Positions 1 through 42,901 of a DNA stretch of 42,901 bases are shown here, in pieces (positions within the stretch are counted from its first letter, which is position 1; the number at the start of each line of letters is the position of its first letter). The position numbers and the translations under genes are program-made. Source of the stretch: Phycisphaerales bacterium (GTDB taxonomy: Bacteria > Planctomycetota > Phycisphaerae > Phycisphaerales > SM1A02); NCBI GenBank assembly GCA_022446795.1, contig JAKVBX010000002.1, forward strand, positions 1 through 42,901, written 5' to 3'. Below the pieces are notes generated by a model, which was given only the letters and a program-made list of their open reading frames with translations, did not search any database and was not told the origin of the DNA.

Positions 1-288
1 GCTCCATCAGTGGCGGTGAGTTCCGCGACCTGGCTCCAGGTGCCATTGGTGTTGGTGAAGACGTAGGCACTGCCGGTAGAGGAGTTGGTTCCCAAGGCCC
101 CGATCACGCAGGTGTCACCGTCGATGGCGACGCTGTAGCCGAAGTTGTCGTAACTTGCTCCATCAGTGGCGGTGAGTTCCGCGACCTGGCTCCAGGTGCC
201 ATTGGTGTTGGTGAAGACGTAGGCACTGCCGGTACCTGAGGTTCCAGCGGCCCCGATCACGCAGGTGTCACCGTCGATGGCGACGCTG
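1..288. repeat. Tandem direct repeats inside the FG-GAP gene
   Basis: Bases 1-78 recur without change at 157-234, a period of 156 bp (52 codons). Bases 97-135 recur without change at 250-288, a period of 153 bp (51 codons). The blades therefore differ by one codon in their variable part. The array probably continues beyond the left edge. Confidence 0.9.
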
Positions 289-413
289 GAGCCGAAGGTG
301 CCGCTATCGGGGGCGGTGAGTTCGGTCGACGATGGTGCCCAGAACTGACCCAGACCGGTTCCGGTGAAGCTCAGCGACGCAACGGCCGCCACGATGATGG
401 TTCGAATAGTCAT
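1..413 (-). CDS. Secreted FG-GAP repeat protein, N-terminal part (runs off left edge)
   Basis: The first 137 codons are inside the window. The start is ATG at 413-411 (MTIRTIIVAAVASLSF), with a purine-rich GAGAGGG sequence just upstream. Residues 1-22 look like a signal peptide ending near GLGQ. The rest consists of FG-GAP-type repeats of about 51-52 residues, each with an SVAIDGDTCVIGA core followed by GSAYVFTNTNGTW and QVAELTATDGA. FG-GAP repeats form beta-propeller blades in surface and extracellular proteins, and bind calcium in some families. This one has the FG and GA signatures, but I did not see a full integrin-type calcium motif. The repeats are almost identical at DNA level, which indicates recent duplication or gene conversion. 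The ligand is unknown. The gene lies 78 bp downstream of malK on the same strand but has a promoter of its own. Confidence 0.8.
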   Translation of the reverse strand, partial: MTIRTIIVAAVASLSFTGTGLGQFWAPSSTELTAPDSGTFGSSVAIDGDTCVIGAAGTSGTGSAYVFTNTNGTWSQVAELTATDGASYDNFGYSVAIDGDTCVIGALGTNSSTGSAYVFTNTNGTWSQVAELTATDG

Positions 414-428
414 GGATCCCTCTCCCAC

Positions 429-442
429 GGGCACCAGTGCCC
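429..442. promoter_or_regulatory. Perfect inverted repeat in the leader of the FG-GAP gene
   Basis: GGGCAC-CA-GTGCCC is a 6-2-6 perfect inverted repeat just downstream of the predicted transcription start and upstream of the ribosome binding site. The 2-nt centre suits a protein dimer site better than an RNA hairpin. No regulator can be assigned. Confidence 0.4.
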
Positions 443-450
443 AAGCCCCC

Positions 451-478
451 ACTCTAGAAAACGCAGGACTGGAGTCAA
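451..478 (-). promoter_or_regulatory. Sigma-70-type promoter for the FG-GAP gene
   Basis: Read on the minus strand, TTGACT (478-473) and TAGAGT (456-451) are separated by 16 bp. This predicts a start near 444, about 30 nt before the ATG. The element sits between malK and the FG-GAP gene, so the FG-GAP gene need not depend on the transporter operon. Confidence 0.5.
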
Positions 479-491
479 TGCCAATTGGTGA

Positions 492-1631
492 TCACTTGGT
501 CGCGATGCGGTTTTCACCATCATCAACCGCAAACAAATGAGCCTGGGACAGATCCGCACGAAGAGAAGCTGAGTCACCTTCGCGCAGTCCGGAACCAGAA
601 GCGATTCGAGCCGTCATTCTGTGATTGCCGTTGACCAGGATCACGTCGGTGCGATCACCAAGTTGTTCCACCACCTCGGCTTCGCCGGTGAACATGGCAT
701 CGCTGTCAGCAACCCGTTCCAGGTGCTCGGGTCGAACTCCCAGCGTGACCTGTTGACCAACCGAAACCGATGGCCAACGCCCCTTGGGCAATTCGATCCG
801 AACGGAACCACTGGTAAAGACACCCCCCTCTTCGATCACACCCTCGAGGAAGTTCATCTCGGGCGTCCCAATGAAGGAGGCCACGAACCGGTTGACCGGT
901 TCCCGGTAGAGCTCGACCGGTGGGCCACACTGCTGCACGATGCCGTCCTTCATCACCACCAGCCGATCGCCCAGGGTCATCGCCTCTTCCTGGTCATGAG
1001 TCACGTGCACCATCGTCGCGCCCAACTGTCGATGCAGTCGACGCAGTTCGGTTCGCATCTCGCCACGGAGCTTGGCATCCAGGTTGGACAGGGGCTCATC
1101 CAGCAGGAAGACGCTCGGGTCCCGGACGATGGCCCGGCCCAGCGCGACACGCTGCCGCTGACCACCGGAGAGTTCCCGCGGGTGACGATCCAGCAGATCA
1201 CCCAGCCCCAGGACATCGGCCGCCCGGGCCACGCGATCGCTGATCGCCCCGGTCTCCTTGCGACGATTCGCCCGGTACGAGCCCGAGAGCAACGATCGCA
1301 GTCGCGACGAGTACTGGCGACGGCGCAGGAGGCCGAAGGACAGGTTTCGACCAACGGTCATGTGTGGATACAACGCGTAATCCTGGAAGACCATCGCGAT
1401 GTCACGATCACGGGCCGCCACGTCGTTCACCCGACGATCACCGATGCGGATCTCGCCATCCGTGATGGCCTCCAGGCCCGCGATCATGCGCAGGGTCGTG
1501 CTCTTGCCGCACCCGGAGGGACCGACCAGCACGATGAACTCGCCGTCCTCGATCAGGATCGAGACACCGTCCACGGCCCGGACGCCGCCGGGATAGGTCT
1601 TGCCGATTGACTCGAGTCGTACCTGTGCCAT
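492..1631 (-). CDS. malK: Maltodextrin-type ABC importer ATPase (MalK/UgpC family)
   Basis: Cytoplasmic ATPase that powers the sugar importer encoded directly upstream. Visible motifs: Walker A GPSGCGKST with Lys43, Q-loop VFQDYALYPHMTV (81-93), ABC signature LSGGQRQRVALGRA, Walker B FLLDEPLSNLD and the switch histidine in HVTHDQEEA. The C-terminal third, with GVRPEHL, matches the OB-fold regulatory domain of CUT1 ATPases (MalK, UgpC, MsmK). Length 379 aa is normal for the family. It is the last gene of the operon and starts 2 nt after the malG stop. Odd: residues about 103-126, between the Q-loop and the signature, form an Arg/Ser-rich insertion not usual in MalK. The maltodextrin assignment rests on the divergent amylase, malQ and glgP genes; sequence alone supports only a CUT1 sugar importer. 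Confidence 0.88.
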   Translation of the reverse strand: MAQVRLESIGKTYPGGVRAVDGVSILIEDGEFIVLVGPSGCGKSTTLRMIAGLEAITDGEIRIGDRRVNDVAARDRDIAMVFQDYALYPHMTVGRNLSFGLLRRRQYSSRLRSLLSGSYRANRRKETGAISDRVARAADVLGLGDLLDRHPRELSGGQRQRVALGRAIVRDPSVFLLDEPLSNLDAKLRGEMRTELRRLHRQLGATMVHVTHDQEEAMTLGDRLVVMKDGIVQQCGPPVELYREPVNRFVASFIGTPEMNFLEGVIEEGGVFTSGSVRIELPKGRWPSVSVGQQVTLGVRPEHLERVADSDAMFTGEAEVVEQLGDRTDVILVNGNHRMTARIASGSGLREGDSASLRADLSQAHLFAVDDGENRIATK

Positions 1632-1633
1632 GT

Positions 1634-2497
1634 TCAGCCCTTGACCGCTCCCCGCCCGATGCCTTCGACGAATGTCCGCTGGGCGGCGAAGAACAGGACC
1701 ACACAGGGAATCATCGTCACCACGCTCACCGCCATCAGGAGGTGGACGTTCTCCAGACCACCATACTGGTTCCGGAAGGAATTGAGTGCCAGGGCCAGGG
1801 TCGACTGGTCATCCGAGTGCAGGTAGATCAGCGGACCGAGGAAGTCGTTCCACACGAAGATGAAGGTGAAGATGGCCGTGATCGCCGTCACCGGCGTGCA
1901 CATGGGCAGGATGATCCGCCACCAGATCCCCAGCATGCCGTACCCATCGATGCGGGCCGCCTCGATCAGCGACTCGGAGATCTGGGCGATGAACTGCCTG
2001 TACATGAAGATGAAGAACGCACTACCGAAGAAGGCCGGGACGACCAGCGGCAGGATGGTGTCGATCCAGCCAAGGGATCGGAACACCAGGAACAGGGGGA
2101 TCATCGTGACCTGGGCCGGCAGCATCATCGTGGCCAGCATGAGCAGGAAGAGTGGGCCACGCCCACGGAACGTCATCCGGGCAAAGGCCAGCCCCACGAG
2201 ACTCGAGGACAACACCGTGCCCACCACGACCAGCACGGTGATCACGATCGAGTTGGCCAGGGCATCGAGGAATCCCTGCCAGGGCTCCGTTCCGATCTGG
2301 CGGAGCGCCTCGGGATAGTTGGACCAGTGGATGTCCTTGGGCCACACCGCGATCGAGCCGCCACCTTCGGCTGCTGCCGCAGCCCGCTGCGGCGACTCCA
2401 GCGAGATCACGAGCATCCACCACAGCGGGAACAGCATCGCCACCGAACCGACGGTCAATGCCAGGCCAACCAGGAATCGTCTCGTCCATCGGACCAT
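1634..2497 (-). CDS. malG: Sugar ABC transporter permease (MalG type)
   Basis: Inner-membrane permease subunit of a CUT1 sugar importer, 287 aa. It begins with a short basic segment (MVRWTRRF), a first membrane helix and a large periplasmic loop, followed by five more helices. The EAA loop that contacts the ATPase is visible as EAARIDGYGMLGIWWRIILP. The start is the ATG at 2497, which overlaps the stop of the upstream fusion gene by 1 nt (TGATG). A longer in-frame version starting at 2584 would only read back into the upstream coding sequence. Translational coupling to the MalE-MalF fusion upstream and malK downstream makes a complete importer from three genes. Confidence 0.88.
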   Translation of the reverse strand: MVRWTRRFLVGLALTVGSVAMLFPLWWMLVISLESPQRAAAAAEGGGSIAVWPKDIHWSNYPEALRQIGTEPWQGFLDALANSIVITVLVVVGTVLSSSLVGLAFARMTFRGRGPLFLLMLATMMLPAQVTMIPLFLVFRSLGWIDTILPLVVPAFFGSAFFIFMYRQFIAQISESLIEAARIDGYGMLGIWWRIILPMCTPVTAITAIFTFIFVWNDFLGPLIYLHSDDQSTLALALNSFRNQYGGLENVHLLMAVSVVTMIPCVVLFFAAQRTFVEGIGRGAVKG

Positions 2498-4890
2498 CAG
2501 CGCAACCCCTCGTAATGCACCATCCGGGCGCTGCCGCGCAGCGTCAGCATCGTGAGTCCCAGGATGATCAGGAGGAGCAGCCACGCCATGGCGGAGGCAT
2601 AACCCATCTCGTAATAGTCGAAGGCCTGGTTGTACAGGTAGAGCACGTAGAAGCGCGTATGGTCCCCGGGTCCACCGCCGGTCATGACGAAGGCCTGCGT
2701 GAAGACCTGGAACGAACCGATCAGCGACATGATCACGTTGAACAGGATGACCGGCGAGATCATCGGGATCGTCACGCTGAAGAACCGACGAAGCGGACCC
2801 GCTCGATCGATCTCCGCCGCCTCGTAGAGTGACCGCGGGACATTCTGCAGACCCGCGAGGTAGATCATCATGCTGCCCCCGACAAGCCAGAGGCTCATGA
2901 TCGCGAAGGCCGGCGCTCCGAAAATCTCCGCGTCCTGGACGAACCAGTCCGGCGGCTCCAGTCCCAGCGGCGACAAGGCCGGCTCCAGGATCACGTTCAT
3001 CATGCCGTTCTCGGCATTGAAGACCCAGCGGAACAGGACCGCCATGCCGACACCCGCGAGGATGCTCGGCAGGTACCAGGCCGCGCGGAACAATGACACC
3101 CCACGGATCTTCACGTTCATGAGCAAGGCACCCAGCAGCGCCAGGGCCTGCCCGATGGGAACCGCCAGCAACGCGTAGACCCCGGTGACCTTGAGGCTCT
3201 GCCAGAACACGTCATCGTGCGCCAGGAGATGTTCGTAGTTGCCGCCGCCGACGAAGCGGGCTTCATCCAATGTCGTGATCCCGCTCCAGGTCGTCAATGA
3301 CAAGGCCAGCGACAGGAGAATCGGAACGGCCATGAACAGAACGAACCCGATCACCCAGGGCGACACGAGCAACCAGCCCGACCGCTCCTCGCGAACGGTC
3401 GCGGGATCCGGTCGCGTCCGCCGCAGCATCCACCAGCCCAGGGCCAGCGCGATCACCAGTCCGACCAGGAACACGCCCGTGATCCAGGCCCACGGCATCG
3501 CCGGCAGCGACCGACTGGCCAGGGGACTTGACCGTTCCACGTCCCACCAGTTCCTGATCTGCTGCAGCGCCTCCGGAACCGTCAAGTCACCGGTCCGCAG
3601 CGCCTGGTCCAGTCGCTTGGCCACCGTGCCCTCCAGGGCCGGGTTGGGTGGCCAGGGCACGACCCGTGACACGGCCACGGGATCCAGGAAGTCGCGGTCG
3701 CGAGATGGTGGTGTCCCCGGGTCAACAAAGGACTCGCCTTCGGCCACCACCTGGTTGGTCGGAATGGCCAGGCCAAGGCTCGCCTGCTCGGCCTGCGTGG
3801 TCGCACCCGTGAGCCATGACACCAGTTGCCAGGCTTCATCGCGATGATCGGTCCGCGCAGAGATACCCCAGGCCACGGTCGCGATCATGTTCGCGGACTC
3901 GGTGCCGCGAGGCAGTGGTGCATAGTCCCACTCGAAGTCCGTGATCGATCGATAATTCGGAACGACCCACCGACCGAAGGGGCCGGCGAAGCCCAGCTTG
4001 CCGCCGAGAAACCGCGACGCGGGATTGGCGGTCTCGGAGCGACCACTGGTCAGCGTGTTGTCCTCATCATGTCGCCACGAGCCGAGGCGTTCCAGGACCT
4101 CGACCACGCCGGGGTCATCCACGACGATCTCATCGTTTTCATCGAGCAGGTCAACGCCATTCGTCCACAGGACCGCGCGGATCATCGATGGCCAGGTGAC
4201 GAACTCCGCCCCGGTGCAGCCCGGCAGACGTCCGACCGCACGGGCCGATTCGATGAAGTCATCCCAGGTCCAGTCGGATGCCGGCTCGGGAACACCGGCT
4301 TCCCGCAGCAGGTCACGGTTGTAGTAGAAGCCGACGGTGGTGAAGTCCTTCGGGATGCCCCACAACGGCCCCTGTCCAACTCGTCCATCATCGAAGCGGA
4401 ACGCATCCACCGTGGCCGGGTAGAACGAGTCCAGGTCGAAGTCCGCAGCCGTGCCCGGGGACTGCAGCCGGTCATCCAGCGGCAGCAGCAACCCCGCATC
4501 GGCGTAGGACGACAGTCGCTCGGCCCCCAGGTAGAAGACGTCCGGTGGTGACCCGGCGGCCATCATGGTCTGGAGCTTGGTATAGAACGATCCCGCATCG
4601 CCCGGGTTGAGCCTCGTCACGCGGATGCCTGGATGCGCTTCCTCGAAGCGGGCCAGCGCCCGATCGACAATCGCATCCTCGGCCGGACCACCGGCACCGG
4701 ACCAGTGCATCACCACCAGCTCCGTGCGGTTCGAGTCCTGTCCGGACGGAAAGACCTCGCGAATCGCGACGCGGGCAAAGGCCCAGGCCACGAGTGCCAA
4801 TGACACGACCACCAGGGCCACCCGCCCCCATCGGGCCGTGGATTCGACCATCGTCCGGCCGGTTCCCGATCTGTGCCGCGTGTCCATCAC
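2497..4890 (-). CDS. Fused sugar-binding protein and permease (MalE-MalF fusion)
   Basis: A 797-aa single-chain fusion. Residues about 22-45 are a membrane anchor. Residues about 57-445 are a family 1 solute-binding domain, opening with ELVVMHWSGAGG and containing PPDVFYLGAERLSSYADAGL. A second helix lies at about 466-488 after MPWAWITG. Residues about 505-797 are a MalF-type permease with the EAA loop EAAEIDRAGPLRRFF. The expected topology puts the binding domain in the periplasm, tethered at both ends. No separate malE is visible nearby, and malG and malK follow directly. The start is GTG 4890 or ATG 4887; neither has a clear ribosome site, and ATG 4851 is a possible later start. I recall a comparable MalE-MalF fusion reported in Bdellovibrio. 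The substrate is inferred from neighbours as maltodextrin. Confidence 0.87.
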   Translation of the reverse strand: MMDTRHRSGTGRTMVESTARWGRVALVVVSLALVAWAFARVAIREVFPSGQDSNRTELVVMHWSGAGGPAEDAIVDRALARFEEAHPGIRVTRLNPGDAGSFYTKLQTMMAAGSPPDVFYLGAERLSSYADAGLLLPLDDRLQSPGTAADFDLDSFYPATVDAFRFDDGRVGQGPLWGIPKDFTTVGFYYNRDLLREAGVPEPASDWTWDDFIESARAVGRLPGCTGAEFVTWPSMIRAVLWTNGVDLLDENDEIVVDDPGVVEVLERLGSWRHDEDNTLTSGRSETANPASRFLGGKLGFAGPFGRWVVPNYRSITDFEWDYAPLPRGTESANMIATVAWGISARTDHRDEAWQLVSWLTGATTQAEQASLGLAIPTNQVVAEGESFVDPGTPPSRDRDFLDPVAVSRVVPWPPNPALEGTVAKRLDQALRTGDLTVPEALQQIRNWWDVERSSPLASRSLPAMPWAWITGVFLVGLVIALALGWWMLRRTRPDPATVREERSGWLLVSPWVIGFVLFMAVPILLSLALSLTTWSGITTLDEARFVGGGNYEHLLAHDDVFWQSLKVTGVYALLAVPIGQALALLGALLMNVKIRGVSLFRAAWYLPSILAGVGMAVLFRWVFNAENGMMNVILEPALSPLGLEPPDWFVQDAEIFGAPAFAIMSLWLVGGSMMIYLAGLQNVPRSLYEAAEIDRAGPLRRFFSVTIPMISPVILFNVIMSLIGSFQVFTQAFVMTGGGPGDHTRFYVLYLYNQAFDYYEMGYASAMAWLLLLIILGLTMLTLRGSARMVHYEGLR

Positions 4891-4922
4891 CAGGGAGGAT
4901 CGTATAGGGTGATGCCCCTGTC
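4891..4922. promoter_or_regulatory. Very short divergent promoter region with dyad
   Basis: Only 32 bp separate the importer operon from the amylase operon. The segment has a TATA-like core usable in both directions: TATAGG at 4903-4908 on plus and TATACG at 4906-4901 on minus. Matching ends CAGGG (4891-4895) and CCCTG (4916-4920) form a dyad around the core, a plausible operator for co-regulation. The -35 sequences must lie inside the opposing genes and are not convincing by eye. Confidence 0.4.
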
Positions 4923-7322
4923 ATGAACCTCCTGCCCCTTGCCATCCTGCTGCTCCCGCTTCCCGCGGGGATCGATGCCGGAAGTGACTGGCCACCGGAG
5001 CTGCCCACGGCTCAACGCACGCAAGCGAGGGAAACCGTGTTGCCTGCCTCCGTCACCGGCACCCGGGACGAGGACGGTGCCTGGACGCTACTCTTCACCT
5101 TCACACCCGGCATGGAGGCCAACCGCATCACGTTGGCGGGCAGTTTCAACCACTGGAACCGTTCCGCCAACCCCCTGCGACCCCGAGAAGATGGGACCTG
5201 GACTACCCGGCTATCGCTTCCCGACGGCACGCACTGGTACAAGTTCGTCATCGACGAACAGGTGTGGCGGGCGGATCCCCTCAATCCCGACACGGAACCG
5301 GACTCGTTTGGTGGAGAGAACTCGGTCCTTCGACTCGGGTCCGAAGCCAACCTCGATACCTCCGGCGCCCAGGTCGGTGACGGTCTCATCGACGCCTCGG
5401 GACTGGCTCATCGACCCGCCCTGCCGCTCTACCGGCAACAGCGGGATCCCGGCTCGTGGCGGATCCGGATGCGAACACTCCACCAGGATGTCGAAGCCGT
5501 CACGCTGGTGCGGGATGGCCTCCCCCCGGTGGAGATGCACCCGCTGCTTCATGATCATCAGTTCCAATGGTGGGAGACCGTGGTCCCCCATGTGCCCGAC
5601 GTCGCCTACACCTTTATCATCCGCGACGGTGAACGCCGCGAACGCCATCCGAACCTCTACACCATGAGCGATTCCGACCAACCCGTGTTCGACACGCCGG
5701 ACTGGGTCCGCGACGCCGTGTGGTACCAGATCATGGTCGATCGGTTCCGCAGCGGTGGAACGGACAATGACCCCGACCCCGTTCGCCCATGGACCTCGGC
5801 CTGGTATGAGCCCAGTCCATGGGAAGGCCAGGACGGACAGTCCTTCTACGAGTACTACGTCTTCTCCCGACGCTATGGCGGCGACTTCCAGGGACTCCTG
5901 CAGAAGCTCGACTACCTCCGCGAACTCGGGGTGAACACGCTGTATCTCAACCCGGTCTTCGAGGCCGACAGCCCGCACAAGTACAACGCCACGAGCTTCA
6001 TTCACATCGACCAGGCGCTTGGGCAAGGCAGCGACTACGCCGCCGCGGAACGCCAGGAGGACATCCTGGATCCGACCACCTGGACCTGGACGGAAAGCGA
6101 CCGCCTCTTTCTCGACTTCCTGAAGGTCGCGAAGTCCCGCGGATTCCGGGTCGTCATCGACGGTGTCTTCAACCACGTCGGCGTCGCGCACCCGGCCTTC
6201 CGCGACGTGATGGAGAACGGCCAGGACTCGCGATACGCCGACTGGTTCGCCATCACGTCCTGGGAGCCCTTCGACTACGACGCCTGGGGTGGCTTCAAGA
6301 GCCTCCCGGTCTTCCGCAAGAATGATGAACACGGCATCGCGTCGGAAGAAGTTCGTGATCACATCATGAATGTCACCCGCCGATGGATGGACCCTGACGG
6401 AGACGGTGATCCATCGGACGGCATCGACGGTTGGCGACTGGATGTGCCCAACGAGATCCCCCGACCGTTCTGGGTCACCTGGCGGAAACACGTCAAGTCG
6501 ATCAACCCCGAGGCCTACATCACCGGTGAGATCTGGACTCGCGCAGATGAATGGCTTGATGGCGAGACCTTCGATGCGGTCATGAACTACCCCTTCGCCG
6601 AGGCCAGCCTGAGCTGGATCGGGGATCGCGAGAACCGCATCTCGCCGACGGAACTGGACCGCCGCCTCGCCGAGCTGCGGATGGCCTATCCGGATGCCGC
6701 CACGATGGTCATGCAGAACCTGCTGGACAGCCACGACACCGATCGACTGGTGTCGAAGATCCACAATCCCGATCGCCCCTATGACGAGGGAAATCGTGAG
6801 CAGGATGACGACACCTATGACGGTTCCAAGCCACCGGAAGATGACTATCGGCGGGCTCGACTGGCCGCGCTGCTGCAGATGACCTACGTCGGCAGCCCGA
6901 TGATCTACTACGGCGACGAGGTGGGAATCTGGGGATCGGACGATCCCAACAACCGAAAGCCGATGCTCTGGCCGGACCTGCAGCCCTACGCGGACGAGGG
7001 CTACGCGGTCATGCCCGAGCATCTCGATTTCTACCGACGGGCGATCGCCCTCCGCAATGACTCGCCGGCCCTTCGTCGTGGTGACTTCCAGACCGTGCAC
7101 CTGCATGACGACAACAACACCTGGGCCTTCATCCGATCCCACGAGGGCGAGGACGTCCTGGTCGTGCTCAATGCCTCGGAACAGGATTCCACCATCGAGC
7201 TGCCTCACGTTGGCGAGGGCTGGGAACTCGTGCTGTCCCAACCACCCACCGCGGACGTGGGCGCCCCACCGCAGGTGATGGCTCCCGCCATCGGCGGTGC
7301 CGTGTGGCGACGGCGACCATGA
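4923..7322 (+). CDS. Secreted GH13 alpha-amylase/neopullulanase-type glucanohydrolase
   Basis: Cuts alpha-1,4-glucans outside the cytoplasm; 799 aa. A short signal peptide covers residues 1-19 (LLPLAILLLPLPAG). An N-terminal glycogen-binding-like beta domain follows, with ITLAGSFNHWN and DGTHWYKFVID. A second N-domain with VPDVAYTFIIRDG resembles the CBM34-type domains of neopullulanases. The GH13 barrel begins at DAVWYQIMVDRFRSG. Conserved regions are DGVFNHVG, GWRLDVPNE with nucleophile Asp507, ITGEIW with acid/base Glu536, and LLDSHDTDR with Asp605. The residue spacing is normal for GH13, so the enzyme should be active. It is divergent from the importer and overlaps malQ by 4 nt, making it the first gene of a glucan-use operon. 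Exact product specificity (amylase, neopullulanase or cyclomaltodextrinase) cannot be read from sequence. Confidence 0.88.
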   Translation: MNLLPLAILLLPLPAGIDAGSDWPPELPTAQRTQARETVLPASVTGTRDEDGAWTLLFTFTPGMEANRITLAGSFNHWNRSANPLRPREDGTWTTRLSLPDGTHWYKFVIDEQVWRADPLNPDTEPDSFGGENSVLRLGSEANLDTSGAQVGDGLIDASGLAHRPALPLYRQQRDPGSWRIRMRTLHQDVEAVTLVRDGLPPVEMHPLLHDHQFQWWETVVPHVPDVAYTFIIRDGERRERHPNLYTMSDSDQPVFDTPDWVRDAVWYQIMVDRFRSGGTDNDPDPVRPWTSAWYEPSPWEGQDGQSFYEYYVFSRRYGGDFQGLLQKLDYLRELGVNTLYLNPVFEADSPHKYNATSFIHIDQALGQGSDYAAAERQEDILDPTTWTWTESDRLFLDFLKVAKSRGFRVVIDGVFNHVGVAHPAFRDVMENGQDSRYADWFAITSWEPFDYDAWGGFKSLPVFRKNDEHGIASEEVRDHIMNVTRRWMDPDGDGDPSDGIDGWRLDVPNEIPRPFWVTWRKHVKSINPEAYITGEIWTRADEWLDGETFDAVMNYPFAEASLSWIGDRENRISPTELDRRLAELRMAYPDAATMVMQNLLDSHDTDRLVSKIHNPDRPYDEGNREQDDDTYDGSKPPEDDYRRARLAALLQMTYVGSPMIYYGDEVGIWGSDDPNNRKPMLWPDLQPYADEGYAVMPEHLDFYRRAIALRNDSPALRRGDFQTVHLHDDNNTWAFIRSHEGEDVLVVLNASEQDSTIELPHVGEGWELVLSQPPTADVGAPPQVMAPAIGGAVWRRRP

Positions 7323-8740
7323 GCCGGACCCCGGGGCACGACCTGTTCGCCCGGCGCCGTGGCGGCGTACTCCTGCACCTGACCTCACTGCCCGGTGGAC
7401 ATGGCATCGGTGACCTGGGACCGGACGCCCGTCGATTCGTCGACTGGATGCACCGCGCCGGATTGAGCCTCTGGCAGATGCTGCCCATCGGTCCGGTCGG
7501 CAAGGGCAACTCGCCCTACAGCGGGCGGTCGGCCTTCGCCGGCGAGCCCATGCTCATCAGCCTGCGTGACCTCGTCGACGATGGGCTCCTCCCCTCGTCC
7601 GCGGCGCGATGCCCGGCGGAACTGAACGGTCCACGGGTGAAGTATGCCGCGGCGAGGCGATTCAAACAGGACAAGCTGCACCAGGCCTTCGTCGCGTTCG
7701 AACGGGGCAATCGATCCCGGTCCCGGGCCTACCGTGACTTCGAATCCAGCAATCGACACTGGCTGAAGGCCTGGTGTACACACGTTGGCGGAGAAGCACG
7801 CGAGATCACCTTCCAGCAGTTCGTCTTCGATCGGCAGTGGAAGGCGCTCCGCCGATATGCCAATCGACAGGATGTCCGGCTCGTCGGCGACCTCCCGATC
7901 TTCATCGAATTGGAATCCGCCGACGTCGAACAGCATCCCGAGCTGTTCAACCTCGATGCGAAGGGCCAGCCCCGAACACTCACTGGCGCAAAGCCGGATG
8001 CCTTCAGTCGCAATGGCCAGCTCTGGGGCCACCCGCACTACCGATGGGCGGCTCACCGGAAGGAACAGTGGCGATGGTGGACGGCTCGGTTCCGCCAGGC
8101 CCTGGATCGCTTCGATGCCGTCCGGCTCGACCATTTCCTGGGCTTCGTCCGGCTCTGGCACGTGCCCGCCGGCGCCCGGACCGCTCGCCGCGGCCGATGG
8201 CGTGCCACGCCGGGGCGTGAACTGCTCACCGTGCTGAGGCGGCGACTGGGCCCGCTCCCGGTCATCGCCGAGGACCTCGGTGCCATCACGCCCGCCGTGG
8301 AACGGCTGCGGGATGACTTTGACCTCCCGGGCATGCGGATTCTCCAGTGGGCCTTTTCCGGCACCAACAGCCCGGACCTGCCCCACCGATACCCGCCCCG
8401 CTCCGTGGTCTACCCCGGGACCCACGACAACGAGACCGTCACGGGCTGGTACCGCCACCTGCCCGCGGCCGCCCGACGCCGATTCCATGCCTATGCCGGT
8501 TCGGCACAGTCCCCGGCGGACTCCATGGTTCGACTGGCCTTCACATCACCCGCCGCCTGGGCCATCTGCCAGGCCCAGGACCTGCTGGGGCTAGCCCCGG
8601 GAACCCGGATGAACCGACCCGGAGTTCCACGAGGGAACTGGACTTGGCGGCTGTCCGCGGGCACACTGTCCGGCCAACAGGCCGCTGACCTGCACGCGTT
8701 GTGTGACTCCAGCGGCCGCCTCCCGGGAGCTGCTTCGTGA
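7319..8740 (+). CDS. malQ: 4-alpha-glucanotransferase (amylomaltase, GH77)
   Basis: Cytoplasmic disproportionating enzyme that moves glucan segments between maltodextrins, releasing glucose and making chains long enough for the phosphorylase. Length 473 aa fits bacterial GH77. Visible motifs: GVLLHLTSLPGGHGIGDLG and LWQMLPIGPVGKGNSPYS near the N-terminus, DLPIFIELESADV, DAVRLDHFLGF carrying the nucleophile Asp, VIAEDLGAIT carrying the acid/base Glu, and YPGTHDNET carrying the third carboxylate. The ATG at 7319 overlaps the amylase stop by 4 nt (ATGA); an upstream in-frame codon at 7304 would extend into the amylase gene and is less likely. It ends in a 4-nt overlap with glgP, so translation is coupled on both sides. 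Confidence 0.93.
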   Translation: MSRTPGHDLFARRRGGVLLHLTSLPGGHGIGDLGPDARRFVDWMHRAGLSLWQMLPIGPVGKGNSPYSGRSAFAGEPMLISLRDLVDDGLLPSSAARCPAELNGPRVKYAAARRFKQDKLHQAFVAFERGNRSRSRAYRDFESSNRHWLKAWCTHVGGEAREITFQQFVFDRQWKALRRYANRQDVRLVGDLPIFIELESADVEQHPELFNLDAKGQPRTLTGAKPDAFSRNGQLWGHPHYRWAAHRKEQWRWWTARFRQALDRFDAVRLDHFLGFVRLWHVPAGARTARRGRWRATPGRELLTVLRRRLGPLPVIAEDLGAITPAVERLRDDFDLPGMRILQWAFSGTNSPDLPHRYPPRSVVYPGTHDNETVTGWYRHLPAAARRRFHAYAGSAQSPADSMVRLAFTSPAAWAICQAQDLLGLAPGTRMNRPGVPRGNWTWRLSAGTLSGQQAADLHALCDSSGRLPGAAS

Positions 8741-10881
8741 TCGAATCCAACGAGTCCAATGGTTCATCCCGTCCCAGGCTGGTTGATGACCCCCGCGCCA
8801 TTCGACACCGATTGAAGGCGTTGGCCAAAGACCTCTGGTGGTCCTGGAACGAGATCGGTCGCCGACCCTTCGCCATGCTGGACCCCGAGCTCTGGGAAAC
8901 AGTGCGGCACAGTCCGTTCCGACTCCTGCAGCAACTGGACCCGAATATCTACAGCAGTCGCCTCGAGGAAGCCTCGTTCCGTGACGTCGCGGCCCGGGCC
9001 ATTGCAGCGCATCACGAGTACCACACGCGTCGAACCTGGTACGACGCCAACTCCAGTCCCGAGGATCCCCCGCTTCGCATCGCCTACTTCTGCTCGGAGT
9101 ACGCGATCCACGAGAGCCTGCCGCAGTACGCCGGCGGCCTCGGTGTTCTGGCGGGTGATCATCTCAAGTCCGCCTCCGACCTGGGCCTGCCACTGGTGGG
9201 TGTCGGGCTGCTGTATCAACACGGGTACTACAAGCAGGAGTTCCGAGGCGATGGCACCACCCGGGTGATCTATCCCTCCATCGACTTCGAGACGATGCCG
9301 CTCGATGACACCGGTGTCCGCCTGGACTGCCCGGTTGGTGATCGAACCGTCCGGGTCCGCGTCTGGGCGATGTCCATGGGTCGCGTCCCGCTGTACCTGC
9401 TGGATGCCAACCTCCCGGGCAACCGCGTCGAGGACCGGGCCCTGACCGCCAGCCTGTACCAGGGCGATGACGATATCCGCCTGCAGCGGCAGGTCCTGCT
9501 TGGCGTCGGTGGGTTCCGGGCACTCCGGCTGCTCGAGGAAGTCCCGACCGTGGTCCACCTGAACGAAGGTCACGCCGCCTTCGCCGCCGTCGAGCGAGTG
9601 GCGGAGCACGTCCGCAGCGGACAGTCATTGGAACAGGCCATGACGAACGTCCGCAGCAGCACGGTGTTCACGACCCACACGCCGGTCTCCGCCGGCAACC
9701 AACGATATGAACCGGCCAAGGTCGAGGCGATGCTTGCGCCGGTCCTTGATTCCGCGAACCTCGATCGCGACCTGCCGACCCGCCTTGGACGTGAGGACCC
9801 GGGCAACCAGGATGAACCCCTGTGCATGACCGTCCTGGCGCTCAAGCTCGCCGAACGCGTCAACGGGGTCTCGGAACTGCATGCCGCCGTGTCGCGGGAC
9901 ATGTGGAAAGCGGCCTATGGTCAGTCCAACCCGGACGAGGTTCCGATCACGCACGTGACCAACGGCGTGCATACCGGAACGTGGCTCGCCCCCGTGGCCG
10001 AGCGATTCTGGCGAGAGACGATCGGCTATACCGGTGAGCCCCTCGCCCAGGACCCCTGCTGGATCCGGGCCGAGTCGATCAACCGCCATGCCTTCTGGGA
10101 ACTTCGACACACGCTCCGTCGACGAACGATCTCGTTCATTCGTCGACGACTCGCCGTGCAGTCACGCCGACGTGGAGAGAATCCCGAGCGGGTCGTCAAG
10201 GCCCGTCGGGCCCTGTCCGACACGGCGCTGACGATCGGCTTTGCGCGACGCTTCGCAACGTACAAGCGGGCCACGCTGCTCTTCCATGACCTGGATCGGC
10301 TGGCCGGCATCCTCGCGAACGAGGAGTACCCGGTTCAGATCATCTTCGCCGGCAAGGCCCATCCCGCGGATGCGGAGGGTCAGGCGGTGGCTCAGCAGAT
10401 TCACGAGTTGACGCATGAGTCGCGCTTCGATGGTCGAATCGTGCTGCTGGAGAACTACGACATCGAGATCGGTCGACGATTGACGGCCGGCTGTGACCTC
10501 TGGCTCAACACGCCACGCCGCCCCTTCGAGGCCAGTGGGACCAGCGGCATGAAGCCGACCCTTCATGGTGGACTGAACTGCTCGATCCCGGATGGCTGGT
10601 GGGTCGAGGCGGATGATGGCAACAACGGCTGGACGATCGGTGATGGCAGCGAAGCTGACCGCCCGGAGGTCCAGGATGCTCGCGATGCCGACCTGCTCTA
10701 CGGCCTCCTGGAGCACGAGATCATCCCGGCCTTCTGGAACCGCGACGCCGCTGGCCTGCCGCAGGCCTGGATCGAGCGGGCCCTGCACTCCGTCGTCACG
10801 ATCCCGTCCTTCTTCAATACGGACCGGATGGTGGCCCAGTACCTCAAGTGGGGCTACAAACCGGCCTCCGTGCCCGCCTGA
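8737..10881 (+). CDS. glgP: Alpha-glucan phosphorylase (GT35, DUF3417-type)
   Basis: Cytoplasmic pyridoxal-phosphate enzyme releasing glucose 1-phosphate from the non-reducing ends of glucans. It has the N-terminal DUF3417-like segment (LAKDLWWSWNEIGRRPF) typical of the short alpha-glucan phosphorylase family. Other motifs are IAYFCSEYAIHESLPQYAGG, VHLNEGHAAF, FTTHTPVSAGNQ, THVTNGVHTGTW and RFATYKRATLL. The cofactor lysine is Lys606 in EASGTSGMK. Odd: the family pattern continues as two residues then Leu-Asn, but here it reads PTLHG, with His in place of Asn. The start is GTG 8737 in a 4-nt GTGA overlap with malQ. At 714 aa it is somewhat short for the family. It completes the import-MalQ-GlgP pathway to glucose 1-phosphate. 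Confidence 0.93.
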   Translation: MIESNESNGSSRPRLVDDPRAIRHRLKALAKDLWWSWNEIGRRPFAMLDPELWETVRHSPFRLLQQLDPNIYSSRLEEASFRDVAARAIAAHHEYHTRRTWYDANSSPEDPPLRIAYFCSEYAIHESLPQYAGGLGVLAGDHLKSASDLGLPLVGVGLLYQHGYYKQEFRGDGTTRVIYPSIDFETMPLDDTGVRLDCPVGDRTVRVRVWAMSMGRVPLYLLDANLPGNRVEDRALTASLYQGDDDIRLQRQVLLGVGGFRALRLLEEVPTVVHLNEGHAAFAAVERVAEHVRSGQSLEQAMTNVRSSTVFTTHTPVSAGNQRYEPAKVEAMLAPVLDSANLDRDLPTRLGREDPGNQDEPLCMTVLALKLAERVNGVSELHAAVSRDMWKAAYGQSNPDEVPITHVTNGVHTGTWLAPVAERFWRETIGYTGEPLAQDPCWIRAESINRHAFWELRHTLRRRTISFIRRRLAVQSRRRGENPERVVKARRALSDTALTIGFARRFATYKRATLLFHDLDRLAGILANEEYPVQIIFAGKAHPADAEGQAVAQQIHELTHESRFDGRIVLLENYDIEIGRRLTAGCDLWLNTPRRPFEASGTSGMKPTLHGGLNCSIPDGWWVEADDGNNGWTIGDGSEADRPEVQDARDADLLYGLLEHEIIPAFWNRDAAGLPQAWIERALHSVVTIPSFFNTDRMVAQYLKWGYKPASVPA

Positions 10882-10926
10882 GCTCGCCTGGCCACCCAAA
10901 AAAAGACGGTTTTGAGCATGCCGCGA

Positions 10927-10954
10927 TTGTCCCGTGAGTGGCTGGTTCTATGAT
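10927..10954 (+). promoter_or_regulatory. Promoter for the secreted CBM9-like gene
   Basis: TTGTCC (10927-10932) and TATGAT (10949-10954) are separated by 16 bp. The predicted start near 10961 leaves a leader of about 57 nt containing the ribosome site AAGGAGAG. The next gene can therefore be expressed apart from glgP. Confidence 0.5.
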
Positions 10955-11017
10955 CTACTCAGAGTGGAGAATGCCGCGAGGTGGCTCAGCCGCCCCGGCC
11001 TGAAGGAGAGAAGAACA

Positions 11018-12130
11018 ATGTCCACCCGTATCCGAACCGGTCTCGTTGTCGCTACCGCTGCCGCAGCTGCAGCCACAACGGCTGTCGCCCAACCCATCAT
11101 GGATGGCCAGCTGGATGGCGACTACCCGTCCTACTCGAGCCTCCAGGGCATCGAAACCTCCTTTGGCGACGCCGACTTCGGTCAGCCCGGATTCTGCAAT
11201 GGTTCGGAATTGAACGCCATTCACATCGATTATCGCGACGACTTCGTCGTGATCTTCCTCGCGGGCAACCTCGAGAGCATCTACAACAAGTTGGACGTCT
11301 TCATTGATGCCCGCCCCGGTGGCCAGAACCAGTTGCGACATGACAACTCGGACACCGACTATGGTGGGCTGCTCCGCATGGGCAACAGCAACGAGAATGC
11401 CACCGACGGCCTGATCTTCGACACCGGATTTGAACCCGACGTCTGGATCTCCTTCACGTGCGGCAACGACAGCAACAACGATGGTGCGTTCGTGACCTAT
11501 GCCAATTTCGCCCCCCTGAAGACCGACGGCGAGGGCTTCGGCTTCTACCTGGGCAGCGGATCGTCGGGAACCAACGTCCTCAACGGCGAGAATGGCATCC
11601 AGATCGCCATCGACAACTCGAATGTCGGCGGCGTCACGGGCGGCACCGGCTCATCCTGCGGCGTCGATGTAGGAACCGGAATCGAGATCGCGATCCCCGC
11701 GTTTGTCTTCGACTGGGACTTCGAAGGCCTGGAGATCACGGATGTGAGCGTCTGCGCCTTCATCAATGGCACCGGACACGACTACATCTCCAACCAGGTC
11801 ATGGCCGGCATGCCGCCGATGGACAGCCTGGGTGAACCTCGAGGCCTGGATTTCAACACGATCCCGGGTGATCAGTTCGCTCGAATGGGAGACATCGCCA
11901 AGGCCTGCCCCGAGTACAACTACGGGGCCTGCTGCCTGGGTGACGTCTGTGTCGTTACGTCCGAGGACAACTGCAATGCCGGCAGCGGCGACTTCCTGGG
12001 TGTCGACAGCGAGTGCCAGGAGGAAACCTGCCTGCCCCCGGACTGCGCGACGGATATCAATGACGACGGAACGACCAACGTCGACGATCTCCTGGAGCTG
12101 CTGGCCAACTACGGCCAGCCGTGCATCTGA
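11018..12130 (+). CDS. Secreted CBM9-like protein with Cys-rich and dockerin-like tail
   Basis: Exported protein of 370 aa with no recognised enzyme domain. The start ATG 11018 follows AAGGAGAG at a good distance. Residues 1-25 are an Ala-rich signal peptide ending in VAQ. The mature part opens with PIMDGQLDGDY and continues with AIHIDYRDDFVVIFLAG and LDVFIDARPGGQNQL. This order recalls CBM9/DOMON-like beta sandwiches; the match is an inference from pattern. Near the C-terminus come a GACC module with spaced cysteines (GACCLGDVCVV, then DNC, SEC and EETC) and one dockerin-like calcium loop, DINDDGTTNVDDLLELL. Such tails recur on planctomycete secreted proteins. Its position between glgP and a secreted GH13 suggests a glucan-binding or surface accessory role, unproven. 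Confidence 0.75.
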   Translation: MSTRIRTGLVVATAAAAAATTAVAQPIMDGQLDGDYPSYSSLQGIETSFGDADFGQPGFCNGSELNAIHIDYRDDFVVIFLAGNLESIYNKLDVFIDARPGGQNQLRHDNSDTDYGGLLRMGNSNENATDGLIFDTGFEPDVWISFTCGNDSNNDGAFVTYANFAPLKTDGEGFGFYLGSGSSGTNVLNGENGIQIAIDNSNVGGVTGGTGSSCGVDVGTGIEIAIPAFVFDWDFEGLEITDVSVCAFINGTGHDYISNQVMAGMPPMDSLGEPRGLDFNTIPGDQFARMGDIAKACPEYNYGACCLGDVCVVTSEDNCNAGSGDFLGVDSECQEETCLPPDCATDINDDGTTNVDDLLELLANYGQPCI

Positions 12131-12160
12131 TCCCGGTTGACGCACCGAAGACCTGCAGTC

Positions 12161-12192
12161 GAAATCCCCTCGGCGAGACTCGGGGGGATTTC
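12161..12192 (+). terminator. Hairpin terminator after the CBM9-like gene
   Basis: GAAATCCCC (12161-12169) pairs perfectly with GGGGATTTC (12184-12192), a 9-bp stem starting 30 nt after the stop codon. A true T-run is missing (GCTTGGCTG follows), so termination may be partial or Rho-assisted. Confidence 0.5.
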
Positions 12193-12206
12193 GCTTGGCT
12201 GCTCAT

Positions 12207-12233
12207 TTGATCACTCGGCCCTCCACGTATACT
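12207..12233 (+). promoter_or_regulatory. Promoter just before the secreted branching-type GH13 gene
   Basis: TTGATC (12207-12212) and a near-consensus -10, TATACT (12228-12233), are 15 bp apart. Only 4 nt separate the -10 from ATG 12238, and 10 nt from the second in-frame ATG at 12244. The transcript would therefore have almost no leader. Confidence 0.5.
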
Positions 12234-12237
12234 GAAT

Positions 12238-14307
12238 ATGAACATGGCTTCCCAAGCATCCCCATCTCACCCGTTTGTACGAGTCATCCGGTCATCAGCA
12301 GCGATGCTTGCAGCCGCCCTGCTGCTGTGCGGGCCCGCCCTGGGCGAGCCCTCCGAGCGGGCGGGCGTCGGCGCGATTCCCTACAACGAGGATGGCCAGA
12401 GCGGCGTGACGTTCCGCGTCTGGGCCCCCAACGCCGATGCGGTGGGCGTGGCCGGGACCTTCAACTCCTGGCAGCCCTATGCCAACCTGCTGTCCCCCGA
12501 GGGTGATGGCCACTTCTCGATCGACCTGCCGAGCGCCGAGGCCGGCGATGGCTACAAGTGGATCATCATCAATGGTGGTGACACGCTCTGGCGGAATGAC
12601 CCCCGGGCTCGTGACCTGACCAACTCAACCGGTCACTCGATCGTCGTCGATCCGGACGCCTACCAGTGGTCGGCCGATGGCTACGTCCCGCCGTCATGGA
12701 GCGAGATGGTCGTCTATGAGATGCACGTGGGCACCTTCGGCCTGGAGGCTGGCGATGACGTCCCGGGTGATCTCTCGGGCGCCATGGCTCACCTGGACTA
12801 CCTCGAGTCACTGGGCGTCAACGTGATCGAGCTGATGCCCATGTGCGAGTTCCCGGGAGAGATCTCGTGGGGCTACAACCCGTCCTATCCCTTCTCGGTC
12901 GAGAGCACCTACGGCGAGCCCGATACGCTCAAGGCCTTTGTCGATGCCTGTCACGACCGCAACATCGCCGTGTTCGGCGACCTCGTCTTCAATCACCTGG
13001 GGCCCAACGACATGGACCTCTGGCAGTTCGACGGATGGTCGCCCGAGCCCAGTTACGGCGGAATCTACTTCTACAACGACTATCGCTCATACACGCCCTG
13101 GGGCAATACCCGCCCTGACTTCGGTCGCCCTGAAGTCCGGAGTTTCCTGCAGGACAACCTCCGCATGTGGCTGGACGAGTACCGCTTCGATGGTGTCCGC
13201 ATCGATGGGGTCCGGTGGATTCGCACGGTGGGCTTCAGTGGCGAGGAGATCCCCGAGGGCTGGTCACTCCTGCAGTGGTTCAATGACGAGGTGAATGGGT
13301 CCACCCCCTGGAAGCTGATGATCGCGGAAGACATGGATTCCAATCACTGGATCACGCGATCGACCGGCGAAGGTGGTGCCGGGTTCGACACCCAGTGGGA
13401 CCCCTATTTCGTGCACCCGATGCGGGATGCGATGGTGACGGTCAATGACTTCGACCGCAGCATGTTGGCGGTCAAGGACTCCATCTCGTACCAGTACAAC
13501 GGCGCCCCCTTCCAGCGGATCATCTACACCGAGTCACACGACGAGGTCGCCAATGGGCGAAGCCGCGTCCCCGAGGAAATCTGGCCGGGTAATGCCGCGA
13601 GTTGGTTCTCGAAGAAGCGATCCACGCTGGGGGCCGCCGTGCTCCTGACGAGCCCGGGTATCCCGATGCTCTTCCAGGGGCAGGAGTTCCTCGAGGACGG
13701 CTGGTTCGATGACCAGGTACCCCTGGACTGGACCAAGGCCGAGACCTACTCGGGCATTCTGCAACTCTATCGCGACCTTATCGCCCTCCGGACCAACAAG
13801 GCCGGGCAGACGGCCGGGTTGGCCGGTCCGAATCTCAATGTCTTCCACCTCAATGACACCGACAAGGTGCTCGCCTGGCACCGTTGGGACCAGGGCGGTG
13901 AGGGCGATGATGTGGTCGTCGTGGCCAATTTCAAGCAGCAATCGTGGACGAATTACCGCATCGGATTGCCGAGGGGCGGAACCTGGAAGGTACGCTTCAA
14001 CAGTGATTCGATCATCTACGATGATGATTACGACGACCATCCGGCCTGGGATGTCGAAGCCCAGCCGGTCCCGCAGGATGGCCTCGGCTGGAGCGCTGAT
14101 CTGTCCTTCGGCCGATACACGACACTCATCCTGTCCCAATCGACTCCCTGCAATGGCGATGCGAACACCGATGGGACCGTGGATGTTGACGACGTCCTGA
14201 TGATCATCTCCGGCTGGGGATCGAGCGATGGAGACGTCACGGGAGATGGGAACACGGGGGTGGATGACCTGCTGCTGGTCCTGAAGCAATTCGGAGGTTG
14301 CCCATGA
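12238..14307 (+). CDS. Secreted GH13 enzyme like glycogen branching enzyme, dockerin-tagged
   Basis: Exported alpha-glucan-active enzyme, 689 aa. A signal peptide covers about residues 1-36 (SSAAMLAAALLLCGPALG). A CBM48-like domain follows (FRVWAPNADAVGVAGTFNSW). The GH13 barrel shows VYEMHVGTFG, DLVFNHLG, GVRIDGVRWI with nucleophile Asp323, LMIAEDM with Glu364, and YTESHDEVANGR with Asp435. SHDEV and GQEFLEDGWFDD resemble branching enzymes and related maltooligosyl enzymes more than ordinary amylases. Residues 638-689 carry two dockerin-type calcium loops (DANTDGTVDVDD and DVTGDGNTGVDD). Canonical branching enzymes are cytoplasmic, so a secreted, dockerin-tagged one is unusual; it may instead be an amylase of a related subfamily. 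ATG 12238 is chosen, with ATG 12244 equally possible. The stop overlaps the pseudopilin start by 4 nt. Confidence 0.82.
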   Translation: MNMASQASPSHPFVRVIRSSAAMLAAALLLCGPALGEPSERAGVGAIPYNEDGQSGVTFRVWAPNADAVGVAGTFNSWQPYANLLSPEGDGHFSIDLPSAEAGDGYKWIIINGGDTLWRNDPRARDLTNSTGHSIVVDPDAYQWSADGYVPPSWSEMVVYEMHVGTFGLEAGDDVPGDLSGAMAHLDYLESLGVNVIELMPMCEFPGEISWGYNPSYPFSVESTYGEPDTLKAFVDACHDRNIAVFGDLVFNHLGPNDMDLWQFDGWSPEPSYGGIYFYNDYRSYTPWGNTRPDFGRPEVRSFLQDNLRMWLDEYRFDGVRIDGVRWIRTVGFSGEEIPEGWSLLQWFNDEVNGSTPWKLMIAEDMDSNHWITRSTGEGGAGFDTQWDPYFVHPMRDAMVTVNDFDRSMLAVKDSISYQYNGAPFQRIIYTESHDEVANGRSRVPEEIWPGNAASWFSKKRSTLGAAVLLTSPGIPMLFQGQEFLEDGWFDDQVPLDWTKAETYSGILQLYRDLIALRTNKAGQTAGLAGPNLNVFHLNDTDKVLAWHRWDQGGEGDDVVVVANFKQQSWTNYRIGLPRGGTWKVRFNSDSIIYDDDYDDHPAWDVEAQPVPQDGLGWSADLSFGRYTTLILSQSTPCNGDANTDGTVDVDDVLMIISGWGSSDGDVTGDGNTGVDDLLLVLKQFGGCP

Positions 14308-15221
14308 TTTCCAATCGCCCGCCACGAAACGCCTTCACGCTGGTGGAGTTGATGATCGTGATCGTCATCCTGGGCCTGCTGGCATCGCTGCTGGTGGTCG
14401 CCGCGGGAACCATGACCGACTCAGCCCGGTCCACCGAGGATTCGGCTCGACTGCGTTCCATCGCAATGGCCAACGTGTCCTTCGCCACGGACAACGATCA
14501 ACGCCTGCTGTCGCCGCGAACCGAGCCCAATATCGGTGATCCAAATGATCCGGACAACCCGACCACGACGGACGAACAGGTTCGCCGCATGTGGGTCCAC
14601 GGATTTGGCAACAACGTGTCGGACTCGGGAAGTGACCGAATCGAACTCTCCAGCGCCCTGTCATCCGGAGCCGCCTGGGAGTACCTGGGCGACGAGACGC
14701 TGTACAAGTCTCCGCTCGATCCGACCACTCGCATCCGAAGTTACTCACTCAATGCCTTCATCGGCGTGGATCGATGCGCCGATGAGTACCCCGCCATGAC
14801 CGTCCTCTCGAGCCCGGCCTACAACACCCGGTATCGGCTGCCCTGCCCCACGCAGGCGTCGATCCCCCAGCCGGCCAAGACGATCTGCGCCATTGGCGAG
14901 ATCCTCCTGGGATTCGGTGGATACCAGCAGACCGCCAATGTCAACGGCTGGCTCGTGTCGCCCAACCCCAATCAGCCGTTGTGGACCGACACCCCGGCCC
15001 TTTGGAATCGTGACTTCGTCAACATCTCGCAGATGGATGGCTCGGTGCAGTCACTGAGGTTGATGCATGCCGACGCCCTGCGAGCCAAGATCGCTGCCAG
15101 CGGATCGTCACACAACGTCCTGATCGGCGCCAGCGACCAGGACAAGGTCGACTTCCAGACGTTCAACTCACGCCTGCTGCCGGGTGTGCTGGAATTCCGG
15201 ACCGCATCCGACCAGGAATAG
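14304..15221 (+). CDS. Type II secretion-like pseudopilin (DUF1559-like)
   Basis: Inner-membrane pseudopilin of 305 aa. After a short basic leader comes the processing motif RNAFTLVELMIV, with Ala instead of the usual Gly before the cleavage site and the conserved Glu at mature position 5. A hydrophobic helix of about 20 residues follows. The C-terminal region contains NISQMDGSVQSLRL, like the DG signature of planctomycete DUF1559 prepilin-like proteins. The start is ATG 14304, with GGAGGTT inside the previous gene and a 4-nt ATGA overlap; a TTG at 14298 is less likely. Coupling to a secreted glucan enzyme suggests a role in that enzyme's export or display. This is inference, since planctomycetes encode many such proteins of unknown role. 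Confidence 0.82.
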   Translation: MISNRPPRNAFTLVELMIVIVILGLLASLLVVAAGTMTDSARSTEDSARLRSIAMANVSFATDNDQRLLSPRTEPNIGDPNDPDNPTTTDEQVRRMWVHGFGNNVSDSGSDRIELSSALSSGAAWEYLGDETLYKSPLDPTTRIRSYSLNAFIGVDRCADEYPAMTVLSSPAYNTRYRLPCPTQASIPQPAKTICAIGEILLGFGGYQQTANVNGWLVSPNPNQPLWTDTPALWNRDFVNISQMDGSVQSLRLMHADALRAKIAASGSSHNVLIGASDQDKVDFQTFNSRLLPGVLEFRTASDQE

Positions 15222-15225
15222 ACCC

Positions 15226-16554
15226 TCAGGCCGAGACCGCTCGGGACACCGCCGATTCAACCGCGTTCAGCAGAATGTCGGCTTCTTCCTGCTGCATGAT
15301 CAACGGCAGTCGGAATCGCATCGAACGACTGCCGCAGGGCAGTGCGATGACCTTGTGATTGAACAGGTCACGGACCAGGCTGTCCCGGGCCTCCGCGGTG
15401 TCGAACGAGCAGGCGATCAGGGAACCCACGCCCCGGACGTTCGAGAACGCGCCGGTGGAGCGGGCGATCTCCCGCATGCCGGCGATGACATGCTCACCCA
15501 GGTTCAGCACGTGATCACAGAGGCCGTCGGCGACGATGATCTCGATGTACCGCCGGCTGCGGACCATGTCCACGAGGTTCCCACCCCAGGTGGAGTTGAT
15601 CCGGCTGGAACGACGGAACACGTTGTGCTCGACCTCGTCCATTCGCGGACCCGCATAGATGCCGCAGACCTGCGACTTCTTGCCGAAGGCCGCGATGTCC
15701 GGGGCCACGCCATGGTGCTGCCACATCCAGGGCTTGCCGGAGCCGAAGAAGCCCGACTGGACCTCGTCATAGAGCAGCAGGCACTGGTTCGTATCGGCAT
15801 AGTCCCGCAGGCGAGCGAGGAACTCGGGGCGGAAGTGATTGTCGCCGCCCTCGCCCTGCATCGGCTCGATCAGGATGCCGGCGACCCGGTCGTGGGTCGG
15901 CGAACCGGCCGCGAAGACCGCATCCAGTTCGGCATAGGCCTGGTTCTCAAGCGCTTCGATGTCATTGCAGATGTTGCCGTCCAGGTCGAACTCGACCGTG
16001 GGGTTTGAAATGCGGGGCCAGTCGAACTTGGGGAACAGGCCGACCTTGTCCGGAAGCGTGTTCGTCACGCTCATGGTGTACCCGGTACGCCCGTGGAAGG
16101 CCTCCTTGAAGTGAACGATCGCGAGATCATTCACGTTGTCGGCGAAGTCGTTTCGACCCAGCAGTCGGGCCTTCCAGTCGAAGGCGGCCTTCATCGCATT
16201 CTCAACCGCCAGGCCGCCACCCGCGATCCAGAAGTGATGATTGAAGTCCTCGGGGGTCGCGTGCGTCGCGAAGGCATCGACGAACTGGGCCATCTCGACG
16301 GAGTACAGGTCCGCATTGGAGACATTGCAGAGAGACGCGAGCTTCAACGTCTGCAGGTAGTCCGCATCCATCATGCCCGGGTGGTTGTATCCCAGCGGCA
16401 TGGACGCGAAGCAGGTGAAGGCATCGAGGTACTTCTCACCCGATGCGGCATCGATGATCCAGGAGCCTTCCGATCGTTCCAGGTCGACGACCAGGGGGTA
16501 ACCGTCCACCAGCTGGTGGCGGGCAAGTTCATCAAGCACCCGTTGGGGATTCAT
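15226..16554 (-). CDS. lat: L-lysine 6-aminotransferase
   Basis: Pyridoxal-phosphate transaminase moving the epsilon-amino group of lysine to 2-oxoglutarate, giving 2-aminoadipate semialdehyde. The sequence follows the mycobacterial Lat pattern closely from memory: LVDGYPLVVDLERS, GGGLAVENAMKAAFDWKAR, AFHGRTGYTMSVTNT, FPKFDWPRI, IEPMQGEGGDNHFRPEF, LLLYDEVQSG, and the cofactor site AFGKKSQVCG with Lys292. NSTWGGNLVDMVR and the C-terminal RFRLPL are also present. Length 442 aa is typical. ATG 16554 is chosen because GGAG lies 6 nt upstream; ATG 16560 is in frame but sits 1 nt from that site. It is convergent with the pseudopilin gene (4-nt gap). No lysine-catabolism partner is nearby, so its route (lysine breakdown or an osmolyte/piperideine product) is open. 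Confidence 0.92.
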   Translation of the reverse strand: MNPQRVLDELARHQLVDGYPLVVDLERSEGSWIIDAASGEKYLDAFTCFASMPLGYNHPGMMDADYLQTLKLASLCNVSNADLYSVEMAQFVDAFATHATPEDFNHHFWIAGGGLAVENAMKAAFDWKARLLGRNDFADNVNDLAIVHFKEAFHGRTGYTMSVTNTLPDKVGLFPKFDWPRISNPTVEFDLDGNICNDIEALENQAYAELDAVFAAGSPTHDRVAGILIEPMQGEGGDNHFRPEFLARLRDYADTNQCLLLYDEVQSGFFGSGKPWMWQHHGVAPDIAAFGKKSQVCGIYAGPRMDEVEHNVFRRSSRINSTWGGNLVDMVRSRRYIEIIVADGLCDHVLNLGEHVIAGMREIARSTGAFSNVRGVGSLIACSFDTAEARDSLVRDLFNHKVIALPCGSRSMRFRLPLIMQQEEADILLNAVESAVSRAVSA

Positions 16555-16616
16555 GGCCATCTCCGGTAAGCGGCGGAAGACCCGCCCCCGCGACATGCAG
16601 GGGCGGCGAATCGCTG

Positions 16617-16645
16617 AGCGTAGAGCCCCGGGGGCCCTTCGGCAA
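16617..16645 (-). promoter_or_regulatory. Promoter for lat
   Basis: On the minus strand TTGCCG (16645-16640) and TACGCT (16622-16617) are separated by exactly 17 bp. The spacing is ideal and both boxes are fair. The leader would be about 55 nt. Confidence 0.5.
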
Positions 16646-16719
16646 CCCTAGGCCTCCTTGATTCCCGTCCAATGCCGGGGATGAGCAATTTGCCGGGCGG
16701 GCCGGGCCGGCCACAGAGC

Positions 16720-16725
16720 TACACT
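16720..16725 (+). promoter_or_regulatory. -10-like box 6 nt before the gspE-type start
   Basis: TACACT lies at 16720-16725 and ATG begins at 16732, which would place the transcription start at or next to the start codon. There is no Shine-Dalgarno sequence. No good -35 is visible at 16-18 bp spacing. Confidence 0.35.
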
Positions 16726-16731
16726 GGACCC

Positions 16732-18396
16732 ATGGGGATCGGCCTGCTGCTCCAGGAACGCGGCCTCGTCAGTCGAGATCAACTGGACGAGGCGATCGAG
16801 ACGCAAACCCGCACCGGGGAGCGGCTCGATCGCGTGCTGGTCCGGATGGGCTACGTCCGGAGCGAGGATGTCCTGCAGGCGATCGGCCAGCAGTTCTCGA
16901 TGCCCATCGTCGATCTCGCCTCCCAGGAGGTCCCCGAGGAAACACTGCAGCTGCTGCCGCCCCGCCTCGTCTTCAAGCAGCAGTGCGTCCCCATCGAGCA
17001 CCAGGGCAATACGCTCCGGGTGGCAACGTGCGATCCCTTCGAACTGACCGCCTTTGATGAGCTGCGACTGCTCACCAACATGGACATCGAGTTGGTCCTC
17101 GCGGACGAGACCGACCTGCGCAAGTTCATCCGGACCCACTACGGCGTCGCTGGCGACACCCTGGAAGCCCTCGGGGCTGGACAGGAGATGGCCGAGGACA
17201 CCGCGGACACCGGCGAGGACGGGCTGGACCAGGCTGAACAGGCCAGCGTCATCCGGCTCGTCAATGACCTGCTCGTGGAAGCAGTCCGGGAACGGGCGAC
17301 CGATGTTCACATCGAACCCTACGAGGACTCCCTGGCGATCCGGTATCGCGTGGACGGTGTCCTGGTCCAGGCCGGCGTACCCGCCACGGTGAACCAGTTC
17401 CGCAATGCCATCGTCAGTCGCCTCAAGATCATGGCGAACCTGAACGTGGCGGAGAAACGTGTCCCGCAGGACGGCCGGATCACGCTGCGGCGCAACGGTC
17501 GCGAGTACGACCTGCGAATCTCGATCATTCCCATGCTCTTCGGTGAAGGCGTGGTCATCCGAATCCTCTCCAAGACCGTCGCCCTGCTGGAACTGGATGA
17601 GCTGGGCATGGAACCGGAGGTCAAGCAACACTGGGAACAGCTGATCTCCCGTCCCCACGGCATCCTCCTGGTCACGGGCCCGACGGGCTCAGGCAAGTCC
17701 ACCACGCTCTATGCCTCGCTGAACCAGATCGTCTCCGACGAGGTCAAGATCATCACCGTCGAGGATCCTGCCGAGTACAACATCGTCGGCGTCAACCAGA
17801 TCCAGGTGCAGCGGGAAGTCGGACTGGACTTCGCCACCGGGCTGCGGTCGATCCTCCGACATGACCCGGATGTCATCATGGTCGGCGAGATCCGGGATCG
17901 CGAGACCGCCGAGATGGCGGTGCAGGCCTCGCTCACCGGCCACCTCGTCTTCAGCACGCTGCATACCAATGACGCCGCCGGTGCCCTGCCGCGTCTGCTG
18001 GACATGGGTATCGAGCCCTTCCTCGTCAGCAGCACGATCGAAGGCGTGCTGGCCCAGCGGCTGGTCCGCCGAGTCTGCGATGAGTGCGGCATGCCCTGGC
18101 GGCCTGAACCCACCGACCTGCCCCAGGGATGGCCCCTCCCCGACACCCCCCTTCGACGGGGTGCCGGCTGCCGGGAGTGCCGGAACACGGGCTTCCACGG
18201 CCGCGTCGGCATCTACGAACTGCTGAGGATCGACGAACACCTCCGGGAGATGATCGTCCAGCGGACCAATGCCAGCCGGATCGCCGAGGAAGCGAGCCAG
18301 GCCGGGCTGCTCCACACCCTGGTCGCCAGTGGACGGATCAAGGTCGCCGGTGGACTGACCATCCCAGCAGAGGTGGCCCGGGCCACCCGGGATTGA
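16732..18396 (+). CDS. Type II secretion / type IV pilus assembly ATPase (GspE/PilB)
   Basis: Cytoplasmic hexameric ATPase driving pseudopilus or pilus assembly; 554 aa. The N-terminal MshEN/GspE-N domain begins MGIGLLLQERGLVSRDQLDEA. The core shows Walker A GPTGSGKSTTLY with Lys322, the Asp box VEDPAEY, Walker B HDPDVIMVGEIRDRET and the His box GHLVFSTLHTNDA. Near the C-terminus, CDEC and CREC form the four-cysteine zinc site of GspE/PilB proteins. ATG 16732 is chosen because the N-domain begins there; an in-frame ATG at 16672 would add 20 Gly/Pro-rich residues. No gspF, gspG or pilC is adjacent, so the other parts of the machine are elsewhere. It is the likely motor for the pseudopilin 1.5 kb upstream, but I cannot decide between GspE and PilB. 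Confidence 0.88.
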   Translation: MGIGLLLQERGLVSRDQLDEAIETQTRTGERLDRVLVRMGYVRSEDVLQAIGQQFSMPIVDLASQEVPEETLQLLPPRLVFKQQCVPIEHQGNTLRVATCDPFELTAFDELRLLTNMDIELVLADETDLRKFIRTHYGVAGDTLEALGAGQEMAEDTADTGEDGLDQAEQASVIRLVNDLLVEAVRERATDVHIEPYEDSLAIRYRVDGVLVQAGVPATVNQFRNAIVSRLKIMANLNVAEKRVPQDGRITLRRNGREYDLRISIIPMLFGEGVVIRILSKTVALLELDELGMEPEVKQHWEQLISRPHGILLVTGPTGSGKSTTLYASLNQIVSDEVKIITVEDPAEYNIVGVNQIQVQREVGLDFATGLRSILRHDPDVIMVGEIRDRETAEMAVQASLTGHLVFSTLHTNDAAGALPRLLDMGIEPFLVSSTIEGVLAQRLVRRVCDECGMPWRPEPTDLPQGWPLPDTPLRRGAGCRECRNTGFHGRVGIYELLRIDEHLREMIVQRTNASRIAEEASQAGLLHTLVASGRIKVAGGLTIPAEVARATRD

Positions 18397-18525
18397 CCCC
18401 TCCAGCGGCCCCGGGGCAGGCCTGGAGTGCCGTTCCGTCCGGGCCCGGCAGAACTTAACCCCCGCTACCTTGACTCCACGGGCCCACCGGGGGAGACTTC
18501 TTCGTTCACCGGGGGCCGTCCCCCA

Positions 18526-18544
18526 CGGGAAACCTGGTTTCCCG
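18526..18544. promoter_or_regulatory. 19-bp perfect palindrome before the coiled-coil gene
   Basis: CGGGAAACC-T-GGTTTCCCG has two 9-bp arms around one central base. It lies 31 bp upstream of ATG 18576. A possible promoter, TTGACT (18470-18475) then GAGACT (18493-18498) with 17-bp spacing, lies just upstream, so the palindrome would be in the early transcribed region. A single central base points to a dimeric repressor site rather than an RNA hairpin. Confidence 0.45.
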
Positions 18545-18575
18545 GCATCCGCAGTCCTGCCCACGGAGAGTTTCC

Positions 18576-19949
18576 ATGGCTATTCGATCGACGACGGGTA
18601 CTGGCGTCGTTGTCGCGCTGGTGGTGTTCATCATCCTCAGCCTCGCGTTGCTTGCCACCACGATCATCTTCTACAGCCAGAAGGGCAAGGAGATGGAAGA
18701 GGCGTCCAACGCTGAAAGCCAACTGAACAAGGTCGCCTCCACCACGGAGCGGAATTCCGAGGGATTCAAGGCGCTGGACTCAACCTCCGGCCAGAAGACG
18801 GTCTACGGCTACCTGAGCGAGCAGCACAAGGCCCTCCAGGATTACGTCGGCAGCCCCCTCGAGATCGACGATCTTCGCCAGTCCTACAGCGACACCCTCG
18901 GCGTCGACACGAGCAGCTCACTGTGGACCCACATGCAGAATTCCCGGCGTCAGCTGGATGAGAACATGGACACGATCGGCACGCTTCGAGCCCGTGTCAG
19001 CCAACTCCAGGAACAGAACGAGGATCTCAACACCCGGCTGCAGTCCGCGGAACGAGAGCGTGATGTGACGCTGGAGGCCAATGTCGATCGGCAGCTCCAG
19101 GACATCAACCAGGCGGATTCCAAGTACGAGCAGCAGGTCGCGACCGCATTGGATGACCTGGAACGCGCCAAGGAGCGCAACCGAACCGGTTACCTGGGCC
19201 AGATCCAGGATCTCGAACGGGAAGTCGATCGTCTCAGTGACGAGAACGTCCGGGGAGAGAGCCGCATCCAGGAACTGCAGACCCTCGTCAATCGCAGCCG
19301 CATCCAGCCCAAGGACCCCGCGAATCTCGTCGACGGCGCCGTCATCGAGGTCGCCGGCCGAGGCGATCGCGTCTACATCGACCGAGGCAAGGCTGACCAG
19401 ATCGTGCTGGGCATGACCTTCGAGGTCTACGACGATGCCGCCCAGATCCGGCCCGATGCCGAAGGCAACTTCCCCCGCGGGAAGGCCAGCATCCAGGTCG
19501 TCAAGATCGGCGACACCACCTCGACCGCCAAGGTCACCCGGGCGACCCGGGGACGACCGGTCGTCAGCGACGACGTGATTGCCAACGCGATCTACGATCC
19601 GAACTACACCTTCAAGTTCCTCGTGCACGGCCGATTCGATGTCGATGGTGACGGACGAGCGACCGCCGAGGAGACCGACTACCTGAAGCGGCAGGTCGAA
19701 GCCTGGGGCGGAATGGTCCTGAAGGAAGACCGCGTGACGGGCGACCTGGACTTCCTGGTCCTCGGCGTCGAGCCTCCGAACCCGCTTCCGCCGGCGGCCA
19801 ACGCCACCGAGCGGCAGATCCAGGACATCCTCGAACTGCGGATGACGCATCAGCAGTACCAGGACCTGTTCGAAGCGGCCCAGAAGGCTGACATCCCGGT
19901 CCTCAACGCCAACAGGCTGTACATCCTGACCGGCCAGACCGGGCTCTGA
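18576..19949 (+). CDS. Membrane-anchored coiled-coil protein with FlgT-C-like and BRCT-like domains
   Basis: A 457-aa protein not recognised as a named family. The start ATG 18576 follows GGAGAG. Residues 9-33 are one membrane helix. Residues about 35-250 are charged heptad-rich coiled coil (QLQEQNEDLNTRLQSAERER and similar). Residues about 252-345, with VDGAVIEVAGRGDRVYIDRG and IVLGMTFEVYD, look like the small beta domain at the C-terminus of FlgT-type proteins. Residues about 346-457 resemble a BRCT domain: FKFLVHGRFD, AWGGMV, DFLVLGVEPP and AQKADIPVLNANRLYIL. Residues 355-366 (DVDGDGRATAEE) fit a canonical EF-hand calcium loop placed inside that fold. Which side of the membrane the domains face is unclear. 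Context is a secretion ATPase before and a lipid A acyltransferase after, suggesting an envelope structural or scaffold role. Confidence 0.7.
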   Translation: MAIRSTTGTGVVVALVVFIILSLALLATTIIFYSQKGKEMEEASNAESQLNKVASTTERNSEGFKALDSTSGQKTVYGYLSEQHKALQDYVGSPLEIDDLRQSYSDTLGVDTSSSLWTHMQNSRRQLDENMDTIGTLRARVSQLQEQNEDLNTRLQSAERERDVTLEANVDRQLQDINQADSKYEQQVATALDDLERAKERNRTGYLGQIQDLEREVDRLSDENVRGESRIQELQTLVNRSRIQPKDPANLVDGAVIEVAGRGDRVYIDRGKADQIVLGMTFEVYDDAAQIRPDAEGNFPRGKASIQVVKIGDTTSTAKVTRATRGRPVVSDDVIANAIYDPNYTFKFLVHGRFDVDGDGRATAEETDYLKRQVEAWGGMVLKEDRVTGDLDFLVLGVEPPNPLPPAANATERQIQDILELRMTHQQYQDLFEAAQKADIPVLNANRLYILTGQTGL

Positions 19950-19960
19950 TTCCCGGCCGT

Positions 19961-19982
19961 CCCACCGGTCTGCAGACCTGGG
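19961..19982. other. Hairpin/palindrome between the coiled-coil and acyltransferase genes
   Basis: GGTCTGCAGACC (19967-19978) is a perfect 12-bp palindrome. It is extended by CCCA (19961-19964) pairing with TGGG (19979-19982) across a 2-nt bulge. It begins 12 nt after one stop codon and ends 9 nt before the next start, so it could be a weak transcription stop, an RNA processing element or a protein site. Confidence 0.35.
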
Positions 19983-19991
19983 ATACCGTCC

Positions 19992-21035
19992 ATGCCTCGC
20001 CACCGTTCCGCCATACGGAACTGGATCGAATACCTGCCAGCGCGCGGGGTGGCTGCCGCCCTGCAGTGCTTTCCGGTGCGACAGAACCTGGAGACGGCGG
20101 CCTGGGGTGGACGGATGTACTTCCGCCTCAGTCGCAAGCGACGACTGCGGGCCGTGAGCAATATCCGGGACGCCTTCCCGGGGTGGAGCGAGGACCGCTG
20201 CGAGGCTGTTGCCCGACAGTCCGTCGAGAACATGTTCCAGTTGGCCGCCGTCGACGCCATGATGATGCCGCGGCTGCTGACGCCGGATCGATGGCCGGAC
20301 ATCCTCGATCTTGGCAACACCGTCGAGCACCTCCATCGCCTCATGGATGGTCGATCGATGCTCTTCATCACCGGCCACTGCGGCAACTGGGAGTTGCTGG
20401 GATATGGCATGTCCGTCGTGGGCTACCCGATGGCGGCCCTGGCCCGCCCGCTCGACAACGTCCTGTTGAATCGTTGGCTGCTGGGTCTGCGTGAAGCCCA
20501 CGGGCTGCGCGTGCTGACCAAGTGGGGTGCCACCCCGGAAATGCAGCGGATCATCGAGTCGAATGGACACGTCGGGTTCATCGCCGACCAGAACGCCGGT
20601 GACGCCGGCGTGTTCGTACCGTTCTTCGGCCGACTGGCATCGACCTACAAGTCGATCGGGCTGCTGGCCATGCGATATGAACTTCCCCTGCTGGTGGCGA
20701 TGGCGGAACGCCAGAACAACGACTTCTCGTATCGCCTGCACGTGGAAGATGTCATCGAACCAGCCGACTGGGCGAACCACCCCGACCCCCTGTATTACAT
20801 CACGGCCCGCTACATCCGCGGTATCGAGATGCTCGTGCGGCGGGCACCCGCCCAGTACCTGTGGATGCACCGCCGATGGAAGAGTCGACCGCGACATGAG
20901 CGCCAGGGCCAGGACGTCCCCGACGCGCTGGAGACCAGGATTCGGTCACTCCCCTGGCTGTCCGAGGACGACATCGAGTCCATCCTCGACCGATCCCGCC
21001 GGGACAGCCGTGAAGCGGGCGGCCAACGGAATTGA
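19992..21035 (+). CDS. Lipid A biosynthesis acyltransferase (LpxL/HtrB family)
   Basis: Membrane-associated acyltransferase that adds a secondary fatty acyl chain to lipid A or a related glycolipid; 347 aa. The family HX4E catalytic motif is GHCGNWE, with His129 and Glu134. Other family landmarks are MAALARPLDNVLLNRWL, GHVGFIADQNAGDAGVFVPFFG and the C-terminal QYLWMHRRWKSRP. The N-terminus (IEYLPARGVAAALQCFP) fits the amphipathic membrane-binding helix of the family. The presence of this enzyme supports a Gram-negative outer membrane. The exact acceptor and chain (LpxL, LpxM, or a lipid unrelated to LPS) cannot be told. The next gene has its own promoter 2 nt downstream of this stop codon. 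Confidence 0.87.
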   Translation: MPRHRSAIRNWIEYLPARGVAAALQCFPVRQNLETAAWGGRMYFRLSRKRRLRAVSNIRDAFPGWSEDRCEAVARQSVENMFQLAAVDAMMMPRLLTPDRWPDILDLGNTVEHLHRLMDGRSMLFITGHCGNWELLGYGMSVVGYPMAALARPLDNVLLNRWLLGLREAHGLRVLTKWGATPEMQRIIESNGHVGFIADQNAGDAGVFVPFFGRLASTYKSIGLLAMRYELPLLVAMAERQNNDFSYRLHVEDVIEPADWANHPDPLYYITARYIRGIEMLVRRAPAQYLWMHRRWKSRPRHERQGQDVPDALETRIRSLPWLSEDDIESILDRSRRDSREAGGQRN

Positions 21036-21036
21036 A

Positions 21037-21066
21037 TTGACCGACCCGTGACCGGGCACGCATACT
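21037..21066 (+). promoter_or_regulatory. Strong leaderless-type promoter for the response regulator
   Basis: TTGACC (21037-21042) and CATACT (21061-21066) are 18 bp apart. The ATG starts 6 nt after the -10 (21073), so transcription should begin at or within a base of the start codon. No ribosome site is present. Confidence 0.55.
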
Positions 21067-21072
21067 GTGCCC

Positions 21073-21492
21073 ATGACGGCACCACGTCTTGACGGACTGA
21101 CCATCCTCATCGTCGATGACGACGAGGACATCCTCGGCGGCATGGAACTGGCGATTCGAGCCGAAGGCGCCAACACCATCACGGCGACTGACGGGAACGA
21201 AGCCGTAGCGCTCTGGCGATCCAATGAGCCCGCGGTCGTCGTACTGGACATGATGTTGCCGAAGCGATCCGGCTTCCTGGTCCTGGAAGAACTCATGGAG
21301 GCTTCCCATCCCCCGCTGGTCGTCATGGTCACGGCCAACGAAGGCCGGAGGCACATGGCCTACGCCCGGAATCTCGGCGTCCACGCCTACCTGACGAAGC
21401 CCATTCCGCTTCAGCAGCTCATAGACACCATCTGCGACCTGCGATCTCAACGCTCCGCCGAGGAGGGCGGTACGATGAGCGCTGCCGATTGA
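21073..21492 (+). CDS. Single-domain response regulator (CheY-like)
   Basis: Receiver domain of 139 aa with no output domain. The acidic pocket is IVDDDED near the N-terminus, the phosphorylated residue is Asp59 in VVLDMMLPKRSG, the switch Thr is in VMVTANEG, and the conserved Lys is in YLTKPIP. It should pass a phosphoryl signal to a partner protein, perhaps in motility, secretion or a phosphorelay; no histidine kinase is adjacent. ATG 21073 is preferred because the promoter ends 6 nt upstream; an in-frame GTG-type extension from 21067 adds two residues. The next small gene follows after 16 nt and probably shares the transcript. Confidence 0.9.
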   Translation: MTAPRLDGLTILIVDDDEDILGGMELAIRAEGANTITATDGNEAVALWRSNEPAVVVLDMMLPKRSGFLVLEELMEASHPPLVVMVTANEGRRHMAYARNLGVHAYLTKPIPLQQLIDTICDLRSQRSAEEGGTMSAAD

Positions 21493-21508
21493 GCAGCAGG
21501 AGGCCCCG

Positions 21509-21835
21509 GTGTCCCATCACTTCGTGATCAGCTCCCAGAAACCCCCGACCGAGTCGGGCATGTCTTCGATGGGAAGCCGGAAGGACATCATCGCCGAGCT
21601 CGGTCGAATGAACACCTATCCTGAGCAACCGGGCGAGGACGTGCTCTGGGGCCCCGGGATCCGCATGGAGATGCGACCCGGTGAGGACCCCCTCAAGCAG
21701 ATGCTCCTCTCGATCGTGGAAGAGGAGATCGCCTGGCTCGTGATTGCCCGCATCACGCGAGCATTCAACTGGCGAATCGTCGACGTGGAGACCGGTGAAG
21801 AGATCGTGTTTGACAACGGGGACGCTACGGCATGA
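21509..21835 (+). CDS. Small protein of unknown function
   Basis: A 108-aa protein with no domain I recognise. GTG 21509 is chosen because a full AGGAGG (21498-21503) lies 5 nt upstream. The first 25 residues are Ser/Pro-rich. The central part, VLWGPGIRMEMRPGEDPLKQ, is followed by a helix with a hydrophobic stretch (MLLSIVEEEIAWLVIARI). It ends RIVDVETGEEIVF. There is no signal peptide and no clear membrane segment. It lies 16 nt after the response regulator, and its stop overlaps the next start by 4 nt, so the three genes are likely co-translated. A partner or target of the regulator is a fair guess only. Confidence 0.65.
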   Translation: MSHHFVISSQKPPTESGMSSMGSRKDIIAELGRMNTYPEQPGEDVLWGPGIRMEMRPGEDPLKQMLLSIVEEEIAWLVIARITRAFNWRIVDVETGEEIVFDNGDATA

Positions 21836-22197
21836 CCGAATCGGACACACCACACCAGGGCCTGGCCATCGATCGATCCGATACCAGGAAGTTCGAACCC
21901 ACCCTGCTGGCCGCCGTCGACTACCGCGGTGACGTGACGCTGTTGCTCGAGGATGGCTCGAGCATCGAGGGCTTTGTCTACGATCTCACCGGCGACCTGG
22001 CGACCGGGAGCGTCGGCTACATGACCAAGCAGGATGCCAGTCGCCGCCGACTGGACATCAGTGCCATCCAGAAGATCGAGTTCTCCGGCCGCGACATGGC
22101 CGAGGGCAAGTCCTTCGACACCTGGATCGAGAAGTACGTTCAGAAGAAGATCGCGGGCGAACGGGCCAGCATCGAGTGCGAACCACTCGAGGACTGA
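21832..22197 (+). CDS. Small protein of unknown function, Sm/SH3-like beta core
   Basis: A 121-aa soluble protein starting in an ATGA overlap with the previous gene. Residues about 30-85 read VDYRGDVTLLLEDGSSIEGFVYDL and RRLDISAIQKIEFSGRD (shown in parts). This pattern of short beta strands around a GxIxGxV-like turn, ending in a strand that asks I..IEF, resembles Sm-like or small SH3-like barrels. That fold call is inference. The C-terminal 40 residues are helical and charged. No enzyme motif is present. It is the last gene before a convergent operon. Confidence 0.65.
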   Translation: MTESDTPHQGLAIDRSDTRKFEPTLLAAVDYRGDVTLLLEDGSSIEGFVYDLTGDLATGSVGYMTKQDASRRRLDISAIQKIEFSGRDMAEGKSFDTWIEKYVQKKIAGERASIECEPLED

Positions 22198-22222
22198 GTT
22201 TGCCGGGGAAGCCAGGTGTCAC

Positions 22223-23044
22223 TCAGGCCACGGATCGAACCGCATCGACCGGCGCCATCATCCGCCCCATCGGAATGAAGAAGGCACACGGACCATCGTT
22301 GAAGATGGCGCCTGCGATGCCGCGCGTGGCCAGGCTCCGGAACCACCACAGGGCCTCACGTGGCCCGAGGGCAATCAACCGATTGCCCTCGCGTCGCGCC
22401 GAGGGATCCATGAGATCGGCATGGTGCCGAGCCCGCACGGGATCGGTGAACACGAGCGCGCAGGGTTGATCCCGGCAGATACCCACCATCGGATCTGCCG
22501 GGTTGGAGGAATCGGCCACGAAGTACCAGCACGGCAATGATGTCACGGCCTGCCAGAGCTTGCCGGCCTGTTCCTGCGGATGGTCCAGGTCAGCACGTGC
22601 CGCAAGCGTATCGATGTCCGGCAGGGACTCGGGTCGGTGCTTCCACAGGGCCACCACCAGGTCATCCAGCCGCCAGTGCACCTCGTGCGGTCCCGGGTCG
22701 AATGACGCCGTCCGCACGCCCCAGCGACGAAGGCCGGAGATGAACTCGGAGACCTCGTGCGTCGGAAGCGAGACCACGCGGGCTGAAGCAGGCAATTCAC
22801 CGTGCAATTCCAGCAGGCGTGCCGCCGCATCTCCTTCAGTAAACAAGTAGACACTGGGACAGCCGCCATGATCCGCGACCAGTGGCAGGATGCCATCCCG
22901 CGAGCCAAGGTCGATGACGTACCACCGCGGAAGATTGGCCAGGGCCCCAAGGAGGGCCTCGCGGCTCGCGGTGGTTGGAAGCCGGGACGCGTTCTCGAAA
23001 AGACGCGTGAGTTCCGGTCGGTTCATGGGCAGACGCTTTTCCAT
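22223..23044 (-). CDS. Tandem SseB-N-like protein
   Basis: Cytoplasmic protein of 273 aa. ATG 23044 is chosen because GGAGG lies 7 nt upstream; a longer frame would run into dppD. Two related halves are visible. The first has ALANLPRWYVIDLGSRDGILPLV and YLFTEGDAAARLLEL (parts of a longer segment). The second has AVTSLPCWYFVADSSN and ALVFTDPVRARHHADLM. The order of a helix, then a WYV strand, then a strand ending in FT followed by a helix, matches the SseB N-terminal (SseB/PF07179-type) fold. Each half ends with a GxxR-type beta segment (GLRRWGVRTASFD and SLATRGIAGAIFN). No role is known for such doubled proteins. It sits 79 bp downstream of the peptide importer genes on the same strand. Confidence 0.6.
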   Translation of the reverse strand: MEKRLPMNRPELTRLFENASRLPTTASREALLGALANLPRWYVIDLGSRDGILPLVADHGGCPSVYLFTEGDAAARLLELHGELPASARVVSLPTHEVSEFISGLRRWGVRTASFDPGPHEVHWRLDDLVVALWKHRPESLPDIDTLAARADLDHPQEQAGKLWQAVTSLPCWYFVADSSNPADPMVGICRDQPCALVFTDPVRARHHADLMDPSARREGNRLIALGPREALWWFRSLATRGIAGAIFNDGPCAFFIPMGRMMAPVDAVRSVA

Positions 23045-23123
23045 CACGAAGCCTCCAGTGCAGATCCCCTGCCCCCTGACAATCCAATACGCAGGAGATC
23101 CGTTCGAGGGTTCGCCGGGAAGC

Positions 23124-24068
23124 TCAGACGGCCAGTAGATGGTCCGGACCCACGGACACAAGTCGCGGGCTGGCAGCATCTTGGCCTTCTTCAGAAGGCC
23201 ACCAGGGCCGGACAGGGCCCTCCTCACTGGGCTGGGGGTCCCACGCCCCGGGATCCGCGAGGAGGTCCTCCAGGCGGGCCAGGTCGGCCTGGCGGTGATC
23301 CACGGGCAGTCGGCAGGAAAACAGGCCTCGCGTATAGGGATGGCGAGGATTCTCCAGCACCGATCTGGCCGAGCCCGACTCACAGGTCCGCCCGGCGTGA
23401 AGGACAACCAGCCGCTGGACCCGATGGGCCACCAGTCCCAGGTCATGGGTGATGAGCAGGATGCCCAGGCCTCGGCTGCGACGGAGATCGTCAAACAGGT
23501 CCAGTACGGCCTCCTGGGTCAGGGCGTCCAGGGCGGTGGTCGGCTCGTCGGCCAGGAGCAGCGAAGGCGAACGGGCCAGGGCCAGCGCGATGACAACCCG
23601 TTGCCGCATTCCGCCACTGAGTTGATGTGGCGCACTACGCAGGCACCGGGCCGGATCGGGGATGCGGACCTCTTCCAGCAGTGCCATGGATCGCTCGCGG
23701 GCGGTTCGTCCCGTGATGCCATCAAGCGCCAGGACTTCCCGCAGCAACTCGTCAACGGTGAACACCGGGTCAAGCGCCGTCATGGGTTCCTGGAAGACCA
23801 TGGCCACGCGACGCCCCCGCATCGCTCTCCATTGCGAGGACGTGAAGCCCGTACAGGATTCGCCTTCGATGCGGATGTCGCCACCGGTCATCTCGATCGC
23901 TGGCGGCAACAATCCGATCGCCGCCAGCGCAGTGAGTGTCTTGCCACTCCCCGACTCCCCCACCACGGCGGTGATCTCACCGGCCTGCACACAGGCCGAG
24001 ACGCCATGCACAACCGGGTCACCCCGTACCGCCAGTTCCAGGTTCTCGATGTCCAGCAGCGGGGTCAT
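23124..24068 (-). CDS. Peptide/nickel-type ABC importer ATPase (DppD/OppD family)
   Basis: Cytoplasmic ATPase of a PepT-family importer, 314 aa. Motifs: Walker A GESGSGKTLTAL, Q-loop VFQEPMTALDPV, signature LSGGMRQRVVIALALA, Walker B LLLADEPTTALD and the switch His in LLITHDLGLVAHR. The C-terminal NPRHPYTRGLFSCRLP is the typical OppD/DppD extension. Usually a Cys-rich segment that can bind an iron-sulfur cluster follows in this subfamily; here the tail is a Trp/Glu/Pro-rich segment without several cysteines. ATG 24068 overlaps the permease stop by 4 nt. No DppF partner ATPase is next to it, so it either works as a homodimer or pairs with a remote gene. Confidence 0.88.
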   Translation of the reverse strand: MTPLLDIENLELAVRGDPVVHGVSACVQAGEITAVVGESGSGKTLTALAAIGLLPPAIEMTGGDIRIEGESCTGFTSSQWRAMRGRRVAMVFQEPMTALDPVFTVDELLREVLALDGITGRTARERSMALLEEVRIPDPARCLRSAPHQLSGGMRQRVVIALALARSPSLLLADEPTTALDALTQEAVLDLFDDLRRSRGLGILLITHDLGLVAHRVQRLVVLHAGRTCESGSARSVLENPRHPYTRGLFSCRLPVDHRQADLARLEDLLADPGAWDPQPSEEGPVRPWWPSEEGQDAASPRLVSVGPDHLLAV

Positions 24069-25033
24069 GTCGCCTGCTCCGCCTGCCGGGGATCAAGTCG
24101 AACACGAAGCCACTCGCCGAGGCAATTGAGTGACAGCAAGGTCATCGCAATCATCAGGCAGGGCCAGGCCAGCAACCACCAGTGCGAACGGACCCCGTTG
24201 ATCTCCGAGAGTCCCGCCGCCGCGAGATTCCCCCAACTGGGCAGTGGTTCCCGGATCCCGATACCCAGGAAACTCAGGAAGGCCTCGCTGAGCATGGCCA
24301 TGGGAATCGTGAGCGTCGCGTAGACGACGATGGGTCCCATGACGTTGGGAAGCAGATGGCGCCAGACCTGTCGACGCCAGGGAACACCGATCGCGCGACA
24401 GGCCTCCATGAAGGGCTGGGCACGCAGGCTCAGGACCTGTCCGCGAATGACGCGGGCCATGGTCAGCCAGCTCACCGCACCGATGGCCAGCCACAGGGTC
24501 AGGACGTTGATCCACTGCGAGGCCGCTGCGCCAATGGTCGCACCGCTGCGCTCAACCAGTCCCTCGACCGCGACGACCAGCAGGACGACGATCAGGATGT
24601 AGGGCAGGCCGTAGAGCACGTCGACCATCCGCATCATCAGGCCGTCCACTCGCGGTGATGCCGTCGCGGCGATCATTCCCCAGAGACCGCCGACGAACAC
24701 GGCGGTGGCTGCCGCCGCAAGGCCGACCATGAGACTGATCCCGCCACCGGCCAGTACCCGCGCCAGGAGGTCACGGCCCAGGTGATCACTGCCCAGCACG
24801 TATGACGACTCACCCGTCCAGGACGGTGGTTGAAGGGACTGCTCCGGGTTGGTCATCTCGAACCGCCGAACCGGGGACATCTCGCCCTCGACCACGGGGC
24901 GTCCGAATGTCCACGGCAGCGTGACGATCGTCGCGAGGATCACCAGCAGCAGGAAACAGCCGCCGGCAATGCCCAGGCGGCGGACCGATGCCGGAGACGG
25001 GTCACGAGAACGGGAGAGGAGGTTCAGGACCAC
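24065..25033 (-). CDS. Peptide-type ABC importer permease (DppC/OppC family)
   Basis: Inner-membrane permease of 322 aa. The N-terminal helix (GIAGGCFLLLVILATIVTLP) is followed by the OppC-N pattern, a periplasmic loop with GSDHLGRDLLARVLAGG that is diagnostic of DppC/OppC, and five more helices. The EAA loop is EACRAIGVPWRRQVWRHLLP. GTG 25033 is the first start; TATCCT lies 7 nt upstream on the same strand, so this may be another leaderless gene. The partner permease DppB, the binding protein and DppF are absent from both sides, so this is only half of a normal importer. Confidence 0.87.
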   Translation of the reverse strand: MVLNLLSRSRDPSPASVRRLGIAGGCFLLLVILATIVTLPWTFGRPVVEGEMSPVRRFEMTNPEQSLQPPSWTGESSYVLGSDHLGRDLLARVLAGGGISLMVGLAAAATAVFVGGLWGMIAATASPRVDGLMMRMVDVLYGLPYILIVVLLVVAVEGLVERSGATIGAAASQWINVLTLWLAIGAVSWLTMARVIRGQVLSLRAQPFMEACRAIGVPWRRQVWRHLLPNVMGPIVVYATLTIPMAMLSEAFLSFLGIGIREPLPSWGNLAAAGLSEINGVRSHWWLLAWPCLMIAMTLLSLNCLGEWLRVRLDPRQAEQAT

Positions 25034-25110
25034 GATTGGCAGGATACGCGTTGACCGCGGTCTCCACAGGGTGAAGTGGCCACGCGGTCAGTGGTCGTCA
25101 AGATGGGATG

Positions 25111-25872
25111 CTAGCGACCCAGGGCTGCCTGGACGGCATCGAGTTCACCCATCAGCTGGTCAAGCTGGCGGTCGATCTCGACATCGAAGTTCTCGGTGTC
25201 GTGCGTCACTCGGCCCTGCAGCTTCTCGATGTGATTGTGCAGCCGCTGGATGGAACGCTCCCGGTTCTGGATGGACAGCTTCAATCGTGCCCGGACCGAG
25301 GCCTCCAACTGGATCATCTCGGCATCGATGATCGCTTCATCGCCGTACTCCGCCTTCAGGTCACGCATCCGACGGGCCTGCTTGCCGATCTCCGCATCCA
25401 GGTTCAGTTCCATGATCTTCTGGCGATAGAAGCCCGGATCCGATTCCTTCAGGTTGGCCAGGGCCACCAGGCCGCGACCGTACCGGCGGATCATCCGCTC
25501 CAGTTCCACGGGATCCTGCCCCTGCTCGGAACAGATCTTGGCCAGGATCTCGCCCAGTTCGGGATCAATCGCCGTTGCCACGTCGATGTAGCGGTCGACG
25601 TTCGTGCGAGCAGACTGGATGCCCGCAGGAGTCGCCGCGGCCGTGGACGGGCTGGCGCCATTGAGCATGTTCTGCACCAGCGCGTTGGATGACGGTTGAC
25701 TACTGGCCGAGTTCGCTGGCTGGCCGATGGCCGCATTCGCCACGGTCAAGACAGACTGCAGTTCGGTTTCGCCGGAGGCCGCACGCGTCCGCGTCGATCC
25801 GGAATCCAGAACGAAAGCCGTGCAGAGCAGAAGAACCAGCCACCCCGTTGCTATGGAATAGTGAATTCGCAT
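25111..25872 (-). CDS. Exported helical protein of an ECF sigma operon
   Basis: A 253-aa protein not assigned to a named family. ATG 25872 overlaps the preceding stop by 1 nt (TGATG) and has GGAG just upstream. Residues about 6-22 form a signal peptide or anchor (SIATGWLVLLLCTAFVL). A low-complexity Ser/Ala/Pro stretch follows, then an almost wholly helical, charged region to the end, with LKAEYGDEAIIDAEMIQLEA and repeated Gln/Arg-rich helices (IQNRERSIQRLHNHIEKLQ). The layout resembles periplasmic helical sensors or chaperones linked to stress sigma factors, but no CpxP-type signature is seen. As third gene of the sigma operon it may sense the inducing condition; this is inference. Confidence 0.65.
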   Translation of the reverse strand: MRIHYSIATGWLVLLLCTAFVLDSGSTRTRAASGETELQSVLTVANAAIGQPANSASSQPSSNALVQNMLNGASPSTAAATPAGIQSARTNVDRYIDVATAIDPELGEILAKICSEQGQDPVELERMIRRYGRGLVALANLKESDPGFYRQKIMELNLDAEIGKQARRMRDLKAEYGDEAIIDAEMIQLEASVRARLKLSIQNRERSIQRLHNHIEKLQGRVTHDTENFDVEIDRQLDQLMGELDAVQAALGR

Positions 25873-26462
25873 CACCGCATCTCCAGTTCCAGGTAGCCCC
25901 ACTCGTCACCGCTGTGCTGGGCTTCCAGAATGCTCAACAGCTCGTCATGAGCGTCGTACCAGGTCAATTCGTGCCCCACGAGCATGCCGTCGGCATCAAG
26001 GGATGCCAGCAGCGTTGCCGTGGGGTGGTATCGGTAGTCGTCCATGGCCACTGGAACGTCCAGGGTTTCTGCCTCTGGTGGTTCCAGGCCCGGGCCAGTA
26101 ACCCAGAAGGCCGCCAGGACCGCAATCGCCATGCAGGCCGCCAAGGCCATCCGCTTGATGGCGATCCTTGATCGGGACGGCCCGACCCGAAGGCGACGCT
26201 GCTGCCGCCACTGGGCCAGCGAGGCTTCGCGGACGCGATCTGCAAGCCCCTGTGGCACTGGAATTTGCCGCAGCGACTCGCCGGACTTGATGTCCAGATC
26301 CCGGTCCTGGGGAGAGTAATCCGACCCCAGCGGATCAGGTCCGTCCGAACGTAAATCAGGTTGGTTCCGGAAGGAAAACATGCCTGTGTCACCCCTTGAA
26401 CGATCAGCATCGGTCTCAGATTGCCGATTTCTCTGTTTCTTTTTGCCTGGTGTCTGGCCCAT
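25872..26462 (-). CDS. Putative membrane anti-sigma factor
   Basis: A 196-aa single-pass membrane protein encoded 2 nt after the ECF sigma gene. The N-terminal 100 residues are hydrophilic and basic, beginning MGQTPGKKKQRNRQ, and should be cytoplasmic. Residues about 104-122 (MALAACMAIAVLAAFWV) are the membrane helix. The C-terminal 70 residues would be periplasmic and contain a WYDAHDELLSIL segment. The order sigma factor then one-helix membrane protein is that of known sigma/anti-sigma pairs. The zinc-binding HxxxCxxC motif of the ZAS group is absent, so it would be a different class. The start is fixed by ATG 26462; a longer frame reads into the sigma gene. Confidence 0.6.
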   Translation of the reverse strand: MGQTPGKKKQRNRQSETDADRSRGDTGMFSFRNQPDLRSDGPDPLGSDYSPQDRDLDIKSGESLRQIPVPQGLADRVREASLAQWRQQRRLRVGPSRSRIAIKRMALAACMAIAVLAAFWVTGPGLEPPEAETLDVPVAMDDYRYHPTATLLASLDADGMLVGHELTWYDAHDELLSILEAQHSGDEWGYLELEMR

Positions 26463-26464
26463 CG

Positions 26465-27043
26465 TCAACCTCCATCCTCGTCCACACCTGTTGCCCCCAA
26501 TCGCTCCCGAAGCCGCTTGACGGCCCGGAAGTGCCGAGCCAGGACGGTGCCAAGGGGCTGATCCAGGACATTCGCAATAGCCTTGAAGCTCATTTCCGCC
26601 ACGTGCCGCAGGTGAAGCACCTGCTGCTCCGCCTCCGGAAGCTCCGCCATGGCCTGCTGCAACTCCGACAGGGCCTCTGAGGCCTCTCCAGGGCTCCAAG
26701 AAGCCTCTCCCGCAGGCGAGATCTCCCGGAGGGTCTCGTCAGCCACCGGTATCGCCTGTCGGCCACGTCGACGCATCTCGTCCCTGAGGCGATTCATGGC
26801 GATCCGGAAGAGCCAGGCCTCGAACCGCCCCAACTCGGTGTAGTCAGCCAACTTGGTCACGACCGTGCAGAAAGTCGACTGGGTCACCTCCTCGGCCAGC
26901 TCCGGGTTTCGGCACTGGGCGACGATGACCCGATAGACCCTCGGCGAGAATTCCTCGACCAGTCGTGACCAGGCGGCTTCGTCGCCGTCAATGGCGGCCT
27001 GAAGCACGATCCCGAGCCGATCTCGATCGAGTGGAGTACACAT
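26465..27043 (-). CDS. ECF-type RNA polymerase sigma factor
   Basis: Alternative sigma factor of 192 aa, consisting of regions 2 and 4 only, as in ECF sigmas. Region 2 runs from DGDEAAWSRLVEEFSPRVYR through AEEVTQSTF to FEAWLFRIAMNRLRDEMRRR. Region 4 is MAELPEAEQQVLHLRHVAEM, then SFKAIANVLDQPLGTVLARH and FRAVKRLRERL, a clear helix-turn-helix. The start ATG is at 27043. It is the first gene of an operon with the anti-sigma-like and exported proteins. ECF operons often control themselves; the 129-bp gap to the divergent CaCA gene should hold the target promoter, but I cannot define one by eye. Confidence 0.87.
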   Translation of the reverse strand: MCTPLDRDRLGIVLQAAIDGDEAAWSRLVEEFSPRVYRVIVAQCRNPELAEEVTQSTFCTVVTKLADYTELGRFEAWLFRIAMNRLRDEMRRRGRQAIPVADETLREISPAGEASWSPGEASEALSELQQAMAELPEAEQQVLHLRHVAEMSFKAIANVLDQPLGTVLARHFRAVKRLRERLGATGVDEDGG

Positions 27044-27172
27044 GTCATCGCCACAGGGAAGAGGAAAGAGAAACGAGGGACCACCGCCAAACCGATCTCA
27101 ACTGTCCAAGCGTCCCTCTACAATCGGCCAGATCACATGATCGCGTTTCTTGAGACGACAGGCGAGTCGACA

Positions 27173-28159
27173 ATGACCTGGCCACTGGCCCTGCTGCTGC
27201 TTGTCGCCGGGGTCATCGGCCTGCTGTGGGGTGGCCAGCTCCTGGTGGAAGGCGCGGTCAGCGTTGCCAGGCAGCTGGGCATGTCGACGCTGCTGATCGG
27301 ACTGACCATAGTAGCCTTCGGAACCAGTGCCCCGGAACTGGCACTGAACGCCGTCGCTGCAATCGGCGGCGAGACCGGCCTGGCCTTTGGAAACGTGATC
27401 GGGTCCAACATCGCCAATATCGGCCTGGTCCTCGGGCTCACTGCGATCGTGGCCCCCATTCGCATCGCACGAACGATCCTCCGGAAAGGTGGGCTCCCCT
27501 GGCTGGTCGTCGTCACCGGGGTCGCCATCGGCCTGCCGTGGATCGGTGATGGCGTGGACGGGCAACCGGGCTACACGCGGTGGTGGGGACTGGTGATGCT
27601 CGGCCTGGCGCCAATCACGGCCTGGCTCTGGTTTCTCGACAGTCGACAGGGCGATCCGACACCACTGGTGGAGGAACCCGATGTTGAGACTGAACAGACC
27701 CGCTCCACGCCCCTGAGTTGGCTGTTCATCCTGGCGGGCCTGGTGCTGCTGATCGTCGGCGGCAAGGGAACGGAAATCGGCGCCGTTCAACTCGCCCGAT
27801 GGATGGGGCTCTCGGAAGCCGTCATCGGCCTCTCGATCGTCGCGGTCGCCACGAGCCTGCCGGAAGTCGTGACGGCCCTGATCGCGGCTCGCCGCGGCGA
27901 GCCGGACCTGGCCATCGGGACCGTCGTGGGGTCCAACCTGTTCAACCTGGCACTTGTCCTGGGCACCACCGCGGTCATCTGCCCGATCACCCTGCCCGAT
28001 ACGGGCGGCGGCTTCGACCTGGCGATCATGGGCGGAATGACCCTGCTGTTGATCCCGATCGCCGTCACCGGCCGCCGCATCGGCACGGTCGAGGGACTCG
28101 TGCTCCTGCTGGCCTGGGCGGGAACGATCGCCTTCGGAATCCTCCGCGAAACGACCTGA
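27173..28159 (+). CDS. CaCA-family calcium/sodium antiporter (YrbG-like)
   Basis: Inner-membrane cation/calcium exchanger, 328 aa, about ten helices in two inverted halves. Each half has the alpha-repeat: GTSAPELALNAVAAIGG followed by GNVIGSNIANIGLVLG in the first, and ATSLPEVVTALIAARRG followed by GTVVGSNLFNLALVLG in the second. The acidic residues that bind the ion (Glu in each alpha-repeat) are present. ATG 27173 (MTWPLALLLLV) is chosen since the first helix starts there; an in-frame ATG at 27137 adds 12 residues and lies 12 nt after a TACAAT box (27119-27124). It is convergent with dnaB, with a 22-bp gap. Confidence 0.9.
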   Translation: MTWPLALLLLVAGVIGLLWGGQLLVEGAVSVARQLGMSTLLIGLTIVAFGTSAPELALNAVAAIGGETGLAFGNVIGSNIANIGLVLGLTAIVAPIRIARTILRKGGLPWLVVVTGVAIGLPWIGDGVDGQPGYTRWWGLVMLGLAPITAWLWFLDSRQGDPTPLVEEPDVETEQTRSTPLSWLFILAGLVLLIVGGKGTEIGAVQLARWMGLSEAVIGLSIVAVATSLPEVVTALIAARRGEPDLAIGTVVGSNLFNLALVLGTTAVICPITLPDTGGGFDLAIMGGMTLLLIPIAVTGRRIGTVEGLVLLLAWAGTIAFGILRETT

Positions 28160-28172
28160 CACCGCCGCGGTG
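28160..28172. other. Short palindrome between convergent genes
   Basis: CACCGC-C-GCGGTG begins directly after the CaCA stop codon and lies 9 bp from the dnaB stop. It may act as a weak two-way stop, but the stem is only 6 bp and no T-run follows. Confidence 0.25.
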
Positions 28173-28181
28173 ACCGCGAGT

Positions 28182-29597
28182 CTAGATCGGCAGATCTTCC
28201 ACATCGGTGGCGGCGACGCCAGCCGGAACCGGCATGTGGGTGTAGTCGCGGAATCGAGTCGTGGAGTCATCCCACGCCAGTTTCACGGTTCCGGTGGGAC
28301 CATTCCGCTGCTTGGCCACGATGAGCTCAGCGAGTCCTCGCTTGTCGGGATTGGCCTCGATCCACGCCTCGTCGCGATGAAAGTACTCCTCGCGATGCAG
28401 CATCATGACCACGTCGGCATCCTGCTCGATCGAGCCGGACTCACGAAGATCGCTCATGCGAGGACGGTGCCCCTCGCGTTGTTCCGCGGCACGATTCAAC
28501 TGGCTCAAGGCGACAATCGGCACGTTCAGCTCTCGCGCCAACGCCTTGACACCGCGGCTCATTTCCGAAACCTCCTGCTGCCTGGACTCGGACCGACTGC
28601 CCGTGGTCATCAACTGCAGGTAGTCGATGAACAGGCAGGAGATGTTGAACTTCTGTTTCATCCGCCTGGCCTTGGCCCGCAATTGCATCAACGTCAGCCC
28701 CGGGGTGTCATCGATGTAGATCGGCGCCTTGCGGAGTTCATCACAGGCGGCGAACAGCGCCTGGAAATCCCGATCATGCAGCGCATTGCGTCGCAGCCGC
28801 TGCCCGCTGACACCGGATCGGGCGGACAGGAGACGCTGGACGATCTGGTTACTGGACATCTCCAGGCTGAAGAGGCCCACGGGCTCGCCACGAATGGCGA
28901 TGTTCTCCGCCGCGTTCAGTGCCAGGGCGGTCTTGCCCATCGAGGGACGCGCGGCCAGGATCAGCATCTCACCGTTCTGCATGCCACCGGTTGTTTCATC
29001 AAGATCGGAATAGCCCGTTGCCACGCCGCTGAGCGTGCGACCTTCCTGGGCCTCGATCAACTGGATGGCCTCGGTGATCAGGTCCGCCAGCCCGAGGATC
29101 TTCCGGCTCTCGGCCTGGTCGGCGATCTGGAAGATCTTGCGTTCCGCATCGTCCAACAGGGCGGCCGCCGACTCGGGGCGAGCGTGCGCGTCCTGGAGAA
29201 TCTCCCCCGCGGCAGCGATCAGCTGCCGGATCATCGCCTTCTCGCGGATCAGGCGAGCGTAGTGCAGTGCACTGGTCGCATCCGGAACGGACTCGGCCAG
29301 TTCCACCAGGAAGTCGACACCACCGATGGGCTTCAGGGCGTCCCGATCCTTGAGCAGTTGCTGCAGTTGGACGATGTCGAGGGTGTTATGGCGATCGTAG
29401 AGTTCGCAGATCACCCGGTAGACCTCGCCATGCGACTGGCGGAAGAAGTCCTCGGGGGACCGAACGACCTGCAGAACCTCTCCGCACACCTCCGGGTCGA
29501 TCAGGATCGAACCGAGGAGACTGGCTTCAGCCTCGATGGCATGAGGGGGCATCTTGTCCAGCAATCCGCCGAACGACTGGCGATCCGTGCCTACCAC
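28182..29597 (-). CDS. dnaB: Replicative DNA helicase
   Basis: Hexameric helicase that unwinds DNA at the replication fork and loads primase; 471 aa, the usual DnaB length. The N-terminal domain opens MPPHAIEAEASLLGSILID. The RecA-like motor shows Walker A AARPSMGKTALAL, PVGLFSLEMS, Walker B LFIDYLQLM and VPIVALSQLNRAAEQR, plus DLRESGSIEQDADVV with the arginine and acidic residues conserved in DnaB. The start is GTG 29597, supported by AGGAG 5 nt upstream; the frame is open further upstream to 29729, but that part does not look like DnaB. No intein is present. HU lies next upstream on the same strand, 254 bp away. Confidence 0.95.
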   Translation of the reverse strand: MVGTDRQSFGGLLDKMPPHAIEAEASLLGSILIDPEVCGEVLQVVRSPEDFFRQSHGEVYRVICELYDRHNTLDIVQLQQLLKDRDALKPIGGVDFLVELAESVPDATSALHYARLIREKAMIRQLIAAAGEILQDAHARPESAAALLDDAERKIFQIADQAESRKILGLADLITEAIQLIEAQEGRTLSGVATGYSDLDETTGGMQNGEMLILAARPSMGKTALALNAAENIAIRGEPVGLFSLEMSSNQIVQRLLSARSGVSGQRLRRNALHDRDFQALFAACDELRKAPIYIDDTPGLTLMQLRAKARRMKQKFNISCLFIDYLQLMTTGSRSESRQQEVSEMSRGVKALARELNVPIVALSQLNRAAEQREGHRPRMSDLRESGSIEQDADVVMMLHREEYFHRDEAWIEANPDKRGLAELIVAKQRNGPTGTVKLAWDDSTTRFRDYTHMPVPAGVAATDVEDLPI

Positions 29598-29694
29598 GTG
29601 TGCTCCTGCATCCTTGCTGACGTCTCCGGACTTCCATTCACCGCCGACGCCTTGTTCACCATACACGCTGTTGACGCGACGGCGAAGCAGGACT

Positions 29695-29712
29695 CCCGGA
29701 TTTCGATCCGGG
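29695..29712 (-). terminator. Hairpin between HU and dnaB
   Basis: CCCGGAT (29695-29701) pairs perfectly with ATCCGGG (29706-29712) over a 4-nt loop. It lies about 140 nt after the HU stop and about 98 nt before the dnaB start. Without a T-run it is only a possible terminator of the HU transcript or a leader structure of dnaB. Confidence 0.3.
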
Positions 29713-29771
29713 CGGCCAGCTGGAAGCATACTGCGTGCGTCACCACCCGCGCGATCAACAGCACCGGGTCA

Positions 29772-29790
29772 CGGTGGACAACTGTGGACA
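29772..29790 (-). promoter_or_regulatory. Two adjacent DnaA-box-like 9-mers upstream of dnaB
   Basis: On the minus strand, CTGTCCACA (29790-29782) and TTGTCCACC (29780-29772) are one base apart. Each differs by one base from TTGTCCACA, the form of DnaA box favoured in high-G+C bacteria. They lie about 175-195 bp before the dnaB start. Confidence 0.35.
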
Positions 29791-29851
29791 GACTGCTGGC
29801 AGCTTCGTCGCTCCAGGCACGCGTGGCGTTGAATGGGAATCGGCGAGACGG

Positions 29852-30166
29852 CTACTCGACCAGTTCTTCGGTCTCGATGGCCTCTCGCATGAGCCGACCG
29901 ATCTTGAACTTGACGGTCTTCTTGGCCGGAACCGGAACCCGCTCCAGGGTGCGTGGGTTCTGAGCGACACGGGCTGCTCGCTCGCGGATCTCGAAGACAC
30001 CGAAGTCACGAAACTCCAGGCGGTGGCCATCACCAAGTTCCTTGATCACGTTGTCGAGAAAACTCTGCACCGTCATCTTCACGACGGTCCGCTTCTGATT
30101 CGTTTCCTCTGCAATGCGATCGATCAGGTCTTTTTTGGTCGTGGTTGTCCGCTCGGTGTCTGACAT
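29852..30166 (-). CDS. HU/IHF-family nucleoid protein
   Basis: Small dimeric DNA-bending protein, 104 aa. Visible: KKDLIDRIAEETNQKRTVVK and SFLDNVIKELGDGHRLEFRD at the N-terminal helices, FGVFEIRERAARVAQNPRT leading into the DNA-binding arm, and VPAKKTVKFKIGRLMREAI at the C-terminus. The NPRT and P-A-K-K-T-V-K-F-K signatures are those of the family; position of the arm residues suggests an HU-like protein, though IHF cannot be excluded. A GAGGCG sequence precedes ATG 30166. It sits between dnaB and a group of DnaA-box-like sites. Confidence 0.92.
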   Translation of the reverse strand: MSDTERTTTTKKDLIDRIAEETNQKRTVVKMTVQSFLDNVIKELGDGHRLEFRDFGVFEIRERAARVAQNPRTLERVPVPAKKTVKFKIGRLMREAIETEELVE

Positions 30167-30190
30167 GGGTACGCCTCACACTTGCAATTC

Positions 30191-30199
30191 TTATCCACG
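30191..30199 (+). promoter_or_regulatory. DnaA-box-like 9-mer upstream of HU
   Basis: TTATCCACG differs from the classic DnaA box TTATCCACA at the last base only. It lies 25 bp upstream of the HU start, in a locally A+T-richer stretch (30181-30220), and may overlap the HU promoter. Confidence 0.4.
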
Positions 30200-30256
30200 A
30201 ACTTACCAAACCCGAGTGTTGGCAAGCGAGTGCGTCCAGGTTCATTCGGAATGAAC

Positions 30257-30265
30257 GGTGGACAA
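30257..30265 (-). promoter_or_regulatory. DnaA-box-like 9-mer in the HU-lipoprotein gap
   Basis: TTGTCCACC on the minus strand is the same 9-mer as at 29780-29772. The surrounding gap, 30167-30450 (284 bp), otherwise shows no gene: short open frames there lack ribosome sites and family features. Confidence 0.3.
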
Positions 30266-30450
30266 CCGACCAAGCAAAGGATTGCCCGCGGAAGAGTCCC
30301 GACCCAGCGTGCTCCAGGCCCCGTTGGATCCCATCCCACATGCCATCCCGGAGCCAGTATGGAGATCCCCGGGGAGTCCGTCAAGACCGCTCCCGACCAC
30401 TTTGGAAGGCTAGGGAATCTTGAGAAGCAATCTCACCCGAGATCATGGAT

Positions 30451-30831
30451 TTAGCGGCTGCGAAGCTGGAGCGATCGGGTCGTCTGGAAGTAATTCTCCC
30501 AGGGCCGGCCATTCAGAATCCACTGCTGATCCCGAATGTAAACCTGCGAAAGATTCACCGGTGCCACGGCCGGGGGCAAGTCCGCTCCAAGATCTATATC
30601 CTTCCGTGAATTAAGGACTTGCATCTCGGCGCAGAGCAGGCCGTCCTCCCCAAGGGCCGCCAGCGTCGCCGCCGAGGGCATGACCAGGGGAGCGACCGGA
30701 CGGGCGTGGACAGTCCGAATGGCTTCCACCGGTGCCGTCGGGGCCTGGCACCCCGCCACCGCCCACAGGAAGGCCGCGAGGCCCGAAGGTCCGATTATCC
30801 GAAGACTGTTCCTGCGTTGTCGTGTGGCCAT
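30451..30831 (-). CDS. Small lipoprotein of unknown function
   Basis: A 126-aa exported protein. ATG 30831 is preceded by a strong GAGGAGG, which fixes the start. The N-terminus MATRQRRNSLRIIG is basic, a hydrophobic stretch follows, and the lipobox is AVAGC, so the mature protein should be lipid-anchored at its cysteine. The remainder has a Pro/Ala-rich linker (QAPTAPVEAIRTVHARPVAP), then LAALGEDGLLCAEMQVLNSR and a C-terminal segment SQVYIRDQQWILNGRPWENY. No family is recognised. It is a single-gene unit divergent from trkA. Confidence 0.75.
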   Translation of the reverse strand: MATRQRRNSLRIIGPSGLAAFLWAVAGCQAPTAPVEAIRTVHARPVAPLVMPSAATLAALGEDGLLCAEMQVLNSRKDIDLGADLPPAVAPVNLSQVYIRDQQWILNGRPWENYFQTTRSLQLRSR

Positions 30832-31037
30832 TGGGATTCCTCCTCGATTCCGGATATCCACCCTACAAAGGTCGCGCCTCGGCACGGAAGGCCCATTCCG
30901 GGCTCGTTTGAAACATGATGGTGTGGCGTGGCCGCACCAGTGTTGCTCCTGGTCAACATGCCAGCAGCGGGCCATCTGTAGACTGACAGCCTCGACGAGC
31001 CCCAGGCATTTACACGGTCGTCGAAGCGAGGACCCCC

Positions 31038-32381
31038 ATGGACATCATCATCTGCGGCGGTGGTGAAATCGGCGGCTCGGTCGCCGAGGCCATGGTGAAG
31101 CGTGGCGACAACGTCACGGTGATCGACACCTGCGAGAACCGACTCGCCTACCTCGAGGAGCATTACGACATCGCCGTGCTGCACGGTGGTGCCAGTTCCG
31201 CTGAGACGCTGCGTACCGCCGGGGCGGGGAATGCGGATGCCGTCATCGCCGCCACCGGAATCGACGAAGTGAACCTGGTCTGCACCACGGTTGCCGCGTC
31301 GCTGGGCGCCGGACGAACGCTCGCCCGGGTCAATCACTCGCTGTACCTCAGCGACAACTCGGACGTGGACTATGCCCGCCTGTTTTCCGTCGACCGCCTG
31401 TTTTCTCCCGACCGGGCAACTGCTCGGGCCATCGCTGCTCGCTTGAGCAACCCCGGCGCGCTCGCGGTCGAGCGGTTCGCCCGCGGCACAGTGGAGATGC
31501 AGTCATTCGTTGTCGATGCCGCCGGTTCCGCTGCCGACTGCAAGCTCCGCGATGTGCCATTGCCCCGCGGGGCCCGCGTCCTGGCCATTCGCCGCGGCGA
31601 CAAGGGACGATTGGCGACTGCAGACACCCGGATGAAACCCGGAGACCGCATCACGGTCGTCGTGGACACCGATCGCGTCAGTGAACTCGACGGGATCTTC
31701 ACCCCCCACCGACCACGACGACGTGACGTCGCCATTGCCGGTGGTTCCCCCACGGCCGTCTGGGTGTGCCGAGCCCTGCAGCACCGTGGCATGAGAATCC
31801 GCCTGTTCGAGACCGACATGGAGCGAGCCGAGGATCTCGCCGGGAAACTGGACTGGGTTTCGGTGATCCACGCGGACCCCACGGCCCCGGAGATCTTCGA
31901 GGACCAGAACATCACCGAAGTCGATGCGTTCCTCGCGCTTGGCGAGGACGACATGAACCTTCTCAGTAGCGCCCTGGCCAAGCGTGGCGAGGTCCCGCTC
32001 GTGATCGCCATGACGCACCGCCCGGGACTCAAGCCGCTCATGGAACAGCTCCAGGTGACCGAGGTCTTCAATCCACGCGATGCGGCCCGCGAGGACATCG
32101 TGCACTTCATCTCGGATGCACCGCTGGAACGCCTGGGGCCCACCCTGGCAAGTGGACAGGTCGAGCTGTTCCGGATCCGGGTCGGTCCCTCATCGCCGCT
32201 GGCCGAACAGCCACTGCGGCAACTGGGCCCCGATGCCGGCGTCGTCGTCGCTGTGGCCGAGGATGAATCGGAACGAGGACACGTCCCCGGACCCGATGAT
32301 GTCCTGGCCCCCGGCCGACACGTGCTGCTGGCCTGCGAAGCCGGTCGAGAAAAGCATCTCCGGAAACTGTTCGGCCTCTGA
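31038..32381 (+). CDS. trkA: Trk potassium uptake NAD-binding regulator
   Basis: Cytoplasmic gating subunit of the Trk potassium channel/transporter, 447 aa, built from two RCK-N/RCK-C pairs. The first Rossmann motif is intact (MDIIICGGGEIGGSVAEAM, with the acidic residue in VTVIDTCENR). The second half begins DVAIAGGSPTAVWVCRALQ, where the third glycine of GxGxxG is Ala, so NAD binding by this half may be weak or lost. C-terminal RCK-C segments are seen at AADCKLRDVPLPRGARVLAI and LAEQPLRQLGPDAGVVVAV. trkH follows after 19 nt, forming a standard trkA-trkH pair. A TAGACT box at 30979-30984 is a possible -10. Confidence 0.92.
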   Translation: MDIIICGGGEIGGSVAEAMVKRGDNVTVIDTCENRLAYLEEHYDIAVLHGGASSAETLRTAGAGNADAVIAATGIDEVNLVCTTVAASLGAGRTLARVNHSLYLSDNSDVDYARLFSVDRLFSPDRATARAIAARLSNPGALAVERFARGTVEMQSFVVDAAGSAADCKLRDVPLPRGARVLAIRRGDKGRLATADTRMKPGDRITVVVDTDRVSELDGIFTPHRPRRRDVAIAGGSPTAVWVCRALQHRGMRIRLFETDMERAEDLAGKLDWVSVIHADPTAPEIFEDQNITEVDAFLALGEDDMNLLSSALAKRGEVPLVIAMTHRPGLKPLMEQLQVTEVFNPRDAAREDIVHFISDAPLERLGPTLASGQVELFRIRVGPSSPLAEQPLRQLGPDAGVVVAVAEDESERGHVPGPDDVLAPGRHVLLACEAGREKHLRKLFGL

Positions 32382-32400
32382 TGACCGCAGGAGTGATCGC

Positions 32401-33993
32401 GTGAACGTCCGCGTCGTGGTCGGACAACTCGGGAAAGTCATCACCCTGCTTGGTGTGATCCTCCTGCTCATCGGCACCTGGGGTCTCGCCGTTCCCTTCG
32501 AAGAGGGACTGGTGGAGGAACGGGCGGAGCAGGCGCTGCTGGCCAGTGGTGGCTTCGCGATCCTCTTGGGCAGCATCACGTGGCTGCTGACCCTGGGCTT
32601 CAGTGACCTGAGGCGGACCATCCTTCGCGGCGACCCGCACGGGATGCCCCCCGGACAACGCATGGGCCGCCGTGAAGCGCTGGTGCTGGTCTCCGCCGCC
32701 TGGATCGTCGGCGCCGCCATCACCGGGCTGCCGTACCTGCTCTGGGCATACATGGGTGATGGAGCCCCGGCCGACCACCCCTTCCGTTCACCCGTCGACT
32801 GCTACTTCGAAGCGATGAGCGGCCTGAGCACCACGGGCGCGACCGTGCTGCTGAACATCGAGGGCCTTCCATCCACGCTGCTCTTCTGGCGTGCCCTGTC
32901 ACAGTGGCTTGGTGGCCTGGGCATCCTCGTGCTGCTTGTCGCCTTGCTGCCCAACGCGGGCGTGACCGCCAAACGCATGTTCCGCTTCGAGGCGCCGGGC
33001 CCCGAATCCGACACGGTCCGGCCCACGATGCGGGATGCCGCCCGCCGGCTCTGGACCATGTACGTGGTCCTCACGGCCCTGCAGGTGCTGTGCCTGCTGT
33101 TGGCCGGCATGGGCATCTTCGACGCCTTCTGCCATACGTTCACGACGCTGGCCACCGGGGGCTTCTCCACGCGGAATCACAGCATGGCCGGCCCCGAGAC
33201 CGTGGGTATCCAGATCATCGTGATCGTGTTCATGGTGCTGGCGGGAACGAACTTCGGGGTGCTGCACATGGTGCTGCGCCGCCAGTGGAAAGCGATCTGG
33301 CGCGAGACCGAGCTTCGCGTGTACCTGGCCATCCTGGCCATTGGTTGCGGGCTGGTGATCGGCAGCCTGCTGATCAACGGTGGAACGATGTACCGAGTCG
33401 ATGGTACGCAGGCCCCGATCACGGCCGGAAACGCGGTACTGGAGGGGGTCTTCACCACCGTCTCGCAACAATCGACCACCGGCTTCACCAGCGTCGACTA
33501 CAACGCGTGGCCCTTCCTCGCCAAGACCGTGATCATCACGCTGATGTTCGTCGGTGGCTGCGGCGGCTCCACGGCCGGCGGCATCAAGGTCATCCGGGTG
33601 TGGATCGCGCTGCGAGCCCTCTGGCGCCAACTCGCCCAGGTGGCGAACCCCGCCGTCGTCCGGCCGATCCGGATCTCGGGACAGTCGCTGGAGCCGGCCC
33701 AAGTCATGCACGCGGTCGCGTACACGCTGAGCATCATCATTCTCTTCGCGCTGTCTGCCGTGATCCTCCAGGTCCTGGAGGGTGACGAGTGTGGGTTCGT
33801 GACATCGGCCACCGCCAGTCTCGCCACGTTGTGTACCGTCGGACCTGGACTCAACCAGGTCGGCGCCATCGAGGACTACGCCTGGTTCTCCGACGCCAGC
33901 AAGATCTTCATGTGTTTCCTGATGCTGGTGGGACGCCTGGAGTTGTTCGCCGTCTTCGTGCTGTTCCAGCCACGATTCTGGAGCGGACGGTAG
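32401..33993 (+). CDS. trkH: Trk potassium uptake membrane subunit
   Basis: Inner-membrane K+ translocating subunit, 530 aa. GTG 32401 is chosen because AGGAG lies 7 nt upstream and the protein then begins with MNVRVVVGQLGKVI and a first helix; the frame is open far upstream inside trkA, where it has no meaning. The four pore-loop filters are recognisable: LSTTGATVL, TLATGGFST, QQSTTGFTSV and LCTVGPGL. SQWLGGLGILVLLVALLP and GGCGGSTAGGIKVIR are also TrkH/KtrB landmarks. It works with TrkA, encoded immediately upstream. It ends 16 nt before the convergent nuoI gene. Confidence 0.93.
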   Translation: MNVRVVVGQLGKVITLLGVILLLIGTWGLAVPFEEGLVEERAEQALLASGGFAILLGSITWLLTLGFSDLRRTILRGDPHGMPPGQRMGRREALVLVSAAWIVGAAITGLPYLLWAYMGDGAPADHPFRSPVDCYFEAMSGLSTTGATVLLNIEGLPSTLLFWRALSQWLGGLGILVLLVALLPNAGVTAKRMFRFEAPGPESDTVRPTMRDAARRLWTMYVVLTALQVLCLLLAGMGIFDAFCHTFTTLATGGFSTRNHSMAGPETVGIQIIVIVFMVLAGTNFGVLHMVLRRQWKAIWRETELRVYLAILAIGCGLVIGSLLINGGTMYRVDGTQAPITAGNAVLEGVFTTVSQQSTTGFTSVDYNAWPFLAKTVIITLMFVGGCGGSTAGGIKVIRVWIALRALWRQLAQVANPAVVRPIRISGQSLEPAQVMHAVAYTLSIIILFALSAVILQVLEGDECGFVTSATASLATLCTVGPGLNQVGAIEDYAWFSDASKIFMCFLMLVGRLELFAVFVLFQPRFWSGR

Positions 33994-34009
33994 AACCGCC
34001 CGAGCGAAC

Positions 34010-34579
34010 TCACATCGGCTTCTCTTCCGCGGTCTGGTCGTAGACCTCGAGCAGTTTGGCCTTGTCGAAGATCATCTCGTTACGAGTCAACCCGACGACC
34101 TCGTACCGTGGGGTCAGCTCGATCGCATCGACGGGGCAGGCCTCTTCGCACATCCCGCAGAAGATGCACCGCAACTCATCGATGTCGAACTGCTTCGGGT
34201 ACTTCTCACGATCCTCCCAGGGCGACTCCTCGGCCACGATGTGAATGCAGTTGGCCGGACAGGCCGTGGCACACATGAAGCAGGCGACACACCGGACGCG
34301 ACCGTCCTCGTCCCGGTTGAGACGATGCACCCCGCGGAAGGTCTCGCGGTACTGCCCACCGTCAAGGACATCGCGTTGGTCCCGCTTCTCCTCGGGGTAC
34401 TGCACCACGTGGATGTTCTTCCGGTTCTTGCCGTCCCGACCCACGTTGCCCAGGCAATGCCGCAGCGTCGTCCCCAGTCCCTTGAAGACGGCAGGAAGGA
34501 ACAACCGCTCGACGGGGTTGAGCCGCTTGGGGGTGACGTCGACGAATTCGTTCCCTGGGGTGTCCATTGGTCCATCCAT
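34010..34579 (-). CDS. nuoI: NADH-quinone oxidoreductase subunit I (two 4Fe-4S ferredoxin-type)
   Basis: Electron-transfer subunit of complex I, 189 aa, holding two [4Fe-4S] clusters. The binding motifs are CVACFMCATACPANCI and CIFCGMCEEACPVDAI. The spacing between them and the segment IHVVQYPEEKRDQRD with YRGVHRLNRDEDGRVRC-like context (RGVHRLNRDEDGRVRC) fit NuoI. The start is uncertain: ATG 34579 or ATG 34567, both in frame, without a clear ribosome site. No other nuo gene is adjacent; the gene is alone between trkH (convergent) and the ATP synthase operon (divergent). It could serve complex I encoded elsewhere or another oxidoreductase with a NuoI-like subunit. Confidence 0.85.
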   Translation of the reverse strand: MDGPMDTPGNEFVDVTPKRLNPVERLFLPAVFKGLGTTLRHCLGNVGRDGKNRKNIHVVQYPEEKRDQRDVLDGGQYRETFRGVHRLNRDEDGRVRCVACFMCATACPANCIHIVAEESPWEDREKYPKQFDIDELRCIFCGMCEEACPVDAIELTPRYEVVGLTRNEMIFDKAKLLEVYDQTAEEKPM

Positions 34580-34610
34580 GGTAGCCCCGGGGGGTTGGGC
34601 CGGGGAACCC

Positions 34611-34640
34611 CTGACATCGGTCACGCGTCGCGGGTAGGCT
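34611..34640 (+). promoter_or_regulatory. Candidate promoter of the ATP synthase operon
   Basis: CTGACA (34611-34616) and TAGGCT (34635-34640) are 18 bp apart in the divergent gap between nuoI and the first atp gene. The -35 is good and the -10 is weak. The leader would be about 85 nt. Confidence 0.35.
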
Positions 34641-34731
34641 TGGCGGCTCCTGGACCCCCCAGGCCCGGAGCCCTCCGATTCCCCACGCCAGCCCCAATCC
34701 GGCCGACAACCAGCCTGATCTGGCCTCCAGC

Positions 34732-34992
34732 ATGAGGATGGCCAGCATCGTGTGGCAATCGGTCACCGAGGTGGCCGCCGGGGCCCTGGTCGGCTGGCTG
34801 CTGGATCTGGCCTTCGACACGGATCGGGTCTTCCTGCTGATCGGCGGCCTCCTGGGGATCGGCGTCGGCATGACCACCTTCATACGGACCGCCCTCAAGG
34901 AGAGCCGGAAGCAGGCCCGCCTGGTCGAAGCCCGCAGGGCCCGGCTCCGAGCGACCCCTCCTGATGATCCTGACCCCGGAGCCGCCCCATGA
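34732..34992 (+). CDS. AtpZ-like small membrane protein of the ATP synthase operon
   Basis: An 86-aa protein with two membrane helices: EVAAGALVGWLLDLAF and VFLLIGGLLGIGVGMTTFI. The order helix, GW-LLD turn, helix, then a basic tail matches AtpZ-type proteins found ahead of atpI/atpB in many bacteria, linked to F0 assembly or magnesium/calcium handling. The C-terminal tail is Arg/Ala/Pro-rich. The start is ATG 34732 or ATG 34738, the latter with AGG just upstream. Its stop overlaps the next start by 4 nt (ATGA). It is the first gene of the atp operon. Confidence 0.7.
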   Translation: MRMASIVWQSVTEVAAGALVGWLLDLAFDTDRVFLLIGGLLGIGVGMTTFIRTALKESRKQARLVEARRARLRATPPDDPDPGAAP

Positions 34993-35438
34993 CCCCCCCT
35001 GCCGTACCCAGCCGCCAGCCCGAGTGGGCCTACCCCACGGCGACCCTGCTGACCGGGCAGGTCCTGGCGACTGCGGCGGCGGCCGTGCTGTGGGTCGCCG
35101 GGACGCTGATCGGTGGATTCGGCACCACCATCCTGGTGGCGGGGCTGATCGAGATCGGCCTGGTGACCGCCATCGCGGTGCTGGGCACCCTGGCCATCCG
35201 CCCCTGGGTCGTCCGACCCGCGGGGACCTGGGCGGTCATGTTGATCGCCACCTCGTTGGTCCGGATCGTGGTCATCGCCGGCCTCTCCGTATTGCTATAC
35301 TCCGCGGCTCGCATGGCCCCCAAGGCCCTGCTGGTATCTGGGTTTCTGGCGATCCTGGGCATCCTGATCGTCGAGACCCTGATTACGGCTCGTTTCCAGA
35401 ACCGGCTGTCCATGGAGAGATCGACAGCCGACCGCTGA
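34989..35438 (+). CDS. AtpI-like membrane protein
   Basis: A 149-aa protein with four predicted membrane helices: TGQVLATAAAAVLWVAGTLI, TILVAGLIEIGLVTAIAVLG, TWAVMLIATSLVRIVVIAGL and ALLVSGFLAILGILIVETLI. Size, helix number and position just before atpB agree with ATP synthase protein I, which assists c-ring assembly. Sequence identity to AtpI is not obvious by eye, so the name rests largely on context. It begins in a 4-nt overlap with the AtpZ-like gene and ends 31 nt before atpB. Confidence 0.65.
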   Translation: MTPPAVPSRQPEWAYPTATLLTGQVLATAAAAVLWVAGTLIGGFGTTILVAGLIEIGLVTAIAVLGTLAIRPWVVRPAGTWAVMLIATSLVRIVVIAGLSVLLYSAARMAPKALLVSGFLAILGILIVETLITARFQNRLSMERSTADR

Positions 35439-35469
35439 CCACCTCCGAACGAAGAGAATCGGCACCACC

Positions 35470-36414
35470 ATGCTTCCGCTGCTGGCCTCCTCAAACCCAA
35501 CGCATCACGTGATGGACAAGCCCCTGGTCGGAGGGGAAAACGCGCTCTTCAATGGGCCGGAGCTGTTTGGTCAACCAAGCCTGACGATGCACACGGTCAC
35601 GTTGTTGATCGCCGGTCTCGTCGCCATTCTCGTCCTGCTGCGAGCGGCCAAGGCCATCTCGACCGGCGGCGAAGAGGAAGGCATGTACCGCTACCTCACC
35701 AAGGGTCGCGTCTCGCAGTTGATGGAGGTCTTCACCCTCTTCCTGGTCGAGAACACGATCCGTCCGACCTTGAAGGAAGAGACTCGCCGGTACACGCCGA
35801 TCCTGCTCTCCCTGTTCTTCTTCGTGCTGACCTGCAACCTGATGGGACTGGTCCCGTTCATTGACGTGCAGCACGCCATCGCCCCGGCGAATGAGAACGG
35901 CGAGAAGATCTGGGCCGTCTTCGGCGGAACCGCCACGGCGAACCTGGGCGTGACGCTCGGGCTGGCCTGCGTGGCCTTCGTCGTGATCCAGTACCAGGGA
36001 TTCCGATCTCTTGGCATCAAGGGCTACCTGTCCCACCTCACCGGTGGCGCGCCGATGGCGCTGCTTCCCATGATGGTGCCGCTGGAAATCGCCGGCATGC
36101 TGATCAAGCCCGCCGCGCTGGCCATTCGTCTCTTCGCCAACATGTTCGCCGGCCACACCATGATGGCCGTGCTGGCCATGTTCGGCATGCTGGCCTACCA
36201 GGCCACCAACAGCATCCTCGTGACCGGGGCCATCTCGGTGGTCTCCATCGTCGCGGCGATCGCGATCAGCTTCCTGGAACTCTTCGTGGCCTTCCTTCAG
36301 GCCTTCATCTTCATGTTCCTGACGACGGTGTTCATCGGCCAGATGACCCATCATCACGATGACCACGAACACGACGACGCCCATGGCGGCCTGGAGCCGG
36401 CCGGGGCCCATTGA
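35470..36414 (+). CDS. atpB: ATP synthase subunit a
   Basis: Integral membrane stator subunit that forms the proton half-channels against the c-ring; 314 aa. Landmarks: YTPILLSLFFFVLTCNLMGL with the usual NLxGLVPF turn, TANLGVTLGLACVAFVVIQY, and KPAALAIRLFANMFAGHTMM, holding the essential arginine (in IRLFANM). A long C-terminal helix ends in a His/Asp-rich tail (HHHDDHEHDDAHGG) that may bind metal. ATG 35470 gives an N-terminal extension of about 35 residues before the first helix, which is common for subunit a outside the Proteobacteria model. No strong ribosome site is seen. Confidence 0.93.
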   Translation: MLPLLASSNPTHHVMDKPLVGGENALFNGPELFGQPSLTMHTVTLLIAGLVAILVLLRAAKAISTGGEEEGMYRYLTKGRVSQLMEVFTLFLVENTIRPTLKEETRRYTPILLSLFFFVLTCNLMGLVPFIDVQHAIAPANENGEKIWAVFGGTATANLGVTLGLACVAFVVIQYQGFRSLGIKGYLSHLTGGAPMALLPMMVPLEIAGMLIKPAALAIRLFANMFAGHTMMAVLAMFGMLAYQATNSILVTGAISVVSIVAAIAISFLELFVAFLQAFIFMFLTTVFIGQMTHHHDDHEHDDAHGGLEPAGAH

Positions 36415-36425
36415 CCCGATTACTC

Positions 36426-36453
36426 AATCGTCCCGGAGTGGGCCGGGACGATT
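36426..36453 (+). other. Strong RNA hairpin between atpB and atpE
   Basis: AATCGTCCCGG (36426-36436) pairs perfectly with CCGGGACGATT (36443-36453) across a 6-nt loop: an 11-bp stem beginning 11 nt after the atpB stop and 78 nt before atpE. No T-run follows, so full termination is doubtful. A stabilising or processing structure for the atpE message, needed in many copies, is a good alternative. Confidence 0.6.
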
Positions 36454-36531
36454 CGACCTTGAACATTCTCCGGATGTAACCCACGACATCCAGACAGACG
36501 CGCTCTCAAGACGAGTATTCAACAGAAAGCG

Positions 36532-36879
36532 ATGAGAACGATGAAGCAATTCCTTACCCTCTTTGGAACCGTGTGCGCCGCACTGCTGTTCTTCGGCACC
36601 GACTTCGCCATGGCAGCTGATGAAGCCACGGCAGAGGCTGCAGCCAAGACCGTCACGACCGGCGCAGGCCTCAAGGGTATTGGTGGTGGTATCGCTGCCG
36701 CATTCGCTGCGGTGGGCGCGGGCATCGGCATCGGCCGCATCGGCGGCAGTGGTGTCGAGTCCATCGCCCGTCAGCCCGAGATGGCTGGCACGATCTCCAC
36801 GCAAATGATCATCTTCGCGGCCCTGGTCGAGGGTGTTGCCCTCTTCGCCGTGGTCGTTGGTCTGCTCGCGATCCTCTGA
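36532..36879 (+). CDS. atpE: ATP synthase subunit c
   Basis: Rotor-ring proteolipid with two helices, 115 aa. The ring hairpin is IGGGIAAAFAAVGAGIGIGR, the loop RQPE, and IIFAALVEGVALFAVVVGLL, with the ion carboxylate Glu100. No Gln in helix 1 and no Ser/Thr after the Glu are seen, so the Na+-binding set is absent and a proton-driven ring is expected. Odd: the first 28 residues (MKQFLTLFGTVCAALLFFG, then FAMA-ADE) look like a signal peptide, a longer leader than the 70-80 residue standard c subunit. The start is ATG 36532 or ATG 36541; no convincing ribosome site favours either. Confidence 0.92.
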   Translation: MRTMKQFLTLFGTVCAALLFFGTDFAMAADEATAEAAAKTVTTGAGLKGIGGGIAAAFAAVGAGIGIGRIGGSGVESIARQPEMAGTISTQMIIFAALVEGVALFAVVVGLLAIL

Positions 36880-36945
36880 TCGGATCGTGGGCATGGGTCC
36901 GGTGGTGCGTAAGCGCGCCCCGGGCCGATCTCCCGGAGGCCTTTG

Positions 36946-37476
36946 ATGACCCCCATGTACCTTCTTGCTGCCGACCGGATACCGGTGGAAGTTCAGCTGA
37001 TCTCGCTGATCACGACCATCGTTGTCTTCCTCCTGTTCTTCTTTGTTGCGGCCTACCTGGTATGGCCCAAGATCCTCGCGGGTCTTGACGAGCGGGAACA
37101 GAAGATCCGTCGCGAGATCGAGTCAGCCGAGGCTGCTCGTGCCGAGGCTGCTGAGTCCCTGCAACGGCAGGAAGAAGAACTCAACGAGGCCCGTCGCCAG
37201 GCCACCGCCATGGTGGCCCAGGCCAAGGCCGATGCCGAGCAGCACGCCGCGGAACTGCGTCGCAAGGCGGAGTCCGACCTGCACTCGATGCGTGAGCAGG
37301 CCTCCAAGGAGATCCGCGCCGCCAAGGAGTCGGCCATCAGCGAGCTCAATGCCCAGGCCGCCGGCCTGGCCACCTCGATTGCTGGCCGGATCCTGCAGCG
37401 GGAGATCTCGGTGGATGACCAGCGGGATCTCATTGACGAGTCCCTTCGGTCCTTCGCGGCAACCCACGAGAACTGA
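36946..37476 (+). CDS. atpF: ATP synthase subunit b
   Basis: Peripheral stalk subunit, 176 aa. One N-terminal helix (VQLISLITTIVVFLLFFFVA) is followed by LVWPKILAGLDEREQKIRRE and a long Ala/Glu/Arg-rich coiled coil that reaches F1. ATG 36946 is chosen since GGAGG (36935-36939) lies 6 nt upstream; the TTG directly before it is not needed. There is only one b gene, so the stalk is a b2 homodimer. atpH follows after 6 nt. Confidence 0.92.
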   Translation: MTPMYLLAADRIPVEVQLISLITTIVVFLLFFFVAAYLVWPKILAGLDEREQKIRREIESAEAARAEAAESLQRQEEELNEARRQATAMVAQAKADAEQHAAELRRKAESDLHSMREQASKEIRAAKESAISELNAQAAGLATSIAGRILQREISVDDQRDLIDESLRSFAATHEN

Positions 37477-37482
37477 TCCACC

Positions 37483-38088
37483 ATGGCCACCCACACCGAC
37501 ACCCTGGCTCGCATCTACTCCCGAAGCCTCTTCGAACTCTGCGAAGAGGCCGGTGGTCGCGACCGCGTGATGGAGGTGGCCGACGAGCTGGAACAGGTCT
37601 GTGAACTGGCCCGGATGGACACGTCCTTCCGTGAGTTCCTCGCATCACCGCTGGTCGAGATCAATCGACGAGGCGAGAGCCTCGAGAAGATCTTCTCCGG
37701 CAAGATCTCCGACCTCCTGCTTCGCTTCCTGCTGGTGCTGAATACGAATGAACGGCTTGGTCATCTTGAGATGATCGAGACCGCCTTCACGCAGCTGGTG
37801 CATGAGCAATGGGGGCGGGTCGAGGTGAACGTGACCACGGCCAAGCCACTGGATGACGCCGCTCGCGAGGCCATCTCCAACCGGTTGAAGGACGCGCTCG
37901 GCAAGGATCCGGTGATGCACACTGCCGTCAACCCCGACCTCATCGGGGGCGTGACGCTGCGGATCGGTGACCAGCTGATCGACGGTTCCGTCGCCACGCA
38001 ACTGAAGCGACTGGAAACGGACCTGAAGAAGAGCGGCGGTCACGAGATCCGAGTTCACCCGGATCGATTCCTCGGGGAGACCGCGTGA
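37483..38088 (+). CDS. atpH: ATP synthase subunit delta
   Basis: Connects the b stalk to the top of F1 (OSCP homologue); 201 aa. N-terminal helical domain: TLARIYSRSLFELCEEAGGR and EFLASPLVEINRRGESLEKI. C-terminal domain: VEVNVTTAKPLDDAAREAIS and DPVMHTAVNPDLIGGVTLRI, the last being the standard delta signature (P.LIGG..L.IGD...DGS). The stop overlaps the next gene, which is not atpA but a SIMPL-domain gene. Normal length, no defects seen. Confidence 0.92.
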   Translation: MATHTDTLARIYSRSLFELCEEAGGRDRVMEVADELEQVCELARMDTSFREFLASPLVEINRRGESLEKIFSGKISDLLLRFLLVLNTNERLGHLEMIETAFTQLVHEQWGRVEVNVTTAKPLDDAAREAISNRLKDALGKDPVMHTAVNPDLIGGVTLRIGDQLIDGSVATQLKRLETDLKKSGGHEIRVHPDRFLGETA

Positions 38089-38864
38089 TGAAGGCCACCA
38101 GCTTCATCGCCATCATCCTGGGGCTCTGCAGCATGGTGCCCCACGGCCACGCGGCTGACGATGTCGCCACCCTGACCGTCACGAAGCGAGCCACGCTGGA
38201 GCACCCTGCCGAGTTCATCACGCTGAACATCGGCGTCTCCTCCGAGGCCTGGAAGCTCGATGAGGCCCGCACGCAGGCCACGGATCAGTTGTCGGCTCTG
38301 CAGTCCAGCCTCAATGAACTGGGACTGAAACCGAAGACGGACTACGGCGAGATCCGCATCACGGACATCGAACCGATCATTACCCGCGATGGTCGTCGAC
38401 TGGCCCGCGGCCGGACGGCGAATCAACGCACATCAGCCGGTGCCAGGGCAGGCGGATCATTGACGCCCCCCGAGCTCACCGGTTACGAGGTCGCCGCCGA
38501 GTTCACGATCCACACGGACAAGCTGGGACTCGCGCCGCAGATCATCACGCAGACGTCGATGGTCGGCAGCAGCAGCACCTTGGAATACGTCCTGGCCAAC
38601 CCCGAGGCACACCGAGCCGCCGCCATCAAGCAGGCCGTCCGGGACGCCATGGCGGACGCCAGCGTACTGGCCACTGCCGCAGACTCACGTCTCGTGAGGC
38701 TCTCCAGTCTCACGTTGAATGCATCAGGAACACCGAGCCGCGCCAGCAGAACCCAGCGGAGCGGCCCGACAACAGATTTGAAGATCGTCAAGGTGTACGC
38801 CGACGTCACCGTTGTCTACGAGATCGCTCCCGCGGATCCCGAATCCGCATCCGGAACAGAATAG
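38088..38864 (+). CDS. Exported SIMPL-domain (DUF541) protein inserted in the atp operon
   Basis: A 258-aa protein with signal peptide ([20 protein letters not shown], cleaved near AHA or HAA). The mature part has the SIMPL/DUF541 order: [40 protein letters not shown], then the [20 protein letters not shown] strand-helix and [20 protein letters not shown], ending in [17 protein letters not shown] proteins are periplasmic or outer-membrane-linked, with unclear functions. The start is ATG 38088, or GTG 38085 directly before it; GGGGAG lies upstream of both. It overlaps the atpH stop and ends 19 nt before atpA, so it is expressed with ATP synthase. An Arg/Gly/Ala-rich insert ([15 protein letters not shown]) splits the domain. 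Confidence 0.82.
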
Positions 38865-38883
38865 GGACAGGAAGGACCGCGTC

Positions 38884-40434
38884 GTGAAGATCAAGACCGA
38901 CGAAATCACCTCAGTCATCAAGCAGGAAATCGAGCAGTACTCCTCGCAGCTCGAGATCTCGGAAGTCGGCCAGGTCGTCGAAGTCGGTGACGGTATCGCC
39001 CGCATCTACGGCCTCTCCAATGTCATGGCCAGCGAACTCCTTGAGTTCGAGACCAACAAGGGAACGGTCATGGGCCAGGCGATGAATCTGGAGGAAGACA
39101 CGGTCGGAGCCGTGATCTACGGCGATTACCTCGCCGTTCGCGAAGGCGACACGGTTCGGTCCACCAGCCGCCTGCTGGAAGTACCCGTCGGTGAAGCCAT
39201 GCTCGGTCGAATGGTCGACCCCCTGGGCGCCCCCCTTGACGGCAAGGGTCCCATCGACGCCACAACGACCATGAAGCTGGACATCGTGGCGCCCGGCATT
39301 GCTGCACGCCAACCGGTTTCAGAGCCGCTTCAGACCGGCATCAAGGCCATTGACTCGATGATTCCCATCGGTCGTGGCCAGCGAGAGCTGATCATCGGTG
39401 ACCGGAAGACGGGCAAGACCGCCGTTGCACTCGACACGATCATCAACCAGAAGCAGTACTGGGGCACCGACGAAGCCGTCGTCTGCATCTACGTCGCGGT
39501 GGGCCAGAAGGACTCCACCGTTGCCGGCGTGGTCGACACGCTTCGTACCCACGGGGCCATGGACTACACCATCGTGGTCAACGCCGGCTCATCCGCCGCC
39601 GCCCCGCTGCAGTACATCGCCCCCTATGCCGGAACCGCCATGGGCGAGTTCTTCATGTGGCAGGGCAAGCAGGGCAAGACGCCCAAGCACGTGCTGTGCA
39701 TCTATGACGATCTTTCCAAGCAGGCGACCGCCTATCGGCAGCTCTCGCTGCTGCTGCGTCGTCCGCCTGGCCGCGAAGCCTACCCCGGCGACGTGTTCTA
39801 CCTTCACAGCCGCCTCCTGGAGCGGTCCACCAAGCTCTCCGATGAAAACGGCGGCGGCTCACTGACCGCCCTGCCGATCATCGAAACGCAGGAAGGTGAC
39901 GTCTCGGCCTACATCCCGACCAACGTGATCTCGATCACCGACGGCCAGATCTACCTGCAGCCGGAGCTGTTCGCCTCTGGTGTGCGCCCCGCCGTCAACG
40001 TGGGTATCTCGGTGAGCCGCGTGGGTGGTAACGCCCAGATCAAGGCCATGAAGGAAGTGGCTGGCTCCCTCCGACTGGACCTGGCCGCCTTCCGTGAACT
40101 GGAAGCATTCGCCCAGTTGGGTACCGAACTGGACAAGGCGTCCCAGCAGCAGCTGGAACGTGGCGCGCGAATGGTCGAGCTGCTGAAGCAGGGCCAGTAC
40201 CACCCCTTCACAGCCATCGACCAATGCATCTCGATCTTCGCCGGCACCAAGGGCATCCTGGATGACATCCCGCTGCCCTCCGTGCATGCCTTCGAAGAGG
40301 CCATGCTCGACTACTTCCGTGGACCGCAGTCAGCGCTCCGCGAAAAGCTGGCCGAGGCTCGCAGCTTCAAGGGGATCGAAGACGAGTTCTTCGCCGCCAT
40401 CTCCGAGTTCAAGGCCAACTGGCACGACGGCTGA
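38884..40434 (+). CDS. atpA: ATP synthase subunit alpha
   Basis: Non-catalytic nucleotide-binding subunit of F1, 516 aa. The start is GTG 38884, giving [27 protein letters not shown] (38869-38875) lies 8 nt upstream, whereas the open frame from 38812 lies in the SIMPL gene. Walker A is [13 protein letters not shown] with Lys178. Other signatures: [49 protein letters not shown]-type ([19 protein letters not shown]) with the arginine finger Arg, and [20 protein letters not shown]. Normal length and intact. It is followed not by atpG but by a lipoprotein gene overlapping its stop by 1 nt. Confidence 0.95.
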
Positions 40435-40949
40435 TGACCGGGCGACGACTGATGACGATGGGTGCCGCAGCAACACTGCTGGCGCTGTCCGCCTGCCAGT
40501 CCACGCCCGGGACGACTTCCTCGTCGCCGTCGGAAGCGAAAATCCAGGTCGCCCCACTGCCGGCCGCGGAAGGCCAGGGGTGGCCCACCGATGCCCTCGC
40601 CGGGAACTGGGAAGGTGAAGCCTGGCGGATCAACTCCCGTGGCGCCAGCCGGATCCTGGACCAGATCGAACTGCAAGTTGATCAGCATGGCCTGGTCACC
40701 GGAACGAGGACATGGACCACGCTCGAGGGCAAGGGCGGCCACAACGGCCGGACGCCCGTCAAGAGTGATGTCGAGGAGCTCCTCGGTGTCTTCCATCCCG
40801 AGACGGGCGAGTTCCGGCTGGTCGAGATGAACGAGCCCGGTCATTTCGAGGGCCGGCTCGTGGACCGAAACACCATCGAGTTCTTCAGCACGCAGCCCGG
40901 CCGCCAGCCCTCCACCTCCATGGAGCGACTCTCGCGGGTCGTCAATTGA
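40434..40949 (+). CDS. Lipoprotein of unknown function overlapping atpA
   Basis: A 171-aa exported protein. ATG 40434 overlaps the atpA stop (TGATG); ATG 40452 is a possible later start. The signal peptide MTMGAAATLLALSAC ends in a lipobox LSAC, so the mature protein is lipid-anchored. A Ser/Thr/Pro linker follows, then LAGNWEGEAWRINSRGASRI, LQVDQHGLVTGTRTWTTLEG and FEGRLVDRNTIEFF, a beta-rich single domain of the lipocalin or calycin-like kind in rhythm; this fold call is weak. It closes the atp transcript: a strong hairpin follows at once. Confidence 0.75.
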   Translation: MTGRRLMTMGAAATLLALSACQSTPGTTSSSPSEAKIQVAPLPAAEGQGWPTDALAGNWEGEAWRINSRGASRILDQIELQVDQHGLVTGTRTWTTLEGKGGHNGRTPVKSDVEELLGVFHPETGEFRLVEMNEPGHFEGRLVDRNTIEFFSTQPGRQPSTSMERLSRVVN

Positions 40950-40952
40950 CCC

Positions 40953-40972
40953 CGGCCGGACTTCTCCGGCCG
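40953..40972 (+). terminator. Terminator-like hairpin closing the atp operon
   Basis: CGGCCGGA (40953-40960) pairs perfectly with TCCGGCCG (40965-40972) over a CTTC loop, only 4 nt after the lipoprotein stop. TT then GGG follows, so the U-tract is short, but the stem is very stable and the next gene has its own promoter. Confidence 0.6.
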
Positions 40973-40991
40973 TTGGGCCGGAATCTCCCGG

Positions 40992-41020
40992 GTGGCAGGC
41001 GTCGTGAGCCGATGTAGAGT
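40992..41020 (+). promoter_or_regulatory. Leaderless-type promoter for cysQ
   Basis: GTGGCA (40992-40997) and TAGAGT (41015-41020) are separated by 17 bp. The ATG begins 5 nt after the -10 (41026), with no ribosome site in between. Confidence 0.5.
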
Positions 41021-41025
41021 CCGGC

Positions 41026-42054
41026 ATGACACCAGAGAAGCTCCTTCCGATCGCCATCGAAGCCGTCGCCGCCGCCTGTTCCATCACGCGAGCGGCCCAG
41101 CAGGCCCGTGAGGCCTTCAGCAGCCTCGCCAAGGACGACCGCAGCCCTGTCACCGTCGGCGACTACGCCTCCCAGGCCATCGTCGCCATGATGCTCAGGG
41201 AGCGTCTCCCCCGCCCACAGGACCACATCCTCGTGGGCGAGGAAGACAGTTCGGCCCTGGAGGGTCCTGACGCCAAGATCATCCGGGAGGGCATCCTGAG
41301 GCTCGTGAGCACCTGGAGACCCCAGGCCGATGAAGCTGCCATCCTGGAGGCCATCGACCTTGGCCAGGGCGAGGCCACGGACGAGGGCTTCTGGACCCTG
41401 GATCCCGTCGACGGCACCAAGGGCTTCCTGCGAGGACAGCAGTTCGCCATCGCCCTGGCCTGGATCAAGCATGGCCGTGTCCGGCTGGGCGTGATGGGTT
41501 GCCCGGGGCTTCCCGTGGACCAGTCCGCAGCAGTCGATGTCCCTGACCCGGAGGGCTCGATCTACGCGGCCATCGAGGGACAGGGCGCCTGGGAGTATGC
41601 CGGGTGTGATCCACAGGCCACGCCGATGAGAATCGTCGCCGCCCAGTGGTCCGGCGACCGGCCCATCCGGTTCTGCGGTTCAGTCGAGAAGGCTCACGGT
41701 GATCGATCCCAGGCGGGCACGCTCATTGACTCGCTGGGTGGCGGCGTCGGGGTCGCCATCGACAGCCAGTGCAAGTACGCCCTGGTAGCCCGTGGCCAGG
41801 CCGACGCCTACCTCCGCATGCCCCGCACCACCGAGTACGTCGAGCGGATCTGGGACCACGCGGCTGGATCGATCATTGCTGCCGAGGCCGGCGGTGTCGT
41901 GTCGGATATTCACGGCAAGCCCCTGGACTTCAGTCACGGCCGTGGCCTGTCTTCCAACAGCGGGGTCATCGTGGCCGTGCCTGGACTGCATGAACAGCTC
42001 ATCGCCGGCATCCACGACCTCCAGTTGGGGCCCGCTGGAAAACGGGAACACTGA
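41026..42054 (+). CDS. cysQ: 3'(2'),5'-bisphosphate nucleotidase (CysQ/HAL2 family)
   Basis: Metal-dependent phosphatase of the inositol monophosphatase fold, 342 aa, expected to remove the 3'-phosphate of PAP/PAPS in sulfur assimilation. Motifs: ILVGEEDSSAL with the metal-binding Glu, TLDPVDGTKGFLRGQQFAIA with the double-Asp metal site, and ERIWDHAAGSIIAAEAGGVV. DGTKGFLRG is typical of the HAL2/SAL1 branch rather than plain inositol monophosphatase. The C-terminal GLSSNSGVIVAV is also conserved in form. Its stop overlaps the next start by 1 nt (TGATG), suggesting coupling with the SLC13-type permease, perhaps a sulfate or anion carrier. Substrate remains inference. Confidence 0.88.
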   Translation: MTPEKLLPIAIEAVAAACSITRAAQQAREAFSSLAKDDRSPVTVGDYASQAIVAMMLRERLPRPQDHILVGEEDSSALEGPDAKIIREGILRLVSTWRPQADEAAILEAIDLGQGEATDEGFWTLDPVDGTKGFLRGQQFAIALAWIKHGRVRLGVMGCPGLPVDQSAAVDVPDPEGSIYAAIEGQGAWEYAGCDPQATPMRIVAAQWSGDRPIRFCGSVEKAHGDRSQAGTLIDSLGGGVGVAIDSQCKYALVARGQADAYLRMPRTTEYVERIWDHAAGSIIAAEAGGVVSDIHGKPLDFSHGRGLSSNSGVIVAVPGLHEQLIAGIHDLQLGPAGKREH

Positions 42055-42901
42055 TGGCATTCGAAGCGTGGTTCACCCTGGCAACGATCGGACTGGTCAT
42101 GGCCGTCCTGATGACCAACCGCATGCAGGTGGACACCACCATGCTCGGGGGCCTGATCCTGTTGATGATCGTCGGCGTCGTGCCTCCCGAGGACGCGGTA
42201 CTCGGCTTCGCCTCAACCGCCGTGCTCATGATCGGAGGGCTGTTCGTCGTGGCCGCCGGGTTGGAAGAAACCGGCGCCCTGTCGGTGTTTTCCGACCGAC
42301 TGCTCGGGCGGCCACGGACGCTGGCCCGCGCCCAGGTCCGGTTGCTGGCGCCCGTTGCCGTGTGCTCCGGGTTCATGAACAACACACCCATCGTGGCCAT
42401 GTCACTGCCCCTGGTCAGGGACTGGGCCAGGCGACAACGATTCAGCACGTCTCACCTGTTGATGCCATTGAGCTTCGCCGCGATTCTTGGCGGCAAGCTC
42501 ACCCTCATCGGCACGGCATCGAACATCGTGGTCATGGAGGAGTTCTCCGACTGGCTCCGCGACGATCATCCCTGGCTGCAGGACGTCGGGTACACCGGGC
42601 TCTCGCCATGGATGGAGTTCTTCGGCATCGGCGCCATCGGGCTGCCCGCCGCGATCCTCTGCATTGCCGTGATGATCATGATCACGCCCTGGGTCCTGCC
42701 CGCCCGCAACCCGGTCGCCGACGAAGAAACCGATGCCCGCGAGTACCAGGTCGAACTGGTTGTCCAGGCCGACTGCCCGGTCGTCGGACAGACGATCGAG
42801 GACGCTGGACTGCGTGGACTGCCCGGGCTGTTCCTCAGCCAGATTGAACGGGGCAAGACGCTCCTGCCCGCGGTCGCTCCAAATGAAGTCCTTCAGGCTG
42901 G
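42054..42901 (+). CDS. SLC13/ArsB-type anion permease with RCK-C domain, N-terminal part (runs off right edge)
   Basis: The first 282 codons lie in the window. ATG 42054 overlaps the cysQ stop. Hydrophobic helices begin at FTLATIGLVMAVLMT and TTMLGGLILLMIVGVV. The family motif is SGFMNNTPIVAMSLPLV, followed by LGGKLTLIGTASNIVV (an SNT-type anion-binding hairpin). After a helix IGLPAAILCIAVMIMITPW comes a soluble segment, YQVELVVQADCPVVGQTIED, the start of a TrkA-C/RCK-C domain often inserted in SLC13-type permeases. The cysQ neighbour makes sulfate a reasonable substrate; sequence alone does not decide it. Confidence 0.85.
   Translation, partial: MAFEAWFTLATIGLVMAVLMTNRMQVDTTMLGGLILLMIVGVVPPEDAVLGFASTAVLMIGGLFVVAAGLEETGALSVFSDRLLGRPRTLARAQVRLLAPVAVCSGFMNNTPIVAMSLPLVRDWARRQRFSTSHLLMPLSFAAILGGKLTLIGTASNIVVMEEFSDWLRDDHPWLQDVGYTGLSPWMEFFGIGAIGLPAAILCIAVMIMITPWVLPARNPVADEETDAREYQVELVVQADCPVVGQTIEDAGLRGLPGLFLSQIERGKTLLPAVAPNEVLQA

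Follow-up and report, generated by a model that had tools for sequence, protein, structure and literature searches.

Chs5 is a eukaryotic, cytosolic trafficking adaptor whose BRCT domain is used outside DNA repair, at membranes, and it is not known to carry a membrane anchor or a calcium loop. FlgT, a part of the flagellar ring, is not known to have an anchored coil or a BRCT domain, and MreC combines an anchor, a coil, and a barrel with no known BRCT domain. The pockets of bacterial BRCT domains are associated with the phosphates found where DNA is nicked or ends (PMC10504179), and the XRCC1 pocket consists of Ser, Arg, and Lys (PMC4538820).

The window analyzed here is a 42,901-nucleotide stretch of DNA from a Phycisphaerales bacterium (assembly GCA_022446795.1, contig JAKVBX010000002.1), and one of its genes encodes a protein predicted to combine features of these systems (Table 1). 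Unlike the BRCT domain of LigA (PF00533), with which it shares the order of strands and helices, a Gly after strand 1, a GG pair, and a strand of the form TD-hydrophobic-G, the BRCT-like domain of this family contains an 8-residue Dx[DN]xDG insertion and a long helix-2 extension, lacks the pocket Ser/Thr, and sits on a membrane-anchored coil instead of an enzyme. The model of the domain also aligns with Chs5 of the yeast exomer (4yg8; Z 6.7). The small barrel that precedes it resembles the C-terminal domain of FlgT (PF16538; 3w1e, 8z5n), at structural Z values of 9.3–10.0 and with one relative above the Pfam cut-off, although the window protein itself falls below that line (17 vs. 27 bits). 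Finally, the inserted loop, a putative calcium site, shares D1, D/N3, D5, G6, and a later acidic residue with the Dx[DN]xDG calcium loops described in PMC3123361; the word BRCT has no occurrence in the main text of that paper.

Table 1. Predicted features of the window gene and its adjacent genes (positions are those of the window).
Feature	Positions	Strand	Evidence
Full-length gene (457 aa), encoding in order a hydrophobic anchor, a coiled coil, an FlgT_C-like barrel, and a BRCT-like domain	18576..19949	+	
Sole hydrophobic segment (residues 11-31), probably a signal anchor and putatively N-in/C-out	18606..18668	+	
Coiled-coil stretch, residues ~45-243 (limits approximate)	18708..19304	+	Weak coiled-coil family matches
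FlgT_C-like beta-barrel, residues ~252-338	19329..19589	+	Pfam FlgT_C in members; Z 10.0 to 8z5n, 9.3 to 3w1e
BRCT-like domain, residues 346-457	19611..19946	+	Model, structural Z, hhalign, relatives above Pfam cut-off
Dx[DN]xDG loop DVDGDGRATAEE (residues 355-366), an insertion within the BRCT b1-a1 turn	19638..19673	+	
Extension within BRCT helix 2 and ahead of it, residues ~404-437	19785..19886	+	Gap in LigA alignment; long model helix
Acyltransferase of lipid A biosynthesis (LpxL/HtrB type), downstream; 42 bases separate it from the stop	19992..21035	+	Pfam Lip_A_acyltrans 5.1e-38
Upstream T2SSE/MshEN ATPase (GspE/PilB type)	16672..18396	+	Pfam

Domain composition of the window protein

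The reading frame, which opens with ATG and closes with TGA, is a real gene: its homologues in the forward frame share 24–70% identity across alignment A1 (the profile of 60 family members), and most are matched over nearly their full length. A 659-residue antisense open reading frame (18918-20897) was rejected because the homologues conserve the forward frame. A1–A3 omit two loci: L027, which runs into a contig end, and L073, whose start is unsure. The hydrophobic segment is the only one in the protein (mean KD 3.05) and agrees with the membrane anchoring that the first-pass annotation had described. The long coiled coil of that annotation likewise has counterparts in many weak matches to coiled-coil families, chiefly inside residues 104-243, and a PDB search with the single window sequence returned matches to coiled coils only.

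By profile and predicted structure, the middle domain appears FlgT_C-like. PF16538 matches 48 of the 60 members (E ≤ 1), and among ten relatives scanned L024 exceeds the 27-bit cut-off (31.1 bits) and L059 lies below it (21 bits). The best structural matches of the modeled barrel are FlgT chains, followed by the N-terminal parts of F1-ATPase subunits at Z ~8.7.

All of the elements named in the first-pass annotation (GRF, GG, DFLVLG, IPVLNANRL, and the loop) are present in the translated frame, and the BRCT-like identity proposed from them is borne out by the Pfam scores of relatives, by alignment to LigA, and by the model. The Gly-Gly pair after helix 1 is kept in nearly all of the 62 Phycisphaerales homologues (G378 in 59, G379 in 59). 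The window protein (P0001) gave no match to PF00533 at E ≤ 10 and is thus below the Pfam gathering score, a curated line at 21.3 bits and not a biological trait. Among six relatives scanned, L132 (52.1 bits), L131 (39.4 bits), and L133 (34.1 bits) exceed this line, as does L060 (22.2 bits) among ten scanned. L165 (22.6 bits in a six-frame search) was left uncounted, the protein of the same gene, L069, not being listed at E ≤ 0.001. Across alignments, PF00533 matches 12/60 members of A3 (E ≤ 1, best 4.2e-5) and 13/40 wider members (E ≤ 0.01, best 7.7e-14). When compared by hhalign with 27 LigA BRCT domains, a set from which L163–L165 were excluded, the phylum-wide domain profile reached 97.3% (E 2.1e-11), the distant set 97.4%, the Phycisphaerae rows 83.1%, and A2, the profile of the order, 22.7%; the barrel profile, used as a control, reached 0.2%. 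A PDB search with A2 placed the BRCT domains of RFC1 and LigA at the top with weak scores (E 0.079–0.093), followed by EF-hand proteins matched through the loop.

The AlphaFold model of the C-terminal domain (pLDDT 91.9) came out BRCT-like, and not as the different fold that would have spoken against the proposal. VIA-align gave Z 8.5 to RFC over 76 residues and 8.3 to the LigA BRCT domain, and values for BRCT chains were similar with a two-domain model. Of the 50 chains listed, nearly all are BRCT proteins, the exceptions being 2yvq and 1t1j. Foldseek returned no match for the domain model at E ≤ 0.001 (best 5.3e-3, TM-scores <0.5), and nevertheless its first 27 rows were all BRCT proteins. 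Unrelated structures can score almost as high as these Z values, so it is the sequence evidence that carries the claim. Together, profile comparison and model assign the C-terminal domain to the BRCT superfamily. The helix-2 extension corresponds to a long helix at model residues 73-98, mostly without counterpart in the LigA BRCT domain. In one relative (L132:263-1693), a second BRCT-like repeat seems by eye to follow the first, the only one that Pfam matches.

The inserted loop and the phosphate pocket

The loop of the window protein, DVDGDGRATAEE, has D, D, D, and E at positions 1, 3, 5, and 12 and Gly at position 6. Its presence exceeds chance: the protein contains a single match to a strict 12-residue EF-like pattern, which turns up in 262 of 20,000 shuffles of the same sequence. 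At the loop column this pattern is found in 43 of the 62 distinct Phycisphaerales homologues, and before residue 346 in none of the 62; at the loop, 52 keep a less strict, anchored core (D-x-[DN]-x-[DN]). Position by position, Asp is invariant at position 1 (62/62), Asp/Asn occupies position 3 in 59, Asp position 5 in 51, Gly position 6 in 53, and Glu/Asp position 12 in 58, so the loss of conservation that would have undone the first reading of the loop is not seen.

The loop also lies in the first turn of the fold, as had been claimed: relative to the LigA BRCT domain, hhalign places it as an 8-residue insertion in the b1-a1 turn. The label "EF-hand loop" holds only insofar as a calcium-type loop is largely conserved. 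In the model a strand precedes the loop and a helix begins at loop position 10, and position 8 is Pro/Ala in 51/62 Phycisphaerales homologues, vs. Ile/Leu/Val in EF-hands; an EF-hand was rejected on both counts, the arrangement being strand-loop-helix and not helix-loop-helix. Strand-loop-helix is among the contexts given for Dx[DN]xDG loops, which are biased to the periplasm and the cell surface (PMC3123361).

An unlikely reading, though worth weighing, is that in the cell the loop goes without calcium and serves only as a helix cap or solvent loop, kept for folding. Such a role would fit the 19/62 homologues that lack the strict pattern, the frequent Pro/Ala at position 8, and the Thr, Glu, Arg, or Pro found at ligand positions in some members, but it accounts poorly for the invariant Asp at position 1, for the retention of positions 3, 6, and 12 noted above, and for D-x-[DN]-x-[DN] being kept in 15/15 loop members from other classes. 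In a wide alignment the anchored core is present in 6/11 sampled Phycisphaerales, in 8/12 other Phycisphaerae, and in all 15 of one set of other-class loci; in a more distant set, whose b1-a1 turn is short, it is present in 0/13. A tree built without the loop columns, with the loop label assigned by group and not by motif and with L131 and L132 as long branches, needs one change for the split between loop and no loop (SH-aLRT 87; a quick, unrooted tree). Because LigA has no loop, a single gain is the simpler reading of this unrooted tree. With the loop absent from the 13 distant loci and the strict pattern from 19/62, calcium cannot be a requirement for the role at the core of the family as a whole.

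At the position of the phosphate pocket, at the end of strand 1, the window protein has His; 61 of the 62 Phycisphaerales homologues have His, Phe, or Tyr, and one has Ser. Ser/Thr is found there in 1/62 Phycisphaerales, 1/12 other Phycisphaerae, 3/15 other-class loci, and 0/13 of the distant set, whereas relatives of LigA carry the pocket Thr/Ser in 22/27 and the partner Lys in 22/27. The signature of a phosphate-binding BRCT domain (Ser/Thr plus partner Lys) was not found in the window protein and is largely absent from the family, for which Lys was judged by eye in 12 rows. Since the pocket residue has also been lost where the loop is absent, pocket loss and loop gain are not one event, which argues against the loop having replaced the residue and also against binding of DNA ends.

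Membrane orientation and proposed role

Orientation was assessed from the net charge flanking the anchor (N-terminal minus C-terminal side), with controls taken from the same class. The family mean is +1.32 (n = 102; 69 positive, 24 zero, 9 negative). Values of +1.89 for ExbD (27/30 loci usable; 19 positive, 2 zero, 6 negative) and +2.21 for MreC (24/30 usable; 20 positive, 2 zero, 2 negative) were obtained for the two controls that we take to be C-out, and −2.96 for TatA (26/30 usable; 1 positive; at least one start looks wrong) and −2.17 for YajC (18/30 usable; 5 positive) for the two presumed to be C-in. The loci dropped from each set of 30 (TatA 4, ExbD 3, YajC 12, MreC 6) had no usable start or too few mates. 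Counts of Lys/Arg alone run in the opposite direction to net charge, the C side being richer in 74 of 102 members and the N side in 7, with 21 ties. The extracytoplasmic BRCT domain proposed at first is thus favored by its likeness in net charge to the C-out controls and by the periplasmic and surface bias of Dx[DN]xDG loops, and opposed by the Lys/Arg counts; on these sequence-derived measures, a location outside the cytoplasm is likely.

We lean, with modest confidence, toward a calcium-stabilized scaffold or adaptor of the cell envelope, held by a single anchor, whose BRCT domain works outside both the cytoplasm and DNA repair. The N-terminal helix would anchor the protein in the inner membrane, leaving the C-terminus extracytoplasmic, and the coil of ~200 residues would act as a spacer that probably oligomerizes the protein. 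According to profile and model, the far end of the coil bears two modules, the FlgT_C-like barrel and the BRCT domain. Because the pocket Ser/Thr has been lost in nearly all members, the most likely ligands of the BRCT domain are other proteins, as opposed to phosphopeptides or the ends of DNA. In the predicted fold, the loop in the b1-a1 turn adjoins the place where the pocket Ser/Thr would be, and it most likely binds one Ca2+, which would fix the turn and the start of helix 1. In Phycisphaerales, the linked acyltransferase gene suggests that the protein perhaps serves lipid A or outer-membrane assembly. More tentatively, and as a history that we hold to be possible without favoring it, the BRCT domain may have left DNA repair early in Planctomycetota, become extracytoplasmic on an anchored coil, and lost its pocket residue; in part of the phylum a Ca2+ site inserted next to the place of that residue would have followed later, making the domain a calcium-gated tip with which a core envelope scaffold binds proteins.

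An opposite topology, with the N-terminus outside and the coil, barrel, and BRCT domain in the cytoplasm, where they would tether DNA or the replication and repair machinery to the membrane, appears distinctly unlikely. It would suit the association of prokaryotic BRCT domains with the phosphates of nicked DNA and of DNA ends (PMC10504179), as well as the proximity of rho (15 of 40 loci), polA (14), and coaE (11) to the gene outside the order, the weak resemblance of the coil to SMC/Rad50, and the Lys/Arg counts taken alone. However, the difference in net charge resembles that of the C-out controls, the pocket Ser/Thr is mostly lost, and SMC matches are common for coils. FlgT, the closest counterpart of the barrel, is an exported protein, which also counts against a cytoplasmic C-terminus. 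Dx[DN]xDG loops, moreover, occur mostly in exported proteins (PMC3123361).

A cell-shape protein of the MreC kind with BRCT as an accessory is very improbable: the order of parts (anchor, coil, barrel) is the same and NCBIfam MreC weakly matches residues 187-281 of the window protein (E 0.01), but membership was rejected since the score is 15.1 bits against a cut-off of 385 and the same genome has a separate MreC (G000:C34), as do 39/41 class genomes searched, own included, while MreC is absent among the best 25 of 39 families matched by the 60 members and the best structural matches of the barrel are FlgT chains.

If the envelope scaffold reading is correct, the family would present an extracytoplasmic BRCT domain, a repair module that became part of the envelope and, next to the site of the phosphate pocket, took in a calcium-type loop. 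A literature search of titles and abstract openings, covering few subscription journals, found neither this family nor an extracytoplasmic BRCT domain described among the matches listed. The family would also offer a testable handle on the divergent planctomycete envelope; in one planctomycete species, 108 essential proteins of unknown function are phylum-specific (PMC10632474).

Distribution and gene neighborhood

Profile and sequence searches indicate that the family is kept in nearly all sampled Phycisphaerae and in most sampled planctomycetes. With the window protein as query, 60/61 genomes were matched, own genome included (E ≤ 0.01), and G015 and G054 each gave a second, partial match. 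The A1 profile matches 244/248 sampled genomes of the class, including 194/194 near-complete ones, and 249/294 genomes of the phylum sample (240/280 near-complete), the weak matches in either sample possibly resting on the coil or on LigA. Wider loci were chosen among the stronger rows of the genome-match lists, 12 representing further families within the class and 28 representing other planctomycete classes; all 28 other-class loci are matched by barrel and BRCT sub-profiles built from Phycisphaerae (E ≤ 0.01), and a hydrophobic segment is seen at their start (n = 28). In-frame extensions upstream in L037 and L038 were taken as spurious, since they overlie the opposite strand of an aminotransferase gene.

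Of the 45 phylum genomes with no A1 match, 20 were searched with A4, a profile built on the wider family. Three of these (G300, G332, G353) clearly have the family, and G425 has it in part. LigA-type or coil matches came from the remaining 16, joined in G429 and G410 by matches to the barrel portion of the profile, and in three genomes with no clear family member LigA was confirmed as the A4 match. In all 13 genomes of group f55 searched, A4 matched nothing beyond LigA-type sequences or coils, so this group may lack the family; weak A1 matches occur in two f55 genomes, G426 and G444. In G429 (C19:26193-27038), a 303-residue frame matches family profile positions 5-321, covering anchor, coil, and barrel and not the BRCT domain, and is perhaps a form that lacks this domain. 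A search for viral relatives with the C-terminal 109 residues confirmed none.

The description of the gene as lying beside secretion and lipid genes is true at the window, although the lipid link is confined to Phycisphaerales. There, 58 of the 61 testable distinct loci (the 62nd is cut by a contig end) have the lipid A acyltransferase gene downstream in the same orientation, with a median of 76 bases between the matched stretches. Its profile matches 0/40 loci outside the order (within at most ~5 kb on each side; six loci are shorter), and lipid A linkage was accordingly rejected as a general trait. The T2SSE/MshEN ATPase neighbor is present in part of the loci only and is not consistently linked. 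Outside the order, the Rho, PolA, and CoaE clusters lie mostly upstream on the other strand, and TatC (7/40) and CinA (8/40) lie downstream; these cluster identities rest on scanned representatives. As neither neighborhood is general, function cannot be read from the neighbors with confidence.

Individual loci illustrate these arrangements. All or some of rho-coaE-polA stand on the other strand beside the family gene in several loci, among them L125, L128, L129, L131, L133, and L135, and tatC and cinA follow it in several loci outside the order. In the window, the acyltransferase gene is followed by a response-regulator receiver gene and then, at 21509-22197, by two small proteins of 108 and 121 residues that have no Pfam match and whose homologues keep their order in many relatives. 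Farther upstream, at 12238-14307, an alpha-amylase family protein with CBM48 has a dockerin-like C-terminus with two DxNxDG-type repeats, as judged by eye. In L052 (5001-7494) the stop of the family gene reads TGC, leaving one open frame through the lipid A acyltransferase; this fusion was not used as evidence, as it occurs in one genome, may be an error, and is contradicted by the sister locus L053, which keeps the stop. In both L052 and L053, which belong to family f4, a GC hairpin followed by Ts is visible by eye at ~6388-6430 between the genes for the BRCT protein and the acyltransferase, and the two genes may not form one transcript in f4.
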